A DNA stretch of 64,000 nt, taken from assembly GCA_021831785.1 (NCBI GenBank), contig JAKBMB010000028.1, forward strand, positions 226,620 through 290,619, in the 5' to 3' direction. Positions within the stretch are counted from its first letter, which is position 1, and every line of letters begins with the position of its first letter. The translations under genes were made by a program, and so were the position numbers. Below are positions 1-64,000 of this stretch, piece by piece. The notes beneath the pieces are model-generated. The model was not told the DNA's origin. It saw only the letters and a program-made list of their open reading frames with translations, and did not search any database. The DNA is from Deltaproteobacteria bacterium. GTDB lineage: Bacteria > Desulfobacterota > Binatia > Binatales > Binataceae.

Positions 1-2
1 AT

Positions 3-638
3 TACAAGATTCGCGAAGCGCTGCTAGACGAGCTGCGCGACCTGCAGGAGCGGCTTAAGGCGCTGTTCGTCTATGCCACATCCAACCCGCTCGAAACGCT
101 GGCTCTAGCCGACTACGTCCACGTCTTGGTCGACGGCCGCATCGTTGACGCCGGACCGCCCGAGCAACTAAGCGGCGCACCGAAGGCCTTGTGGACGCGG
201 CTTAACCTTGGCTATCCGCTCACCAACTCGCTCGCCAGCCGTCTGACGTCCGCCGACGGCCGTTTGCTCTGCGAAAACGACCTGTTCGCCGTATGCATGG
301 AAGAGGCTTGCACAGCCGCGGTCGACGCGGACCGAGTCTTCGCGACCTTCCGCCCCGAGGATGTGCGCGCGGTCCCTCCCAATGAAATCGGCGAGCGCTT
401 AATCGACTTCCAGGCCGAAGTGGGGTTCGTGGAGGACATCGGTGGCGAGCGCATCCTCCATCTCGCGACGCCTGCCGGCGAGGTGCTGGCGATCCACGGT
501 CTGGACATCCAAATTGCGCCGCCCAAGACTCGAGAGACTTTCCGCCTTAGGCCGAGCGACGTGCTAGTCTACAATAGCGTGGGGTGTTTTACGGGCAGAG
601 GCGCCAGCGCGCCGCGGCGTGCGGCGCTTGACGCTTAA
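3..638 (+). CDS. ABC importer ATPase, GlpS-like, C-terminal part (partial)
   Basis: The frame is open from the left edge, so the Walker A, Q-loop, signature and Walker B lie outside the window. What remains is the end of the nucleotide-binding domain and a MalK/UgpC-type TOBE-like C-terminal domain (around ATFRPEDVRAVP). The switch or H-loop reads YATSNPLETLALAD where canonical ATPases have YVTHDQTEAMTLSD, so the catalytic histidine position is serine. Degenerate ATPases of this kind are known as the GlpS partner of glycerol ABC importers, where they pair with a second ATPase; the next gene fits that partner. The substrate is inferred only from this pairing. Confidence 0.8.
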   Translation, partial: YKIREALLDELRDLQERLKALFVYATSNPLETLALADYVHVLVDGRIVDAGPPEQLSGAPKALWTRLNLGYPLTNSLASRLTSADGRLLCENDLFAVCMEEACTAAVDADRVFATFRPEDVRAVPPNEIGERLIDFQAEVGFVEDIGGERILHLATPAGEVLAIHGLDIQIAPPKTRETFRLRPSDVLVYNSVGCFTGRGASAPRRAALDA

Positions 639-940
639 AAAAGCCCGGCGCTCTAAGCGGGGGATAGACGCGCACCGCTTGCCACGCTATGCGTCGGCCG
701 CAGTGAAGACGGCTCAATGCCGGAAATAAAGTCGCCGTAGCCGGCAATTAACGCAACAACTTGGTCGCTGCGGCCCGCGGCTATTGGGCGCCAACCGGGC
801 CATTTTTCGTGCTGCCCAAAAATGTGAAAATTATTGGCGCACGAGTGCGCGCGCATTTCTCATGATCGGAGAATGCTCAAGATGGCTTTCTCTCGAACTG
901 TTCCGGGCGGCAGCGAAGGTGCGAACGCGAGTCTTTTGAA
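639..940. other. Intergenic gap between the two ATPase genes
   Basis: About 300 bases with no supportable gene. Two genes of one ABC importer would normally be adjacent, so this gap suggests a lost gene or a separate promoter. In the frame of the downstream gene a TGA lies at 863-865, and no ATG or GTG follows before 941. Confidence 0.5.
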
Positions 941-2032
941 ATGGTAACAGTCAGGTGTGAAAAGTTGACTAGGCGGTTCGGCGAGGTCTTGGCCGTCAAC
1001 GAGGTTTCGCTCGAAATCCCGGCCCGCCAGATAACCTGTATCCTTGGCCCTTCGGGATGCGGCAAGACGACGCTGATGCGCATCTTGGCCGGACTCGACC
1101 GCCCGACCGCGGGCCGCGTCTGGTTTTCCGACCGTGACGTCACTGACCTGCCCGCGCGCCGACGGGATGTCGGAATGGTCTTCCAAAACCCCGTCGTTTA
1201 TCCCAACTTGAGCGTGCTCGACAACGTACTGCTGCCGCTGAAGACACTTCGCGGCAGTGACAGGGAAGCCGAAAAAAGAGCGTCAGCCGGGCTCGAAATC
1301 GTCGGACTGGGTTCACGCGCTAAGGACAAGGTTGAAACCCTAGGCGCCACTGACCATCAGAAGGTGGCAGTTGCGAGAGAGGTCGCGCGAAACACCAAAG
1401 TGCTTATCTTCGATGAACCGCTGACTAATATCAGCCTTGATGAACGCGCGGAATTCGAACGATCAATTCGGGAGCTGGTTCGTGAGACCGGTCAGACCAT
1501 CGTTTACGTGACGCACGACCAGACCGAGGCGATGACGCTTAGCGACTGCATCGTCGTAATGAACGAAGGACGAATTGCCCAACGCGGCGCTCCGCGCGAG
1601 GTTTACGCCTCGCCCGACAATGAATTCGTCGGTTGGTTCCTCGGCAATCCCGGGATGAACTTCATTGCAGTCAAGCCGATTGCGCGGCACGAGCGGACCT
1701 GGATCGAAAGCCCGTTTCTCGACGCGCCGTTGGCGCTGCCCGACAAGATGCAGCCTCAGGCGCTCAAGATAGGCTTTAGGCCGGAGTCTGTGCGGCTGTG
1801 CGACGGGGCGCAAAACGCAGGCTTTAGCGCGCGCGTAGTGCGCAAGTCGCTGACCGTCGGCGGCCGGATGCTGCTGCTGCTTGAACGCGACGGGATCACC
1901 TTTAAGGCCAAGATCGGCCGCAGGGACGGCGTGCGCGCCGGAGAGGAATTGCGAATCGAGATCCCCCGAGAAAGACTCTTATTATTCGACGGCGGCGGCG
2001 CGAGAATCTCCGCAGCGCAGCCGCTCAGCTAG
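941..2032 (+). CDS. ABC importer ATPase, GlpT-like
   Basis: A 363-residue MalK/UgpC-class nucleotide-binding subunit that would energise carbohydrate or polyol uptake at the inner membrane. Walker A GPSGCGKTT is at residues 36-44, the Q-loop glutamine at 82, Walker B VLIFDEP at 154-160 and the H-loop histidine at 192, followed by a TOBE-like regulatory domain. The ABC signature is unusual: LGATDHQK (134-141) replaces LSGGQQQR. This loss is typical of GlpT-type subunits in heterodimeric glycerol importers, in line with the complementary H-loop defect in the upstream ATPase. The ATG at 941 is the first usable start after an in-frame stop; the ribosome site is weak. No permease or binding-protein gene follows, so the rest must lie upstream of the window. 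Confidence 0.88.
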   Translation: MVTVRCEKLTRRFGEVLAVNEVSLEIPARQITCILGPSGCGKTTLMRILAGLDRPTAGRVWFSDRDVTDLPARRRDVGMVFQNPVVYPNLSVLDNVLLPLKTLRGSDREAEKRASAGLEIVGLGSRAKDKVETLGATDHQKVAVAREVARNTKVLIFDEPLTNISLDERAEFERSIRELVRETGQTIVYVTHDQTEAMTLSDCIVVMNEGRIAQRGAPREVYASPDNEFVGWFLGNPGMNFIAVKPIARHERTWIESPFLDAPLALPDKMQPQALKIGFRPESVRLCDGAQNAGFSARVVRKSLTVGGRMLLLLERDGITFKAKIGRRDGVRAGEELRIEIPRERLLLFDGGGARISAAQPLS

Positions 2033-2402
2033 TGCGGCATCGTCCGCAAGCGGCACGGCGATGGCGTCCGTCCCGCTTTCCCGATTGCGCGGCCGCGGTC
2101 AAGCGGGGAAGCAGGGAGCGCGGACTTCCGGACTTGGAGCCTGCTGATGGGCTTCAAGCCTCTTGAGCTTTCTAGCTCCCTGATTGCGGTCGGGTGGGAT
2201 GTGGCTCGCCCCGGTTATGCTACAGTCGAGCGTGGAATAAAGTTCCGGATCAAAGGGGCGAAAGCTCGGACCCTGGACTTTTAAGCGTCGCGTTCATGGT
2301 CGCGTGCTCGAACCGCTCCACTGACCGGGATACCACCGCCGCGACGGCGGGGGTCGGCGGCATGGGCCGTTTCCGGCGCTTCAGCAGCTATCGGAGGTGG
2401 CT
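2033..2402. other. Intergenic, no supported gene
   Basis: About 370 bases between the ATPase and the radical SAM gene. A 44-codon open frame at 2148-2282 has plausible codon use, but I recognise nothing in it and there is no ribosome site. I looked for cobalamin-riboswitch-like elements because the next gene binds B12 and saw none. The only functional signal is the ribosome site at 2393-2397. Confidence 0.5.
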
Positions 2403-3983
2403 ATGCTGGTCTTCCTAGTTCACGTTCGCGACCCACAGTTTTATGCCGTAGCGGCAGCCGCCCGCGCGAAAAACGGCAATCTCCGCATAATGGGGTTCCC
2501 GCCGCACGGGATCATGTCGCTGTCCGCGGTGCTCAAGCGCGCGGGGCATGAGTGCGTGATGTTCGACCAAGCCAATCCCGAAACTCCCAACCCGGCGATC
2601 ATCGAGCAGGTGCGCAGACGGCGCCCGCAACTGGTCGGATTGAGTTTTCTCAGCACTACCAGTTATCCCTATGCCAAGATTCTCGCCCGTCAGATCCGCG
2701 CCGTCGACGCAACAGTCAAACTTGCCTTTGGCGGCGTGTTCGCCAGCCTGAACGCGCCCTTGGTGAAAGCGCAGTGCCCGCAGGTGGACTTCGTATGCCG
2801 GGGCGACGGCGAGCAGCTCATCCTCGACTTGGTCGAGCAGCTCGACGATCCCGGTGCAGTGGCCGGAGTCACCTGGGCGCGGGACGGCAAGGTCGTGAAC
2901 AATTCGAATCGCCCGGTCGAGCGCGCGCTCGACCAGTGGCCGTTCCCGGACCGCGAAGGACTGGCGCTCGATTTCATCGAATCGATACCGCTGGACGTGC
3001 CCGCGGTGCTTTCACTAGACCGCTACACCACGATGCAGACCTCGCGCGGATGCCCGTGGCCCTGCGTTTTCTGCGATATCCCGGCCTTCAACCAGGGCAA
3101 ATGGCGCGCGCGCAGCCCTCAGCACGTGGTCGCGGAACTCGAGCACCTGAGGGACCAGGGCTACGGTGCGGTATACTTCGTCGACGATCATTTCCTGCTG
3201 CAGCCCAAGCGCATCGAAGCGATCTGCAACGGGATCGTCGATCGCGGCCTGAACATACGCTGGGGCTGCGAGGGCAGGGTCGATTCGGTCGCGCAACATT
3301 TGTTTCCGGCAATGGTAAAGGCCCATTGCCGCACCCTGATGTTCGGCATCGAGAGCGGCAGTCAAAAGGTCCTGGATCGGCTCAAGAAGGAGCAAACCCT
3401 AGAAGAGGTCGAGCGCGCGGTTAACCATGCGAAGCAAGCGGGAATCGAGATTGTACACGGGTTCTTTACGGTCGGTAACCCGGACGAAACCGTGGCCGAC
3501 ATGAGGGCGACCTTCGATTTTGCCGCAAGGCTCAAGATCGACACCTTCAATTTCAACCGTCTATGCGTCTATCGTGGCACGCCCCTGTGGCAGGAATACA
3601 TCCGGCGCAACCTGGTGGACGATGCGAAAGACTGGTTCAAGTACTTCAAGTGTTCCGAGATCGATCCGACATGCCTGTCGGGCGAGGTAATCAACCGCGA
3701 ACGCACCGCGGACTTGCGCCGGTTGTTCATCTACCGGCTGCTGCATCGTCCGCTCCGAAGCATCTTGCTCCTGCACCGCTTCACGCGCTTCATGCGGCTG
3801 CGTGACGTAGCGCACCTGATCGTCAAGCCGTTCCTGGGCAAGCGGCGCGGAGCCACCAAGGCGGAAGCGCTTTCGCGGGCCCTGGAGCATGCAGAACTCA
3901 AGGATGCGGCCGGCGCGTTGACCCAGGTTGCCGACGCAATGCTCGAACAGGCAGTGGCCGAGTCTGACGCCAAGCGGGCGTGA
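2403..3983 (+). CDS. B12-binding domain radical SAM protein
   Basis: A 526-residue class-B-like radical SAM enzyme. An N-terminal cobalamin-binding (Rossmann) domain of about 150 residues precedes the radical SAM barrel. The iron-sulfur motif CPWPCVFC supplies C217, C221 and C224, and downstream GIESGSQKVLD is the usual barrel element. Enzymes of this architecture do methylations or ring rearrangements on unactivated carbons (BchE, hopanoid and P-methylase relatives); the substrate cannot be told. The ATG at 2403 is chosen because GGAGG at 2393-2397 sits 5 bases upstream; a GTG two codons earlier overlaps that site. It appears to be a single-gene unit with no biosynthetic partners nearby. Confidence 0.9.
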   Translation: MLVFLVHVRDPQFYAVAAAARAKNGNLRIMGFPPHGIMSLSAVLKRAGHECVMFDQANPETPNPAIIEQVRRRRPQLVGLSFLSTTSYPYAKILARQIRAVDATVKLAFGGVFASLNAPLVKAQCPQVDFVCRGDGEQLILDLVEQLDDPGAVAGVTWARDGKVVNNSNRPVERALDQWPFPDREGLALDFIESIPLDVPAVLSLDRYTTMQTSRGCPWPCVFCDIPAFNQGKWRARSPQHVVAELEHLRDQGYGAVYFVDDHFLLQPKRIEAICNGIVDRGLNIRWGCEGRVDSVAQHLFPAMVKAHCRTLMFGIESGSQKVLDRLKKEQTLEEVERAVNHAKQAGIEIVHGFFTVGNPDETVADMRATFDFAARLKIDTFNFNRLCVYRGTPLWQEYIRRNLVDDAKDWFKYFKCSEIDPTCLSGEVINRERTADLRRLFIYRLLHRPLRSILLLHRFTRFMRLRDVAHLIVKPFLGKRRGATKAEALSRALEHAELKDAAGALTQVADAMLEQAVAESDAKRA

Positions 3984-4113
3984 ATTCAGGATGACTACCT
4001 TTCCGAGTTCCACCATCGCCCGGACGGTGCGCTCGCCGGTGTCTGGACGAGTAGCACTATTTGCGTCTGATCCAGGTTGGAAAAGGCCGCGACATTGTGC
4101 TACGTCGTGTAAC

Positions 4114-4335
4114 TTGAAACACCGAACGATAACCGTCCGGCTCGATAACGACCTCAAGCCGATTGTCGACGAAATGTGCCGGCGTTCGGGACAGACCCGC
4201 AGCGAGGTGATGTGCGAGGCGCCAAGACGCCGCCCGGCCCGGTTTCCAATTCGAGTAATTGCGCCGCCGCGTCATGCCGTTCGCGAAACCGGCGGCCATC
4301 TGACCGATGAGGACGTGCTCAACGCGCTGTCGTGA
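4114..4335 (+). CDS. Ribbon-helix-helix antitoxin of a type II TA pair
   Basis: Seventy-three residues starting at TTG 4114. The N-terminus RTITVRLDNDL followed by an amphipathic segment with SGQTRSEV is a CopG/Arc-type ribbon-helix-helix DNA-binding fold. The C-terminus ETGGHLTDEDVLNALS matches the toxin-binding tail seen in CopG antitoxins that partner PIN toxins. The stop overlaps the start of the following PIN-domain frame, the usual coupled TA arrangement. The frame is open further upstream but that part lacks conserved character. Antitoxins of this kind usually repress their own promoter. Confidence 0.65.
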   Translation: MKHRTITVRLDNDLKPIVDEMCRRSGQTRSEVMCEAPRRRPARFPIRVIAPPRHAVRETGGHLTDEDVLNALS

Positions 4336-4568
4336 GAGGCTTTCTCGATGCCAACGTGCTCGCGAGTGCGTTCGGCGCGCGGGGGCCGTGTACCGATGTG
4401 CCGGGGCCTATTCCGGCGGAGCACGAACCCGTAAGTGGCGAGGTGGTGATCGGGGATTTGCCCGCAGTATTGAGAAAGAAGTCCGGCGTGCCGGCAAAGG
4501 GCGTCAGGAGATTGAGAGTAGTGGGGCAGTTTGAATTCCGAACCTGCCTGTTCAAACTGACGCGCTAG
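4332..4568 (+). pseudogene. Eroded PIN-domain (VapC-like) toxin remnant
   Basis: A 78-residue frame beginning at GTG 4332, overlapping the antitoxin stop. It opens with FLDANVLASAFGARGP, the first strand and catalytic aspartate of PIN ribonucleases, and continues to VLRKKSGVPAKGV, which resembles the middle helix. PIN toxins are about 130-140 residues with later acidic residues in the second half; here the frame runs into unrelated sequence after about residue 65. It is probably inactive, leaving an orphan antitoxin. A frameshift restoring a longer frame is the alternative. Confidence 0.6.
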
Positions 4569-4621
4569 CCAAGTCGTCGGTCAATTGACTCAACCGTTGA
4601 ACTACGGTTTTCGAGGTGAAG

Positions 4622-5437
4622 ATGAACTATAGCGAATACAAAGGCCTGCGTTTCGACCGGCCCGAAGACGGCGTCTTACTCGTCACGATCAACCGCCCCG
4701 AGGTCCTAAATGCCACTGACAGCCGCACGCATTGGGAGCTGAGTCGGGTCTGGAAAGACATCGACGAGGACGAGCAAACGCGGGTCGTGCTCGTAACCGG
4801 CGCGGGCAAGGCCTTCTCGGCCGGCGGCGACCTTGACATGATTGCCCAGACCAAGGGCAACCCGGCGAACGTCGCGGCCTCCTGGCGCGAGGCGGGCGAT
4901 TTGGTCTACAACATGCTCAATCTCGACAAGCCGATCGTGTCGGCGATAAATGGCGTCGCGGTGGGCGCCGGTTTGACCGTCGCGCTGATGGCGGACATCA
5001 GCATCGCCTCCGATCGCATGCGCATCACGGACGGCCATCTGCGCCTGGGCGTAGCCGCCGGCGACCACGCCGTGATCCTATGGCCGCTTCTGTGCGGGAT
5101 GGCCAAGGCGAAGTACTATCTGCTGACGGCCGACTTTATCGACGGGAGGGAGGCCGAACGGATCGGGCTGGTGAGCCTTTGCGTCCCGCACGAAGAGTTG
5201 ATGGAGCGTGCGCTGGACGTTTGCCGGCGGCTAGCGCGCGGATCGCAGCCGGCCCTGCGATGGACCAAGCGGGCGCTCAACAACTGGCTGCGCGCCGCGG
5301 GTCCGGCCTTCGACGCCTCGCTGGCCTTCGAGATGTTGGGGTTTTTCGGCGATGATCTGAGCGAGGGGATTAAGGCGTTGCGGGAAAAACGCGAGCCGCA
5401 GTTCCCCAGCGCTTCGGGCCGCAAGCCCAAGGATTAG
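4622..5437 (+). CDS. Enoyl-CoA hydratase/isomerase (crotonase) family protein
   Basis: A 271-residue crotonase-fold protein acting on acyl-CoA thioesters. The first oxyanion-hole loop GAGKAFSAGGDLD and second loop AINGVAVGAGLTVALMAD are clear. Both glutamates used by classical hydratases are absent: the GGxE position reads GAGLT and the QPE position reads DGH. A different reaction (isomerase, decarboxylase, thioesterase or hydrolase) or altered chemistry is therefore more likely than simple hydration. The ATG at 4622 has GAGG at 4613-4616; a GTG at 4616 overlaps that site. It stands alone, without other beta-oxidation genes beside it. Confidence 0.88.
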   Translation: MNYSEYKGLRFDRPEDGVLLVTINRPEVLNATDSRTHWELSRVWKDIDEDEQTRVVLVTGAGKAFSAGGDLDMIAQTKGNPANVAASWREAGDLVYNMLNLDKPIVSAINGVAVGAGLTVALMADISIASDRMRITDGHLRLGVAAGDHAVILWPLLCGMAKAKYYLLTADFIDGREAERIGLVSLCVPHEELMERALDVCRRLARGSQPALRWTKRALNNWLRAAGPAFDASLAFEMLGFFGDDLSEGIKALREKREPQFPSASGRKPKD

Positions 5438-5692
5438 CCGCGGCTCGTTAGGCGGGCGCCGACAACGATTTCTAGAGTGTAGCCAATCCTTTCCTCGCAG
5501 GCCGCTTTGTGATAGTCACTTCTCTAGCTGCATGCGAGTGGGTATGAGCGCCGCTGACGGCAAGGATCGTGGTTGAGGCCCAAGCGGGGCCAGGCAGGCC
5601 GCAGCCGGGCCCGAGGTTGCGCCAAGGCCGAACCGATAGATCATTCGGTATGGCTGCTTTCGGTGGTTAACGCTGCACAGGAGGTTGACAAG

Positions 5693-5971
5693 GTGAAAAG
5701 GACGGTGCATTCGATACTTGCCTCGGTCGTCGCACCAGTTGTGTTACTGGGCCTGATTTGCATCGCGCCGGTAAAGAGCCTGGCCGCGAGCAAGGTGGAC
5801 TGCAACAAGGTGATGGAGGAGTTGAACTCGGGGAAAAAGGTGCGCCAGGTCGCGACCGACCTGCACATCTCGCGCTCCTCCGTGTATCGCTGCCGCAAGC
5901 AGGCTCGCAAAGCGGCGAAGAAGACCGGCGAGCAGGCTCCCGCCGCCCCTGCCGCGTCTCCGTCCCCGTAA
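5693..5971 (+). CDS. Small exported protein with a helix-turn-helix-like segment
   Basis: Ninety-two residues from GTG 5693, supported by a perfect AGGAGG at 5679-5684. Residues 1-28 form a signal-peptide-like stretch: a KR start, the hydrophobic run VVLLGLICIAPV, and an AxA-type site near SLAAS. The mature part contains QVATDLHISRSSVYRCRKQ, which reads as a resolvase- or transposase-type helix-turn-helix, then a lysine/alanine/proline-rich tail. A DNA-binding-like motif behind an export signal is odd. It may be a periplasmic protein that merely resembles a HTH, or the hydrophobic N-terminus may be a membrane anchor. I do not recognise the family. Confidence 0.6.
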   Translation: MKRTVHSILASVVAPVVLLGLICIAPVKSLAASKVDCNKVMEELNSGKKVRQVATDLHISRSSVYRCRKQARKAAKKTGEQAPAAPAASPSP

Positions 5972-6299
5972 GCGAATCGGTTACATTCCGGCGCGACGCG
6001 GCCTTCGGCGGGTCATCGCCTAAATAGAGCGCGTCGCGCCACTTCTCTCCTTACCGCTCCGGATAAGGTCAGCCTGGTTCCACCCCGCCCCGATTGTGCC
6101 GCTGCCTGCCCAGGGCGCGCGAAACGCGGCTTCGGTGCCATCGAAGGAGTTACAGCAGAAGCCGTAGGCGCCAGTCCTCCTTAGAGTTCCTTGAGCCGGT
6201 CCTCGCTGTCGGCCCGGCTATTCGGATGGCGGATAAAGTACATGGCGCGTCGCTTCTGCAAGCCGGTCGCGCTCAAGAAATGTCTCCGATATAAGGGCA

Positions 6300-7544
6300 C
6301 TGAGTATCACGAAGTTAGCCACGAAACTGTCACGGATCAGCGGCGACGCGGCGCTCAAATTCGTTCTCCTGATCGGCGTTGTAAGTTTTTTCGCCGACTT
6401 CACCTACGAGGGCTCGCGCAGCATCGCGGGTCCCTATCTCGCAATACTGGGCGCGAGCGCAACCGCGGTTGGAATCATCGCGGGATTGGGTGAGCTGCTC
6501 GGCTATGGCCTGCGGCTCCTCTCCGGTCCCTTGAGCGAGCGCAGCGGTAAATTCTGGCCGATGACGTTGTTCGGGTACGTCATCCAGATGCTGGCGGTGC
6601 CGGCGTTGGCGCTCGCGAGGAGCTGGCCCGGCGCAGCCCTGCTGATCATCCTGGAACGAGTCGGCAAGGCGATCCGCAACCCGCCGCGTGATGTCATGCT
6701 TTCGCATGCTGCCAAACAAATGGGCTACGGATGGGGTTTCGGGTTGCATGAAGCTCTGGATCAGTCTGGCGCGCTGCTCGGACCGCTGCTCGTGGCGGCG
6801 GTGCTTTCCAGCCGACATAGCTATCCCCGGGCATTCGCGACGCTCCTGGTCCCGGGGCTGGCCGCGCTGGCTGCGCTGCTGGTCGCCCGGGTAATCTATC
6901 CGCGACCCGAAGATCTGGAGGCTGTCCCGTCGCCGGATGTCCACGCCGGTGGGCTTCCGTCGATCTTCTGGGTGTATTTGTCCGGGGCGGCCTTGGTTGC
7001 GGCGGGGTTCGCGGATTTTTCCTTGATCGCGTACCACTTTGAAAAGGCCGGCAACGTGCCCAAGGTTTGGGTGCCGGTGTTTTATTCGGTTGCGATGGGA
7101 GTGAGCGGGGCCGGTTCGCTGATTTTCGGCCGGCTGTTCGATCGCTTCGGTGTAAGCGTGCTGGTTCCGTTGACGATCATCTCGGCGCTCTCCACTCCCT
7201 TAGTTTTCCTCGGGAATTTCTGGCTGTCCCTTCTCGGCGTTGCCGCATGGGGGCTAGGCATGGGGGTTCATGAATCGATTATACCGGCAGCGGTCGCCGT
7301 GATGGTTCCGCAGCAACGGCGGGGCTCCGCCTATGGAATTTTCACCGCGGGCTACGGTGTGTTCTGGTTTCTCGGGAGCGTCGCGATCGGAATTCTGTAT
7401 GACGTTTTCCTGCCGGCGCTTATCGTTTTTTCGGTGGTTGCGGAAATCGCCGCCATCCCGGTGTTTTTGCGGGTTGCAACCCGGCTGGCCCCTGCCGCGA
7501 GAGAAGCATCCTCGTCCGAGCCCCGGGAGGACGCCCGTCGGTAA
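6300..7544 (+). CDS. MFS transporter (start codon uncertain)
   Basis: A major facilitator with about 12 hydrophobic segments. The cytoplasmic loop after segment 2 contains GKAIRNPPRDVML and the segment 5 region GLHEALDQSGALLGPLL, seen in a conserved but poorly characterised MFS group. The first ordinary start (TTG 6486) would delete the first membrane helix, yet the frame upstream to about 6303 clearly encodes it (VLLIGVVSFFADFTYEGSR). No ATG, GTG or TTG exists between the stop at 6234 and 6486 in this frame; only CTG 6300, ATA and ATC codons are available. I place the start at CTG 6300 provisionally. A mutated start codon or a base-calling error is possible. Confidence 0.8.
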   Translation: MSITKLATKLSRISGDAALKFVLLIGVVSFFADFTYEGSRSIAGPYLAILGASATAVGIIAGLGELLGYGLRLLSGPLSERSGKFWPMTLFGYVIQMLAVPALALARSWPGAALLIILERVGKAIRNPPRDVMLSHAAKQMGYGWGFGLHEALDQSGALLGPLLVAAVLSSRHSYPRAFATLLVPGLAALAALLVARVIYPRPEDLEAVPSPDVHAGGLPSIFWVYLSGAALVAAGFADFSLIAYHFEKAGNVPKVWVPVFYSVAMGVSGAGSLIFGRLFDRFGVSVLVPLTIISALSTPLVFLGNFWLSLLGVAAWGLGMGVHESIIPAAVAVMVPQQRRGSAYGIFTAGYGVFWFLGSVAIGILYDVFLPALIVFSVVAEIAAIPVFLRVATRLAPAAREASSSEPREDARR

Positions 7545-7867
7545 AGCAATCACCGCTGCGGCGGGCGCCAAGCGAGCCGTTCTCTCGCTGGCCGCCAGTT
7601 ACTGGCTTGACTCCAGCCGACGGTTCGTCGAGGAGCAACACCTGTGGCATAAGCGCGGCTGTTTCGGAGTCGACAACTCAACCTGCACGAAAACGTGCTG
7701 CGCGTTTTCCTATTCCGTCCGTATGCACCGAGTCAACCGCGAACCTTGTGTCCGCGCGACTTCGGCCGGCTCAGCTACCAGGCGCGCCGCGCCCCGGCGG
7801 CGCGCTTCGCGTCGGCCAAGAGGATTGGCGATTTGCTTGATATTCTGACTTTCAGCTATTCTGCCAC
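7545..7867. other. Intergenic, nothing recognised
   Basis: About 320 bases between the MFS gene and the TA pair. Short frames exist in several phases, but none has a ribosome site or recognisable protein signature. Confidence 0.4.
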
Positions 7868-8173
7868 ATGATGGAAACATTGGCCAGCAAGGTCGGTCGG
7901 CGGGGCACGGTGGTGCTGCCGGCCAAGCTGCGCCACCGCCTGGGCATCGAGGAGGGCTCGTTCGTCGTTGCCGAAGCGCGTGAAGACGGAATCCTGATCA
8001 GGCCGGCGGCGGTGCTGCCGATCGAGGTCTACACGCCCGAACGCCGGGCTGAGTTTCTCCTCAGCAACGCCGTCGATGCAGAGGACTATCAGCGCGCGCG
8101 TGCCGAAGTTAAGCGGCTGGGCCTCGATCCCGACCGCATCAAGCACCATCGGCCCTCAAAGCGGCGCGGGTAG
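7868..8173 (+). CDS. AbrB/MazE-fold antitoxin
   Basis: A 101-residue protein (ATG 7868 or the next codon ATG 7871). Residues 6-45 (SKVGRRGTVVLPAKLRHRLG then GSFVVAEAREDGILIRP) form the SpoVT/AbrB swapped-hairpin DNA-binding fold. The charged C-terminal part, AEFLLSNAVDAEDYQRARAE, would wrap the toxin. It lies 35 bases upstream of a PIN-domain gene on the same strand, making a VapBC-like module that probably autoregulates its promoter. Confidence 0.85.
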   Translation: MMETLASKVGRRGTVVLPAKLRHRLGIEEGSFVVAEAREDGILIRPAAVLPIEVYTPERRAEFLLSNAVDAEDYQRARAEVKRLGLDPDRIKHHRPSKRRG

Positions 8174-8208
8174 CGAAAGGCAGGGCATCTGCGGCTGGCT
8201 TCCCTTTG

Positions 8209-8616
8209 GTGGATCGCATCTTCCTCGACGCCAACGTCCTCTATTCGGCCGCCTACATGGAGGATGGCGGCCTTGGCGGGCTTTGGACACTTGAGGGAGT
8301 CGAGCTCTTGAGCTCGGCCTACGCGATTGAGGAAGCGCGGCGCAACCTGGCCGTGGACCGGCCGGCGGCGCTGGCGCGGTTGAGACGGTTCACCGCGGCG
8401 CTGACTCTCGTCAATCCGCCGCAAGGCCTCAAGCTGCCGCCGAACGTACGCCTCGATCCAAAGGACCAGCCGATCCTGCTCGCCGCGATTCACGGCAAAG
8501 CCGGCTATCTTCTGACCGGCGACGCAAGACACTTCGATCATCTACACGGGAAGCGAATCGAGGGCGTTATAGTGCTTCGCCCAGCGCAGTATTTCCACCG
8601 CCGCCGGAAGCCCTAG
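8209..8616 (+). CDS. PIN-domain ribonuclease toxin (VapC-like)
   Basis: A 135-residue PIN protein. The first acidic motif is IFLDANVLYSAA, a central glutamate occurs in AIEEARRNL, and the C-terminal acidic motif LDPKDQPILLAA plus LLTGDARHFD supplies the remaining metal ligands, so the active site looks complete. Family members cleave RNA, often tRNA or rRNA, when freed from the antitoxin. GTG 8209 is used; TTG one codon upstream is equally possible and neither has a good ribosome site. It pairs with the AbrB-fold antitoxin just upstream. Confidence 0.85.
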   Translation: MDRIFLDANVLYSAAYMEDGGLGGLWTLEGVELLSSAYAIEEARRNLAVDRPAALARLRRFTAALTLVNPPQGLKLPPNVRLDPKDQPILLAAIHGKAGYLLTGDARHFDHLHGKRIEGVIVLRPAQYFHRRRKP

Positions 8617-8699
8617 AAGGGCCCGGTTTGGCGCGCTCTTTCACGTATCGTAAAGCGCCTTATGTCAGATAAAAAGACCTGACGGGGCAGGGTAGCCCG

Positions 8700-9296
8700 T
8701 TACCCGACACCCGTCAACGCGGCGAACAGGGCGTCCGGTTCGCCGGCTTCGACTTGTAGAAACTCGCCGCTCGTGCCGGGCGTGGGATGGGCACCGTAAT
8801 TTCCGACGGTTCTGACAATGTCCAGCTTTTCGGCGAGCGTCGACGGCGTCCGGCCGTCTTTTTTGGCGGCTTCTATTTGGTCAACTAAGCGCTTTGCGCC
8901 GAAGCTACGGTCAGTGAGGGCTGCCTCCAGACAAGCACGCTCCAACGCAGCGGCAGCTCTCGCACTTAGCGCCTCGACGCGCCCCGCTTCCTGGTACAAG
9001 TCTGTCACCGCGTCGCTGACTTCCGGAGCGAGAGTTGGCCGCGTGCCTGTGAGCGGACAAACTCTTTGCTCCTCCTTCGCTGACAGCATGCCGGGTGGGT
9101 TTGTAGTAATCGGCTTCCAGACAAGGTCTGCCGTAATCCGGCGGCATCCGGGGCACGCTGCGGCTTTAACGAAACCGTGAAGATTTTTATCTGGGCCGAG
9201 CAAGCAGACGCCCTGTGGGATTGATGGCCCGCGGGCAGTGAAAACAACGGTTTTCCCGCAATGGGGGCAAAGACCGGATGTATTGGGCGTTGGCAT
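8700..9296 (-). CDS. DUF4145-like protein with N-terminal zinc-ribbon-like cysteines
   Basis: A 198-residue protein. The N-terminus has a CPHCG pair and a second CPGC pair near residue 49, resembling a zinc ribbon. The helical C-terminal part, SARAAAALERACLEAALTD through IVRTVGNYGAHP, matches the DUF4145 pattern, a domain often attached to restriction or defence proteins and also found alone. It lies on the opposite strand to its neighbours. The function is not known and no nuclease partner is adjacent. Confidence 0.7.
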   Translation of the reverse strand: MPTPNTSGLCPHCGKTVVFTARGPSIPQGVCLLGPDKNLHGFVKAAACPGCRRITADLVWKPITTNPPGMLSAKEEQRVCPLTGTRPTLAPEVSDAVTDLYQEAGRVEALSARAAAALERACLEAALTDRSFGAKRLVDQIEAAKKDGRTPSTLAEKLDIVRTVGNYGAHPTPGTSGEFLQVEAGEPDALFAALTGVG

Positions 9297-9521
9297 CGCT
9301 TATCCGCTGTGACGTCTCACTATTTTAATGCTGCGAGGGGTGAAGCAGAAAAGTATATTCGTTGTTGGCGTCCCTTATCCCCTGTGGCGGCCGCGTGTCG
9401 TGAGTCGCGCCGTGCCGCCGCGATACCGGGTGGTGCGGTCTAGCAGCGATCAATTTGCTGCACCCAGCCGCAAGTCTCACCGCTTCCTTCATCGCATAGG
9501 CTCGGGTTATGGTTCTTACCG

Positions 9522-9965
9522 ATGGCTGTGGAACTGCGAAGGCGACCCGAGCGCGTGGGCGATATGCTGGAGGCGCTGCTGCGCCGGCTCGACCCTGGAG
9601 GTTGCTTTATCTTAGTTCGCCTGGCCAGGGTCTGGCCCGAGGTCGCGGGAGAGGCGATTGCGCGGCGCACCGAGGTGAAGGCGCTAAAGTTCCATACCGC
9701 GATTATCAAAGTCTCGAGCACGATGTGGATTCAGGAGCTCACCGCCATTAAGCATGCGATTCTCACTCGCCTAAGGGAAAGGCTGGGAGACGACTCGGTG
9801 CGCGACCTGCGCTTCGTGCCGGGGCGGCTTAGCCGCCGGCGGTCAAAGCCGCGGCCGCGGCCGCGAGAGCTTAGGCGAGCAATTGTCGGGCTGGAGCTGA
9901 AAGACCCTGAGTTGCGCGCGACCTTCGAGCGGCTTATCGAGGCGTGGGGACGCGCATCGCGTTAG
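9522..9965 (+). CDS. DUF721/DciA-like protein
   Basis: A 147-residue basic protein. The N-terminal segment, VWPEVAGEAIARRTEVKAL then VSSTMWIQELTAIKHAIL, is the DUF721 signature. DUF721 proteins include DciA, the helicase-loading partner of DnaB in bacteria lacking DnaC; whether this one has that role is inference. The C-terminal half is arginine/proline-rich (RRRSKPRPRPRELRR) and probably flexible. It has no replication gene beside it. Confidence 0.75.
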   Translation: MAVELRRRPERVGDMLEALLRRLDPGGCFILVRLARVWPEVAGEAIARRTEVKALKFHTAIIKVSSTMWIQELTAIKHAILTRLRERLGDDSVRDLRFVPGRLSRRRSKPRPRPRELRRAIVGLELKDPELRATFERLIEAWGRASR

Positions 9966-9967
9966 CG

Positions 9968-9993
9968 CGCCCGCCCGCATAAATCGGCGGGCG
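9968..9993. terminator. GC-rich stem-loop between convergent genes
   Basis: CGCCCGCC (9968-9975) pairs perfectly with GGCGGGCG (9986-9993) around a 10-base loop. It lies just past the DUF721 stop and between two convergent genes, so it could act as a bidirectional terminator. No U-tract follows, so factor-independent termination is doubtful. Confidence 0.35.
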
Positions 9994-10174
9994 AGATTCG
10001 CTCGCCGCTTCCGGCAAAGCTCAGCAGGTAAACGCGCGCATTTGCCCGGCCGGCGTGCGGACTGATGCCGGCGCGGCGTTATTCCCACCGGGCTCGACTA
10101 GGCGGGTGCCGCTAAGAAACGGCGCGGTGTCGGCCTTCTGACGCGGTTGCGCAAACGCGGCCACGCCGGCTGCT

Positions 10175-11008
10175 TCACTGCTCCTGAAGATGCTCCTTTT
10201 CCATCTTGGCCTCCATCTCGCGAAACTTAGCCAGACGCTGGTCCGTGGTCTCCAGGACGCGGGGTGCTTGGGCAACCGGGGCGTTGTCGCGCGGCAGTTC
10301 TCCGTCGATTTTCGCCAGCGCCTCTTGAGCCAGACGGCGAACCTTGGCGCTGGGGTCCTGACTGGCCACTTTGAGCAGCAGGTCGCGCGCCCGGGGGTCG
10401 CCGATCTCGCCCAAGGCGAAAGCCGCCAGCCCCCGCGCGTCCTCGGCCCGCGCCTTCTCGAGGAAATGAATGACCGGTATGGTGCCGCGTGTGTCGCCCA
10501 TGCGTCCCAGCGCGCTGACGAGGTGAAGCCGCTCGGCCTCCGGCGTGGTACGCATAAAGAGGTACTGGCTCATCAGCGGCACGGCGGCCACCAACCGGCG
10601 CTCGGCCATGATGTCGGTGGCTTTGACTTGGACCCTGACGTCCGAGTCCGTCATCGCCTTGATCAAGAGGTCGTCAACCTGCGGATCCATGATTGGCACG
10701 ATTTGATCCATCCCTTCGATTCTCACCACCGGGTCTTCGCTTTTCTGGCTGGTCTGGGCGTCGGCGATCTTCGAGTCCTTGTCGGCGACGTCCTGGCCGA
10801 AGGAGCCGCCCGCCGGCAGTGAGCTCATCACCCCCATCATTCCCGGCATGCTGTTGTTTGGCGACGCGCCCGGCTGCGCCGTCGGTTGCTGCATCTGGGG
10901 TCCCGGCAGCGGCATCCCCATTTGCGCTCGCGCCGGACGGGCGAAGAGCGCGCATGCGCATGCCAGAACAAGGCCGCCGACGAACGTTCTTGCGCCAAAA
11001 GACCACAT
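10175..11008 (-). CDS. Exported HEAT-repeat protein
   Basis: A 277-residue protein with a signal peptide (VGGLVLACACALFARPARAQ). A low-complexity Met/Pro/Gln segment follows, then HEAT-like repeats (DLLIKAMTDSDVRVQVKATD, FALGEIGDPRARDLLLKVA and a third repeat at QDPSAKVRRLAQEAL), and a charged helical tail. HEAT repeats are protein-binding scaffolds; the partner is unknown. The ATG at 11008 is chosen because AGGAG at 11016-11020 precedes it by about 7 bases; the frame extends upstream without signal-peptide logic. Divergent from the next gene. Confidence 0.8.
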   Translation of the reverse strand: MWSFGARTFVGGLVLACACALFARPARAQMGMPLPGPQMQQPTAQPGASPNNSMPGMMGVMSSLPAGGSFGQDVADKDSKIADAQTSQKSEDPVVRIEGMDQIVPIMDPQVDDLLIKAMTDSDVRVQVKATDIMAERRLVAAVPLMSQYLFMRTTPEAERLHLVSALGRMGDTRGTIPVIHFLEKARAEDARGLAAFALGEIGDPRARDLLLKVASQDPSAKVRRLAQEALAKIDGELPRDNAPVAQAPRVLETTDQRLAKFREMEAKMEKEHLQEQ

Positions 11009-11189
11009 CGTACGACTCCTTATGCTCGCAGCGCTGCTCTCTGCCGAGCAAGCGATTCGGCTTCGCCTATTTGAACGTCGTGCAGGCGCCACAATGCGAC
11101 TTCTGCTCGCGCACTGCGCCAGGCCGCGTGGCGCGCTGGTCCCCTTTTCTTCTATCTGCTGCTCCTTATAGCATTAGTCAAGGTCTAGT

Positions 11190-12134
11190 TTGAACCGCCT
11201 AAAGCCGATCACGATTATTTTGACAAGCGGCGCGCTCCTCACGGTGCTGCTTTGCGGGCTTGGAATTCCCGTTACTCACGGACGCTCGGCGGCTGGGTCC
11301 ATTGACGACGCGTCGGGGACGATTCCGGTCAAGCCGGGTCAGGAGCTGATTTACCGAGCATCCTGGATGGGGGTGCCGGTCGGGACGGCGCGGGTGGCCT
11401 TTAGCTTCGATGCCAGCCGCAGCAGTCTATGGCGAGGAGTTGCGCTCGTCCAGACCAACCGCGCCGCTGACGCGATTTACAAGATGCGCGATCGGCTTTG
11501 CGAGGATTTTGACGCCTTTTCGTTCGAGCCGCGACTGATGGAGATCACGCAGCGCGAAAACCGCGTCCGCAACCAGTACACCGTTACCTTTAGCGATTCC
11601 TCTAGCGATTCCTCGGGGCGTATCGAGACGCTGCGGCGAAGCCGGCGCGGCGCGCAGCGCCAGCAGTTCCAGCTCAAGAACGCATTCGGTCCGATCTCTG
11701 CCGGCCTTAAAATTTTGTCGCAGCCGCTTGAGGTGGGCCAGCGCCGCTCGGTGCTGGTATTTACCGGAACCAGCTATTATCTAGTGGAGCTTTCGGTGGT
11801 CAGGCGCGAGCGGCTCGCTTCGGCGCTGGGGAACATCGACGCCTTTCTGACCGACGCGCGGATTGTTCGGTCGAGCGAGGGTTCGGCGGCCGCCTCGGTG
11901 CACAACGTTGCGGTGTGGATTTCGGCTCAAGGCAAGCACCTGCCGCTGCGGGCGGAGGCGATGACGTTCATTGGGCCGGTAACGGCCGACCTGGCGTTTG
12001 TTGGTCAGCATGCTCCCCGCCGCGTCGCGGGCAGTCGCGGAGCGACGGGCGCCGAAGATGAGGACGTAGCGGTCGGTCCGGCGCGCGCACAGCAGAGCAG
12101 CCAAGGCGCGTTGACCGGAGCGCCGTTGCCTTGA
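11190..12134 (+). CDS. DUF3108 exported protein
   Basis: A 314-residue protein starting at TTG 11190. The hydrophobic segment IILTSGALLTVLLCGLGIPV is a signal peptide or anchor. The mature domain opens with PGQELIYRASWMGVPVGTA, the DUF3108 hallmark, and continues as a beta-rich lipocalin-like domain. DUF3108 proteins are periplasmic or outer-membrane-facing and of unknown function. The tail beyond residue about 275 is low-complexity. Its stop overlaps the following ThpR frame, suggesting translational coupling. Confidence 0.8.
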   Translation: MNRLKPITIILTSGALLTVLLCGLGIPVTHGRSAAGSIDDASGTIPVKPGQELIYRASWMGVPVGTARVAFSFDASRSSLWRGVALVQTNRAADAIYKMRDRLCEDFDAFSFEPRLMEITQRENRVRNQYTVTFSDSSSDSSGRIETLRRSRRGAQRQQFQLKNAFGPISAGLKILSQPLEVGQRRSVLVFTGTSYYLVELSVVRRERLASALGNIDAFLTDARIVRSSEGSAAASVHNVAVWISAQGKHLPLRAEAMTFIGPVTADLAFVGQHAPRRVAGSRGATGAEDEDVAVGPARAQQSSQGALTGAPLP

Positions 12135-12814
12135 ATCGACCGCAGCGCCGGCAATCCGCGCTCATCCAACGTACAACGGTTGCAGACCCGGTACGGATCG
12201 TTGGTTCGATGATTTCGCCGCTCGCGGAGTTTCCCGCCAGGAGCAGAGCCTTTATAGCCGTGCGCCCCGACCAGGAGACGACGCTGGCGGTGGCGGGGTT
12301 TATCGAAGAGCTGTGGCCGCTGAAGGCCGACGTTAGCTGGGTTAAACCCGCTAACCTCCATCTGACTTTGCGCTTTTTGGGCGACCAAGTGCACGCGTCT
12401 CGGCTTGCGGTGCTGTCGGAGGCCTTGACCGAAGCAGCCTCGCGCTGTGCGCCTTTTTTCGCCACCGTGGCCGGCGTCGGCGCTTTTCCGCAAATTAGCC
12501 GCCCGCGTGTTATATGGGTAAAGTTCGAGAGCCCAGCGCTGACTCAACTAGCGCAGCAGGCCGAACAATGCGCCGTAGCGGCGGGATTCGCGCCTATGGC
12601 GCGCGCCTTCGCGCCCCATCTGACCATCGGCCGCGTGCGCAGCCTGCGTGGGTTCGGTCCGACTGCGGGCGCTCTGGTCCAGGCGCAGGCCAGAGAGTTC
12701 GGGCGTTCCCCGGTAGACGCGATGACCCTTTACCGAAGCGAGCTTTCGGCCTCGGGCCCGACTTATCATGAAGTATTGACCGTGAAGCTTGGCGCCGCGG
12801 GCCGCCGCCGATGA
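12131..12814 (+). CDS. thpR: RNA 2',3'-cyclic phosphodiesterase
   Basis: A 2H phosphoesterase that opens 2',3'-cyclic phosphate RNA ends. The two catalytic HxTx motifs are HLTLRFLG and HLTIGRVR, spaced as in LigT/ThpR, and the family length (about 200 residues) fits. TTG 12131 overlaps the previous stop and has GGAG 10 bases upstream; ATG 12209 would give a more typical 201-residue protein, and the first 26 residues look unconserved. Either start is possible. Confidence 0.88.
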   Translation: MNRPQRRQSALIQRTTVADPVRIVGSMISPLAEFPARSRAFIAVRPDQETTLAVAGFIEELWPLKADVSWVKPANLHLTLRFLGDQVHASRLAVLSEALTEAASRCAPFFATVAGVGAFPQISRPRVIWVKFESPALTQLAQQAEQCAVAAGFAPMARAFAPHLTIGRVRSLRGFGPTAGALVQAQAREFGRSPVDAMTLYRSELSASGPTYHEVLTVKLGAAGRRR

Positions 12815-13075
12815 GCGTGCCGCCGGACTTTTTGCCCCTAACGCCGACGCTCGCGTGCCGGCGGCGCGGTGCATCGGCGGCAAGGTAAGGCCGACATGAA
12901 AGCGGAACTGACCCAAATGCAACGGACCGGAGCGGCGCTAATCGCAAAGGACCAGGCGCAGCCGAGCACGGTCGGACAGGAGAATAGGAGACTCGCCTTC
13001 GCCTCGGGTGAAGGCGAGCGCACGCCGGGCGAGTTGCCGGGCGACGGAAAATTGGCCACAAAAAGGGGAGCGCTG

Positions 13076-13810
13076 ATGAAGCACTGGGCTAACGCCTCGG
13101 TCATGGCATCAATCTTCTGGGCGGTCTTGACGATGGCCGCGGCGCCGCCGGCCGCGGCGCAGGCCGGCCGCGCGACAGCCGCCCGTACGCTTTCCGTCGT
13201 GGGCCACGGCGAGGCGCAGGTCAAGCCGGACCTCGCCACGCTGGACGTCGCGATCGAGACCAACGGCGCCACCGCGCAAGAGGCGGCGCGGCGCAACGCG
13301 CAGCTTTCGCAAAAGGTGGTGTCGGCGCTGAAGGCTGACCTCGGGTCGAACGGGTCGGTGTGGACCGGCAGCTACGCGCTTTTCCCCGACTATGAGCCGC
13401 GGCCCGCCGCGGGCGGCAGCAAGCTCGTCGGCTATCGGGCTGAAAACTCCATCAACGTGCGCACGACGGCGCTCGACCGGGTCGGTTCGCTGATTGACAA
13501 AGCGATCGGCGCCGGGGCCAACCGGATTAACTCGCTTGCCTTCACTGTCAGCGACGATTCGCAGGCGCGCAACCAGGCGATCTCGCTGGCGGCCAAGGAT
13601 GCCGAAAGCAAGGCCCAGGCGCTGGCCGGAGCGCTCGGCGTCAAGCTAAAGCGGATTTTGAGCACCTCGGTCGAGGGCAGCGTGCGCCCCTCGCCACTGG
13701 TGATGGGCGCGCGGATGGGCGCCGCGGCCGTCGGCGGTCTGCCCACCCCGATAGACATTAACCGCATTAGCGTGCCGGCAACGGTTTCGCTGAGCTACGA
13801 GATCGAATGA
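13076..13810 (+). CDS. Periplasmic SIMPL-domain (DUF541) protein
   Basis: A 244-residue protein with the signal peptide MASIFWAVLTMAAAPPAAAQ. The mature domain, from RTLSVVGHGEAQVKPDLATL to the C-terminal VPATVSLSYEIE, is the SIMPL/DUF541 (BP26-like) fold, which forms oligomeric periplasmic assemblies of poorly known role. ATG 13076 is preceded by AGGGGAG about 6 bases upstream. A longer in-frame reading to 12869 lacks conserved sequence, so the shorter start is preferred. Confidence 0.85.
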   Translation: MKHWANASVMASIFWAVLTMAAAPPAAAQAGRATAARTLSVVGHGEAQVKPDLATLDVAIETNGATAQEAARRNAQLSQKVVSALKADLGSNGSVWTGSYALFPDYEPRPAAGGSKLVGYRAENSINVRTTALDRVGSLIDKAIGAGANRINSLAFTVSDDSQARNQAISLAAKDAESKAQALAGALGVKLKRILSTSVEGSVRPSPLVMGARMGAAAVGGLPTPIDINRISVPATVSLSYEIE

Positions 13811-13907
13811 ACCGGCTGCCGCCCGCTATCCGCCACAATTCTCACCCTCATCCTCGCGCGCGACGCGTCCGGCCGCCGACCGCTCATTAGACGGGAGCCT
13901 TAGGCGG

Positions 13908-14828
13908 GTGCTGTATTATTTGATAAAGCGGATAGCCTTCGGGGCGCTGGTCCTGCTCGGCGCCTCGCTGATCACGTTTTGCATCGCTTTTGTTATTCCG
14001 GCCGACCCGGCGGTCGCGATCGCCGGGGCTAAAGCGGACCCGCATACGCTAGCGACGATTCGCGCTCAGCTTGGCCTCGATCGACCGTTGTACGTGCAGT
14101 ACGTGCGCTATCTGGGGCGCGCGCTTCACGGCGATCTGGGCCGTTCGTACGCGCGCCGTCAGAGCGTGAGCGGGCTTATCGTGGCCCGTTTCTCCGCGAC
14201 CGCGGTGCTCGCGGTGTGCGCGATGATGCTGTCGCTGGTTCTCGGCACGCTGGGCGGGCTCGTGGCCGGCGCGTATCGTGGGCGGGCGCCGGACAATGTC
14301 CTGTTGACGCTCTCGCTCACTCTGGTCTCGATTCCGGTCTTCTGGCTGGGGACGATGTTTCTGGTCGGCGCCGCGGCTTACGTGCGTTGGCTTCCGCTCG
14401 GCGGATTTGACGGCGCGCGAAGCCTCATCCTGCCAAGTTTCGCCTTGGCGCTCGGCTCCGCCGGCTACTACTCGCGCATCTTGCAGGCCAATTTGGCGGA
14501 GGTCGTCGGTCAGGACTACATCCGGGCGGCGCGCGCCAAGGGTTTGTCGCCCGCGCGCGTGATGCTGCACCACGCGCTCGCTAATGCGATTCTACCATTG
14601 GTGACGCTGGCCGGGCTCGATTTCGCCGGGCTGCTTTCGGGCGTCGTACTGACCGAGACCGTGTTCAACTGGCCCGGTCTGGGGCGGCTGGCGTTCGAGG
14701 CGGTGTTCAATCTCGACATACCGCTGATTATGGGCACTGTGCTGTTCTCCTCGTTCCTCATCGTGATGGCGAATCTGGTGGTCGATCTGCTGTATGCGTG
14801 GCTCGACCCGCGCACGCGCCTGGCGTAA
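13908..14828 (+). CDS. Peptide/nickel-type ABC importer permease 1 (DppB-like)
   Basis: A 306-residue inner-membrane permease of the OppB/DppB family with about six membrane segments. The N-terminal helix (LIKRIAFGALVLLGASLITF), a periplasmic loop with AQLGLDRPLYVQYVRYLG, and the EAA loop ARAKGLSPARVMLHHALAN contact its ATPase. GTG 13908 is the start. It is first in a three-gene unit with a DppC-like permease and a binding protein; the two ATPases are absent here and must be supplied elsewhere. Confidence 0.9.
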   Translation: MLYYLIKRIAFGALVLLGASLITFCIAFVIPADPAVAIAGAKADPHTLATIRAQLGLDRPLYVQYVRYLGRALHGDLGRSYARRQSVSGLIVARFSATAVLAVCAMMLSLVLGTLGGLVAGAYRGRAPDNVLLTLSLTLVSIPVFWLGTMFLVGAAAYVRWLPLGGFDGARSLILPSFALALGSAGYYSRILQANLAEVVGQDYIRAARAKGLSPARVMLHHALANAILPLVTLAGLDFAGLLSGVVLTETVFNWPGLGRLAFEAVFNLDIPLIMGTVLFSSFLIVMANLVVDLLYAWLDPRTRLA

Positions 14829-14834
14829 TCGGCG

Positions 14835-15650
14835 ATGAGAAGGGCGGGTCCGAACTGGCTGGAGATGGTCGGCGGCGCAATTGCGTTGAGCCTGGTCGTG
14901 CTCGCCCTGTTCGCTCCCCAGATCGCGCCTCACGACCCGACGCAGGCCGTGGCACAGACCTTCGGCGACCCCGGCCCGCCGAGCCTGGCCTTTCCGTGCG
15001 GGACTGACCAGCTCGGCCGCGATGTGCTCTCGCGGCTAATCTACGGCGCGCGCGTGTCGCTCATCGTCGGGCTGAGCGCGATGGCGGTGGCGATGACCGT
15101 CGGCGTCGCGGCCGGGCTATGCGCCGGGTTCTTCGGCGGATGGACCGAGATGGTTTTGATGCGGATAACCGACGTGATGCTGACCTTGCCCGGGCTTTTG
15201 CTGGCGATGGCGTTTGTCGCCATTTTGCGCCCGAGCCTGCTCAGCATCCTGCTCGTCATAAGCCTGGTGTCCTGGACCGGGGTGGCGCGCGTGGTGCGCG
15301 CCGAGACGCTCTCGATGGCTAGCCGCGACTTTGTGCTGGCCGCGCGCGCGCTCGGCGCGTCGGCCGGGCGTTTGATGATTCGCCATGTGATGCCCAACAT
15401 CGCGCCGACCGTGATCGTGATGGCGGCGCTAAGCACTTCGGGCACGCTGCTGCTCGATGCCGGCCTCAGCTTTCTCGGCCTGGGCGTTCCGCCGCCGACG
15501 CCGAGCTGGGGCCGGATGGTTGAAGAATCGCAGATTTACTTCCGCACCGCTCCCTGGCTCGCGTTTTTTCCCGGATTGGCGATACTGTACGCGGTCCTCG
15601 GCTTCAACCTGCTCGGTTACGGCTTCTTGCGCAGGCGACACACGCGATGA
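14835..15650 (+). CDS. Peptide/nickel-type ABC importer permease 2 (DppC-like)
   Basis: A 271-residue permease paired with the upstream DppB-like subunit. The N-terminal helix is followed by the hallmark GTDQLGRDVLSRLIYGARVS, and the EAA loop is ARALGASAGRLMIRHVMPN. The final helix ends in LLGYGFLRRRHTR. It starts 6 bases after the previous stop, and its own stop overlaps the next ATG (ATGA), showing translational coupling. Confidence 0.9.
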   Translation: MRRAGPNWLEMVGGAIALSLVVLALFAPQIAPHDPTQAVAQTFGDPGPPSLAFPCGTDQLGRDVLSRLIYGARVSLIVGLSAMAVAMTVGVAAGLCAGFFGGWTEMVLMRITDVMLTLPGLLLAMAFVAILRPSLLSILLVISLVSWTGVARVVRAETLSMASRDFVLAARALGASAGRLMIRHVMPNIAPTVIVMAALSTSGTLLLDAGLSFLGLGVPPPTPSWGRMVEESQIYFRTAPWLAFFPGLAILYAVLGFNLLGYGFLRRRHTR

Positions 15651-17293
15651 GAATGGCGCCGCATGGCTTGTTGGCCGGGGCGCTTGCGAGCGCGCTGGCG
15701 CTGGTATGCCTGGGATGCCGGGCGCATCAGCCGGCGCGCTTGTTTCCGCCCGATGCCGCCGTCCTTCGTCTCGCCCTGGCCGACGACGTGCCTACGCTCG
15801 ACCCTGCGGCGGGCTATGACACCGCCTCCTGGGAATTCGAGCAGGTGCTGTTCGATACCCTGCTGCGCTACGCCTCGGACTCCAACGAGCTTCGGCCTGA
15901 CCTCGCGCTGTCATGGGAGGTTTCGCCCGACGCCAGGGTCTTCGTCTTTCATATGCGCGCGGACGCCCGCTTCACCAACGGCCGGCCGGTAACCAGCGCG
16001 GACTTGAGGTACTCGATCGAACGGGTGCTCAATCCCAAAACGCGCTCTCAGGGCGTGCAATATTTCCTACCTCTGCTCGGCGCCGCGGATTTCGCCGCCG
16101 GACGCGCCGCGCACGCGCGCGGGATCGAGACGCCCGATCCGTACACCATAATCTTTCGCCTCGATAAGCCGGACCCGATCTTCTTGCATAAGCTCGCGAT
16201 GCCTTTTGCCGCCGCCGTCCCGAAAGAGGTAGTCGAGCGCTGGGGCGATGACTTCGCGCGGCACGCGGTGGGCAGCGGTCCTTTCATGCTTAAAGAATGG
16301 CTGAGCGGCCAGCGACTGGTACTGATAAAAAATCCCCATTACTTCATTCCCGGCCGCCCGAAGCTCGACGCGATCGTTGCTCTTATCGGCGTCAACGAGG
16401 AATTGCAGTGGCTTAAGTTCGAGGCCGGCGAGATAGACGTCTCTTCGATTCCCCCGGCCGAGTTTACCTACGTGATGAAGACCCCGCGGCTTAAGACACT
16501 GACCATCCATCACGTGACCGCCACCACCAACTACCTCGGGATGAATTGCCGGATGGCGCCGTTCAGCGATGTTCGCGTGCGCCAGGCCTTCAACTACGCG
16601 GTCAACAAACAAAAGTTGGTCGCAATCTTAAACGGACGCGGCGTCGTGGCTCGCGGCGTGCTGCCGCCGGGCATGCCTGGCTATGACCCCGACATCGGGG
16701 GCTACCCTTACGACCCGGCAAAAGCGCGCCGCCTGCTCGAGCAAGCGGGGGTACGGGCGGGCTTTGCGCCCGTGGTCTGGCTGACCGCCGATCCCACAAT
16801 GATGATCCTGGGACAATCGATACAACAAGACCTGGCCCTGGTGGGGGTCGATCTGCTGCTCAAACCGGTGGCGTGGGGTCCGCTCTTGGACGCGGTGCGT
16901 GAACCGCGCGCCGTGCAGCTTTTCCTGCTGGGCTGGGGCGCCGACTTTCCCGACCCGCAGAATTTCCTCGAGGTTCTGTTTTCGAAGGCGCAATGGGGCG
17001 CGAACAACGACACCTTCTATTCCGACCCCAAGGTGGAGGAGCTTTTGGCACAGGCGAGCGTGGTCGCCGAGCCCGCCCGCCGCTACGCTCTTTATCAGCA
17101 AATCCAGCAACTTATCGTAGGCGACGCGCCGTGGGTATTTCTTTACCATCCGGTGGCCTACGTCATTCGCCAGCCTTGGGTGCGCGGCATCCGGCTTCAT
17201 CCCCTTCGTCCCGCGCGTCTTGACCACATCTACCTGGCGCCATCCGTCGCGCCGCGCGGAACAGCGCCCAGCGCAGCCGACATTACTCCCTAG
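15647..17293 (+). CDS. ABC importer binding protein, family 5 (DppA/OppA-like)
   Basis: A 548-residue extracytoplasmic solute-binding protein. The N-terminus ALALVCLGC suggests lipid attachment at cysteine 24, although the residue at -3 is Cys rather than Leu. Family-5 hallmarks include ADDVPTLDPAAGYDTAS, NGRPVTSADLRYSIERV and VRVRQAFNYAVNKQKL. It binds peptides, nickel chelates or other small polar ligands; the ligand cannot be told. It is last in a permease-permease-binding protein unit, the reverse of the usual order and without ATPases. Confidence 0.9.
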   Translation: MRMAPHGLLAGALASALALVCLGCRAHQPARLFPPDAAVLRLALADDVPTLDPAAGYDTASWEFEQVLFDTLLRYASDSNELRPDLALSWEVSPDARVFVFHMRADARFTNGRPVTSADLRYSIERVLNPKTRSQGVQYFLPLLGAADFAAGRAAHARGIETPDPYTIIFRLDKPDPIFLHKLAMPFAAAVPKEVVERWGDDFARHAVGSGPFMLKEWLSGQRLVLIKNPHYFIPGRPKLDAIVALIGVNEELQWLKFEAGEIDVSSIPPAEFTYVMKTPRLKTLTIHHVTATTNYLGMNCRMAPFSDVRVRQAFNYAVNKQKLVAILNGRGVVARGVLPPGMPGYDPDIGGYPYDPAKARRLLEQAGVRAGFAPVVWLTADPTMMILGQSIQQDLALVGVDLLLKPVAWGPLLDAVREPRAVQLFLLGWGADFPDPQNFLEVLFSKAQWGANNDTFYSDPKVEELLAQASVVAEPARRYALYQQIQQLIVGDAPWVFLYHPVAYVIRQPWVRGIRLHPLRPARLDHIYLAPSVAPRGTAPSAADITP

Positions 17294-18034
17294 CCGGGCT
17301 CGCCTGTTTGCGGCAACGAGAGTTTTCGCACGGTCTGGTTTTGTGCCTCGAGCGATGGTTCTCGGGCTTCAGCCTTGAAGTCTTAGCGCCGGCGCGGTCC
17401 GAAATGCCGCGTTGGTACGCATCATCTAGCTCGGCCCGAAGCCTCATAGCCTAAGGCCTCGTCAGATATGTTGACCAAGCTCGCGTCGGTTGATTAACTC
17501 TCACTAGCGATGCGGTTTTCCCGTACATTCAAAAGAACGGTAGGCGTCCTTGCCGCTATAACACTCGCCGTCGTTCTCCTTGAGCGATGGTGCGCATCCT
17601 CATCATCCTTACCGGAACCTCGCGCGAACAAAGGCAGCCTAACCTGGCGCGCGGCACCGCGTCCCGATACAGCAGCCAAGCTCCGGCCACATCCCCGCGG
17701 GTTGCCCTCCTCCTGGCCTGCGCTCCATCTGATCACTGCCGGCTCGCTCGTCGCGGCGCCTCGCGTGGTCCTGCAGGGCGCCAGAACGGATTTCGAAGCG
17801 CCGTTTCTCTCTCGCGACAGCAACTCCTCGCCTTTCACTCGAGCGCCGCCTTTTTAATTCCCAATTCTTGCAATCACCATCACTAGACCGCAGGCCGCAT
17901 ATCTCCACTCTGAAAGCCGAACCACGGATAATTCGGCTTACCGTTACTCAGCGCGGCACGCTATGTCCGCACGGTTGCTTGGCTAAGCAAGCCGGCACCG
18001 CGACGGTGTGCACTCGGCTCACGGAGAGCTAAAA
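17294..18034. other. Long intergenic stretch with one doubtful ORF
   Basis: About 740 bases. A promoter-like TTGACC at 17471-17476, 17-base spacer and TTAACT at 17494-17499 lies just upstream of ATG 17510, listed separately. No RNA gene or mobile-element signature was seen. The ribosome site GGAGAG at 18023-18028 belongs to the next gene. Confidence 0.4.
17510..17857 (+). CDS. Possible small exported hypothetical protein
   Basis: A 115-residue frame with a signal-like start (RTFKRTVGVLAAITLAVVLL). The rest is arginine/proline/serine-rich without domain character and could simply reflect GC-rich DNA. There is no ribosome site, but a TTGACC/TTAACT promoter-like pair would place transcription initiation only a few bases before the ATG, compatible with leaderless translation. 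I do not recognise a family. Confidence 0.25.
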   Translation: MRFSRTFKRTVGVLAAITLAVVLLERWCASSSSLPEPRANKGSLTWRAAPRPDTAAKLRPHPRGLPSSWPALHLITAGSLVAAPRVVLQGARTDFEAPFLSRDSNSSPFTRAPPF

Positions 18035-19105
18035 GTGAAAGGCGAAAATTGTCAACGCGACAATAGGAGCCTCGCGCCAGTCCGCGAGGCTGGCCAAACC
18101 GGAGCTTCGCCCCGAGGCGTGGCGGGCTCGTCGGTTTCACCTATTCGGCTTTCCGAGAAAGCACAGCGCCTGCTCGCCGCGGTTTTGACAGCTTGCGCGA
18201 TCGTTCTTGCCTGGGCGCCGCCGAGCCACGGCGCCCCGATCACGTTCGTTACTGCTCTGCCGGTGGCTCAAGACCAGCTTGTTTGGCGCAACTATTTCGA
18301 CCCTGGTTACAAGGGTGATGACCCTACCTCTGACAATCGAGACCTCTGGAACCTCCTGTATAATCCGGTCTTCGCTTGGGGCCCCAGCGCTGATTTGGCG
18401 ATTTTTGCGAGCCTGACGCCGCAGTATAGCTTCTTGGGCGAAAATACGCCGCAAGGACGCATTAGCCAGAGTGCCGGCGGCCTTGGCGACAGTCTGATTT
18501 TCGCGCGCTACACCGCCTACTTCAAAGATTGGCTCGGCAAGACCCTTCGTATCGACCCGCTGGCAGGAATCTACATACCGACGGGATGGTACAACAAGTC
18601 GGACATTTACGGTCGCTTGCCTCAAGATATGCAAGGTGGTTCAGGCTCGGTCGATCCCTACTTCGGCTTGACCACCATGTGGAAAACGCAACTCGACGAG
18701 CTCGACTGGGATATCACCTACCGGTATAACCCGGCCGCTTCAAGCGGCTACCAGCTTGGCAACTCCTTTCACACCGATTTTGCCTGGTACAGACGCGTTG
18801 TCCCCTGGATTTTACCCGACCAGGGGCTCGATAATCAGATTTGGGTGGGACTAGAGACCAACCTTATTCGCGATGGCGGAAACCGTGTGAGCGGCGCGTT
18901 CGACGGCACCACCGGCGGCTTCGTCTGGTATCTTGATCCTGGAATCTTTTATGGCACGCCTTTTTGGACCACGGGAATGGCGGTTCAGGTTCCAGTGGTG
19001 CAGCAGCTCAACGGACCTGGCCGGCTTTATGGCAGCTTTAGGCTTTTTCTCTACTTCGAGTACTACTTCATGATGCCATCCCTGCCCGAGTGGGCCCAAT
19101 TTTAA
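18035..19105 (+). CDS. Outer-membrane beta-barrel, Phenol_MetA_deg/transporter-like
   Basis: A 356-residue exported protein. The signal segment LLAAVLTACAIVLAWAPPSHG ends near APITF. The mature part is rich in alternating aromatic strands (YRYNPAASSGYQLGNSFHTD, RLYGSFRLFLYFEYYFMMP) and ends close to a terminal phenylalanine, as in outer-membrane barrels. It resembles the PF13557-type transporter group seen beside hydrocarbon- or metal-related genes. GTG 18035 is selected by GGAGAG 6 bases upstream. It is followed after 83 bases by a small exported HMA-like protein, probably one unit. Confidence 0.75.
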   Translation: MKGENCQRDNRSLAPVREAGQTGASPRGVAGSSVSPIRLSEKAQRLLAAVLTACAIVLAWAPPSHGAPITFVTALPVAQDQLVWRNYFDPGYKGDDPTSDNRDLWNLLYNPVFAWGPSADLAIFASLTPQYSFLGENTPQGRISQSAGGLGDSLIFARYTAYFKDWLGKTLRIDPLAGIYIPTGWYNKSDIYGRLPQDMQGGSGSVDPYFGLTTMWKTQLDELDWDITYRYNPAASSGYQLGNSFHTDFAWYRRVVPWILPDQGLDNQIWVGLETNLIRDGGNRVSGAFDGTTGGFVWYLDPGIFYGTPFWTTGMAVQVPVVQQLNGPGRLYGSFRLFLYFEYYFMMPSLPEWAQF

Positions 19106-19188
19106 TCGGCTTTAATCGGCACTGTCGCCGGAGGCTCTTGAGCACAAAGTTCAACGAGACGCCCGCCTGGGGTAATCTTAGAGGCATC

Positions 19189-19737
19189 ATGAGAGCGAAA
19201 AAGATAAGACTCCTTGCGCTCGCTGTTCTACTTGTCCTTGCGCACCTATCTTCCGGAGCCAAGCTATGCATGGCTGAAGAACATCGCTCAAACCACGAAC
19301 AAGGAGGACCGACGCTGACCAGGGTTCGTATCCAGGTGCGCGGGCTGGTGTCTCCACGCGCGGCGCAAAACGTCTTCATTCGTCTTGATAAGCAGAAAGG
19401 AGTCCGAGCCTTCAAATGCGATCTGGGTGCCAACCTCATTACGGTAGACTTCCAGCCCAATGAACAGGTTTCGAAAGCCGAGGCCGAACGAGTGATTAGG
19501 TCGGCGGGATGGACGCCGGGTTGGATCAGGATCGAACAAGTGCCAGTGAGAAAGGCCCTCTCGGACGAGGCGGGTCAATACTGGTACGTCTTGCCGCAAC
19601 TTGAAGGGGCTTCGGCTCTCAAGCGATGGTTCGTAATTAATTTTGTCTTGTGGAACAGATATAAGAACCTAAACGTGGATGCCCCTGATTCTGGCGCAGA
19701 GGCGCCGAGTCAGGGAGTCAACAAAGGTCATGACTGA
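19189..19737 (+). CDS. Exported protein with heavy-metal-associated-like fold, no CxxC
   Basis: A 182-residue protein with the signal peptide IRLLALAVLLVLAHLSSGA. Residues about 43-110 (TRVRIQVRGLVSPRAAQNVF, KGVRAFKCDLGANLITVDF, then AERVIRSAGWTPGWI) follow the beta-alpha-beta pattern of HMA domains. The CxxC metal site is missing; one cysteine occurs in FKCDLG. The C-terminal part, ALKRWFVINFVLWNRYKNLN, is amphipathic. Paired with the barrel upstream, a periplasmic metal or substrate handling role is guesswork. Confidence 0.65.
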   Translation: MRAKKIRLLALAVLLVLAHLSSGAKLCMAEEHRSNHEQGGPTLTRVRIQVRGLVSPRAAQNVFIRLDKQKGVRAFKCDLGANLITVDFQPNEQVSKAEAERVIRSAGWTPGWIRIEQVPVRKALSDEAGQYWYVLPQLEGASALKRWFVINFVLWNRYKNLNVDAPDSGAEAPSQGVNKGHD

Positions 19738-19765
19738 ACGCTGCATCGTTCGCTGGTCCCCCGTT

Positions 19766-19785
19766 CGAAGCAGTTCGCTGCTTCG
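19766..19785. terminator. UUCG-loop hairpin downstream of the barrel/HMA pair
   Basis: CGAAGCAG (19766-19773), loop TTCG, CTGCTTCG (19778-19785): a perfect 8-base stem closed by an exceptionally stable UUCG tetraloop, 28 bases after the stop. No T-run follows, so it may be an mRNA 3'-end stabiliser rather than a terminator. Confidence 0.4.
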
Positions 19786-20152
19786 CTCCCTCGCTAACCT
19801 CCTGAGCTGGATGGAAAGGCGGGCGGCTCAGGGTCAATTCGAATGGCGATGGATCAGCGGCGGCTGAAGCGGCTATGCGGTTCCGGTGAAACCGCGCAAG
19901 CTTGAGGTCGGGCCTCTGGGACCATTGCCGCCGTGGACGAAGCCGTAGCCAATCGAACTTTGCGGTCTGATTAATCCGCGCGGCATTTTTAGCGGCGCGT
20001 TGAGCCGCCAGGGACCTTTACGCCGACGACCGTTTACATCATCGGCCGCTCGAATCCCTGCGGTTCTGCGGCTGAGTGCCCTACTGAGAACCGCAGAATA
20101 TAGCGACAGGCAGATTGTGAGCTGGGGCCTCTACCGCCACCCCCATCCTCAC

Positions 20153-20178
20153 CTTCCCCCACGCAGCGGGGAAGGCCG
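20153..20178. repeat. Palindromic intergenic CCTTCCCC/GGGGAAGG repeat
   Basis: CCTTCCCC and GGGGAAGG flank a short loop (CACGCAGC), immediately followed by a second GGGAAGGGGG. This form resembles the intergenic extragenic-palindrome repeats common in GC-rich genomes. Only one copy is seen in the window. Confidence 0.4.
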
Positions 20179-20282
20179 GGAAGGGGGCGCGGGCCTTGCC
20201 CGCGCAGCGCGCACCAGGCCACTCCCACGACTACGCGCCGTCTCAATATTCTGCAATTCCGGATGGGCTTGCGCTGAAGACC

Positions 20283-21725
20283 ATGCGCGCGGGTCGCAAG
20301 CGCAAGCCCCCGTCTAACGATATGCCTAACTCGCGGGGTCTTTTCGCTCGGCTGGTGTCGCTGAGCGTGCTCGTCCTCGTTGGGGTCATTTTGGGCGCTG
20401 CTCTGAGCGAAGGCTTGCTGCGGCTCGCCGGCTTTGTCGAGCCCCATCTCATCACCTACGACAGCGTCAGAGGATGGGCCCTGATGCCGAGCGGGCGGGG
20501 ATGGCAGCGTGAAGAGGGCGGCGCGTACGTCGCGATCAACCGCGACGGTTTTCGCGGCCCCGAGCGCTCGCTCAAAAAGCCCAAAGATGTTTTTCGCGTT
20601 GCGATCCTTGGGGACTCGTTCACCGAGGCCCAGCAGCTTCCGTACGACCGGACCTTCAGCGCGGTAATCGAACGAGAGCTAAGCCGATGTCCGGTCCTTT
20701 CGGGGCGCAAAGTAGAGGTGTCGGGGCGCAAAGTAGAGGTGCTCAACTTCGGCGTCGACAGCTACGGCACGGCGCAGGAGCTGTTGACCCTGCGCGAGCA
20801 AGCGCTTGCCTTTTCGCCCGACATGGTCGTCGTAGCGGTCTTCACCGGCAACGATATCCGCAACAACTCGCTCGACCTGGAAGGGGACAAGTGCCGCCCG
20901 TTTTTCGACCAGCGCGGCGGCGCGCTGGTGCCCGTCGGTCCGTTCACGGAATCGCCGGCTTTTAGGCTGTCTTGCATGGCGCGCTTTTTGTCGCGCTATT
21001 CGCAGGTGCTCAATCTAATGGGCCAGGCCAAGAGCAAGCTGCGCGAGACGCTGCGCCGGCGCGCGGCCGAGCGCGCAAGCGCGACCCCCAAGCCCGCCGT
21101 TGCGCGCTCCGGGCGGGCGAGCGCAGCGCCCCGGCCGGCGGTGGCGCTCGCGGCTCCTTCAGCCGCGGCCGCGACTCAGGGCGGGAAGCCGGCCGGGCTT
21201 GCCGGCGCGCCTGGCGCCGCCGCCGCGGCAAGCTCCCGGCTTGCGCGCGGGCGCCACGAAGCCGGGCTGAACGACATGATTTACCTGCCTCCCGCGGACC
21301 AGACCTGGCAGCGCGCGTGGAGCGTCACCGAGGCCGAGTTGGCCGCGATCGCTCGCGACGCGCGGTCCCATGGCGCGCGGGTTCTCGTGGTCACCCTGTC
21401 CATCGCCATTCAGGTCTATCCCGACGCGCGCGTGCCGGCGGCCTACGCGCGCGAGCTTGGCGTTGCGGATCTTTTCGCGCCCGAGCGGCGGTTGGCCGCC
21501 GCCGCCGCGCGCGACGGCTATCCCGAGCTAAATCTGGCGCCGCTGATAGCGGCCTACGCCGAGAGCCATCATGCTTTCCTTCACGGCTTCGCGAACACCA
21601 CGCTCGGCTGGGGCCACTGGAACGAACTGGGTCATCGCGTCGGCGGCGAGCTTATCGCGCAGCGCATCTGCGCCGAGCTTAGCCGGCCGCCGGCGCCACC
21701 CCAGAGCCACACCTCCGCACGCTAA
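20283..21725 (+). CDS. Membrane-anchored SGNH/GDSL-family hydrolase
   Basis: A 480-residue protein. An N-terminal membrane anchor (LVSLSVLVLVGVILGAALSE) precedes the SGNH fold: block I is ILGDSFTEAQ, a GND motif occurs in VAVFTGNDIRNN, and the C-terminal block WGHWNELGH supplies the histidine. Such proteins act as O-acetyl or sugar esterases on envelope polymers. Between blocks lies an Ala/Pro/Gly-rich linker of about 85 residues (21050-21250). A 21-base in-frame tandem duplication doubles SGRKVEV at 20699-20740. ATG 20283 is my choice; ATG 20322 is an alternative. Confidence 0.75.
   Translation: MRAGRKRKPPSNDMPNSRGLFARLVSLSVLVLVGVILGAALSEGLLRLAGFVEPHLITYDSVRGWALMPSGRGWQREEGGAYVAINRDGFRGPERSLKKPKDVFRVAILGDSFTEAQQLPYDRTFSAVIERELSRCPVLSGRKVEVSGRKVEVLNFGVDSYGTAQELLTLREQALAFSPDMVVVAVFTGNDIRNNSLDLEGDKCRPFFDQRGGALVPVGPFTESPAFRLSCMARFLSRYSQVLNLMGQAKSKLRETLRRRAAERASATPKPAVARSGRASAAPRPAVALAAPSAAAATQGGKPAGLAGAPGAAAAASSRLARGRHEAGLNDMIYLPPADQTWQRAWSVTEAELAAIARDARSHGARVLVVTLSIAIQVYPDARVPAAYARELGVADLFAPERRLAAAAARDGYPELNLAPLIAAYAESHHAFLHGFANTTLGWGHWNELGHRVGGELIAQRICAELSRPPAPPQSHTSAR
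20699..20740 (+). repeat. 21-base tandem duplication inside the SGNH gene
   Basis: The 21-base unit encoding SGRKVEV occurs twice in direct tandem without a mismatch, keeping the frame. It lies between block I and the GND motif. Perfect identity suggests a recent duplication. Confidence 0.8.
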
Positions 21726-21937
21726 AGCTTTCTGCGCGACGGCTTGGTCGTCCAGCCCTCAAGCTGGATTGCCCGCTCGGTAGACCGACGCTGACGGCGA
21801 AGGAGTCGGGCACGGTTGCCGGCGCGTCTCGGCGCGCCGAGACGGCTGGAAGACCTCGCGCTTCCGCAGAGGTCGCGCTTCACACCGGCCCGGTTGGCAG
21901 GCGAGCCGCCCGTCACACGGCTCTCGCGCCACCCGGT

Positions 21938-22819
21938 TCATAGTTTGGACGCCGGTTGGACCCATTTTTCAGCTAGCCTCTCGACCCATGCCGTGACCTG
22001 CGATTCGTCCTGCGGCGGCGCGGTTACGATTACGACCTCGTCCACGCCCGCGTCGCGGTAGCGCTTGAGACCGTCCGGCGTGATTCGCTTGTTGTACGGG
22101 CTTATGGCGACCTCGATCTCCTTCGGGTCACGCCCGTTCTCGCGCAGCATCGCGTGGAGCTTCGCGATCTTCGCCCGCGCCTCGTCGGGATCGAGATTGA
22201 ACCCGTGCCATCCGTTGCCATGCTCGGCCACGCGCTTGAGCGCCGGAGCGCTCTCGCCGCCGAAAAAGACCGGCAGCCGCGCGCCCTGCGGGGGTTTCGG
22301 AAAACTGCGCGCGCCTTCGAACTTCACGAACTCGCCGTCAAAGGTCGTAACCTCCTCGGTCCAGAGCTTGCGCATCACGTTGAGATACTCCACTGCGCGC
22401 TGCGCGCGGCGTTCGAAGGGAAGTCCCAGCGCGGCGAATTCCTCCGCCAACCATCCGACGCCGACGCCGAAAGTGAAACGCCCGCCCGAGAGCCGGTCGA
22501 GGCTCGCGATCTGCTTGGCCAGCACGAGCGGATGGTGTTCGGGCAGAAGGCATATGCCGGTCGCCAGGCGGATTCGGCTGGTAAAAGCGGCGGCATAGGT
22601 CAGAGTGACGAACGGATCGAGCCAATCGGAATCGCTGGGCACCGCGAACTGACCGCTTTGCGAGTACGGGTAGCGCGAGGCATGCCGATCGAACAGCACC
22701 ACGTGCTCGCCGACCCACAACGTTGAGATGCCCGTACGCTCGGCGGCCTCGGCGGTGCGCTGAATGGTGAGCGGGCGGGCGCCCGTGCCGATGCTCAACG
22801 CGAACAACCCTACTTTCAT
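21938..22819 (-). CDS. LLM-class F420-dependent oxidoreductase
   Basis: A 293-residue luciferase-like TIM-barrel oxidoreductase. The N-terminus [19 protein letters not shown], the [15 protein letters not shown] element, [17 protein letters not shown] and [18 protein letters not shown] are characteristic of the F420-using subgroup. It probably reduces or oxidises an organic substrate with cofactor F420 or flavin; the substrate is unknown. The start is supported by GAGGAG upstream on the minus strand. It is divergent from the MaoC gene. Confidence 0.88.
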
Positions 22820-23125
22820 CCTCTGCTCTCCTCGGAGATTTTCCCCTTGCCCGCTGCCGGCCGCGCTTTAAAAAGCGGAACTCGCGCCAAGTTGCTGTTA
22901 AGCCTCGCGCTGCCGAAGAAGTTTAGCGCGAAACCCGGCAAACGGCGCAACGCTCGCCCGCTAGGGCTCGAACGCGAGCTGCGCGCGCGGCGCGTATGCC
23001 TCTGGATGCGCCGCTGTTCCAAACCGTGGAACGCGGCTAGACTGGCCGGGGAAGCCGCGAACCAAATCGGCGCCGGAGGGCGCGCACGGCGCGGCTTGGT
23101 TTCGCCAAAAAGGTTGGAGGCAAAG

Positions 23126-23584
23126 ATGCCGATGGCGGGCAGGTACTATGAGGAACTGACGGTCGGCGAGATCTTCAAACACCAACCCGGCCGCACGATT
23201 ACCGAGACCGATAACTTGCTCTTCACCGCCCTGACGATGAACCCGCAGCCGCTTCACCTCGACGCCGAGTTCTCGAAAAAAGCCGAATTCGGCCAGCGGC
23301 TGGTCAACAGTATTTTCACCCTCGGCCTGGTCGTTGGGCTCTCGGTCGGAGACACCACGCTCGGCACCACCGTCGGCAACCTGGGCTTCGAAAAAGTCGA
23401 GTTTCCCAAACCGGTGTTCATCGGCGACACGCTTTACGCCGAGACCGAAGTCGCGGATAAGCGCGAATCGCGCTCGCGCCCCGAATGGGGAATCGTGATC
23501 TTCGAGCATCGCGGCAAAAACCAGCGCGACGAAATTGTGATGCGCTGCCGGCGAGCGGCGATGATGCGCCGCCGAGCCCGCTGA
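23126..23584 (+). CDS. MaoC-like hotdog dehydratase
   Basis: A 152-residue hotdog-fold protein. [20 protein letters not shown], then [20 protein letters not shown] and [14 protein letters not shown], give the R-specific enoyl-CoA hydratase/mesaconyl-type signature, with the catalytic Asp/His-equivalent region at NPQPLHLD. It likely hydrates or dehydrates a 3-hydroxyacyl-CoA. ATG 23126 has GGAGG at 23116-23120; the longer reading to 22847 is unconserved. It lies just upstream of the catabolic operon promoter. Confidence 0.87.
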
Positions 23585-23748
23585 CACCGTCCCAGCGCCG
23601 GACGCCCGGTTCGCGCAGCCCACGGTCTTAAGCCGCGGCCGAAAGGGCGCCGCGGTCCGTTGGTGCCTGCGCGTAGCGCAGCATACCGGCCGGAAGACAT
23701 CGCCGGATGCTCATGACCCGGACATGCCCTATGTCTACGGTCGGGGTA

Positions 23749-23778
23749 TTGACATTCTTGGTCCAATACGACCAAAAT
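23749..23778 (+). promoter_or_regulatory. Sigma-70-type promoter of the catabolic operon
   Basis: A perfect -35 TTGACA at 23749-23754 is followed after 18 bases by CAAAAT (23773-23778), a 4/6 match to the -10 consensus. It precedes the first transporter gene, whose start is at about 23830. Confidence 0.5.
23758..23775. promoter_or_regulatory. Inverted-repeat operator TTGGTC-N6-GACCAA
   Basis: A perfect 6-base inverted repeat sits in the spacer and over the -10 element of the promoter, where bound protein would block RNA polymerase. The half-site resembles GntR/FadR-type TGGT/ACCA operators, but the TetR protein encoded inside the cluster at 40629 is the nearest candidate regulator. Confidence 0.5.
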
Positions 23779-23829
23779 TTCGTGTACGGGTCGGTCGGTA
23801 CACAACCTGAAGGGAGCTTGGGGTGTCAG

Positions 23830-24942
23830 GTGACTGCCGAAAAGTCGCAGAGAGAAAGTCTTGAAGTCGTCCGAGAGGTGTCTGAAGGGGCGTCTCTGTC
23901 AAGCCGGGGTGTTTCGTATGCTGCTAGAGAGCCGCGGGATGGCGAGCTGCGATTGCACACGTGGGGATTGTTGCGGCTTAACCAGGAACAGGTCGTTCTG
24001 ATTGTAGTGGCCGGTCTGGTTGTTCTGTTCGGGGCCATGCTGCCTGGCTTCCTGACGCTCGGCAACCTGTTGACCTTGCTACGTAACGTCTCGGTCCTTG
24101 GAATTCTCAGTTTGGCCATGGGCCTGGTCGTCATCGCGCGCGGCCTAGACCTCTCCCTGGTTGCGACGATGGGCGTCTCTACGGCGCTGACGTTGCAGGA
24201 GCTTGGTGACCCGGGCACCAGCGTACTGCAGGCGATTCTCACCGGGCTCGGCGTCTGCATCGCGATGGGTCTGCTCAACGGCTTCGTAATTGCTTTTGTT
24301 GAGATTCCCGCTCTGTTTACGACCCTGGCTACAGGGCTGGCGGTCTTCGGTGTCGCCCGCACCTTCTTTCTCTCCGGCGGAAACCTAATCGTGGAGGTGC
24401 CTGAGCGCGGGGCTTTCATACGCGCCATGGGACTCGGCCACGTTCTGGAAGTGCCGGTTCCGGTACTGATTTTCGCGGCGGCCTGTATGGGGATGCACTT
24501 CGTGTTGACGCGCGCCTGCCTGGGGCGCTTTATCTACGCGCACGGCGACAACCCCGAGGCGGCGGCTCTTACCGGCATTCCGACACGGCCGCTGACGATG
24601 ATCGAATACACATTTTGCGCGTTACTGGGCTATCTTGCCGGCCTGGTTCTTGCGGGCACGCTCAACGCAATGGACACCCAGGTGATCATGACTTCACCCC
24701 TCATCTACAACGTGCTGACGGTAGTAGTGCTGGGCGGAATCAGTCTCGTCGGCGGACGAGGCGGGGTCCTCAGCGTGGTCGCCGGCACCTTGCTGATCGG
24801 GGTAATGCTCAACGGCATGACGCTATTGAACATGGACGTATTTGTGCAGCAAATCATACAAGGGCTTATCCTGTTGGCGGCGCTGGTGCTGGACAAGAGG
24901 CTTAATCCCAGAGACGAGGAAACTGTCAAACAGGGGGACTAA
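23830..24942 (+). CDS. Ribose-type ABC importer permease 1 (RbsC-like)
   Basis: A 370-residue permease of the branched/sugar BPD_transp_2 family with 8-10 membrane segments. Hallmarks are VLGILSLAMGLVVIARGLDLS, the GDNPEAAALTGIP cytoplasmic loop and VVVLGGISLVGGRGG. It would form the membrane channel with the second permease encoded 1.1 kb downstream. The frame is open to 23707, but that part overlaps the promoter. GTG 23830 is the best start, although AAGGGAG at 23810-23816 lies rather far upstream. First gene of the catabolic cluster. Confidence 0.85.
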   Translation: MTAEKSQRESLEVVREVSEGASLSSRGVSYAAREPRDGELRLHTWGLLRLNQEQVVLIVVAGLVVLFGAMLPGFLTLGNLLTLLRNVSVLGILSLAMGLVVIARGLDLSLVATMGVSTALTLQELGDPGTSVLQAILTGLGVCIAMGLLNGFVIAFVEIPALFTTLATGLAVFGVARTFFLSGGNLIVEVPERGAFIRAMGLGHVLEVPVPVLIFAAACMGMHFVLTRACLGRFIYAHGDNPEAAALTGIPTRPLTMIEYTFCALLGYLAGLVLAGTLNAMDTQVIMTSPLIYNVLTVVVLGGISLVGGRGGVLSVVAGTLLIGVMLNGMTLLNMDVFVQQIIQGLILLAALVLDKRLNPRDEETVKQGD

Positions 24943-24945
24943 CTA

Positions 24946-26076
24946 ATGAGGCGACTCAATATGCATCTACTCAGCAAGATTGCCGGTGTCTTAGGAGTGT
25001 TCGCGCTGGTAACCGGAGTGGCCGCCAGCTCTATGACACGGGCCGCGAATTCCGCCAGTGATGGCGGAAGTTGCTCGAATGTGCCGAAACCGTATGCTAC
25101 AACCGAGCAATTTCGCGACCGCTTCGAGAAATGTGTCGGGGGCAAGACGGTCGCTTGGGTGCCGCTCGGCATGGGCACGCCTCTGATGGCGGAATGGACT
25201 TACTGGATACGCAACTACGCAAATGCCTACGGCATGAAGTTTAAGATGCGCGACCCGAACTGGGATCCAACCAAACAGGTCGCCGTGGTGCAGGCATTCA
25301 TCAACGAGAAACCCGACGTTTTGATCGTGCACAACCTGGATACCGGGCTTGTGGCGAACCTCCTGAAGCAAGCGAACGAAAAGGGGATCTTCGTGCTGCA
25401 AGTGAACATGGAGTCCAACTATAAAAGCGACGCCTTCGTCGGCGGCGACGCTATCGGTATCGGAAGGCTGATCGCTCAGGACATGGTTGCTCAGTGTGGA
25501 GCAGGAACGGCCCCTTCGCACGAAATCGCGCTCGTTGCCGGCGACCCAAACTCCGGCTGGACACAGCAGGCCTGGGAGGGCGCGGGGCCGGTTTTCAAGC
25601 AGCACCCGGAAATCAAGATCGTCGCTCACCAGTTTGCAGACTGGCAGCGGTCCAAGGCCTACGACATTTCCTCTACGATTCTGAAGCAGCATCCCAACCT
25701 CTGCGCGATCTGGAGCGATTGGGACCAGATGGCCTACGGAGCCGCAAGGGCCGTCAAGGCGGCCGGCCTTGAGAGCAAGGTCAAGGTTTTTACCGCTGAT
25801 TCCAGCACGATTACCTGTCAAGGCATCGGAGAGGGAGTGTTCTACCAGTCCTACGGTTACAACGTGCCCGAGCAGGGGCGCCAGCTCATGACGCTCGCGG
25901 CCTATCTACTTCAGAGCGGCAAGCCGCCCGGCAGCAGCCGTACGGTGATCTATGCGCCGGTGGTGAAAATCAACCGCAGCAATTGGAACCTTCCGGGAAT
26001 GTGCTACGACGGCACAGGTAGGGTCATTACGGTCCAATACAACGACAAAGGCGAGGTCGTTAGAGCCCCGCGCTAA
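24946..26076 (+). CDS. Ribose-type ABC importer substrate-binding protein
   Basis: A 376-residue periplasmic binding protein (Peripla_BP_4 type) with the signal segment IAGVLGVFALVTGVAASS. The two-lobed fold shows VAVVQAFINEKPDVLIVHNL, GIFVLQVNMESN and LCAIWSDWDQMAYGAARAVK. Aromatic residues (WTYWIRNYANAYG and several Trp) could stack on a ring-containing ligand. The start lies 3 bases past the permease stop. Such proteins usually bind sugars, but the CoA-degradation genes downstream suggest a non-sugar or glycoside ligand. Confidence 0.87.
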   Translation: MRRLNMHLLSKIAGVLGVFALVTGVAASSMTRAANSASDGGSCSNVPKPYATTEQFRDRFEKCVGGKTVAWVPLGMGTPLMAEWTYWIRNYANAYGMKFKMRDPNWDPTKQVAVVQAFINEKPDVLIVHNLDTGLVANLLKQANEKGIFVLQVNMESNYKSDAFVGGDAIGIGRLIAQDMVAQCGAGTAPSHEIALVAGDPNSGWTQQAWEGAGPVFKQHPEIKIVAHQFADWQRSKAYDISSTILKQHPNLCAIWSDWDQMAYGAARAVKAAGLESKVKVFTADSSTITCQGIGEGVFYQSYGYNVPEQGRQLMTLAAYLLQSGKPPGSSRTVIYAPVVKINRSNWNLPGMCYDGTGRVITVQYNDKGEVVRAPR

Positions 26077-26088
26077 GGAGCTGCGCAA

Positions 26089-28293
26089 TTGATTATGGAG
26101 GCAATGGCGGCGACTGTTGATGCGACCAGGTGGCCCAGAACTTGGGTTGCCTCTAGGAGGCGCGATCGCTGGAAGGAGCTGCGCTGGCGCTCCTCGGTCC
26201 AACTGGTGTTGGGCGAGCTGCTGGAAAAGCAGTGGATGGAGCCCGCGATATCGTTGGCCGTGCTGATTGGGGTTACCACTTGCTTCATGATGGCGGTGCC
26301 CGGCATGGGCGCGTTCGACAACGTCATTTCGACGTTACGCGAGCTGTCCGAGTTCGCCCTAGTCGCGATTGGCATGGCTATCGTCGTCATCTCGGGCGGC
26401 ATCGACCTTAGCGTTGGCTCGATGTTCGCCTTAAACAACTATGTCGCCTTGCTTCTCGGCCTGATTGTGGGCCTTCCCATGTGGCTCACGACACTCGCGG
26501 TGCTGCTTCTGGGTTGCGTCATGGGGGCTTCCAATGGCGTCCTCGTCGCCTACCTCAAGGCAAAGCCGTTCCTCGCGACGATGGTCACGCTGCTGGTCTA
26601 CCGTGGAATAACCAACCTGCTGGACGAGCACTTTTCGATGTCGATAGCCGCCAAGGGGGCGATTCAGGATCGGTTTTGGTCTTGGTTCGGTACGGGAGAC
26701 GTCCTCGCCGTTCCTACCGCTATAGTCGTGCTGGTCATGACCGTGCTCATCGGGCACGTGATGCTGAGCCGCTCCAGGCTTGGTTGGCATATCACGGCGG
26801 TAGGCGCCAGCCGCAAGGCTGCGCGGCATGCCGGAATCGACGTCGAACGCGTGCTGCTGCTGAGCTATGTCTTTTCGGGATTTCTGACCGCAGCGGCGGC
26901 CATGCTGTACGCAGCCAGGGTCAACAGCCTGAGCCCTTACACAGCCCTGGGCATGGAGTTTGCGGTCCTCACCGCGGTGGTTCTGGGGGGCATCAGCTTG
27001 GCCGGCGGCAACGGCACGGTCCCTCGCGCGCTGATCGGAGCGGCGACGATCAGCATTCTGTCCAAGGGACTGTTACTGATGAACGTGGGTGGCGAGACCT
27101 ACACGCTCATCCAAGCAGTGATCCTACTGGTGGTGGTGGGCACCGATATCAAGTGGGCCAAGAATCGCGCTAAAGCCATCCAGAAGATCTACATAAATCC
27201 AACATATCTCTACTTCGAGCCCGCTCCAGGCATCGCGCCGGATGCTGAAAGTCCATTCGCGATTAACAATCGGCTTTCCAATTCCTTTCCGATCGGTCTG
27301 GGCGTGGTTGAAGGTCCTGAGGACGTGGTACTTGATTCTCAGGCTAGGCTGTACACCGGCGACAGGCGCGGATGGATCTGGCGATTCTCCGGCGTAAATT
27401 TCGACAAGGCGGAGATCTTCGCCAAAATCGGCGGCATGCCGCTGGGCTTGCAGTGGGACAACGACGGCAATCTGGTGATCTGCGTGGGCGGCATGGGTCT
27501 GTACAGCGTCGATCCGCAGGGCCGCGTCACCAAATTGACAGACGAGACAAACCGCACTTGGTATCGGCTTAAAGACGACTCGCGCCTACGGCTGGCGGAT
27601 GACTTGGACATCGCCTCGGACGGCAAGATTTACTTCAGCGAGGCTTCGGTGCGTTTCGAGGCGCACGATTGGATCGAAGATGGTCTCGAAGGCCGACGTA
27701 ACGGCCGGCTGATCTGCTACGACCCGGCCACCAAGACGACGCGTACGGTCCTGAAGCGGCTTGTCTTTCCCAACGGCATAGCCGTGTCGCACGACGGAAA
27801 TTCGGTGCTTATCGGCCAGACTTGGCTTTGTCGAATCTTACGATACTGGATTTCAGGACCCAAGAAGAGCAAGACCGAGGTCTTCGTAGATAACCTTCCA
27901 GGCTACGTCGACAATATTAACCGCGCGAGCGACGGCAACTACTGGGTTGCCCTGGTTGGCATCCGCTCGCCGGCATTCGATCTAGCCTATGCACACCCTA
28001 GATTCCGGCGGCGAATGATGAAGCGCGTCCCGCGTGACGAGTGGCTTTACCCGAGTATGAATAACGGATGCATCATCAAGGTCGCCGAGAATGGTCGCGT
28101 TCTCGAATCCTACTGGGATCCAACCGGCAATTCGCATGCTACCGTCACTTCGATGAGGGAACACGATGGATATCTCTATATCGGTGGGCTGAACAATAAC
28201 CGGGTTGGACGCATCGAGCTGGCCGAGGCAGGGCGTGGTTACTCTGCGGCGCCTGCTGAACCGGTGGTATATCCCGAGCGGTTGGAGGGATAG
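26089..28293 (+). CDS. Fusion: RbsC-like permease plus SMP-30/strictosidine-synthase-like propeller
   Basis: A 734-residue two-domain protein. Residues 1-365 are an ABC permease: VAIGMAIVVISGGIDLSVGS, the loop VGASRKAARHAGIDVER and VVLGGISLAGGNGTVPRALI. After a short linker, residues about 394-720 form a six-bladed-propeller-like domain: VVEGPEDVVLDSQARLYTGD, then FPNGIAVSHDGNSVLIGQTW and a C-terminal GYLYIGGLNNNRVGRIEL. Members of that fold are calcium-dependent lactonases, paraoxonase-like esterases or strictosidine-synthase relatives. The frame is continuous, so the fusion is not a read-through artefact visible here. TTG 26089 is favoured by AAGGAG 8 bases upstream. Confidence 0.88.
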   Translation: MIMEAMAATVDATRWPRTWVASRRRDRWKELRWRSSVQLVLGELLEKQWMEPAISLAVLIGVTTCFMMAVPGMGAFDNVISTLRELSEFALVAIGMAIVVISGGIDLSVGSMFALNNYVALLLGLIVGLPMWLTTLAVLLLGCVMGASNGVLVAYLKAKPFLATMVTLLVYRGITNLLDEHFSMSIAAKGAIQDRFWSWFGTGDVLAVPTAIVVLVMTVLIGHVMLSRSRLGWHITAVGASRKAARHAGIDVERVLLLSYVFSGFLTAAAAMLYAARVNSLSPYTALGMEFAVLTAVVLGGISLAGGNGTVPRALIGAATISILSKGLLLMNVGGETYTLIQAVILLVVVGTDIKWAKNRAKAIQKIYINPTYLYFEPAPGIAPDAESPFAINNRLSNSFPIGLGVVEGPEDVVLDSQARLYTGDRRGWIWRFSGVNFDKAEIFAKIGGMPLGLQWDNDGNLVICVGGMGLYSVDPQGRVTKLTDETNRTWYRLKDDSRLRLADDLDIASDGKIYFSEASVRFEAHDWIEDGLEGRRNGRLICYDPATKTTRTVLKRLVFPNGIAVSHDGNSVLIGQTWLCRILRYWISGPKKSKTEVFVDNLPGYVDNINRASDGNYWVALVGIRSPAFDLAYAHPRFRRRMMKRVPRDEWLYPSMNNGCIIKVAENGRVLESYWDPTGNSHATVTSMREHDGYLYIGGLNNNRVGRIELAEAGRGYSAAPAEPVVYPERLEG

Positions 28294-28295
28294 CC

Positions 28296-29423
28296 GTGGA
28301 GCTGCCTTACTGGCTGAGCGTTGTTAGGGAATTCGTCCTAGGCGGCGAAAAAGAGCACACCGCAATCCCGCCTCTGGATGGAGCGCTTGCTCCCAACAAC
28401 CGCCTTGAGGAGTTCGCGTCGATAGGAGCCTTTCCGGAGGTCAACGACGTAGCGCTTTCGGCGTCGAACGAGCTCTACGTATCCACCGGAAATTCAGTCG
28501 TGCGATGCGGGGGCGACGGCTACCGGGTCCGCTCTGTGGTTGCGCGGTTTCCCGGCAACGCCGGGACCCTGGCTTTTCTCGATGACGGGAGGCTCCTGGT
28601 CTGCGTCTGCGGGACCGGCGTCATGGAGGTGGATGGTTCGGGGCAGAGCAAGTTACTCGTCGGAGAGATTTTGGGAAAACGGCTTAGCTGCGCGACGGGC
28701 TTAGCGGCAGCGCCTGATGGAGCGGTGTACGTAACCGAGGGCAGTATCAGGCACGGCTCCGACGACTGGGTGTGGAGCCTGATGGAGGGGGACCGGAGCG
28801 GACGGCTCATCCGCTACGATCTGTCGGCGGCGCGCACCCAAGTACTACGGGATGGGCTACCGTTCCCGACCGGGATTTGCCTTTCGGCTGATGGCGCATC
28901 GCTGCTGTTCACCCAGGCCTGGGACTACACGGTCAACCGCTATCACATCGAAGGACCGCGCAAGGGACAATTCGAGACCGTACACAAGAACCTGGTGGGT
29001 TATCCCGGCGGGATCAGCACTGCCCCCGACGGCGGATATTGGCTCTCCGTGTTTGCCCTGCGGACTCAGTTGGTCGAGTTTTTGCTCACGCAGCACGCGT
29101 TCCGCAAGGAAATGATGCGCACGATGGACTCGCTCTATTGGATTCGGCCAGCGCTGCGAACGCTGAATTCGGGACTAGAGCCGCTGCAGGGAGGGGCGAT
29201 CAAAAAGCTCGGGCGGACGAAGCCCTGGGCTCCGCCACGGTCCTATGGGCTGGTCGTGCGGCTCGATCAATCGGGAGAATTCGTCGAGAGCTTTCACAGC
29301 CGTGCTGATGGAAGACGCCACGGTGTCGTGTCGGCCCGGCAGCTTCGCTGCCATCTCTTCGTCTGCTGTAAGGGCAACCACGAGGTGCTGCGGTACAGGG
29401 TTGAGAGCGATGGCCGTAACTGA
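28296..29423 (+). CDS. SMP-30/strictosidine-synthase-like propeller protein
   Basis: A 375-residue stand-alone propeller, a diverged paralogue of the domain fused to the preceding permease (shared elements: DGLPFPTGICLSADGASLLF, NRYHIEGPRKGQFETVHKNL, LVGYPGGISTAPDGGYWLSV). No signal peptide is evident, so it is probably cytoplasmic. Likely a lactonase or esterase acting on the imported substrate. GTG 28296 lies 2 bases past the previous stop, with GGAGGG at 28284-28289. Confidence 0.82.
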   Translation: MELPYWLSVVREFVLGGEKEHTAIPPLDGALAPNNRLEEFASIGAFPEVNDVALSASNELYVSTGNSVVRCGGDGYRVRSVVARFPGNAGTLAFLDDGRLLVCVCGTGVMEVDGSGQSKLLVGEILGKRLSCATGLAAAPDGAVYVTEGSIRHGSDDWVWSLMEGDRSGRLIRYDLSAARTQVLRDGLPFPTGICLSADGASLLFTQAWDYTVNRYHIEGPRKGQFETVHKNLVGYPGGISTAPDGGYWLSVFALRTQLVEFLLTQHAFRKEMMRTMDSLYWIRPALRTLNSGLEPLQGGAIKKLGRTKPWAPPRSYGLVVRLDQSGEFVESFHSRADGRRHGVVSARQLRCHLFVCCKGNHEVLRYRVESDGRN

Positions 29424-30960
29424 AGTGTTCAAGCGCGAGCGTTGCGCAACCTTGAACAAACCGATCCTTGAGTTGCGGGGGGCAACCAAGGTCTATCAAG
29501 GCGTGCCTGCCATCAAGGATGTGGATTTCACGCTCTACCCGGGCGAGGTACACGCGCTGGTGGGCGAGAACGGAGCCGGCAAGTCGACGTTGTGCAAGAT
29601 CATTTCCGGGGCGGTCAGGCTGGACGGCGGCGAAATGCTGGTCGATAACGAGGCTGTCAACTTCACACGGCCACGCGATGCCCTCGACCGCGGGATAGCC
29701 ATGGTGTACCAGGAGACCAGCCTGGTCGATACCATGACCGTTGCGCAAAACATCGAATTGGGTCATGAGCCTCTGCTTACGCGGTACCGCTCGCTCAACA
29801 TCAAGGCCCAGGTTCTGCTCCAGTCGATGAACTTCAACGTCGATCCTACGGCCAAGATGTCGACGCTGGGCGCGGCCAAGAAGCAGATGGTCGAAATAGC
29901 CCGAGCGTTGCGGTCGCGGGCGCGGATCGTTATTTTCGATGAACCAACGGCTGCGCTGACTCCGGAGGAGATTCTTCACCTCTTTCACGCCATTGAGGAT
30001 CTGCGAGCGGCAGAGGTGGGAGTGATCTTCGTTTCCCACGCTCTTGAGGAAGCGCTGCAAATCTCCGACCGTATCACGGTGCTGCGTGACGGCGCTTTGC
30101 AGGTTACCAAACCGGCGCGCGGGATGGCTCGCGAGACTATCGTGCGGCACATGGTGGGGCGCGACGTGGCGCAGACAATTTATAGCCGGGATGCGCAGAC
30201 GGAGCAGAACAAGCCAGCTACCAGACTACGGGAAGTGCTGGCGGTCGAGAACGTTACGATGGGCTCTGTCGTAAAGAACATGACGCTTAGCGCCTATGCG
30301 GGAGAGGTACTGGGTATCTTCGGGTTGGTCGGCGCCGGGCGAACAGAAATTGCAAAGATAATATGGGGCGCGCTTAAGCGGAACCGTATTCACGGTGGGT
30401 CGATTCTGCTCAACAACAAGCCGATTCGCTATCGCGTGCCAGCGCAGTCGCTCAAGGACGGGGTCGCCTACATAACCGAGGACCGCAAGCGAAACGGCTT
30501 CTTCGAACGCTTGGACATCGCTGAGAACATCTACTTGGGCTGGCTTGCCAAGCGCAAAGGCTGGCGGTCGCTGGTTTCGAAGCACCAGAAACGGAAGCTG
30601 GCGGAGACTTGGATCAAGAAGCTGCACATAAGGGCTATCGGCGCTAACGCCAAGGTGGTCGAGCTGTCGGGCGGCAACCAGCAGAAGGTCGTTATTGCTA
30701 AATCGCTGGTGCAGGAACCCAAGCTGGTTATCTTCGACGAGCCTACGCGAGGCGTCGACGTGGCGACCATCGTCGAGATCCACCAGATCATTCGGGACCT
30801 GGCGCGGTCAGGGAAGGCGGTAATAGTTATCTCTTCTTACCTGCCGGAGGTGCTGGCGCTGTCCGACCGGATACTGGTCGCCCGACAGGGGCGCATCGCC
30901 GCCGAGTTCGCGCAGGGGGAAGTAACGGCCGAAGAAGTAATGTATGCGGCGGTTTGGTGA
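29410..30960 (+). CDS. Ribose-type ABC importer double ATPase (RbsA/MglA-like)
   Basis: A 516-residue protein with two ATPase halves. The first half has Walker A GENGAGKST, the degenerate signature LGAAKKQMVEIARAL and Walker B IVIFDEPTAAL. The second half has a degenerate Walker A GLVGAGRTE, a full signature LSGGNQQKVVIAKSL and Walker B LVIFDEPTRGVD, the usual RbsA asymmetry. It energises the importer formed by the two permeases and binding protein upstream. Start ATG 29410 overlaps the preceding stop; upstream extension to 29245 lies within the propeller gene and is rejected. Confidence 0.9.
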   Translation: MAVTEVFKRERCATLNKPILELRGATKVYQGVPAIKDVDFTLYPGEVHALVGENGAGKSTLCKIISGAVRLDGGEMLVDNEAVNFTRPRDALDRGIAMVYQETSLVDTMTVAQNIELGHEPLLTRYRSLNIKAQVLLQSMNFNVDPTAKMSTLGAAKKQMVEIARALRSRARIVIFDEPTAALTPEEILHLFHAIEDLRAAEVGVIFVSHALEEALQISDRITVLRDGALQVTKPARGMARETIVRHMVGRDVAQTIYSRDAQTEQNKPATRLREVLAVENVTMGSVVKNMTLSAYAGEVLGIFGLVGAGRTEIAKIIWGALKRNRIHGGSILLNNKPIRYRVPAQSLKDGVAYITEDRKRNGFFERLDIAENIYLGWLAKRKGWRSLVSKHQKRKLAETWIKKLHIRAIGANAKVVELSGGNQQKVVIAKSLVQEPKLVIFDEPTRGVDVATIVEIHQIIRDLARSGKAVIVISSYLPEVLALSDRILVARQGRIAAEFAQGEVTAEEVMYAAVW

Positions 30961-30977
30961 AAGCGAGGAGCAAGGTC

Positions 30978-32126
30978 ATGGAAGCCAAGGCTTATGAGAT
31001 ATTTCGGCGGCGCTTCTTCGAAAGGATATGGAGCGAGCTGGACCAGTTTGAGGAAGAGATCGAGTCGACGGAGAGACTTCCGCTCGACCGCCTGATGCCG
31101 ATATTGGAACAGATGGGGGCGTTCGGTCTCATGGTGCCGGAAAAGTATGGCGGGATCGGGTTGAGCGTTACGCAGTATGTGCCCGTGCTTGCGGAGCTGG
31201 CCAAGATCCAGGGTGGCATCCGCGCGTTAGTCCATGTGCATAACACGACGGCCCATGCCATCTCGAAGCTGGCCTCTGAAGAGCAGCGTGCTGCCCTCTT
31301 GCCGGGAGTTGCAGAGGGAAGGCTGTCCGTAGCGTTCGCGTTGACGGAGCCCGACCATGGCACCGGTGCCGACGTAGGCACGACGGCGCTCAAGGTCGAC
31401 GGTCATTTTTGCATCAATGGGCGCAAACACCTGATTACCAACTCCAACATAGCCAGCCATTTCATGGTGTTTGCCAAGACACAACCGTTAGCTGGCGAGA
31501 AGGCGGTAAGCGCGATTCTCGTCGAGCGCAACACGCCGGGCTTCACGATCGAGCGGTTACCCGAGACCATGGGATGCAAGGGCGGCGAGCACGGGCAACT
31601 TACGTTCAAGGATGTGCTCGCCCCGGTCCGGAACGTCCTTGGCGAGGAGGGTCGCGGCCTGGAACAAATGGAGCATGCGCTCGAGGTCAGCCGGCTCTTT
31701 ATCGCGGCGACCTCTCTGGGTACCGCCGAACGAGCTTTCGAGCTCTCGCTTGAGTTTGCTAAGCAGCGGGTGACCTTTGGCCGACCGATCGCCGAGCGCC
31801 AAGCCATCCAACGCTACCTGGCCGAGATGGCCGTCGACATCTATGCCCTTCGCCACATGATCTTTGACGCGGCTGCTAAGTGTGAGGCTGGCAGAAGGGT
31901 CCCGGCGGAGAGCTCGATGTGCAAGCTTTTCGGACTCGAGGCCGTGGGACGTGTGACCGACCGGGCCCTGTTAGTGCACGGCGGCATCGGGTACACGCGC
32001 AAGCACAAAATCGAGCGCCTTTATCGGGACGCTCGGCTGAATTGGCTGGAGGAAGGTCCCCCAACCATCCAGACCCTGGTTATCGCGCGTGAGTTCCTGA
32101 ACAAGGGCTATGGGCGAGACCGCTAA
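30978..32126 (+). CDS. Acyl-CoA dehydrogenase
   Basis: A 382-residue FAD-dependent acyl-CoA dehydrogenase, introducing an alpha,beta double bond. Hallmarks are VAFALTEPDHGTGADVGTTA, FCINGRKHLITNSNIASHF and ERQAIQRYLAEMAVDIYAL. The C-terminal YRDARLNWLEEGPPTIQTL carries the catalytic-base glutamate position of medium-chain-type enzymes. ATG 30978 has GAGGAG at 30965-30970. It sits in the operon just after the transporter ATPase, linking uptake to beta-oxidation. Confidence 0.9.
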   Translation: MEAKAYEIFRRRFFERIWSELDQFEEEIESTERLPLDRLMPILEQMGAFGLMVPEKYGGIGLSVTQYVPVLAELAKIQGGIRALVHVHNTTAHAISKLASEEQRAALLPGVAEGRLSVAFALTEPDHGTGADVGTTALKVDGHFCINGRKHLITNSNIASHFMVFAKTQPLAGEKAVSAILVERNTPGFTIERLPETMGCKGGEHGQLTFKDVLAPVRNVLGEEGRGLEQMEHALEVSRLFIAATSLGTAERAFELSLEFAKQRVTFGRPIAERQAIQRYLAEMAVDIYALRHMIFDAAAKCEAGRRVPAESSMCKLFGLEAVGRVTDRALLVHGGIGYTRKHKIERLYRDARLNWLEEGPPTIQTLVIAREFLNKGYGRDR

Positions 32127-32184
32127 GATCGAGCTCGGCGGGTGGCTGAGGGAAGCGGCGCGGACCATCTGAGGAGGGTCGAAT

Positions 32185-33375
32185 TTGAGAGAAGTTTTTA
32201 TAGCCGGAGTCGGGATGACCGACTTCGGGAAATTAAAGGACCGCGACGCCGGTTCCTTGGCTCGAGCGGCGGCGGCGCGCGCTTTGGCTGATGCTGCCGT
32301 CGAGTCAACGTTGGTGCAAATGATTTTCTTTTCCAACGCCTGCGCCGGACGGCTGATCGGCCAGGAAATGATCCGCGGGCAGGTCATGCTGGGAAGCTCC
32401 GGCTTGGAGGGCATCCCCCTGATCAACGTTGAGAACGCTTGCGCCTCCGGTTCGTCTGCGCTCTTCCTGGCCTGGCTCGCGGTAGCTTCAGGCCAGTGCG
32501 ATATAGCCCTGGCAGTGGGAGCCGAGAAGCTTGCCGTGGTCGACAAGAAAAGGACCTTCGAGGCTCTCATGGGCGGCGTGGACGTGTCACGTATTGATGA
32601 GCTTCGCGCCAAGCTCGGCCTCGGCGAAAGTGAGGACCGGGCGCACTCGCTATTCATGGACGTCTATGCAGCCATGGCCACCAGTTATATGGGGCGGACG
32701 GGGGCCACGAAGCGCGACTTCGCCCTGGTTTCGGCGAAGAACCACTGCAATGGCGCACTTAACCCCCACGCGCAGTATCGCCACGAAGTCAGCGTCGATG
32801 AAGTCCTTGCTAGCCGTCAGATAAGCGGACCGCTGACGCTTCTGATGTGTGCTCCGATCGGCGATGGGGCCGCAGCGGCCGTGGTTTGCTCGCGCTCCGC
32901 GGTTCGGAGCTGCCGCCGTGACCTAGTACAGGTAAGGGGTTTTGGCCTCGCCACGGGGCGGGAAGATGCGAACGCCTCACCAGTCGAGAAGGCGGCTCGT
33001 GTTGCCTACGAGCAGTCCGGGATCGGCCCCGAGGAAATCGATGTGATCGAGCTGCACGACGCTACGGCGCCGGCCGAGTTGATCATCTATGAGGAGCTGG
33101 GGCTCTGCGGGCCGGGCGAAGGTCCTAGGCTGCTGGCGTCGGGGGCTACGGCATTAGGAGGGCGAGTACCGGTCAACCCGAGCGGCGGACTGCTCAGTAA
33201 AGGCCATCCTATAGGTGCAACCGGCATAGCTCAGATTGTCGAGTTAGTCGAGCAGCTTCGGCACCAAGCGGGCCGGCGCCAAGTTGAAAATGCGCAAATT
33301 GCCTTGGCCGAAAACGCCGGCGGATATCTCCATCCTCATCCGGCTGCTGCCGCCGTGACGATTTTGAGCAGGTGA
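32185..33375 (+). CDS. SCP-x-type thiolase / lipid-transfer-type acetyl-CoA acetyltransferase
   Basis: A 396-residue thiolase of the SCP-x/nonspecific lipid transfer group. The nucleophile is C86 in NACASGSSALFLAWL, a His-Asp pair lies in VIELHDATAPAEL, and the second active-site histidine is in NPSGGLLSKGHPIGATG. The group cleaves bulky or branched 3-ketoacyl-CoAs, for example in sterol side-chain breakdown. TTG 32185 is well supported by GAGGAGGG at 32171-32178. Confidence 0.88.
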   Translation: MREVFIAGVGMTDFGKLKDRDAGSLARAAAARALADAAVESTLVQMIFFSNACAGRLIGQEMIRGQVMLGSSGLEGIPLINVENACASGSSALFLAWLAVASGQCDIALAVGAEKLAVVDKKRTFEALMGGVDVSRIDELRAKLGLGESEDRAHSLFMDVYAAMATSYMGRTGATKRDFALVSAKNHCNGALNPHAQYRHEVSVDEVLASRQISGPLTLLMCAPIGDGAAAAVVCSRSAVRSCRRDLVQVRGFGLATGREDANASPVEKAARVAYEQSGIGPEEIDVIELHDATAPAELIIYEELGLCGPGEGPRLLASGATALGGRVPVNPSGGLLSKGHPIGATGIAQIVELVEQLRHQAGRRQVENAQIALAENAGGYLHPHPAAAAVTILSR

Positions 33376-33382
33376 TGTCTTG

Positions 33383-34576
33383 ATGCGCTCGAGTTCAGGT
33401 AAATCAGATTCAGGTAAAGTAGAAACGTTACCGCTCCAGGGCGTGAGAGTCCTGAGCATGGCGGAACAGTTTCCCGGCCCGTTTGCCACTCTACTGCTGG
33501 CTGATCTGGGTGCGGATGTGATTCAGATCGAACGGCCTTCCGGGGGCGATCCTTCGCGGCGGTTCCCGGCCTTTTACGCCGCCCTCAACCGCAACAAGAG
33601 GTCGATTGCAGTTGACCTCAAGACCCGGGACGGAGTCGAGGTCGTGCTGCGAATGGCCAGGGGAGCAGATGTCTTCCTTGAGGGGTTCCGGCCCGGGACG
33701 GTGGAGCGGCTCGGCGTCGGCTATCAGGAGTTGCGAACGGTTAATGACAAGATCGTATACGTCTCTATCTCGGGCTTCGGGCAGACGGGTCCGTACCGCG
33801 ACCGGCCGGCCCACGACCTCAGTTATCAGGCGCTGTCCGGAATGCTGGAGTCACGCTATCGCAATCGCGTTGAGTTGCCCAGCCTGGCGATTGCAGACCT
33901 ATCGTCCGGGATGTTTGCGGCTCTGGCGGTGACGCTGGGTCTTTGGCTGCGAGATAACCGGGGTACAGACAGCTATATAGACGTCTCCATGCTGGATAGT
34001 TTGATCACGATGATGGCGACGCAGTTGGTGCCGGTGATGAACGCGGGCTCGACCGCCGTTCCGCCTGAACCTGGATATGGCATCTACCGGACAGCCGACG
34101 GCGCTTGCCTGAGCCTGAGTGTAGCCCACGAGGATCACTTCTGGCGCAACCTCTGCCGATGCACCGGATTGGATCAGTACGCGGAATTGACCGGGCCGGA
34201 AAGAGTTCGTGATCTGTGCTCCCTGCGAGAGCGCCTAGCTGCGGTTATTGCAACGCGCCCGCTTAAGGAATGGATGGACCTTTTAGATAAGGGCGACGTT
34301 CCGTTCGCTCCGGTCTTGGCGCTGAAGCAGGTGGCAACAGATGCTCAGGTCCGGGCTCGAGACATGATCGTAAGGCTGTGCAACGGCGGGTATGAGGAAA
34401 GTCACGTGCGCCAACCGTTGGTAATCGGCGAGCGGACTTTTGGCCCGACCAGGCCGACTCCCAAACTCGGAGAGCATTCAAGAGAAGTGCTTCAAGACGC
34501 GGGGTACTTGCCCCAGGAGATCGAAGAACTCATACGAAAAGGAATCGCGCTTGATGGCCAATTCACCGACGAGTGA
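33383..34576 (+). CDS. CaiB/BaiF-family CoA transferase 1
   Basis: A 397-residue class III CoA transferase. The N-terminal element VRVLSMAEQFPGPFATLLLA, then GADVIQIERPSGGDPSRRFP and NKRSIAVDLKTRDG, are hallmarks. The catalytic aspartate is expected in AIADLSSGMFAALAV. It moves CoA from one acyl group to an acid and could activate the pathway substrate without ATP. ATG 33383 has AGGTGA upstream. An 11-base direct repeat (ATTCAGGTAAA type) lies in the first codons. Confidence 0.88.
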   Translation: MRSSSGKSDSGKVETLPLQGVRVLSMAEQFPGPFATLLLADLGADVIQIERPSGGDPSRRFPAFYAALNRNKRSIAVDLKTRDGVEVVLRMARGADVFLEGFRPGTVERLGVGYQELRTVNDKIVYVSISGFGQTGPYRDRPAHDLSYQALSGMLESRYRNRVELPSLAIADLSSGMFAALAVTLGLWLRDNRGTDSYIDVSMLDSLITMMATQLVPVMNAGSTAVPPEPGYGIYRTADGACLSLSVAHEDHFWRNLCRCTGLDQYAELTGPERVRDLCSLRERLAAVIATRPLKEWMDLLDKGDVPFAPVLALKQVATDAQVRARDMIVRLCNGGYEESHVRQPLVIGERTFGPTRPTPKLGEHSREVLQDAGYLPQEIEELIRKGIALDGQFTDE

Positions 34577-34603
34577 GCCCGGGGCAGTGCGACAGGAGGA
34601 CGA

Positions 34604-35671
34604 ATGCTAGCGTACGGTGCTCGAAGGAGCGTACAGGGATACGTCTGGCAGCCCGCGATTGAGGCGATCGACCGTGAGGCCTTGGCCGTGCTTCAGTTGA
34701 GGAAGCTGCAACGCCAGATCCAGAGAGTGCGAGCTGGATCAAAGTTCTATGCCGAGAAGTTAGTGGCCTTCGGGTTAGAGAGTTGGCAGCCGACGAGTTT
34801 GGCGGAACTGGATCGCCTGCCGGTCACGACACATGCAGAGTTGGTCCGGGCGTTCGAGGCCGCCGGCGACCCGGCTGGCGGGCGCCTGCTTGTTGATCCC
34901 GAAGAGGTGGACACGATCTTGGTTCCGGCTTCTCCAAGTACTGACGCGCCGCCCGTCTTTGGCTTCCTCAATTCCAACGACCGTGCCGAGCAAGTGGAGT
35001 CGCTGGTGCGTTTTTTTTGCATGTTGGGCGTTCACGGCGCAGACGTAGTCCAAGTTCTCTCCTGGGGCCACGAGCCTATGGTCGCCCTCTACGCCGGAGG
35101 TCTCGGCGGAACCGGTGCCTATGCGGCACCCTCGGTTGCCGACTACCTTGGGGTTCACGTAGTCGGCATGGAGATCGCTCCAGGCGAGGCATGGCGTACC
35201 GTGGCAACGGCCCGGCTGCTGCATCCCAAAGGAATCTTCGCCAATCTCGAGCACCTGCGGGCGATGCAGGAAATTCTAGCTAAAGAGCAACGGACCCCGC
35301 CCTCCCTCGGTTATGACTTTGTTGTCATACGTGAAACGAGCCTTACCGCACTGGGTGAGCTTGCCGATCTCCGACGTGTCTGGGAGACCCCGGTATTCTT
35401 CATGCTGGATTGCGCGGGAGCCCTGTTTACGGCGATGGACTGCGGAGCCGGGCGCGGGCTGCACGTCTGGGAGGACCTGTTCTATGTCGAGAGCACCGAC
35501 GAAGCGGGGCGCCGGCAGAACGGCGCCGTAGGAGGCTACCTAACCGTGACTTCGTTAACGCCCGGGGCCGCTCGGCTGTTGCGGTACCAGACTCGGCTCA
35601 GCGTGAAGCTTGATTTCAACGCTTGTCCCTGCGGTCGGACCCATGCACGCATTTGCGGGGAGGCGAACTGA
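34604..35671 (+). CDS. PaaK-like protein lacking the phosphate loop and C-terminal domain
   Basis: A 355-residue relative of phenylacetate-CoA ligase. The N-terminal LRKLQRQIQRVRAGSKFYAE and central ANLEHLRAMQEILAKEQ plus VWETPVFFMLDCAG are PaaK-like, but where family enzymes carry TSGTTG-like glycine/serine loops this reads PASPSTDAPPVFG. The usual roughly 100-residue mobile C-terminal domain is missing, with the end at CPCGRTHARICGE. It is probably catalytically altered, perhaps a partner of the next ligase. AGGAGGA at 34594-34600 supports ATG 34604. Confidence 0.65.
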   Translation: MLAYGARRSVQGYVWQPAIEAIDREALAVLQLRKLQRQIQRVRAGSKFYAEKLVAFGLESWQPTSLAELDRLPVTTHAELVRAFEAAGDPAGGRLLVDPEEVDTILVPASPSTDAPPVFGFLNSNDRAEQVESLVRFFCMLGVHGADVVQVLSWGHEPMVALYAGGLGGTGAYAAPSVADYLGVHVVGMEIAPGEAWRTVATARLLHPKGIFANLEHLRAMQEILAKEQRTPPSLGYDFVVIRETSLTALGELADLRRVWETPVFFMLDCAGALFTAMDCGAGRGLHVWEDLFYVESTDEAGRRQNGAVGGYLTVTSLTPGAARLLRYQTRLSVKLDFNACPCGRTHARICGEAN

Positions 35672-35675
35672 AGAG

Positions 35676-37022
35676 ATGCAGAACATGTGGAACCCGGCAA
35701 TGCAAGCGATGCCTGAGCGGGAGCTGCGCCGCCTTCAACTCGAACGCATCCAATTTCAGTTGCAATATGCCTACCACTCGTCACCCTTCTACCGGCAACT
35801 TTACGATCGGCTTCACGTCAAGGTTGACAGAATCCGGTCGCTCGAGGAGTTCAGCGAGAAAGTACCGATCTTCCGCAAGGAAGATCTAAGGCAGTATCAA
35901 CAGGAAACGGGCGATGCGTTCTCCGGTCTGCGCTGTGTTCCTTTCGACAGGTTGGCTCATATTTGGAGCTCATCGGGCACGACCGGCATGCCGACCATGG
36001 GTGCCTATACCTTGAACGATATGAGGGTGGCCACCGAGTACTTGTGCCGGTCGTATTGGAGCGCCGGTTATCGGCCGGGCATGATGGCGCTGACCCTTAA
36101 CATCAATTGGCACTGGGTATTCGTGCCGCTGTTCGGCATGTACCGGCGGCTTAAGTTGAAGCCGGTGATTTTCGATTTTGGAGCGGCTTCCTTTGCGGCG
36201 CGAGTGGCCAAATGGATCCGGATCTTCAAGCCCGAGGTCATGCCTTGCGTGACTACAGAGATGATGTCCCTGATACCGGAGGCGTTACGATTAGAAGGCC
36301 ACGAGCCGGAAAGCGTGCTTAGCTGTTTCAAAATAATCACGCCGATGGGCGAAGCGATCACACCGCAGAACATGGAGAACGCTCGTCGTAACTGGGCCGG
36401 AGTTAACATTAAGCAGGGTGCCGGGCCGGGCGAATCCTACGCGTGGTTGTTCGAGGGAGAGTGCGATCATCCGGGGGCGCATGTGTGGACAGATATCGGA
36501 TTCCTTGAGCTAATCGACCCGGATACCGGTCAGCGCTGCGCACCCGACGAGCGCGGCGAGATGGTCGCGACGAACCTGTTGGTTGACGGTTTGCCGTACA
36601 TCAGGTTTGGCACCGAGGACCTGGGTTGGCTCCAAGACGAGGGGTGCTCTGCCGGGTACACACATCCGTTCGGCGGTGTTGTTGGGCGCACCGGTTGGCG
36701 TTTAAAGGTTGGGCACGAGACCCTGATTCCCTGGGATGTCGAGTTGATCTTGCAGCGTCATCAAGAAACCGCGCTCGCCCGTTTCTGCATGGTCAAGTAC
36801 GCCGATCAAATGAATGTGCTCCGGCTGATGGTCGCCTATAACGAGCGGTACACACGCGACCCGCAGGAGTTGCGTCACCGGCTGCAGCAAGACATCCGCC
36901 AGAGCCTGGGAGTCGAATCCGAAATTGAATGGGTTGCCGAGGATAAGCTTCCGCGGCCGGTACCGCATAAGCTCGCCAAGTTCGTCGACCTGACCAAGGA
37001 AAGCAAAGCCCACAATGGATGA
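35676..37022 (+). CDS. Phenylacetate-CoA ligase-like AMP-forming enzyme
   Basis: A 448-residue adenylate-forming ligase. The start (RLQLERIQFQLQYAYHSSPFY) and an intact phosphate loop SSSGTTGMPTMGAYTLNDM are PaaK features, followed by the A5-like GAGPGESYAW and A8-like FGTEDLGWL. The C-terminal domain is present (RTGWRLKVGHETLIPWDVEL). It should activate an aromatic or cyclic carboxylate as its acyl-CoA. ATG 35676 is preferred; the longer reading from 35610 overlaps the preceding gene. Its stop overlaps the next ATG. Confidence 0.87.
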   Translation: MQNMWNPAMQAMPERELRRLQLERIQFQLQYAYHSSPFYRQLYDRLHVKVDRIRSLEEFSEKVPIFRKEDLRQYQQETGDAFSGLRCVPFDRLAHIWSSSGTTGMPTMGAYTLNDMRVATEYLCRSYWSAGYRPGMMALTLNINWHWVFVPLFGMYRRLKLKPVIFDFGAASFAARVAKWIRIFKPEVMPCVTTEMMSLIPEALRLEGHEPESVLSCFKIITPMGEAITPQNMENARRNWAGVNIKQGAGPGESYAWLFEGECDHPGAHVWTDIGFLELIDPDTGQRCAPDERGEMVATNLLVDGLPYIRFGTEDLGWLQDEGCSAGYTHPFGGVVGRTGWRLKVGHETLIPWDVELILQRHQETALARFCMVKYADQMNVLRLMVAYNERYTRDPQELRHRLQQDIRQSLGVESEIEWVAEDKLPRPVPHKLAKFVDLTKESKAHNG

Positions 37023-37791
37023 ACCTATCGATTGTCGGTTCTCCCTGAAGGGCAAGGTGGCCGTGGTAACAGGCGGAGGGCGTGGACTGGGACAGGCTTT
37101 GGCCCTCGGACTGGCTGCAAGCGGCGCCGCCGTAGCCGTGGTCGGACGAACACCGTCCGCGCTTGACGTTACCGTGGAGAAGGTCTCAGCCATGGGCGGT
37201 CGCGCGCTGGCCGTCCGCGCTGATCTGGCGGACCTTCAGGAGATCGAGAAGATTGTCACCGCGGTCTTGTCCGCCAACGGCCGAATCGACGTGCTCGTTA
37301 ATAACGCAGCGGCTGGCGCCCCATTCAAGCCCGCAGAAGAGGTCACTCCCGAGGAATGGGATGCGGTCATGCGGACCAACCTGCGGGGGACGTTCTTTCT
37401 GACCACGCGGGTTGCGCGAGAAATGAAAACCACCGGCGGCGGCAGCATAATCAACATCACCTCGATCATGGGAGAGGTTGCCGGGCCCAAGGCGTCAGTC
37501 TACTGCGCGTCCAAGGGCGGGCTCAGGCAGCTTACCCGCACCTTGGCGGTGGAGTGGGCGCGCTACGGGATCCGAGTCAACGCTGTGGCCCCCGGCTACA
37601 TCCGGACTGAACTCACGGGCGAGCTCCAGGACAACCTCGAGCTGAACGAGTACGTTATGACTCGCACCCCGATGCGGCGATGGGCTACCCCCGGGGAGTT
37701 CGTGGGAGCGGTCGTCTATCTGGCCTCTGATGCTTCCAGCTTCCAGACCGGACAAACGATCGTGGTCGACGGAGGTTGGACAGCATGGTGA
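37015..37791 (+). CDS. Short-chain dehydrogenase/reductase 1
   Basis: A 258-residue classical SDR. The NAD(P) loop is TGGGRGLG, followed by LVNNAAAG, the catalytic serine in INITSIMG and YCASKGG (YxxxK), ending with TIVVDGGWTAW. It likely oxidises a hydroxyl of a CoA ester or ring alcohol in the degradation route. The ATG overlaps the previous stop by 8 bases, and its own end overlaps the next SDR start. Confidence 0.9.
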   Translation: MDEPIDCRFSLKGKVAVVTGGGRGLGQALALGLAASGAAVAVVGRTPSALDVTVEKVSAMGGRALAVRADLADLQEIEKIVTAVLSANGRIDVLVNNAAAGAPFKPAEEVTPEEWDAVMRTNLRGTFFLTTRVAREMKTTGGGSIINITSIMGEVAGPKASVYCASKGGLRQLTRTLAVEWARYGIRVNAVAPGYIRTELTGELQDNLELNEYVMTRTPMRRWATPGEFVGAVVYLASDASSFQTGQTIVVDGGWTAW

Positions 37792-38588
37792 AGGGCGGCG
37801 TGAAGGATCTCCTCGACCTACACGGCCGAGTGGCTATGGTTACCGGCGCCGGACAAGGAGTGGGACAGCGCATCGCGCTTCATTTCGCCGAGCACAACGC
37901 GGGCGCTGTGATCGTGAATGACTTCTACGCCGATCGTTGTGAGAGTGTCGCCGACGCGGTGCGTAAGGTCGGCGTGCGCGCGGCCGCGATAGCCTGTGAC
38001 GTAGCGGACTTCGACCGTGTCCATCGTGCGGTAAAGGACTGGGAAGACTCACTAGGTCCGGTTGACATCCTGGTCAACAACGCCGGCAACGCGGGTCCCG
38101 ACACCTCGATCAGCGATAGCACCCCGTTCTGGGAAACATCGGCCGCAGACTGGGCGACTTGGATTCGCACAAACTTCATAGGCGTTCTGAACGTCACGCA
38201 CGCCGTGATCGGCGGTATGGCTAAGCGCGGTTACGGCCGGGTTATAACCGTCATCTCGGACGCGGGCCGAGTTGGAGAGCCGAACCTCATCGTGTACTCA
38301 GGCGCCAAGGCCGGCGCCGCCGGTTTCAGCAGGGCGCTGGCCAAAGCCGTCGGCCGACGCGGCGTGACCGTGAACTGTGTCGCCCTGGCTAGCATGAGGA
38401 CGCCTGCCACTGAGCATATCCTTCAGGATGAAGCGACCGTCCAGAAGATACTGCGCCATTACCACATCAAGCGGATTGGAGAGCCGGAGGATGCGGCCAA
38501 TATGGTTCTTTTTCTTGCATCTGACGCCGCCGCTTGGATCACCGGACAGACCTTCCCGGTGAACGGCGGCTACTCGGTGTCAACGTGA
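37785..38588 (+). CDS. Short-chain dehydrogenase/reductase 2
   Basis: A 267-residue classical SDR distinct from its neighbour. It has TGAGQGVG, the aspartate-bearing VNDFYAD after strand 2 (suggesting NAD preference), LVNNAGNAG, the serine in VISDAG and YSGAKAG (YxxxK). ATG 37785 overlaps the stop of SDR 1, with GGAGG at 37770-37774. Two tandem SDRs fit two oxidations, or opposite stereochemistry, in a cyclic substrate. Confidence 0.9.
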   Translation: MVKGGVKDLLDLHGRVAMVTGAGQGVGQRIALHFAEHNAGAVIVNDFYADRCESVADAVRKVGVRAAAIACDVADFDRVHRAVKDWEDSLGPVDILVNNAGNAGPDTSISDSTPFWETSAADWATWIRTNFIGVLNVTHAVIGGMAKRGYGRVITVISDAGRVGEPNLIVYSGAKAGAAGFSRALAKAVGRRGVTVNCVALASMRTPATEHILQDEATVQKILRHYHIKRIGEPEDAANMVLFLASDAAAWITGQTFPVNGGYSVST

Positions 38589-38618
38589 GATTAACGGGCG
38601 CAAACCGGAGGCCAGAGG

Positions 38619-39827
38619 ATGAAGACGAACGCTGTCGATCTTGGCGGATTTCTCGAGCGCGCTTACAGGAATGCGCCGGCTGTAAAGAGACTCTTCGATG
38701 AGGCTGGAATAATACCCGGAAGCATCAAAGAGCCGCATCAGCTGACCAGGCTTCCCGTCACCAAAAAGGAGAAACTCCTCGAGATGCAGCGCGCCGAGCC
38801 GCCCTTCGGCGGATTTTGCGGCGTGCCGATCGAGAAGATACGCCGCATATATGTCTCGCCCGGCCCTCTCTACGACCCGCAGGGCGCCGACGACCGAGGT
38901 ATGGGATTCAAGCAAGTGTTCCAGGCGGCTGGGATCGGACCTGGAGACATCGCGCTGAACACGTGGTCCTACCATCTCGTGCCGGCGGGGATCGCCTTCG
39001 ATGAGGCTCTCACCGCATCGGGAGCGACAGTGATACCGGCGGGGGTGGGGAACACCGACCTCCAGGCCCGGGTGATAGTCGAGCTCGGGGTCACGGTGGT
39101 GGTCGCCAGCACGGCCTTTTTCGTCACCCTAACCGAAAAGCTGGCGGAGATGGGATACGACCTCCCTGGCGGCTGGAAAGTAAGAGCGGCCTTTCTTGGC
39201 GGCGAGCCCGGCGACTGGTACGCGAAGCGCCGACAACTGGAACAACGATTCTCCCTGCGAAGCTTTTCTGCTTACGGGACCGCAGACCTTGGCATGATCG
39301 GTTGGGAGTGTGGATACGAGCCTGGCTACCATCTACTGCCGACCAGGATCGTTCAAATCTGCGACCCCTACAGCGGGCAGCCTCTAGCTGACGGGGAGCT
39401 CGGGGAGGTCGTGGTCACCGCATTGAACGAGGCCTATCCGCTCATCCGATTCGGCACCGGCGATGTAGCTTCACTGCTGCCGCCCTGCCTATGCGGCAGG
39501 CTTGGCCAGAGGCTCTCGCCGCTCGTCGCCCGAGTAGGAGATGCGGTCAAGGCGAGAGAGATTTTCCTCTATCCGCGCAACATCGAAGAGCTGCTACGAA
39601 GCGTGCCGGGCCTTGCCGGAGCGCAGGTGGTGGTGACCCGAGCGGGTCATCGGGACGAGATCCGGCTGCGTGTGCATCCCCAGCCTGGAGCGAACGCCGA
39701 AAGCATCGTGAGCGAAGTAAGCAAGGCCTTCGCGACGCTGTGCCGGTTGCGCGCCGATACCGTCGAAATAGTTCGTGACGGAAACCTTGAAAACGAACCA
39801 GCAATCGCGGACCGGCGACGTCTGTGA
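38619..39827 (+). CDS. PaaK-like protein with non-canonical nucleotide loop
   Basis: A 402-residue PaaK-family protein. In place of the TSGTTG loop it has YVSPGPLYDPQGADD, a variant seen in a PaaK-like subgroup whose activity is unclear. Later motifs are kept: AYGTADLGMIGWECG, IRFGTGDVASLLPP and a C-terminal domain beginning RVGDAVKAREIFLYP. It lacks the first 40-50 residues usual in the family. It may be a ligase with different phosphate binding, or a regulatory or acyl-transfer relative. Confidence 0.7.
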   Translation: MKTNAVDLGGFLERAYRNAPAVKRLFDEAGIIPGSIKEPHQLTRLPVTKKEKLLEMQRAEPPFGGFCGVPIEKIRRIYVSPGPLYDPQGADDRGMGFKQVFQAAGIGPGDIALNTWSYHLVPAGIAFDEALTASGATVIPAGVGNTDLQARVIVELGVTVVVASTAFFVTLTEKLAEMGYDLPGGWKVRAAFLGGEPGDWYAKRRQLEQRFSLRSFSAYGTADLGMIGWECGYEPGYHLLPTRIVQICDPYSGQPLADGELGEVVVTALNEAYPLIRFGTGDVASLLPPCLCGRLGQRLSPLVARVGDAVKAREIFLYPRNIEELLRSVPGLAGAQVVVTRAGHRDEIRLRVHPQPGANAESIVSEVSKAFATLCRLRADTVEIVRDGNLENEPAIADRRRL

Positions 39828-39843
39828 ACGAGGTGAGCTTCCG

Positions 39844-40623
39844 ATGAATGAGGTTTTGTATGAGGTTAGGGCTCCGGCTGCTTGGATAACGCTCAACCGG
39901 CCTGCAGCGATGAATGCCCTGACGCTAAACATGATCACGGAGCTCGGGCAAGCGCTGGACAACGCACAGGCGGACGCTGCGGTGCGGGCAGTCGTGGTGA
40001 CCGGGGCGGGCCGCGCGTTTTGTGCCGGCGCCGATCTCAAGCTCGTTGGCGGCTCCGGCAGCGCGATCCAGCCGCAACTGAGATTTTTGAACCGCGTCGC
40101 TGCCGCCTTCCGGCGCGTGGAAACGTTTCCCAAACCGGTGATCGCCGCAGTCAACGGCTATGCGCTTGCGGGTGGCATTGAGTTGGTCTTGTGCTGTGAT
40201 TTGGTGCTGGCGGCAAAAAGCGCCAAGATGGGTGACGCGCATGTAAACTATGGCTTAATACCTGGTGGCGGAAGCACCGTGCGTCTGCCGCGCAAGATCG
40301 GCGTGACCCGTGCGAGGTACCTTCTCTATACCGGCGCCTTTCTGCCATCGGAAAAACTTGAAGAGTGGGGTCTGGTAAACGAAGTGGTCGATGATGAGCA
40401 ACTCGTCGAAGCTGTCGGGCGTTTGGTCGAGATGCTTGCCGGCAAGAGCCCCTTGAGCCTGCGCCGGATGAAACAACTCGTCGAGGATGGTCTGGCCCAA
40501 CCCGTCGAAGGAGCAGTCCGGCTTGAGCTCCTCGCGAGTGAGGCACACATGCACTCGCGCGATATGGCCGAGGGGCTTGAAGCCTTCGCCAACAAGCGTC
40601 GGCCTGTGTTCACGGGGAGCTGA
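39844..40623 (+). CDS. Enoyl-CoA hydratase/isomerase family protein
   Basis: A 259-residue crotonase. Oxyanion loop GAGRAFCAGADLKLV and NGYALAGGIELVLCCDLVLA are intact; the first catalytic glutamate (GGIE) is kept, but the second position reads GDAH instead of QPE. A single acidic residue is typical of isomerases or modified hydratases, so the reaction may not be classical hydration. ATG 39844 has GAGGTGAG about 7 bases upstream; an upstream reading from 39775 overlaps the previous gene. Confidence 0.88.
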   Translation: MNEVLYEVRAPAAWITLNRPAAMNALTLNMITELGQALDNAQADAAVRAVVVTGAGRAFCAGADLKLVGGSGSAIQPQLRFLNRVAAAFRRVETFPKPVIAAVNGYALAGGIELVLCCDLVLAAKSAKMGDAHVNYGLIPGGGSTVRLPRKIGVTRARYLLYTGAFLPSEKLEEWGLVNEVVDDEQLVEAVGRLVEMLAGKSPLSLRRMKQLVEDGLAQPVEGAVRLELLASEAHMHSRDMAEGLEAFANKRRPVFTGS

Positions 40624-40628
40624 AAGCG

Positions 40629-41312
40629 GTGCGGACACCAGCAGTGCGAAGATCAAAGCTGCCTCAGAGCAAAAAAGCTGCTTACCGGAAGCGGCCCAAA
40701 AAGCGAGCAAACGGCGGCGGCAATGGCTTGAATACGCGGCAACGCGTCCTCAAAGCTGCCGCCGAGCTTTTCGCTCGCAAGGGTTACCACGCCACCAGCG
40801 TTCGCCAGCTATCGTCCGCGGTCGGCCTCGGCCGCGGAGCGCTCTACTACCACATAAAAGGTAAGGAGAGACTGCTGTGGGACATTCTTTGGGAACCTGC
40901 CAGGCGTTTGGCCGATAAGGCCGTCGCTCTGCGATCCCTCGACGCCACTCCGGAGGAGAAGCTCCGCCTTTTCGGGCGCAACCTTATGCGAGGTATCGCT
41001 GAGGACCTGGCCGAATGGACCGTTTTCTTTCGCGAGTTTCACGGATTGTCGCGCCAACGCCTTAACGAGGTTCTAAAGTTGCGCGAGACCTTTGAAGCTG
41101 TTTTCCGGGAGATCCTGGACGCCGGACATGCTCAAGGACAGTTTCGAGAACTTGATCCTCTACTGATAAAGGGTCTGCTGGGCATGTTCAACTACTCGTA
41201 TCTCTGGATTCGACCCCATGGCAGAAAAACACCGGAGGAAATCGCCGATGAATTCTGCGATGTCATCCTATACAGCATTTGCCTCCGGCAAGCGGATTCA
41301 GCAAAGACCTAG
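40629..41312 (+). CDS. TetR-family regulator
   Basis: A 227-residue repressor-like protein starting at GTG 40629. GGGGAG lies 7 bases upstream. The DNA-binding domain is RVLKAAAELFARKGYHATSV followed by LGRGALYYHIKGKERLLWDI. The C-terminal ligand-binding part, FFREFHGLSRQRLNEVLKL, resembles FadR/KstR-like TetR regulators that sense acyl-CoAs. It lies within the operon and is the natural candidate for control of the 23.75 kb promoter, though that pairing is inference. The N-terminus is long and very basic. Confidence 0.88.
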   Translation: MRTPAVRRSKLPQSKKAAYRKRPKKRANGGGNGLNTRQRVLKAAAELFARKGYHATSVRQLSSAVGLGRGALYYHIKGKERLLWDILWEPARRLADKAVALRSLDATPEEKLRLFGRNLMRGIAEDLAEWTVFFREFHGLSRQRLNEVLKLRETFEAVFREILDAGHAQGQFRELDPLLIKGLLGMFNYSYLWIRPHGRKTPEEIADEFCDVILYSICLRQADSAKT

Positions 41313-42042
41313 GAGCGCCTTGGCGCTACCGTTTGCTGCGTCGCACTCGGGACGGCTTGTAATCGTGTTGGCATTGACAGCGACCTACATGGTTGTGGAG
41401 GCCATCGGCGGTTGGCTGGTGGGCAGTTTGGCGCTGCTTGCGGACGCGCTACACATGCTGAGTGACGTCTTCGGGCTCTCCGTAGCTCTGGTGGCCTGCT
41501 GGTTCGCTACCTCTCCTCAGAGCCCGCTCACCGCCGGTCGCCATTCCGTCGGAGCATTCGCGGCATTGCTCAATTGCACCGTGGTATTGGCAACGTCTGC
41601 CTACATCTTGGCCGAAGGAATGCGGCGCTTGGTTCATCCCATCGTGCTCCAGAGCCTCCCCATGATACTGGTCGCAAGTGTCGGCTTGGCTATCAACGCA
41701 GGCGGTCTGATGTTGCTGAGGCCGGCAGCCGAGGAGAGCGTGAACGTCCGCGGAGCTTATTTGCAAGTCCTGGTTGACCTGTTGAGTTCAGTCGCGGTGA
41801 TCGCGGGTGGGTTGATCGCCTGCGTCACCGGATGGATGCGCCCGGATGCTTTGGTGGCGATCCTGGTCGGACTTTTAATAATCCCGCACACGTTGCGCTT
41901 GGCTGTCGAGTCTATAGCCATGATACGAAGCGATCGGCCTCGGACAACCGAACACGTCGTCGGCCGATCGGGAGGCCGATGCTGCCCGAATCCTTGGGCC
42001 GACGGGCCGATGGGGATGCCTGGAGAGTCGCCCGCAGACTGA
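41248..42042 (+). pseudogene. Truncated cation diffusion facilitator
   Basis: Residues about 25-235 are a CDF transporter with six hydrophobic segments (MVVEAIGGWLVGSLALLADA, then LHMLSDVFGLSVALV). The cytoplasmic C-terminal domain that should follow is replaced by unrelated sequence after SIAMIRSD. The membrane metal site is also damaged: the helix 5 HxxxD motif reads QVLVD. The start overlaps the TetR gene. Together these indicate a decayed zinc/cobalt efflux gene. Confidence 0.65.
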
Positions 42043-42061
42043 CGGATCTCGGAACTTATCA

Positions 42062-42856
42062 ATGAAAGGGGGACGCGGAGCTTTCGTTAACCCTGGGGCA
42101 AGTACCTCCAGAGTGAGCGGGCAGGCGGGTTGGTCCGAACCTGCTCGGGCAGCCTGCGTGATAGCGGTTTTTGCCGGCAGAAGAATCGGCAAACGGAATT
42201 CGTCCGACTTCGAACTTTCCGAAGACCCGAAAGTTCTTCCCCGCGGCGCCAAGCGCTACATCGGGGGGAAGGCTAAACCGCTAAGGCGGGCATACAGCAA
42301 CGCAGCGATGCCGAAGCTTATTGCGTACAAAGTGACCGGCGAGCTGGTTGATCCGGGCTTTTTTGGCGGAATGTCTCCCCAGGGACTCGGTGGCGGCATT
42401 TCGCAGGTGTTCGAAGGCATGTTCTATCGGCAGCTTGCCGGGGCGTTCGCCGACCGGCTGGCATCGCCTTTATTCAGTCCCGCCGTTGCAAAGCAGATCG
42501 CGCTCAAAGGTAGCGGGCGGCGGCGGACGGCCTACTTCACAGACCTGACTAGGGTCGAGGTGATCGGCTGCACGGCAATCCCTGATCCGGACGCCAACTC
42601 TGTTAAGACCGTGGCCTCGCGAGTCTCCGACGGCCGGATAATAGACGGCGAGAAGTTCTGGACATCGAGCGGCGGGATCTCAGACTTCTGCATCAGCCCC
42701 ACGCGCCCGAACCGGAACGGGGGTCCCTCCCGCTCAGTCGTGGAACCCGGTCAAGGACACGGTTTTGGTCTGGGCACGCGGTGCAATGCGCCCTCGCAGC
42801 CCTGTCGATTGACACGTTCATCGCAGAAACACGGGAATTGCGAGGTTCTGGAATGA
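42062..42856 (+). pseudogene. Acyl-CoA dehydrogenase remnant
   Basis: The middle part carries PKLIAYKVTGELVDPGFFGG and then GCTAIPDPDANSVKTVASR with RIIDGEKFWTSSGGISDFC, clear acyl-CoA dehydrogenase middle-domain sequence (normally TxxxSxPxxGSD and NGxKxWxSN). The N-terminal 70 residues and everything after FCIS are unrelated, and the catalytic C-terminal helical domain is absent. It is a fragment damaged by frameshift or deletion, between the decayed CDF gene and an intact acyl-CoA synthetase. Confidence 0.65.
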
Positions 42857-44505
42857 TCGGATTGAAACAACACACCGTAAAAGAAGCGAAAAGCCTAAAG
42901 CAAGCACAGCAGCGGCATCAATGGAGTATTCCCCCACACTACAATGTGGCAGTTGACTGTCTCGACCGCCATGTCGACCTACGCGATCAAGTAGCACTGT
43001 ATTATGAGGATGAGAGCGGACACCATGAGCGCTACACGTTCGGCGAGGTTGCGACGCTGAGTCGGCGGTTCGCAAATGCGCTTCGCGGGCTGGGGATCGA
43101 CAGTGGTGACGTCGTGGGAGTGCACTTGCCGCAGCGGCCGGAGACAGCGATCGCTCATATCGCGTTCTATCGATTGGGCGTTATCGGCCTGCCGATATCG
43201 AAGCTCTTTGGTCACGACGCGATACGTTACCGCCTGAACGACAGCTCCGCACGCGCCATTCTGGTGGAGGCCGACAACGTCGAGAAGGTTGAAAGCATTC
43301 GCAAGGACACGCCGAACCTTGCGCACATCATTGTGGCAGGAGCTAGGGTCCCGGGCACGCTTACGTTCGAAGACCTTGTCTCAAAAGCTTCCGCGGATTT
43401 CAGCATGGGGAGAATGAGCGGCGAGGATCCGATCCTTCTGATGTACACTTCCGGCACGACCGGCGACCCAAAAGGTGTGCTTCACGTCGCTCGTTGCATA
43501 CTCGGCCACAATGGCATCGACTACTCGTATAATTTTTTGCGCCAGGGCGATCTCTATTACAGTCCCGCAGACTGGGCATGGGGTGGTGGTCTGTTGGACG
43601 GATTGCTAGGGATCTGGCCGTATGGCGTCCCGGTGCTTGCATACCGCGCTGACAACCGCTTCGACCCCGAGGTTACCTTTCGGCTCCTTGAGAAATACGG
43701 AGCATCGGTCGGGCTTTATCCCCCCACCGCGCTCAAAAGGATGCGGGAGGTTCGAAACCCGCGGGAAAAATACCGAGGGCTGAAGCTCCGCTGCATCGCC
43801 AGCGGCGCCGAGCCTGTGAGTCCCGAACTTGCCCGATGGGTACGTGAGGTGCTCCGGGCCGAGTTCAACCAGGTATTCGGCCAGACTGAGGCAAATTACT
43901 TTATAGGCACTTGCTCGGCACTCGAAAAGCCCGATCTGGAACCAATGGGCAAGCCTTACCCGGGACATGAAGTGGCCATCGTCAGCGAGGAGGGCGTGCC
44001 GCGAAAGCCCGGAGAGACCGGGCAGATAGCCACCAAAGCCACGAGCCCGGTTGTGATGAAAGGATACTGGAAGAACCCGGAGGCTATGCGGGAGAAGTTC
44101 GTCAAAGGCTGGTGCTTAACCGGCGATCTTGGGCATATGGACGACCGAGGTTATGTCTATTTTCATGGTCGGGCTGATGATGTGATTAAGAGCTCCGGTT
44201 ATCGGATCGGACCGGCCGAGGTCGAGGCCAAAATAATGGAGCATCGAGCCGTCGCCTCCTGTGCCGTCATAGGCGTTCCGGATCCTCAGCGCGGCCAGGC
44301 TGTGAAGGCGTTCGTGAAGCTCCTTCCCGGTTTTCGGCCTTCGCAGGAGCTAATTGAAGAGATTCAGAAATACGTGAAGAAAAGCCTGGCCGTTCATGAG
44401 TACCCGAGAGAAATCGAGTTTATTGACGAATTCCCAGTGACGGTAACAGGCAAAATCAGGCGCCGAGAGTTACGTGAGATAGAGGAGAAGAGTCGCCGAT
44501 CGTGA
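42853..44505 (+). CDS. AMP-dependent acyl-CoA synthetase
   Basis: A 550-residue acyl-CoA synthetase of the acetyl/medium-chain type. The P-loop is LLMYTSGTTGDPKGVLHVA, a later adenylation motif is VFGQTEANYF, GWCLTGDLGHMDDRGY contains the ATP-ribose-binding aspartate, and the hinge and C-terminal lysine lie in VTGKIRRREL. It activates a carboxylic acid to its CoA thioester. ATG 42853 is preferred; a longer reading overlaps the pseudogene upstream. Confidence 0.9.
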   Translation: MIGLKQHTVKEAKSLKQAQQRHQWSIPPHYNVAVDCLDRHVDLRDQVALYYEDESGHHERYTFGEVATLSRRFANALRGLGIDSGDVVGVHLPQRPETAIAHIAFYRLGVIGLPISKLFGHDAIRYRLNDSSARAILVEADNVEKVESIRKDTPNLAHIIVAGARVPGTLTFEDLVSKASADFSMGRMSGEDPILLMYTSGTTGDPKGVLHVARCILGHNGIDYSYNFLRQGDLYYSPADWAWGGGLLDGLLGIWPYGVPVLAYRADNRFDPEVTFRLLEKYGASVGLYPPTALKRMREVRNPREKYRGLKLRCIASGAEPVSPELARWVREVLRAEFNQVFGQTEANYFIGTCSALEKPDLEPMGKPYPGHEVAIVSEEGVPRKPGETGQIATKATSPVVMKGYWKNPEAMREKFVKGWCLTGDLGHMDDRGYVYFHGRADDVIKSSGYRIGPAEVEAKIMEHRAVASCAVIGVPDPQRGQAVKAFVKLLPGFRPSQELIEEIQKYVKKSLAVHEYPREIEFIDEFPVTVTGKIRRRELREIEEKSRRS

Positions 44506-44680
44506 ACGCTCACGTAAGCCGGTGAGGCTTGCTACTAATGCCGTCCGTTCATAACTAGAATCCGGTTCCGGTTGACCCAAGACCGGGCCCCAGAAGAGCG
44601 GGTGTAGTCTTTGTTTGTCGCCAACCGTTTGAAGGTTGTTGGTGCGGTTGCAGCCTGGTAGATTCGGGCACGCTCAAGCG
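44506..44680. other. Short intergenic region with inverted repeats
   Basis: Contains CAACC-N7-GGTTG near 44622 and CCGGT/ACCGG half-sites near 44568. They are possible regulator sites before the last two genes; the match to any known operator is weak. Confidence 0.3.
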
Positions 44681-45901
44681 ATGGGTGCGCAGGACACAGA
44701 GGGACCGTTCGGTCGGATCAAGGTGGTCGAATGTGGCTGGGGCGTGTCAGCAGCATACGGAGCTAAGCTGTTGGCGGATCTTGGAGTCAATGTTATCAAG
44801 CTGGAGCCGCCCGGTGGCGATCCGGCTCGTCAATGGGGTCCCTTCCCAGATGGCGTGCCCAACCCGGAAAAAAGCGGGCTGTTCGTTTATTTGAATACCA
44901 ATAAGCGTGGCGTCGTCCTGGACTTGAAGCGCTCAGAGGGGCGTAAGCTGCTCGGTCGCCTCCTGGAGCGCGCGGACATTCTGATACATAACATATTGCC
45001 TCCGGACCGCGAACAATACGGCCTGCTAACCTCTACATTCAAGGCCGCTTATCCACAGCTCATAGTTGTTTCGATTTCTATGTTTGGCGATAGCGGCCCT
45101 CGGGCTCACTGGCGCGGCTCCGAACTTATTGCCTCGAATGCGGGCGGCTGGGCATTTCTTTCTCCGGGTGCGTCATCCCACCCCGAACTCGCGCCGCTGA
45201 AAGCTTTCGGCCATCAGTGCGACTTTCAGGCCGGCGTCCATGCCGCCTTCCTCGCGCTCGCAGCTTATCACTACCGCGCGAGCACCGGCAAAGGCCAGCA
45301 TATTGACGTCTCCGAGCAAGAGTGCATTGCAGCAATGCTGGAGATGAATCTGATGCATTATAGCTATGGTGGCCGGGAGACCTCACGCCTCGGCCAGCGG
45401 GCGCTGGGGCCGTGGTTCATCGGCGACTGTGCTGACGGAAGGATTTTCCTTGTTTGCATCGAAGAAGACCAGTGGCAGCGGCTGGTGGAATTCATGGGCA
45501 ATCCGGAGTGGGCGCATGAGCCGCTATTTAGGGATCGTGTGGTTCGCGGGCAGAACCTAGACGCGCTTAAGGCACTGATGACTGATTGGCTCGCTCAGTG
45601 GAAGGTGATGGATTTATATAAGGAAGCACAGAGACGACGGATACCTGTAGCTCCGGTTCACGCAATGAGCCGGCTCCTGGAGAACGAACAACTTCGCGAG
45701 CGTGGGTACTTCGTCGAGTTTCATCAGTCCGGAATGAACCAGATCAAGCTGCCTGGTCCCCCATCGCAGTACGGGTGTGCCGCATGGGCGCTTAAGCGAC
45801 CGGCTCCACACCTGGGAGAACACACTGAGGAGGTGCTATGCAGGGAGCTGGGGCTCTCAACCACCCAGTTCGATGCGCTGAGGAAGGCCGGGATCGTGTA
45901 A
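44681..45901 (+). CDS. CaiB/BaiF-family CoA transferase 2
   Basis: A 406-residue class III CoA transferase. It shows IKVVECGWGVSAAYGAKLLA, NVIKLEPPGGDPARQWGPFP, NTNKRGVVLDLKRSEGRKLL and DFQAGVHAAFLALAAYHYRA, the last holding the expected catalytic aspartate. ATG 44681 is used; no good ribosome site is visible and TTG 44636 is an alternative. The acyl donor is unknown. Confidence 0.87.
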   Translation: MGAQDTEGPFGRIKVVECGWGVSAAYGAKLLADLGVNVIKLEPPGGDPARQWGPFPDGVPNPEKSGLFVYLNTNKRGVVLDLKRSEGRKLLGRLLERADILIHNILPPDREQYGLLTSTFKAAYPQLIVVSISMFGDSGPRAHWRGSELIASNAGGWAFLSPGASSHPELAPLKAFGHQCDFQAGVHAAFLALAAYHYRASTGKGQHIDVSEQECIAAMLEMNLMHYSYGGRETSRLGQRALGPWFIGDCADGRIFLVCIEEDQWQRLVEFMGNPEWAHEPLFRDRVVRGQNLDALKALMTDWLAQWKVMDLYKEAQRRRIPVAPVHAMSRLLENEQLRERGYFVEFHQSGMNQIKLPGPPSQYGCAAWALKRPAPHLGEHTEEVLCRELGLSTTQFDALRKAGIV

Positions 45902-45986
45902 TTGCTAAGGCATTGTCCTTAGGCTGTGGAGAGACGAAGGAACGGATTCGCCACTTACAACTCGGACCCGGTCGGAGGACTCAAGA

Positions 45987-47207
45987 ATGGGAGATCGGCC
46001 GCTCGATGGAATCAGGGTATTGGATTTTACCTGGGCGTGGGCCGGGCCATTCGCCACATTGCAACTTGCGCATCTCGGCGCAGAGGTGATCCGCGTGGAG
46101 ACAACTATGCACAGGTTGTGTGTCACACGCGCAATTCCGCCGTTCGCAGATAACGTGGTTGGCGCGAATCGGGCTGGCTATTTCAACCAGTACAACCAAG
46201 GGAAGCGCAGCATTACGCTTAATCTGCGTAGTCCGCGGGCGCTCGAAATGATCTATGAGCTGGTTAAGCACTGTGACATCGTGGCGGAAAATTTTGGTGC
46301 CGGCGTTTCCGAGAGGCTGGGAATCGGGTATCCGAAGCTGCGCGAATGTAGGCCGGATATTATAATGATCTCGATATCGGCCTACGGCCAAACCGGACCG
46401 GCCAGGCGCTTTATAGGCTACGGACCGGTCGTCTCGGCATTTTCCGGTTTTTTTTCGACAACCGGCTACGTCGGTAGCGAGGAGCAGGAAATCGGCATAT
46501 CGTATCCTGATCCCAATGCGGGCGCGCACGGCGCGTTTGCGCTGTTGGCGGCCCTGACCTACCGCGACGCCACGGGCGAGGGACAATACATTGACCTATC
46601 AATGGTGGAGACCGCCGTTTGCGTGATGGGGGAAGGACTGCTGGACTACCAACTCAACGGGCAAGAGCCGGTGCGCAATGGTAATCGAGATCGGGTGATG
46701 GCGCCCCACGGCTGCTACAAGACTAAGGGCGACCCAGATAAGTGGGTGGCGATAGCGGTCAGCAATGATGTGGAGTGGGGCTCGCTGTGCGTTGCAATGG
46801 GGCTTCCCGGACTTGTGCGGGACGAACGGTTCGCTACGGCAGAGGCCCGGAAGAGAAACGAGGATGCCCTCGATGAGCTGATTACCAATTGGACCCGCAG
46901 CCGCGACCGTTGGGAGATCGCCTGCTTGCTTCAGAGCGTTGGCGTTGTGGCGTTTCCTGCAATGAGCAACAAGGATCTATCTACGGATGCGCACCTCATG
47001 GAGCGCGGATTCCTAGTCAGGCTACGCCACCCGGAGATAAGCGAACGGGTTCACGCGGGAATTCCATGGAAAATGTCCGAGACGCCCTGTGAGGTGAGGA
47101 GCCCTGCCCCGCTTCTGGGCGCCGATACGGAATGGGTGTTAAGCTCCTTGCTTGGTTATTCGCACGAGGAGATTGAACAGCTACGTAAAGATGGGGTCGT
47201 AGCTTAA
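45987..47207 (+). CDS. CaiB/BaiF-family CoA transferase 3
   Basis: A 406-residue class III CoA transferase. It has IRVLDFTWAWAGPFATLQLA, GAEVIRVETTMHRLCVTRAI, KRSITLNLRSPRALEM and the putative aspartate region YPDPNAGAHGAFALLAALTY. ATG 45987 is supported by GGAGG at 45974-45978. Last gene of the catabolic cluster; beyond it the sequence becomes mobile-element debris. Two related CoA transferases side by side may form a heteromer or act on different acids. Confidence 0.88.
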   Translation: MGDRPLDGIRVLDFTWAWAGPFATLQLAHLGAEVIRVETTMHRLCVTRAIPPFADNVVGANRAGYFNQYNQGKRSITLNLRSPRALEMIYELVKHCDIVAENFGAGVSERLGIGYPKLRECRPDIIMISISAYGQTGPARRFIGYGPVVSAFSGFFSTTGYVGSEEQEIGISYPDPNAGAHGAFALLAALTYRDATGEGQYIDLSMVETAVCVMGEGLLDYQLNGQEPVRNGNRDRVMAPHGCYKTKGDPDKWVAIAVSNDVEWGSLCVAMGLPGLVRDERFATAEARKRNEDALDELITNWTRSRDRWEIACLLQSVGVVAFPAMSNKDLSTDAHLMERGFLVRLRHPEISERVHAGIPWKMSETPCEVRSPAPLLGADTEWVLSSLLGYSHEEIEQLRKDGVVA

Positions 47208-47329
47208 GGAGCACTCGGTAATACTTGATTCGGCCTCACTTGCCGGTTCGGTATCGCGCTCAAAAGGCCGTGGATCCTACCAGGCTGGTAGAGGGCCGGT
47301 CCTGCGGGTTCGTCACTTACCCGAAGGGT

Positions 47330-47835
47330 GGTGCAGCAGGCGGCCGAGAAAATCGACGACCTCGGTGGGATGAATAATGGCGGGGTTGAGCGTGAAGTAG
47401 GGGTTTCACGAGATGATCCCGGTGGCGCCGAAAGCACTTTCCAGTTGAAGTGATACTGTAACGCCGGGGTCTGTCCGCGCGGCGCCGAGACGCGCACGCG
47501 ATGCAGCCGCTCGCGCAATCCGCTCTCGTCGAGGAAGGCGATGGTCCGCCCCTCGCAGAGCACTTTTCTTGATCTGCTGCCCGGCAGCATCGCGCTCAGC
47601 GCTGCGCCGCCTCCTCGTCGCGCTCCGGCGCCTTCCCGGTGGGCCTCCGGCAGGTACGGTTAAGCTTATGCAGGACGCGCCAGAGGTGAGTCTCGTGGTA
47701 TCGCACGCCGCACTCGTACTCGATCAGATCGCGCACCCGCGCCGCAGTCCTCAGCCCGGTGCCGAAGCCGAGCGCTTCGGGGTCGCGCTCGAGCGCGTGC
47801 TCGATGTGCTTGCCAGTGCCGGCGCTAAATGTTAG
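47330..47835 (-). mobile_element. IS630-family transposase remnant
   Basis: On the minus strand, fragments of an IS630/Tc1-type transposase read in order but in shifted frames: a winged-helix part (RDLIEYECGVRYHETHLWRV), the DDE part FLDESGLRERLHRV with APRGQTPALQYHFNWK, and later EVVDFLGRLLHHPSGK in another frame. Frame changes and the missing C-terminus show it is dead. Terminal repeats were not found. Confidence 0.7.
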
Positions 47836-47899
47836 CTGGATGCCGACGTTAAATGTCCCTCTTAAGCGGCAGCCACACTACCTTCGCATGCGGTAAGCC

Positions 47900-48290
47900 G
47901 CGCTTTAGCGCGCGGCGGCGGTCGGCGGCGCGCCAGAGCAAGCTTGATTCCTACAAGCCAATAGTAGATCGGCTGCTCAAAGACGGGGGGTGGAACGCGC
48001 AAGTGATTCTGCGCGAGATCTAAGTCGCTGGCTACCAGGGCAAGAGCAGCATCCTGCGCGACTACATCCGGCCGAAACGGCCGCCTAGGACAGCGCGGGC
48101 GACGGTGCGGTTCGAGACTGCGCCGGGCCGCCAACTGCAGAACGACTGGGCGGACCTGGGCACGGTGCTGGGCGGGCGGGCGCACAAGGTCCAGTTCGCG
48201 GTCAACACGTTGAGCTATTCGCGCCGGTTCCGTTTCGTCGCGATGGATTGCGCGAACGCCGTGTACACCTACGAGAATCTCATCTTAGGC
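47900..48290 (+). mobile_element. IS21-family IstA transposase remnant
   Basis: Plus-strand translation gives SKLDSYKPIVDRLLKDGGWN then, after an in-frame TAA at 48021-48023, GYQGKSSILRDYIRPKRPP and RFETAPGRQLQNDWADLG. These are the core of IstA, including the first catalytic aspartate (NDWADLG). The fragment ends near TYENLI. No IstB is present. Confidence 0.7.
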
Positions 48291-48534
48291 TTCGAGTTGC
48301 CCCCGGCGCCTGCGCGCCGAGACCTCTTTGACGTAACGATCCAGCGCTTCGTCCAAACTGGTCCGCTCGGCGTCGCCCAGGTTGACGAAGCGCCCCCTCG
48401 GCCATCCGGCCTTCGACCTGGGCCGCCCAGCGCTCAGCCTGGGGGCGGCTATCGAAGCTTGCCGTGACCAGCTCGAACCCTCGCCTGCCTATTTGTACCT
48501 GCCACACGTGGCTCCGCCAGCATATCGTTGCCAT
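48280..48534 (-). mobile_element. Tyrosine integrase N-terminal remnant next to tRNA-Leu
   Basis: Minus-strand WQVQIGRRGFELVTASFDSR with QAERWAAQVEGRMAEG matches the N-terminal arm-binding region of phage-type integrases; after a frameshift it continues as FVNLGDAERTSLDEALDRYV. The catalytic domain is missing. It lies about 100 bases from the 3' end of the tRNA-Leu gene, the typical integration side, so it marks an old island inserted at that tRNA. Confidence 0.65.
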
Positions 48535-48638
48535 GCGCTTCGGTGCGACAGATTTGTGACAATTGTGAAGCTGCTGGGGCTTGCGCTGCCTGGGCAGACC
48601 CCGCCACCGCTAAAAGTGGCTATTTTACGAGAAATTTG

Positions 48639-48727
48639 TGGTGCCGGGGGCGGGACTCGAACCCGCACGGAGCTTGCGCTCCAGGGGATTTTAAGTCCCC
48701 TGTGTCTACCGCTTCCACCACCCCGGC
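48639..48727 (-). tRNA. tRNA-Leu (anticodon TAA)
   Basis: The minus strand folds as a class II tRNA. The acceptor stem GCCGGGG/CCCCGGC is closed by discriminator A and an encoded CCA (48639-48641 on the plus strand reads TGG). The anticodon loop CTTAAAA within GGGGA/TCCCC gives anticodon TAA. A long variable arm (GGAGC...GCTCC) and the TPsiC sequence GGTTCGAGTCC are present. It decodes UUA. Confidence 0.93.
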
Positions 48728-48834
48728 GAGGTCTAAGGCGCCTTCGCTGCCACCCCGAATTTAATCGCTCAATACCCGCGGAAACAAGCGTCCCTTGCCT
48801 TTGCGTGCACCCGTCGTGACACCAGAGTATGGCC

Positions 48835-49317
48835 TCACGGGTTGCGCCGCTTAAGCTCGCGCTCGATCTCGCGGCGGGTCTGCTTTTGCGCCGCGACGGC
48901 GCGCTTATCGTACAGGCGCTTGCCCTTGACCAACGCCAGCTCGACCTTCACCCGCCCATGCTTGAAGTAAATTTTCATCGGCACCAGCGAGTAGCCTCGT
49001 TCGCGCACCTTCCCCCACAGCCGGCTGATTTCACGCCGATGCATCAGCAACTTGCGCTCGCGCTCCTCCTCGTGGCCGAAGCGGCCCGCCGGAGCGTACG
49101 CGCCGATATGCACGTTGGTAAGAAAGACCTCCCCGCGCTTGATTCGCGCGTAACTGTTGCGCAGGTTCACTTTGTGCGCGCGCAAGGCCTTGACCTCGGT
49201 GCCGACCAGCACGATCCCGCACTCGATCGCCTCCTCGACAAAAAAATCATGCCGAGCCTTGCGATTTTCGGCCACTAGCTCGTAGCCCGAGCCCTTCACC
49301 GCCCTGTCCTGCGCCAT
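48835..49317 (-). CDS. smpB: SsrA-binding protein SmpB
   Basis: A 160-residue SmpB, the tmRNA partner in trans-translation. Hallmarks are ENRKARHDFFVEEAIECGIV, GTEVKALRAHKVNLRNSYAR, NVHIGAYAPAGR and the basic C-terminal tail KQTRREIERELKRRNP. ATG 49317 is used; ATG 49326 is three codons upstream. It is divergent from ssrA, 121 bases away, so the two trans-translation components are adjacent. Confidence 0.95.
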   Translation of the reverse strand: MAQDRAVKGSGYELVAENRKARHDFFVEEAIECGIVLVGTEVKALRAHKVNLRNSYARIKRGEVFLTNVHIGAYAPAGRFGHEEERERKLLMHRREISRLWGKVRERGYSLVPMKIYFKHGRVKVELALVKGKRLYDKRAVAAQKQTRREIERELKRRNP

Positions 49318-49428
49318 CGCATGCATAGCTTAACCGGCGCCGACGGCGATGATAAGCTGACCGCGAAAGCCGCGCTGGCACGCTTTTGGGGTTTGTGGTA
49401 ACATAACTAGCAGTGAGAAAGTCCCAAA

Positions 49429-49434
49429 TATAAG
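49429..49434 (+). promoter_or_regulatory. -10-like TATAAG before ssrA
   Basis: TATAAG lies 5 bases before the mature tmRNA 5' end, a plausible -10 element. No clear -35 hexamer is seen at the expected distance. Confidence 0.35.
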
Positions 49435-49438
49435 GAAC

Positions 49439-49799
49439 GGGGGCGAAACTGGGTTCGACGAGGACAAGAGGATCACGGACGCACGCCGGGGTACTGTTGG
49501 CCCGTAAAACAAACAGACTGCGAAATTTATCCGCAGACGATTACGGTTACGCTCTAGCGGCCTAAGCGCCGCTGGCGTCCTCCCGCCGCAGGCCTGCGGT
49601 GGCGGAGTAGGGCGTCGATTAGCAGGCTAGGCGCTCGCCGTTTGCCGGTGGGGCAAGGCGCCGAAAGCAAAATCGGCTGGCCGCTTAGCAGCCTGTCCTT
49701 GGGCGGCTTAAGCGGCGAGATAAAATACACGGACTAAGCGTGTAGCGGTTGTGGTCTGACGGTTTTCGGACGGGGGTTCAATTCCCCCCGCCTCCACCA
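49439..49799 (+). ncRNA. ssrA: tmRNA (one-piece)
   Basis: The 5' end GGGGGCGAAACTGGGTTCGACG and the 3' end GGGGGTTCAATTCCCCCC with CGCCTCC-A-CCA form the tRNA-like part; the GGGGGCG/CGCCTCC acceptor pairs over 7 bases with one G-U. The tag frame runs 49533-49565: GCA resume codon, encoded peptide ADDYGYALAA, stop TAA. The ALAA end fits the proteolysis-tag rule. CCA is encoded. smpB lies just upstream on the other strand. Confidence 0.95.
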
Positions 49800-49806
49800 A
49801 GTTTCT

Positions 49807-50265
49807 CTAGGAAATTCGGGCCTTTTTTCCGCAACCCCCTTGGGGGGTCCGGTCAGGGGTCCGGTTTTTCCCCAAAAAACGCGGCCGCCAGAGGTACTGC
49901 ACGTCCGCCGAGGCGTGCGAGGATCGCTCGCGTCTGGAGCGCGATCGGTCCTTTCTCGCTTCGTCGAATGCGCGCCGAAAGGCGCGATAGGCCGCCCCTA
50001 CCTCGCTATCGTCGCCGTCGCGGCTCACGTCGGCGGGCACGCGTTTGGCGTAAAAATAGAGGACATCCGCCGAAAGGTTGAGAATCTTCGCGAGCTGCTC
50101 GGTCACCTCGTTCTCGGACGGGTAGCGCCGGTCATGCTCAAGATCATTGAGGTACGGCGGTAGAACCTTGCGGCCGTCTTCTCGGCAAAGACGTTCGCCG
50201 ACTTCCTTCTGGGTCAGTCCCGCCTTCTTGCGCGCTTCCGTGATTACCTGCCCGAACGTCTTCAT
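49807..50265 (-). CDS. XRE-type HTH regulator directly behind ssrA
   Basis: A 152-residue protein with an N-terminal XRE helix-turn-helix (TFGQVITEARKKAGLTQKEV) followed by PPYLNDLEHDRRYPSENEVT, then a charged tail, rich in Arg/Ser, without a known domain. ATG 50265 has GAGG about 5 bases upstream. Its stop is only 8 bases from the tmRNA 3' end, a preferred integration site, so it may be cargo or a remnant of an integrated element. Confidence 0.75.
   Translation of the reverse strand: MKTFGQVITEARKKAGLTQKEVGERLCREDGRKVLPPYLNDLEHDRRYPSENEVTEQLAKILNLSADVLYFYAKRVPADVSRDGDDSEVGAAYRAFRRAFDEARKDRSRSRRERSSHASADVQYLWRPRFLGKNRTPDRTPQGGCGKKARIS
49843..49864. repeat. Direct repeat GGGGTCCGGT
   Basis: Two copies of GGGGTCCGGT are separated by 2 bases just inside the 3' end of the HTH gene. 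The repeat encodes its GC-rich tail and is near the tmRNA end, but it does not match the tmRNA 3' sequence, so it is not an obvious attachment site. Confidence 0.35.
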
Positions 50266-50284
50266 GCCATCCTCATCCCTCAGA

Positions 50285-50461
50285 TTATCCTCTCGTCGCC
50301 AGTGCCAACGCATCGGCGATGGTCTTCAGCGGTAGGGCCAGTTTCAGCGGATCGTCAAGCAGTCGCAACGCCCCGAACCGCTCATACCAAGCCGCCGCCC
50401 GCTCGTCCTTCGCATCGATCGCGAGAGCCACACCGCCCACCTCCACGGCGATTTTCTTTGA
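50285..50461 (-). pseudogene. GNAT acetyltransferase C-terminal remnant
   Basis: The minus-strand frame reads VGGVALAIDAKDERAAAWYE then RFGALRLLDDPLKLALPL, which is the last third of TacT/AtaT-type GNAT toxins that modify aminoacyl-tRNAs. The acetyl-CoA-binding core and the partner antitoxin are missing, so it is a broken remnant inside the ssrA-linked region. Confidence 0.6.
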
Positions 50462-50547
50462 CAATGTCGATAACCCGGCTCCAGACAAGCGATCCATTGA
50501 TCATCGCCAAAGGTCACGATTTTTTCGGATGTTTCTGACCCGTGCCG

Positions 50548-50570
50548 CTAGGGAAGCTCTGCACAGGTCG
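50548..50570. repeat. IS5-type left terminal repeat and target duplication
   Basis: CTAG target copy followed by the left inverted repeat. Confidence 0.8.
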
Positions 50571-51726
50571 CCGAGCAGAGACGGTTAACTGAAGTGATCA
50601 TGGGAATCGGGGTGAATGGAGGGACATCGAGTGGTGTTTGGCGTCGCAGTGGTCGGCGCGGCGGCTGGGGGCTGCCCGGAGTTCGCTCACCACGCGCAAC
50701 TCACCGCGCTCGGCAACAGTTGGTAGCGGACTTGGTAGAGATTGGCCAGTGCGAACATGGTATGCGCGCGGGCCAGGTTCTTGACCAAGCCCCGATACCT
50801 CACTTTGACGAAGCCCCACAGATGCTTGACCACGCGCAACGGATGCTCGCCGCGGGCGCGGGTCCGCGAGCGGGCGCAGTTGATCTTCTTCCAGCGCGCG
50901 GAAAGCTGCGCCCTGGAGTTGGGCCGCCGATTGATCCGGTAGCGCACCCCGCGCGCCGCATAGGCCTGCCGATCGGCTTCCTTCCAGTACGCCTGGTCGC
51001 CGAACACTTCGCGCTCCTGCCCGTGCAGCAGCGCGGGCAACTGCGTGATGTCGGCCGCCGCTGCGTTGGTCGCGGTCACGGTGTGGACGATGCCGCGCTT
51101 ATCCGCCCCGATGTGCAGCTTCATGCCGAAGTGCCAGTTCCGGCCCTTGCGCGTCTGCTTCATCTCGGGGTCACCGGTCGCGCTCGCGTTCTTGGTCGAA
51201 CTCGGCGCCGCGATGATGCTCGCGTCCACGATGGTCCCCGCGCGCAGCAACAGCCGCCGCTCTTCGAGCAGCCCCGCAATCGCCTCGAAGATGCTCTTGG
51301 TGAGCCCGTGCTGCTCCAGCAGGTGGCGAAAGCGCAGAATCGTACTCTCGTCCGGCACCACGTCGTCGCCCAGCTCCACACGGGCAAACCGGCGCATCGA
51401 CTCGCTGTCGTAAATCGCGTCCTCGGCCTGCGGGTCCGACAGGTTGAACCACTGCTGCAGGAAGTAAATCCGCAGCATCTTCTCCCGCCCCAGTGGCTGG
51501 CGCCCCTGTCCCGCCTTGGGGTAATGCGGCTCGATCAGCGCGAGCAGCCGCGCCCACGGAATCACTGCGTCCATCTCGGCCAAAAACCGCTCACGCCGAG
51601 TCACCTTGCCCTTGTGCGCCCACGCCATCGATGCGAACGTCCGCTGTTCACCCATCACTCCACCTCTGCACCCATCCACCGATCAACTTCATTTTACCCA
51701 TATCGATCGACTTGTGCAGGGGTTCC
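50552..51726 (-). mobile_element. IS5-type insertion sequence, apparently complete
   Basis: Terminal inverted repeats begin GGAAGCTCTGCACAGGTCG at 50552 and, on the other end read inward, GGAACCCCTGCACAAGTCG at 51726 (16 of 19 identical). The GGAA start and flanking CTAG on both sides (50548-50551 and 51727-51730) are as in IS5, which duplicates a 4-base CTAG/TTAG-type target. Length is 1175 bases, with one transposase gene that is uninterrupted. Confidence 0.88.
50687..51655 (-). CDS. IS5-family DDE transposase
   Basis: A 322-residue transposase. It contains LRIYFLQQWFNLSDPQAEDA, DESTILRFRHLLEQHGL, the first DDE aspartate in AGTIVDASIIAAPSSTKN, GMKLHIGADKRGIVHTVTAT, and the second aspartate in VFGDQAYWKEADRQ; the C-terminal ARTRARGEHPLRVVKH region carries the glutamate. 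No stop or frameshift interrupts it, so the element may be active. ATG 51655 is preferred over an earlier ATG. Confidence 0.92.
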   Translation of the reverse strand: MGEQRTFASMAWAHKGKVTRRERFLAEMDAVIPWARLLALIEPHYPKAGQGRQPLGREKMLRIYFLQQWFNLSDPQAEDAIYDSESMRRFARVELGDDVVPDESTILRFRHLLEQHGLTKSIFEAIAGLLEERRLLLRAGTIVDASIIAAPSSTKNASATGDPEMKQTRKGRNWHFGMKLHIGADKRGIVHTVTATNAAAADITQLPALLHGQEREVFGDQAYWKEADRQAYAARGVRYRINRRPNSRAQLSARWKKINCARSRTRARGEHPLRVVKHLWGFVKVRYRGLVKNLARAHTMFALANLYQVRYQLLPSAVSCAW

Positions 51727-51730
51727 CTAG
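51708..51730. repeat. IS5-type right terminal repeat and target duplication
   Basis: Right inverted repeat followed by the second CTAG copy. Confidence 0.8.
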
Positions 51731-52309
51731 GTGGCGCTGCTGGCGGGCGGCATGTTGATTTGGGCAATCGAGGGCAAGGCGAAATTATCGACCGAAGCGA
51801 TCACCGGAGTCGTATTTTCGGTCGCGCTTGCGATCGGCAGCCTGACTGCTCGGGGCGAAGAACTTATCGACGCCCTGTTCGGAGCGCCGGGCGGTATGAC
51901 AGCCATGGAAACAGCATTCGGTCTGCTCGCCGCCTTGGCGGTGACCGGTTTCATCGTCAAGGCGCGAGATCGTCTGCTCGTATCGCTGGTATCGACGGAG
52001 GTCGCGATCGCTTCGGATATCGGCGTGGCGCGTCTGGAGTTGTCATTTCTGCTCGCTTTCGCGGTGACCGTCGCGCTCGGGATGCGTTATCTCGGGGTCT
52101 TGCTCATGGGCTCCATGATCATCATTCCCGCGACCGTTGCGAAGCGTCTTGCGAGAAGCATCGACGGTATGTTCGCGATTGCAATTGGAGCTGGGCTCGC
52201 CTCCACGCTCTTGGGTACTTGGATCGCCGCCGTGGCACATCGTCCGTCCGGTCCGATCATCGTCGCCATCGCCGGCAGCCTTTTCTTCCTTAGCCTGCTC
52301 AAACCCTGA
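51731..52309 (+). pseudogene. Truncated ABC-3 family metal permease (ZnuB/MntB-like)
   Basis: A 192-residue open frame with hydrophobic segments typical of the second half of ZnuB/MntB permeases (STEAITGVVFSVALAIGSL, ITGVVF to FLLAFAVTVALGMRYLGVLL, then MIIIPATVAKRL). About 70 N-terminal residues of the family are missing where the IS5-type element begins. Removing the IS and one CTAG copy would leave TAG in frame just before GTG 51731, so truncation probably preceded or accompanied the insertion. It is not expected to work. Confidence 0.7.
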
Positions 52310-52437
52310 CGGTCCGCCGGGTTCTTTGTGCGAAGACCGGATGCGAGGCGGAGCTTGCGTTAGAATCGCGGCCAGGCTGCGCCCCTTATCGCGCGGGCCG
52401 GCGTTGAGGGTTTATCCGACAAAGGAGACTTAAGCCT

Positions 52438-52686
52438 ATGACGGCCAGCGCCCAGATCAGTATCTATCCGCTACGCCAAGAGCACCTCGGCCCCGCTGTG
52501 AAGGCTGTACGCAATGCCCTTGAGAAGCACCGATTGACTCCGCAGGTCGGCCCGATGAGCACGACCGTGACCGGGGAAAGCGGCGTCGTGTTCGCCGCAC
52601 TCGCCGAGGCGTTCGCTAAAGTCGCAAGCAGCAGCGAAGTCGTGATGACCATTGCAATTTCCAACGGCTGCCCGGTCCCGAGCTGA
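52438..52686 (+). CDS. Thiamine-binding-like protein (MTH1187/YkoF family)
   Basis: An 82-residue ferredoxin-like-fold protein. ISIYPLRQEHLGPAVKAVRN and VGPMSTTVTGESGVVFAAL, then MTIAISNGCPV, match the MTH1187/YkoF pattern known to bind thiamine or related ligands. AAGGAG at 52422-52427 lies 10 bases before ATG 52438. No TPP riboswitch was recognised upstream. Confidence 0.8.
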   Translation: MTASAQISIYPLRQEHLGPAVKAVRNALEKHRLTPQVGPMSTTVTGESGVVFAALAEAFAKVASSSEVVMTIAISNGCPVPS

Positions 52687-52708
52687 CCCTTCCACGCCAG
52701 CAGACGCC

Positions 52709-53425
52709 TTGGCTACCACGCGCATCACGAAGACAGCCGGCGAGGTTGGGCCAGACGCTTATACTGACTGGCGCACCTCTGCTCTCGGCGCGATCACCGA
52801 GGTCCTGGAACAGGAACTAATATTGGAGCTGTCGGGATCTGTATCGGGCAAGGCGGTGCTGGAGGTCGGTTGCGGGGACGGGGCCCTGACCCGCGAATTT
52901 TGGCGCCAAGGCGCATCGCTCGTTGTCGGATGTGATCCGGATCGGCGCATGATCGCAAAGGCTGTCGCCCGCGCGACTGCCGGCCGGCCTGCGATCAGCT
53001 ACCTGCTCGGCCGCACCGAGCATCTGCCGTTGCGCGCGCGCAGCTTCGATCTCGCAAGTGCGGTGACAGTTCTCTGCTTCGTTGAGGAAAAATCCCAGGC
53101 CGTGCGGGAAATGGCGCGGGTGCTCAAGCCCGGTGGCCGCGTCGTCATAGGCGCGCTGAGTAGATGGAGCACGTGGGCGGCTTCGCGGCGAATCCGCGCT
53201 TGGTTGGGGAACGAGTTCTGGCGACAGGCGCGCTTCGCGACCGCGCGCGACTTGCGCGCGATGGCGACCGGCGCCGGCCTACGCGTCGACCGGCTCTGCG
53301 GCGCGGTCTACTACCCCCACTTTGCCCTGGCGGCACGCGCGATGAAGCCGCTCGACCCAATCCTACGCCGGATAACTACCTTCGGTGCGGCATTTATCGC
53401 GATACAGGCGACCAAGCAAGCGTGA
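52709..53425 (+). CDS. Class I SAM-dependent methyltransferase
   Basis: A 238-residue methyltransferase. AVLEVGCGDGALTREFW is the SAM-binding motif I, then the acidic VVGCDPDRRMIAKAVA, LPLRARSFDLASAVTVLCFV and a post-motif VLKPGGRVVIGALSRWS. The substrate is unknown. TTG 52709 follows the previous stop; TTG 52652 would overlap it. Neither has a good ribosome site. Confidence 0.85.
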   Translation: MATTRITKTAGEVGPDAYTDWRTSALGAITEVLEQELILELSGSVSGKAVLEVGCGDGALTREFWRQGASLVVGCDPDRRMIAKAVARATAGRPAISYLLGRTEHLPLRARSFDLASAVTVLCFVEEKSQAVREMARVLKPGGRVVIGALSRWSTWAASRRIRAWLGNEFWRQARFATARDLRAMATGAGLRVDRLCGAVYYPHFALAARAMKPLDPILRRITTFGAAFIAIQATKQA

Positions 53426-53523
53426 TCTTGCAGCCGGCGCCGTCATGCGACGGGCAACGGATTCCCATCTAAGGCTGCGCTCGGTTATTGTGGAAACACA
53501 GGCAGCGCAGGAGGCTGCGGGCG

Positions 53524-54339
53524 ATGAGCGAGCTTGAAAGCGGCAACGAAAACGCGGGCGTCGAATCCCTCGGTCACGACTGGCCGGTCATAGTGGACGA
53601 TCTAAACCGGCTGTTGCGGCTTAGGACAACGCCGATCGGGATGAAGCTTTTCCGCACCACCGAAGAGATGGAGGTGATTCCCAAGCTTCGGCGCCCCAAG
53701 GCCATCCACACCACCGACCAGATCGTCGCGCAGGCGGCGCGGCTGGGATGGACGGTCGGCATCACGATGCAGGATTTGGTCGGCGCTCAGTGCGGCGCCG
53801 TGATTGGACTGCATCCCCAGGATGAAGCGTGGCTGTCGGGCAAGGGAATGGCCGGCGTATGGTTCTCCACGCTGGCCGATTCGGCCGCTCATCAGCGCGC
53901 GATGGATGTCGTACCGCATGGCAGATACACCGCGATGGCGGTCTCGCCGCTTGCGTCGGGGCGTCTCAGTCCCCCGGACATCTGTCTAATCTACGGCACG
54001 CCGGGCCAGATGATCGTCTTCATCAACGGTCTTCAATGGTCCGGCTACCGGAAGTTTCAGTGGAGCGTGGTCGGCGAGTCGGCGTGCGCCGATTCGTGGG
54101 GACGGGCGCTGCAGACCGGCGAGCCGAGCCTCTCGGTGCCTTGCTACGCCGAGCGCCGTTACGGCGGCGTACTGGACGACGAGATGCTGATGGCGCTCAA
54201 GCCGCATCACCTGCTCAAGGCGATCGATGGAATGAAAAAGCTCGCCGCCAACGGCTTGCGCTACCCCATCTCGCAATACGGAATTCAGTCCGACGCCCGC
54301 GCCGGTCTGGCCGTGAGCTACGGCTCGAAAGAAAAATAA
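53524..54339 (+). CDS. DUF169 protein
   Basis: A 271-residue DUF169-family protein. TTPIGMKLFRTTEEMEVIPK, the cysteine-containing LVGAQCGAVIGLHP, and SGRLSPPDICLIYGTPGQMI are typical; conserved cysteines (AQCGA, DICLIY, ESACADS) could bind a metal or cofactor, but the biochemical role is unknown. AGGAGG lies upstream of ATG 53524. The family is frequent in anaerobes, archaea and uncultured environmental lineages. Confidence 0.82.
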   Translation: MSELESGNENAGVESLGHDWPVIVDDLNRLLRLRTTPIGMKLFRTTEEMEVIPKLRRPKAIHTTDQIVAQAARLGWTVGITMQDLVGAQCGAVIGLHPQDEAWLSGKGMAGVWFSTLADSAAHQRAMDVVPHGRYTAMAVSPLASGRLSPPDICLIYGTPGQMIVFINGLQWSGYRKFQWSVVGESACADSWGRALQTGEPSLSVPCYAERRYGGVLDDEMLMALKPHHLLKAIDGMKKLAANGLRYPISQYGIQSDARAGLAVSYGSKEK

Positions 54340-54379
54340 CTGCGCTCGCGGCGCGTTTGGATCGCTGGGCTGTCTCTGC

Positions 54380-55639
54380 TCAGTCGCGGCGCATCACTTC
54401 CACCGGCAGGCGGCGCGAGGCGCGGCGGGCCGGATAAACGCTGGCCATCAGGCACAGCGCCAGCGCCGCGGCGGCGACCAGCAAAAACTCAAGCGGCGCG
54501 ACCACGACCGGCACGGTCGAGGTGCCGTAGATTTCTTCCGGGATGCGGATGAAATGGTATCTTCCCAGGGCCCAGGCGCCGAACAGCCCCAGACCCAACC
54601 CGCTCAGCGTCCCAATTCCACCCAAGAGCGCCGCGTTGAAAAAGAAAATCAGCCTGACCGCGCGCGCCGACGCCCCCATCGTCATCAAAATCGCCATGTC
54701 CTTGCGCTTTTCCATGCCGGTCATGATCAGCGTGGCAACCAAGTTGAAGGCGGCGACTCCGATGAGAACCATCAGCACCAGCGAGTAGACCAGCTTGAGC
54801 ATCGCGAAGCCGGCCGCATAGGCCTGGTTAAGCTCGGTCCAGTTGCGTACGACGTAGGGATACGACAGCTCATTTTGCAGGCGCCGGGTGACGCGCGAGG
54901 TCTGGCTCAAATCGTCGAGGTAGACCTGAATGCCGTCGGCTTTCTGCCCGCGGCCGAAAAAGTCCTGCGCCGCGCGCAGGTTCATGATGACAAGACTCCG
55001 GTCAACGAACGAAACCCCCGAGCTAAACAGCGCGCCGACGATAACATTGCCTACCCGCACTCGCAATTGCTCGCGGTCGGCGGACAGAATCGGTGAGATG
55101 ACCCGCAGCCGGTCGCCCGTGGAGACCTTGAGCCTTAGCGCCAGCGCGCCGCCCATCAAGAGCGCGCCAATCATTGGGCGGCCGCCGTCGTCGGCGGCGG
55201 GGGGATAGTTTTGCGTCAAGCTTGCGACCGAGCCCGAGACCACGCGCATGCTTTTTTTGAGCTCTGAGAGGGCAACCGGATTATCGGGCTGGACTGCGCG
55301 CACAAGCACGCCGCTGATCCCATGGCGCGCGCTGAGCATGGCCTGAGAATTCAGAAACGGCACGGAGCCGGCTACGCCAGGGACGCGATTGATGCGTTGC
55401 GCCAGCACTTCGTAGTCGGCGATAGGACCGGCGATGCTCGTGACCTCGACCGGCGGGGTCAGGTGCAAAACGCGCTCGCGCAGATTGGCTTCGAACCCGT
55501 TCATCACCGAGATTACGACGCATAGCGCCGCCACGCCGATCGCAACGCCCAGCCCGGTAAAGGCAGTGGTAACCGAGACGGACCTGGTCTTGTGCCGCGT
55601 CAGCAGATAACGCGCGGCAATTTGAAACTCGTAGCGCAA
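54380..55639 (-). CDS. Lipoprotein-releasing ABC permease (LolC/LolE family)
   Basis: A 419-residue FtsX/MacB-type permease. The first helix and signature MRYEFQIAARYLLTRHK and AALCVVISVMNGFEANLRER match LolC/E; a large periplasmic domain follows, and three C-terminal helices end with ASVYPARRASRRLPVEVMRR. It would extract lipoproteins from the inner membrane with a LolD ATPase, which is not adjacent. The start is TTG 55639, with no alternative ATG nearby. Confidence 0.88.
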   Translation of the reverse strand: MRYEFQIAARYLLTRHKTRSVSVTTAFTGLGVAIGVAALCVVISVMNGFEANLRERVLHLTPPVEVTSIAGPIADYEVLAQRINRVPGVAGSVPFLNSQAMLSARHGISGVLVRAVQPDNPVALSELKKSMRVVSGSVASLTQNYPPAADDGGRPMIGALLMGGALALRLKVSTGDRLRVISPILSADREQLRVRVGNVIVGALFSSGVSFVDRSLVIMNLRAAQDFFGRGQKADGIQVYLDDLSQTSRVTRRLQNELSYPYVVRNWTELNQAYAAGFAMLKLVYSLVLMVLIGVAAFNLVATLIMTGMEKRKDMAILMTMGASARAVRLIFFFNAALLGGIGTLSGLGLGLFGAWALGRYHFIRIPEEIYGTSTVPVVVAPLEFLLVAAAALALCLMASVYPARRASRRLPVEVMRRD

Positions 55640-55741
55640 AACTAACCTCTATGCAGCCGCTGCGCGAGCCAGACCGCCGGCCGCGGACATCCGCGCAAGC
55701 ACCAGCGCGCAGTAACATCATCATGGCAACGATGATATAAG

Positions 55742-57151
55742 ATGCAAAGTGCGAGGAAGCGGTCCTCGGAGCCAAGCGTGGCAAAACGCAAGAGCGAGAA
55801 CCTGACGCTGTTTGCCGCCGGAGCGGAGCATCGGCCGCTGGCCGACAGAATGCGGCCCCAGCGCTTAGAAGAGGTGCTCGGCCAGGAGCACCTGCTCAAG
55901 CCGGGGCGGCTGCTGCATGAGATGGCGGCCGCCGGCGTGATTCACTCACTTATCTTGTGGGGGCCGCCGGGGAGCGGCAAGACCACGCTCGCGCGCCTGA
56001 TCGCGCGGCAAAGCGGCGCGGTGTTCCGCGCCTTTTCGGCGGTCAACTCGGGCATGGCCGAACTGCGCGAGGCGGTCGAGGCGGCGCGCAGCGAGCTTGC
56101 TCTCACCGGCCGGCGCACGGTGTTGTTCATCGACGAAATCCATCGCTGGAACCGCGCCCAGCAGGACGGAGTGCTGCCGCACGTCGAGAGCGGGCTCCTC
56201 ACTCTAATCGGAGCCACCACCGAAAATCCGTCATTCGAGGTGGCGGCGCCTCTGCTGTCCCGCGGGCAGGTGCTCGTGCTCCATCCACTGGGGCAAAGCG
56301 ACCTCGCCGAGCTTGTCAAGCGCGCCCTGAGCGACGCCGAGCACGGGCTCGGAAAATTGAGGCTCGGCGTTTCGCCCCAGGCGCTCGACGAGCTCATCGA
56401 CGGCGCAGCGGGCGACGCGCGCAAGCTGCTCAACGCGCTCGAGCTGGCTGCCGAAATGGCGCTGCGGGCCAAGGCCGGCGTAATCGACGCCGCCCACGTG
56501 CGCGAGGCAAGCCAGCACAAGGCGCTGCTCTACGACCGCGCCGGCGAAGAGCATTACAACGTGGTCTCGGCCTTCATCAAGAGCATGCGCGGAAGCGACC
56601 CCGACGCGGCGCTGTTCTGGCTGATGCGCATGCTGGAAGCCGGAGAAGACCCGCTGTTCGTGGCGCGCCGGATGGTGGTCTTCGCCGCGGAGGATGTCGG
56701 CAACGCCGACCCCAACGCGCTCAATCTCGCGCTCGCGGTCAAGGACGCGGTGGATTTTCTCGGCCTGCCTGAAGCCGAGATCCCCCTGGCGCAGGGCGTG
56801 ACCTATCTGGCCACGGCGCCTAAATCCAACGCCAGCTATCGCGCGATGGGTCAGGCGCGCGAAGACGTCAGCCGCTTTCGTTCGGCGCCGGTCCCCATGC
56901 ATCTGCGCAACGCGCCGACCCAGCTAATGAAGGCCCTGGGCTACGGCCGCGACTATCGCTATCCCCACGACTATCCGGACGCGCTGGCGGCTCAGGAGTT
57001 CATGCCCGAGCCGCTCAAGGGCCGGCGCTACTACCTGCCTTCGAAGCGCGGCTACGAAAGGCGAATTCGCCTGCTGATGGAACGCGCGCGGCTGGTGCGC
57101 GCCGCGCAGAGCACAGAAACGCCTCGGCCGCCCGATAAAGAAACTCCCTGA
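55742..57151 (+). CDS. rarA: Replication-associated AAA ATPase RarA
   Basis: A 469-residue clamp-loader-like ATPase acting at stalled forks. ADRMRPQRLEEVLGQEHLL, Walker A GPPGSGKTT at 74-82, Walker B LFIDEIHRWNRAQQDG, sensor IGATTENPSFEV and the C-terminal domain (MRGSDPDAALFWLMRMLEAG, PHDYPDALAAQEFMPEPLKG) are all present. The W in HRWN replaces the usual F. ATG 55742 is used; GTG 55778 is an alternative start. Confidence 0.93.
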   Translation: MQSARKRSSEPSVAKRKSENLTLFAAGAEHRPLADRMRPQRLEEVLGQEHLLKPGRLLHEMAAAGVIHSLILWGPPGSGKTTLARLIARQSGAVFRAFSAVNSGMAELREAVEAARSELALTGRRTVLFIDEIHRWNRAQQDGVLPHVESGLLTLIGATTENPSFEVAAPLLSRGQVLVLHPLGQSDLAELVKRALSDAEHGLGKLRLGVSPQALDELIDGAAGDARKLLNALELAAEMALRAKAGVIDAAHVREASQHKALLYDRAGEEHYNVVSAFIKSMRGSDPDAALFWLMRMLEAGEDPLFVARRMVVFAAEDVGNADPNALNLALAVKDAVDFLGLPEAEIPLAQGVTYLATAPKSNASYRAMGQAREDVSRFRSAPVPMHLRNAPTQLMKALGYGRDYRYPHDYPDALAAQEFMPEPLKGRRYYLPSKRGYERRIRLLMERARLVRAAQSTETPRPPDKETP

Positions 57152-57297
57152 GCGCCAGGCTTTTTACGTCGCGCCTGCAAGGCCGACTCCCGAGCCTCAC
57201 CTAGGTCGCGACAGCGCCCTGCGCGCGCCCCGCTAAAACGGTCCCTACGGCGCCGCGGCCGCTAAAAGTACGATGCACGCGCCGAAGGCCGCTTCCC

Positions 57298-57579
57298 TCA
57301 GCGCGCGCCGAGCACCGCGTCCTTGAGGCTCTTGGCCGGAGTGAAGCGCAGCCGCGTGCGCGCGGGAATTTTAATCTGTTCGCCGGTTGACGGATTGCGC
57401 CCCACGCGCGCCTTGGTTTTACGCTTGCGGAAGACGCCGAGGCCGGCCAGCTTCAACGTGCCCTCTTTCTTGAGCTGGCGCACGACCACGGCGGTTAGCT
57501 CGTCGAGCGCGGTCTTGGTCTGCTTTTTGGTCAGGCCGACCTTCTCGGCGAGGTAACCTGTAAGCTGAGCCTGGGTCAT
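57298..57579 (-). CDS. HU-family DNA-binding protein
   Basis: A 93-residue nucleoid-associated protein. TQAQLTGYLAEKVGLTKKQT, GLGVFRKRKTKARVGRNPST and the DNA-intercalating arm (GEQIKIPARTRLRFTPAKS) fit HU/IHF. A purine-rich GGGAGGATGA upstream of the ATG gives a good ribosome site. It binds and bends DNA as a dimer. Confidence 0.93.
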   Translation of the reverse strand: MTQAQLTGYLAEKVGLTKKQTKTALDELTAVVVRQLKKEGTLKLAGLGVFRKRKTKARVGRNPSTGEQIKIPARTRLRFTPAKSLKDAVLGAR

Positions 57580-57757
57580 AATCTCATCCTCCCTAAACGC
57601 TGTGCGCGTGGATTTTCAAACCAGGGTGAACCAAGAGCGCGTGTTTTTCAAGGGTTTGGCGGCAGTGTGATGATTTTTTATCTGCTGCCCAAGGCTTTCG
57701 CTGAATCATGATCGGCCGAGTGCGGCGCGCGAGCTTTCGCACGGTATCGCGCGTGCC

Positions 57758-58516
57758 TTATGCTCTTGCTGACCCTGACTGCTCCCGGTAGCGAACCTCG
57801 ACCAGAAACAAGCCGCGCGCCGGCGCTGGCGCGGGGGCCCGCGCGCGGTCGGCGCCGGCCAGAAGCTGCGTAATGATCGCTTGAGAAAGCCGGCCGCGCC
57901 CGACCTCGACCATCACCGCCACCATCGTGCGCACCATGTGGCGCATGAAACTGCTGCCTTCGACGCGGTAGGTCAGGAAGTCGCCTGTCATCCGCCACCA
58001 GCTTTCGTCGATGCGGCGCACGGTGCTCCGCGTGGGCGAACCGAGGCTGCGGAATGCGGCGAAATCATGCTCGCCGACAAAGCGCTCGGCTGCGGCGCTC
58101 ATCGCGGCGCGATCCAGCGGCTGCGCTACATGCCAGCAGTAGCGCTGATGGAACGGCGAAGGCAGTGTTCGGTTCAAGATGCGGTACTCGTAGACGCGCG
58201 AGCGCGCGTCGCGGCGCGGGTCGAAATTGTCGTTCACCGCGCTCGCCGCGACCACCACGATGTCCGCCGGCGTGAGCACGTTGAGCGCGCGCATGAGTTC
58301 ATCGGTGCCAAAACGCGCCGGCGCGGAAAACGCCGCGACCTGGCCCAGCGCGTGCACGCCGGCGTCAGTGCGCCCCGCCGCGTGAACGCGAATTTCGCGC
58401 CCGTACAAACGCTCCAGCGCAGCCTCGAGACGGCCTTGCAGGGAGTCCTGTCCGCGCTGAAGCTGCCAGCCGCAGTAGTTCCCGCCGTCGTACTGAAGCT
58501 TAAGTTTGATCCTCAT
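57758..58516 (-). CDS. truA: tRNA pseudouridine(38-40) synthase
   Basis: A 252-residue TruA. The catalytic aspartate D51 is in GRTDAGVHALGQVAAF; other hallmarks are RIKLKLQYDGGNYCGWQLQR, SRVYEYRILNRTLPSPFHQR and SSFMRHMVRTMVAVMVEVGR. It modifies tRNA anticodon-stem positions 38-40. It lies 178 bases from the HU gene on the same strand, with which it may be co-transcribed. Confidence 0.95.
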   Translation of the reverse strand: MRIKLKLQYDGGNYCGWQLQRGQDSLQGRLEAALERLYGREIRVHAAGRTDAGVHALGQVAAFSAPARFGTDELMRALNVLTPADIVVVAASAVNDNFDPRRDARSRVYEYRILNRTLPSPFHQRYCWHVAQPLDRAAMSAAAERFVGEHDFAAFRSLGSPTRSTVRRIDESWWRMTGDFLTYRVEGSSFMRHMVRTMVAVMVEVGRGRLSQAIITQLLAGADRARAPAPAPARGLFLVEVRYREQSGSARA

Positions 58517-58805
58517 ACCGAAGAGGCGTCCGGCGCGTGTCTCATGCGGTCCACACCGGCGCGAGCGCGACTGTACGAACGGGCGCCGTTTGATACCGGT
58601 CTCGCGTTGGTCCCTTCGCTCAAGCGCGCGGCACGGGCCTGCGACCGGCTGAGCTTAACAGGCGAGACTATAGCGCTTCCGCCTTTTCCTTCGATACCGC
58701 GGGCCAACGGCGCGCGTCTTGGCGGTATTTTTGAACGCCCGGCTGACGTAAACTTATTTTCGCCGCGCGTAGCCGGCGTAATCCTCGCCGTAGGTTCGAA
58801 GACCA

Positions 58806-59273
58806 GTGGGAGTCAACCGCCGTGACATGGAATTTATGGCTCAGGCTTTGACCGAAGCCGAGCGTGCTATGGCTGCGGGGGAAGTTCCCGTTGGCGCAAT
58901 TGTGGTCGCCGAGGACACGGTACTGGGGCGCGGCCGCAACCGCACGATCGAACTGCGCGACCCGACCGCGCACGCCGAAGTGCTGGCGATCCGCGAGGCG
59001 GCCGGAGCGGGCGACGGCTACAGGCTCGAGGGAGCAAGCCTGTACGTCACGCTGGAGCCGTGCGTGATGTGCATGGGCGCGATCGTCAACGCCCGCCTTG
59101 CCGCGCTCAAATTCGGCGCATGGGATGAAAAGGCCGGCGCCGCCGGCTCGGTGTACGACGTTGGACGAGACGGCCGGCTCAACCATCGAATCGAGATTTA
59201 CCCGCGAATCATGGCCGAGGCGTGCGCGGACATTCTCCGCCGATTCTTTCGCGCTAAGAGAAACGCCGGCTAA
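58806..59273 (+). CDS. tadA: tRNA-specific adenosine deaminase
   Basis: A 155-residue TadA making inosine at wobble position 34. Zinc ligands and catalytic glutamate lie in TAHAEVLAIREA (HAE at 56-58) and TLEPCVMCMGAI (C86, C89). GTG 58806 gives 155 residues; ATG 58827 would give a more typical N-terminus (MEFMAQALTEA). It is divergent from truA. Confidence 0.93.
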   Translation: MGVNRRDMEFMAQALTEAERAMAAGEVPVGAIVVAEDTVLGRGRNRTIELRDPTAHAEVLAIREAAGAGDGYRLEGASLYVTLEPCVMCMGAIVNARLAALKFGAWDEKAGAAGSVYDVGRDGRLNHRIEIYPRIMAEACADILRRFFRAKRNAG

Positions 59274-59426
59274 GCGGCGGCACGACGCCGCCCTAGCGCG
59301 GGCCCGGCACCTCGGGCCTTCGCGCTCGCGGCCGCGCGTGGCCATGGGGTTCTCGCTTGAACCCGGCGGCCCGCGTCGGCGGGCACGATCGGCCTGCGCA
59401 CGGTCCGCGGATTTGCGGAACCGAGC

Positions 59427-60032
59427 CTAATGGCCACAGCCTTCGGCAGCGCGAAGCTCGATAAAGCGCCGGAAAAGAAGGCGCATGGTCTCGATATGCT
59501 GGATGCCGATGAAGGGATGGCAGCCGAACATGAAGGTCGGATATCCGAGCGCGGAAAATTCATCCGCTTCGCGCTTATGGGCCTCAAGCCGAGCCGCCAT
59601 TTTGCGCGCGCTCAGGTCGGCCAGAAAGCGGCGCGGCTCAAGACCGACGCCAGCGGCCAGGTAGGCGAGCACCGCCGGACGGCCGATATCTTGCTCGGCC
59701 TCGAAGGCAGCCCGAAACACGGCAGCGTGGTAGGGCTCGAACACGCCAGCCTCGCGCGCCAACTCGGCACCCTCGAGCGCGGCCCGGGAATCTAGCCAGC
59801 GCACGGGCACCGGCGCACGAACACCCGTCTCGGCGGCCACCATTGCAACCTTAAGCCGCTGCGCCGCAGCCACCGGCTGCCCGGGCAGAATTCGCCGATC
59901 ACGCATCGAGATCGGCACCCCCTTCCATAGCGGCACGATACTAAGCTCGTGCTGAAGCTCGCCCACAATCCGCCACGCGATGTAGCAAAGCGCCGAGGCA
60001 TAATCGAAATAGATCGGAACAATTACCTGCAT
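59427..60032 (-). CDS. DsbA-family / 2-hydroxychromene-2-carboxylate isomerase-like protein
   Basis: A 201-residue thioredoxin-fold protein with an inserted helical domain. The N-terminus IYFDYASALCYIAWRIVGEL resembles HCCA isomerase/DsbA members; there is a single cysteine (SALCYIA), no CxxC pair, so disulfide exchange is unlikely. Later elements are PVPVRWLDSRAALEGAELAR and a C-terminal FGCHPFIGIQHIETMRLLF. Glutathione-dependent isomerase or FrnE-like activity is possible. ATG 60032 is chosen. Confidence 0.75.
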   Translation of the reverse strand: MQVIVPIYFDYASALCYIAWRIVGELQHELSIVPLWKGVPISMRDRRILPGQPVAAAQRLKVAMVAAETGVRAPVPVRWLDSRAALEGAELAREAGVFEPYHAAVFRAAFEAEQDIGRPAVLAYLAAGVGLEPRRFLADLSARKMAARLEAHKREADEFSALGYPTFMFGCHPFIGIQHIETMRLLFRRFIELRAAEGCGH

Positions 60033-60860
60033 GGCGAGCGCTTCAAGGCTGCATCGCAAGCCTAGCACTTAGCTGGCCTTGGGGCCACCAAAAATGACGA
60101 TGGAATCTGGGGAGTCCAACCCTGGCAGCTCCAAAGGAAAAATTAAACCTGACCACCACCGAGGTCCGCGGTGGTTATCTACCGCCGCCGCACGGCCTTG
60201 CGGCTCTGCGCCAAGGGAATTACTCTTGACTACCTGCCGGCTGCAATATGCAGACCCCAATAATCGCGGCCGCCCGAAGCTGAAAAAAAGGGGGCCGGAG
60301 GAAACGCCGGGATGACGAATCATCGCCGGCGCCGCAACTTTCTGCGCAAACCGGCCCCCAATGGCTAGCACCAACCTAAGCGGTTCCAACCCTGAAGCGA
60401 AAATAACTTCATCGATGAAGACTCGGAAGTCCGCGCCCTATGCCTGTGCCATAGCCGAAAGGCAGAGGACCGGCTTGCGGGTTTTTGGTGCGTTGGAGGT
60501 TGTCCGGTCCGCGGGCCTCGGTGGCGCAGGCGGGCACCGCGGCCCACCCCACTAAGATTTATTTTCGCTTCAGGGCTAACTCTCGCGCTGAGTAGGCCAA
60601 AAAGCCGGCCGCGACGGGTCTTCATGCCACTTGCACTGACGCACGGCGAGGAATCGGGATCACCAGCGCCGAGATGAGCCGGCGGCGGCGTATCCCACTC
60701 GCTTTGATTAGCTGTCCCGGCGCGACTCGCCAAGAGCGGTACCAAGCGCCGCTTATAAGCTCGCCTTTAAGGCTCCGCGTCGTAAATTCTTTGCCTGATT
60801 TTGGCATCAAAGGCGGCGAACGAGCCTTCTAGCCATTCGCTCAACTTGGAACTCAAAACA
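60033..60860. other. Long intergenic region with inverted repeats
   Basis: About 830 bases with no supported gene. It holds a 17-base perfect inverted repeat (60390-60406 with 60559-60575) and a short perfect palindrome CTTCATCGATGAAG near 60407. Frames in both strands here show no domain. Confidence 0.45.
60390..60575. repeat. Inverted-repeat-bounded element, possible MITE-like remnant
   Basis: CCCTGAAGCGAAAATAA (60390-60406) recurs as its exact reverse complement at 60559-60575, enclosing 152 bases without a coding frame of note. This form is typical of small non-autonomous elements. No target duplication was recognised. Confidence 0.4.
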
Positions 60861-61064
60861 CTATTCAAATCTGATTTCGTCCGGGAAAAGAAAGGTCGTA
60901 CTCCCGTCTTGAAACTTTACCAAATACATTCGCCGCCCGAGATTCTCGACTTCATCAACGATCCGGGCCATCTCGTTAAAGCGGACCCGACCTGCTTTGT
61001 CTCGGATTGGTTTAACTAGCCGACAGAGCCTGGTTATCGTTTCTTCCGCGCACATTGTGTTCAT
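60861..61064 (-). CDS. Small conserved-looking hypothetical protein
   Basis: A 67-residue frame. VKPIRDKAGRVRFNEMARIV and ENLGRRMYLVKFQDGSTTFL followed by FPDEIRFE resemble a small protein family I have seen in several environmental bacteria, with an SH3-like beta pattern near the end. Function unknown. ATG 61064 is used; the start could be one of several codons further in. Confidence 0.5.
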   Translation of the reverse strand: MNTMCAEETITRLCRLVKPIRDKAGRVRFNEMARIVDEVENLGRRMYLVKFQDGSTTFLFPDEIRFE

Positions 61065-61716
61065 CGCAAATCACAGCCTCGATGGTTCCAGGTCTAGGTT
61101 TTCCGGTGATCTTCAATAAGCTTCTGCAATAAGCGTGCCCTGTTTGTTGGACGCTCTGAACCGTCAAGGGCTTCAACGCAAGTACTCAGATGGTTATGTT
61201 GTGGAACAAGTAGTTGGGCGTCAATCGCATTTATGTTAAGCGCAATCGGTTGCGCAACTATAGCTAATTCTCGCGAGCGCGGTCAGGCATGGGCAATTAC
61301 GTTGCGCCCGCAGAGAATACAGCAGTTCCGGGCCTGCGCAAGTGCTTGACAAGTTACCGGCACGCAGCGGCGAAATTTTGCCGCGGTAGTGAGTCGGCGC
61401 AGGACCTCCACGACGCGAACGGCGAAGTTACTCGCGAGGCGCGAAAACCGGTGGCCGCTTCGAAGCCAAAACCTGTGCGTTTCGGTGAGCGGCCTACACC
61501 AGATCGAGCAGCGGGGCGCCTGAAGCGTGGATAAGCATCAGCGCTTGATCTTGCGCAAATTTTCAGCAGCCATTTTTTCTCGAAGCCTGGTTTTCTCAGC
61601 CGAAGCAATTCCGCGTCCGAGGGCCAGGACCGCCGGGAGCGCACGCCGAAGAGCAAACCTCGGGCGCAAATTGTCCGGACGACCGGATTACAACGACATA
61701 CTGGGGAATCAGGCCC
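61065..61716. other. Intergenic with one perfect hairpin
   Basis: About 650 bases, less GC-rich than the surroundings near 61100-61260. Hairpin GCGCAA-TCGG-TTGCGC at 61240-61255 is perfect. Short frames here lack any recognisable signature. Confidence 0.4.
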
Positions 61717-63450
61717 TTACTGGGTTACCGTTTCCATAACTCGGCCGCTGCCGGCGTCGGCAAGCTCGAGCTTAAACGGCTGGTCCACGCGCCAGGATTT
61801 TTTTGCCTGGCCAATTCCCTGTTTGATGTCGGAGATGAATTTCTCTTTGGCGAACGGCGGCATCTGGTCCATCGGAAAGTTGTCCAACAACACCTTGGCC
61901 TCGAGTTGAGAGGGCCACTGCACCGCTTTGACGCGGGCGCCCGCTACCGGCAGCTCACGCACCATCTCCTCGATCGCTCCGGCGAAGGAGTTCGGGAAGG
62001 CCACTGAGCTCTGCGCCGACGACGCCGGCCCGCCCGCGGCGCTTGTCGCCGCGGGACGCGCGCCCGCGCTGCCCGCCCCCGCGCTGCCGGTATCAACCGC
62101 GCCCGCTGCCGGCTCGCCCGTCACCGCGCTGCCCGCCGTCACATCATGTACGGCGACGTTGCCGGCCTCAGGGTTGCCCGCGCCGACCGGGCCGGCCGCG
62201 GCGTTGCCGGCAGAGGCATCGCTCGCCGGGGCGCCAGCCGCAGCAGCGCTGCCCGCAGGAGTTTCGATGGCGGCGCGGTCCGAGTCCGTGGCTTTACCGA
62301 AGCTCGCGGAGGTATCGGGAGCAGGCTGGCCGCCCGTCGCCGCGCCGTTCAGCGCCGTGGGTCCCGCTGCCGCTGCGGCCGCCGAGGGGAGTGCTGCGCT
62401 GGGAACTTTCACCACAGCGAGCTTAAGCGGCGCCGGCGCGGCGCCTGAGCTGCCGGAAGGCGCCGACCCTGGGGAGCCCCCGGACGCGCGGCGGTTCCCC
62501 CTGGCGCCGGGTTGTAACGCGGCATCCGGGCCGGTCGATCCTGGCGGGGCCGTCGCGGCGCCGAGGTTCATCGCCAGGCCCGGACCTGCCGCGCCGGGCT
62601 GTAGCGGCGAGCCGTTCGCTTCCGCTATTAACTGGCGCACCTGGGTGCGCGCGCGGTCGTCCGGGGCGAGCGTCAACGCCCGGTTGAGCGCTGCAATCGC
62701 CTGAGCCCGATGGCCGAGCTGGTTGTACGCCACGCCGAGGTTAAAGTACGCCTCGAAAAAGTCGGGCTTGACCCGCAGCGCGACATTGTATTGCGCCACC
62801 GCTTGGTCCGGGTTCCCGGTGTAGAGATAAAGCGTGCCCAGATCGGTGCGCACCGCGGGGTCGTCGGGCTTCTCCTTGAGGTAATGCTCGTAGGCCGCCG
62901 TCGCCTCGTCATAATGATGGCGGTCGTAGTTGACATTGCCGATTCCGCGCAGAGCGCCCAGGTTATCGGGCTCGAGTTTCAGCACGTGCGTGTACGCCCG
63001 GGCCGCGGCCTCGTAAAAAGCAGGATCGAGAAGCGCAGCGCGAAAGGCAACGTCACCGAACTGATTCCACAGCGCGAGATCATGAGGCTTTTGCTCGGCC
63101 TCTCGTTTAAGCGCTTCGATAAACTTAAGGGCCTGCGCGGGCAGTTGAATCTTCGGATGGCCCGCCGGCAGACCGGCCTCCGAAGCCCCGGCGCTCTGGC
63201 TCGCGGCGGGCACGCCAGGATTGCCGGCGGCAGCGTCGAAGCGCTGTTCGCGCACGACCAGAACCCACGCGATCAGCGCGCCGGCCACCACCAACCCGGA
63301 GAAGACGGAAAGAAAGCCGAGGTCGGCGCCCATCCTCGGAGCGTCGGCTTTGCCCGCCGGCTGCCCGCGCGCGGGCAGCCGCTGACCGCACTGAACGCAA
63401 AACTTAGCTCCAGCTAGAAGCGGCGCGCCGCAATGCGGGCAAAAACGCAT
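61717..63450 (-). CDS. Membrane-anchored TPR protein with N-terminal zinc ribbon
   Basis: A 577-residue protein. The zinc ribbon uses C4, C7, C18 and C21 (RFCPHCG, KFCVQCG), followed by a membrane helix (SVFSGLVVAGALIAWVLVV) and TPR repeats at about 100-275 (ALWNQFGDVAFRAALLDPAF, LGTLYLYTGNPDQAVAQYNV). A long Ala/Gly/Pro/Ser-rich linker (about 280-480) leads to a folded C-terminal domain (SFAGAIEEMVRELPVAGARV). It probably assembles a complex at the inner membrane; the partner is unknown. Confidence 0.75.
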   Translation of the reverse strand: MRFCPHCGAPLLAGAKFCVQCGQRLPARGQPAGKADAPRMGADLGFLSVFSGLVVAGALIAWVLVVREQRFDAAAGNPGVPAASQSAGASEAGLPAGHPKIQLPAQALKFIEALKREAEQKPHDLALWNQFGDVAFRAALLDPAFYEAAARAYTHVLKLEPDNLGALRGIGNVNYDRHHYDEATAAYEHYLKEKPDDPAVRTDLGTLYLYTGNPDQAVAQYNVALRVKPDFFEAYFNLGVAYNQLGHRAQAIAALNRALTLAPDDRARTQVRQLIAEANGSPLQPGAAGPGLAMNLGAATAPPGSTGPDAALQPGARGNRRASGGSPGSAPSGSSGAAPAPLKLAVVKVPSAALPSAAAAAAGPTALNGAATGGQPAPDTSASFGKATDSDRAAIETPAGSAAAAGAPASDASAGNAAAGPVGAGNPEAGNVAVHDVTAGSAVTGEPAAGAVDTGSAGAGSAGARPAATSAAGGPASSAQSSVAFPNSFAGAIEEMVRELPVAGARVKAVQWPSQLEAKVLLDNFPMDQMPPFAKEKFISDIKQGIGQAKKSWRVDQPFKLELADAGSGRVMETVTQ

Positions 63451-63565
63451 ACTACGAAATCCGTGCGATTAAGCAATCAAACATCGTCGCCGGCAACCGC
63501 CCTGCTCCACCATGAGTCCGCCGGAGGTCGGTCTTGCGCGAGCGCCGCCAAAGTCGCCTTGTGGC

Positions 63566-64000
63566 TCATTCGCGCCTTGCTGCGGCGGTTCCGGCCTTCG
63601 CCGCGGGCGCCTCGCCCAGAGCGTAGCGCTGCCACTCCAAAAGGTAGCTCAACGTGCGCAGCTCTTTCATTCGGTCGAGGTAGACCATCCCGTTCAGGTG
63701 GTCGGTCTCATGTTGAATCACGCGGGCGTGAAAATCGACGGCGATAAAGTCGAGCCTTTCGCCGCGCCGTCCGAGCGCCGAGACCCGCACCGCCTTATGG
63801 CGCGGCACCAGGCCGCGCAACTCGGGAACGCTCAGGCATCCCTCCCAATCTTCAACCGTATGCTCGTCCACCGCGCTGACCACCGGGTTGACCAGAAAAG
63901 TCAGCGGTATCGGCGCCAACTCGGGGTAGCGCGGATGGCGGATCACCTCCAGCACCGCCACGCACAGCGGCACATGCACCTGCGGCGCGGCAAGCCCCAC
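63566..64000 (-). CDS. def: Peptide deformylase (partial at window end)
   Basis: A C-terminal 144 residues; the frame is open to the edge and the N-terminus lies outside. Deformylase motifs are GLAAPQV (motif 1), EGCLSVPELRG (metal-ligand cysteine) and QHETDHLNG (HExxH with two metal histidines). It removes the formyl group from nascent proteins. The C-terminal tail is low-complexity alanine-rich. Confidence 0.93.
   Translation of the reverse strand: MGLAAPQVHVPLCVAVLEVIRHPRYPELAPIPLTFLVNPVVSAVDEHTVEDWEGCLSVPELRGLVPRHKAVRVSALGRRGERLDFIAVDFHARVIQHETDHLNGMVYLDRMKELRTLSYLLEWQRYALGEAPAAKAGTAAARRE

Follow-up and report, generated by a model that had tools for sequence, protein, structure and literature searches.

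The tRNA-Leu(TAA) gene bordering the catabolic gene cluster studied here was, as judged from its sequence context, very probably once targeted by an integrative element, since relatives of an integrase stub found beside it mostly have a tRNA upstream on the same strand. A link between the cluster and this element is not supported, and the present position of the cluster is best read as a lineage-specific rearrangement. The window, i.e. the whole 64-kb stretch of DNA analyzed, corresponds to positions 226620-290619 of contig C4 (365,824 bases) in G000, a draft genome of 3.68 Mb in 34 contigs. G001 is its only congener among the genomes searched.

Organization of the locus

Six-frame reading of the 1.43 kb between the stop of the last cluster gene (47207) and tRNA-Leu(TAA) revealed the remnants of three mobile elements, referred to below as the scrapyard, and no complete gene was found in this gap. 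The features of the locus are the following.

23585..23768, no strand: left synteny break of the cluster; G001 contig C150 is colinear up to 23584 and G001 contig C21 from 23769
45987..47207, + strand: CoA-transferase closing the catabolic cluster, of CaiB/BaiF type as judged from the adjacent genes
47316..47766, - strand: IS630-family transposase remnant, three pieces in three frames
47940..48314, + strand: IS21-type IstA remnant with one in-frame stop, lacking both ends
48288..48534, - strand: N-terminal stub of a tyrosine integrase, frameshifted
48639..48727, - strand: tRNA-Leu(TAA), complete, with the 3' end pointing left, toward the scrapyard
48835..49326, - strand: smpB, 86% identity in G001, single match in each of 55/57 genomes
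49439..49799, + strand: tmRNA (ssrA), with smpB on the non-scrapyard side of tRNA-Leu(TAA)
50687..51679, - strand: transposase, long frame with DUF772 and DDE_Tnp_1, beyond the tRNA-smpB-tmRNA block

The type of the last CoA-transferase was assigned from the gene before it (44636-45901), which matches Pfam CoA_transf_3; the CoA-transferase shares 78% identity with G001 C36:4332-5546. The gene at 48835-49326 is presumably smpB, as judged from its sequence and its position beside tmRNA. DNA like the transposase at 50687-51679 is present at several places in G001.

The initial annotation had placed IS630, IS21 and integrase pieces in this order up to tRNA-Leu(TAA), and the order was confirmed by the six-frame reading and by database matches, which range from E 1e-12 to 1e-34 for the remnants and are far beyond chance. 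None of the five single ORFs of the scrapyard that were tested has a Pfam match at E up to 1, so a plain ORF annotation would miss all three elements.

Remnants of IS630 and IS21

The IS630 remnant is composed of pieces at 47599-47766, 47438-47566 and 47316-47399, all on the - strand and in three frames. When read through, it matches Pfam HTH_33 (E 1.2e-12), and tblastn retrieved plasmid genes annotated as IS630 transposases, with a best E of 3e-23 and 42-43% identity in the top three. The gene is broken, and its DDE part has no Pfam match and is visible only in tblastn to annotated IS630 genes. The IS21 remnant matches 2300 plasmid records (best E 8e-22), the top matches sharing 47-49% identity over 94% of the remnant, and similar stretches were found in 13/56 other genomes searched. 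Among the eight matches listed, the plasmid positions carry no annotation, and no Pfam match was obtained for 47940-48314. It is an IstA-like piece only, and we take it to be IstA from sequence motifs.

The integrase stub and its family

The integrase stub consists of two pieces, 48394-48534 and 48288-48392 (- strand), with one frameshift between them, and its first ATG lies 104 bp from tRNA-Leu(TAA) on the same strand. The stub is degraded, and its likeness to an intact copy covers about 93 of 333 residues, stopping at the IS21 remnant. No integrase Pfam match was found for the stub itself; the catalytic C-terminal domain, PF00589 at residues 177-325 of the intact relative on contig C24, is absent from it. 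This relative, G000 C24:15672-15911, is the best match of the stub, self aside, among 116 genomes (76% identity, E 4.6e-34). The integration had been described as old; the stub has a single frameshift and 190/232 aligned bases identical to the intact copy, which does not establish such an age. A segment in the middle of the stub, 48364-48460, is near-identical to the C24 copy, the similarity being distinctly lower on either side of it, and gene conversion between the two copies is possible.

A total of 12 places in 9/116 genomes belong to this integrase family at E up to 0.01, derived from 13 search rows, the window stub accounting for two rows through its two frames. At eight of the 12, the window included, the integrase is closely preceded on its own strand by a tRNA gene or by a copied tRNA 3' part. 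The genes are those of Leu(TAA) in the window, Leu(CAA) at two places, Leu(CAG), SeC, Arg and Phe, and the copied part is that of Phe in G009. At the other four (G015 C1, G046, G112 and G071) neither a tRNA, as searched with ARAGORN, nor a tRNA copy was found. Three of these are weak matches (E 0.005-0.01); G015 C1 is a strong one (E 4.4e-15), with a T-arm-like sequence seen by eye that was left out of the 8/12 count. As an informal background, any tRNA is present at 2/19 CoA-transferase loci and at 1/28 loci of the cluster marker gene described below. An integrase fragment of the family lies beside tRNA-SeC (TCA) on G003 C25. These counts agree with the integration hotspot postulated in the initial annotation, as does, suggestively, the same tRNA in G001, which may be followed by an integrase start.

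A sister element at tRNA-Leu(CAA)

The integrase on C24 is open for 333 codons (Phage_integrase, E 3.6e-28), and its frame starts 69 bp downstream of tRNA-Leu(CAA) (C24:16020-16105). A DNA alignment between the window and C24 spans the tRNA, the spacer and the integrase start (335/431). The element (C24:1-15950) is incomplete, being cut by the contig start. All eight frames examined are open and lie on one strand, and their domains comprise the integrase, HTH_17, a Toprim/LPD7 protein with a weak Mob_Pre, AAA and a SNF2-helicase. The relaxase assignment rests on Mob_Pre evidence below the Pfam cut-off. HmaA is closest to the helicase in PADLOC, and the element possibly carries defence cargo. 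Seven other proteins of the element were tried against contig C4, without a match.

Search for a second copy of the tRNA 3' part

As a check on the island, it had been proposed to look for the tRNA 3' end repeated at the far side of the cluster; no such repeat is present in either the window or the whole of contig C4. No 14-base match to the 3' part of tRNA-Leu(TAA) occurs elsewhere within the window. The last 57 bases of the tRNA were scanned against both strands of all 365,824 bases of C4, and no second copy was detected; nothing scored above 30 except tRNA-Leu genes, namely tRNA-Leu(TAA) itself (114) and tRNA-Leu(GAG) (49). As controls, the same scan scored 52 for a divergent copy on contig C5 and 76 for tRNA-Leu(CAA), so a real att copy on C4 should show. 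A candidate attR at C4:225247-225261 (15 bp, the highest-scoring same-strand match apart from the tRNA, 50 kb from it, score 30) was rejected; it lies inside an ABC-permease-like frame, and its score was reached by 2/30 shuffled queries on part of the contig and by 16/40 on the whole. A whole-genome tRNA search, in which 40 candidates were scored, missed the C5 copy, and the negative result therefore applies to contig C4 only. The attR may have been deleted or may lie on another contig.

Duplicated tRNA parts were found at two other places. On G009 C5, an exact 41-bp duplicate of the tRNA-Phe 3' part lies 4 kb from the gene (L116:674-714 and 4872-4947), with an integrase fragment of the stub's family right behind it. 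On G000 C5, the 3' part of a tRNA-Leu(CAA) stands alone at 39423-39489, from the anticodon region to CCA, and resembles a residual att site; no family member was identified among the genes beside it, and a transposase-like frame (IS3 OrfB by sequence reading) is located about 1.3 kb off. Because both duplicated parts start in the anticodon region and reach the CCA end, we infer that integrases of this family cross over in the 3' half of the tRNA.

Comparison with relatives

With gaps, the window is colinear with G001 contigs C150 (10.2-23.58 kb), C21 (23.77-34.8 kb), C36 (41.4-47.2 kb), C138 (the tRNA and smpB-tmRNA) and C35 (53.5-63.9 kb); 34.8-41.3 kb was left out of this comparison. The surroundings of the cluster differ on both sides between the two genomes, each being rearranged relative to the other. 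C36 runs 1.96 kb past the last CoA-transferase and has, instead of a tRNA, a LivH-type permease that shares only 34% identity with its top-scoring G000 match; this stretch contains no tRNA. C21 has a flavoprotein gene and further genes ahead of the cluster, and over the 10 kb compared G000 DNA matches were obtained only for the cluster end and the flavoprotein gene, the latter on contig C33. Beyond the MaoC gene, C150 carries different genes from the window, and these correspond to genes on G000 contigs C12 and C26. No tRNA was found beside the cluster in G001 on the DNA examined, and the left cluster edge in the window (23585-23768) contains no tRNA repeat, att site or mobile gene.

Cluster DNA is 78.7% identical between the two genomes over 11 kb, and 73.9-77.4% in the CoA-transferase/ligase part next to the tRNA; the values are 81.0% for the smpB-tmRNA block, 73-82% for the left flank and 79-80% for the right flank. 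Since the divergence of the cluster is close to that of the block and flanks, sequence comparison suggests that the cluster was present in the common ancestor of both species.

The synteny with C138 also ends on the other side, some 70 bp downstream of tmRNA, and the gap at 49870-53510 holds an HTH gene, a GNAT-like frame (by sequence reading) and the multi-copy DDE transposase. Colinearity of the IS630 stretch and the post-tmRNA region with G001 C109 was considered and rejected, the order being reversed.

Only 129 bp separate the 3' end of tRNA-Leu(TAA) from the end of contig C138. The last codons of the contig read ATIVKRQSAR, comparable to VATIRRRG near the C24 integrase start; with ten residues, an integrase start after this tRNA in G001 is only suggestive. 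In G015, which belongs to another genus, the tRNA-smpB-tmRNA order is the same as in the window, and the genes after the tRNA encode an MFS transporter, a protein like arsenite methyltransferase and a Cas3-like helicase (names by sequence reading). A match to the Toprim/relaxase-like protein (E 2.5e-6, 37% identity) lies 5 kb on, and no integrase of the stub's family was matched there. The contents in G001 and G015 fit a variable site at tRNA-Leu(TAA). No empty site was seen in a relative, the tRNA contig of the sole congener stopping at 129 bp.

Distribution and composition of the cluster

The gene at 26089-28293, in which an ABC permease is fused to a strictosidine-synthase-like domain and which is followed by a second strictosidine-synthase-like gene, was used as the cluster marker. 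Strong matches (E <1e-200) were found only in G000, G001 and G036, i.e. in 3/57 genomes, and there were none at this threshold in 33 other genomes of the same family. A short peptide-pattern scan located at least 28 loci in named genomes, mostly alpha- and gammaproteobacteria; two of the 28 loci, L126 and L153, appear to be G001 C21 and G036 C15, L126 and C21 both having a marker match of 88%. Among these loci, 27/28 have no tRNA on the DNA examined, and L139 has a tRNA-Thr about 8.5 kb away. Together with the other neighbours of the cluster in G001, where the stretches examined contain no tRNA, this gives no support to the initial suggestion that the cluster arrived on an island at this site.

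The idea that the fusion is peculiar to this lineage was rejected, as 28/29 loci match both parts with no extra bases between them; at the remaining one, L152, only the first part was matched. Trees of the two fusion parts (28 and 25 rows), one of which carries a long-branch warning, name no donor and pair the window with L126 alone.

The GC content of the cluster is 0.596, compared with 0.630 and 0.637 on the window flanks. In 2-kb bins it is 0.597 for the 11 cluster bins against 0.627 (SD 0.028) for 76 other G000 bins, of which 12% are as low. The contrast is smaller in G001 (0.60 and 0.58 in the cluster versus 0.60-0.62), and the G036 contig carrying the marker has a GC of 0.718. Acquisition of the cluster by an ancestor of the genus, followed by vertical descent, fits these data and is possible, and so is loss elsewhere as the alternative to acquisition. 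Horizontal acquisition may likewise have taken place by a route other than the tRNA-Leu(TAA) element. No paper joining 'Binatota' and 'CoA transferase' came up in a literature search.

Origin of the present arrangement

We consider it likely that an element since lost from tRNA-Leu(TAA) left the stub, and that a rearrangement joined the cluster to the scrapyard, the cluster itself not being recognisable as cargo. An integrative element of a clade-wide family would have entered tRNA-Leu(TAA) with its integrase gene just downstream on the same strand, the arrangement observed in relatives. Of this element only about the first quarter of the integrase gene is preserved; the IS21 piece abuts the break, and the IS630 piece lies further out. 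The cluster would then have been joined to the scrapyard by a rearrangement, for which recombination between mobile pieces of this kind is a plausible route; the IS pieces have a putative role in it, and either genome may hold the ancestral order. The divergence between the species suggests that the ancestor of those represented by G000 and G001 already carried the cluster. The cluster GC of 0.596 and the patchy marker count against this explanation, as both are expected of foreign DNA.

Both would suit a history in which the cluster was the cargo of an island at tRNA-Leu(TAA), whose attR was later erased and whose integrase was broken by IS insertions. The integrase stub right at the tRNA with the cluster end adjoining, the strong marker matches in only 3/57 genomes, the GC about 3-4 points lower in G000 and the mostly alpha- and gammaproteobacterial relatives of the marker all speak for it. 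We nevertheless regard it as very improbable, given that a repeat of the tRNA 3' part is absent from contig C4, that no other protein of the C24 element matched there, and that the left cluster edge has no mobile gene. Moreover, the cluster adjoins different genes in G001, with no tRNA in the stretches examined, its divergence near that of smpB-tmRNA suggests that it is older than the species split, and the GC difference in G001 is small. Somewhat less improbable, though still unlikely, is that the cluster has long been a neighbour of the tRNA, that the scrapyard is debris of separate insertions between them, and that G001 is the rearranged genome. G001 is indeed also a mosaic relative to G000, its region after MaoC mapping to C12 and C26, and no outgroup examined settles the ancestral order. 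No evidence speaks directly against this history; G015 from another genus has other genes after the same tRNA, though it too has no strong marker match.

Beyond the likely loss of an element followed by rearrangement, a broader model is conceivable but doubtful, in which one integrase family has moved among the tRNA targets Leu-TAA, Leu-CAA, Leu-CAG, SeC, Phe and Arg, leaving decaying stubs that serve as breakpoints of repeated shuffling, and clusters would land beside tRNA scrapyards without being cargo. An integrase stub at a tRNA beside a catabolic cluster is insufficient to call the cluster an island: here the stub can be traced to an element of a familiar type, whereas the history of the cluster itself points in another direction. 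The analysis also defines a testable family of integrases in an uncultured lineage.

Comparison with known mobile elements

The locus is a case of ordinary mobile-element decay at a tRNA, a kind of thing already represented in PMC2704930 and PMC5704250. Genomic islands, as described in PMC2704930, have an integrase at one extremity adjoining a tRNA, and the same is seen at the tRNA of the window; PMC5704250 describes an integrative and mobilizable element that occupies the 3' end of tRNA-Lys. Unlike such tRNA-targeted islands and mobilizable elements, the window has an integrase stub only, with no second repeat, relaxase or assignable cargo.

Transposases of the IS21 (IstA) and IS630 types are represented by recognisable pieces, although, unlike in intact members, both are degraded and no complete IS is present. 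Of the pair of integrase and relaxase that marks an integrative and mobilizable element, the window holds the integrase stub alone and the C24 element holds both, the relaxase being putative. The C24 element and the window share the same integrase geometry at the tRNA, with the stub 76% identical to the C24 integrase; in contrast to that element, the window copy retains about 93 integrase codons and nothing else that was found.
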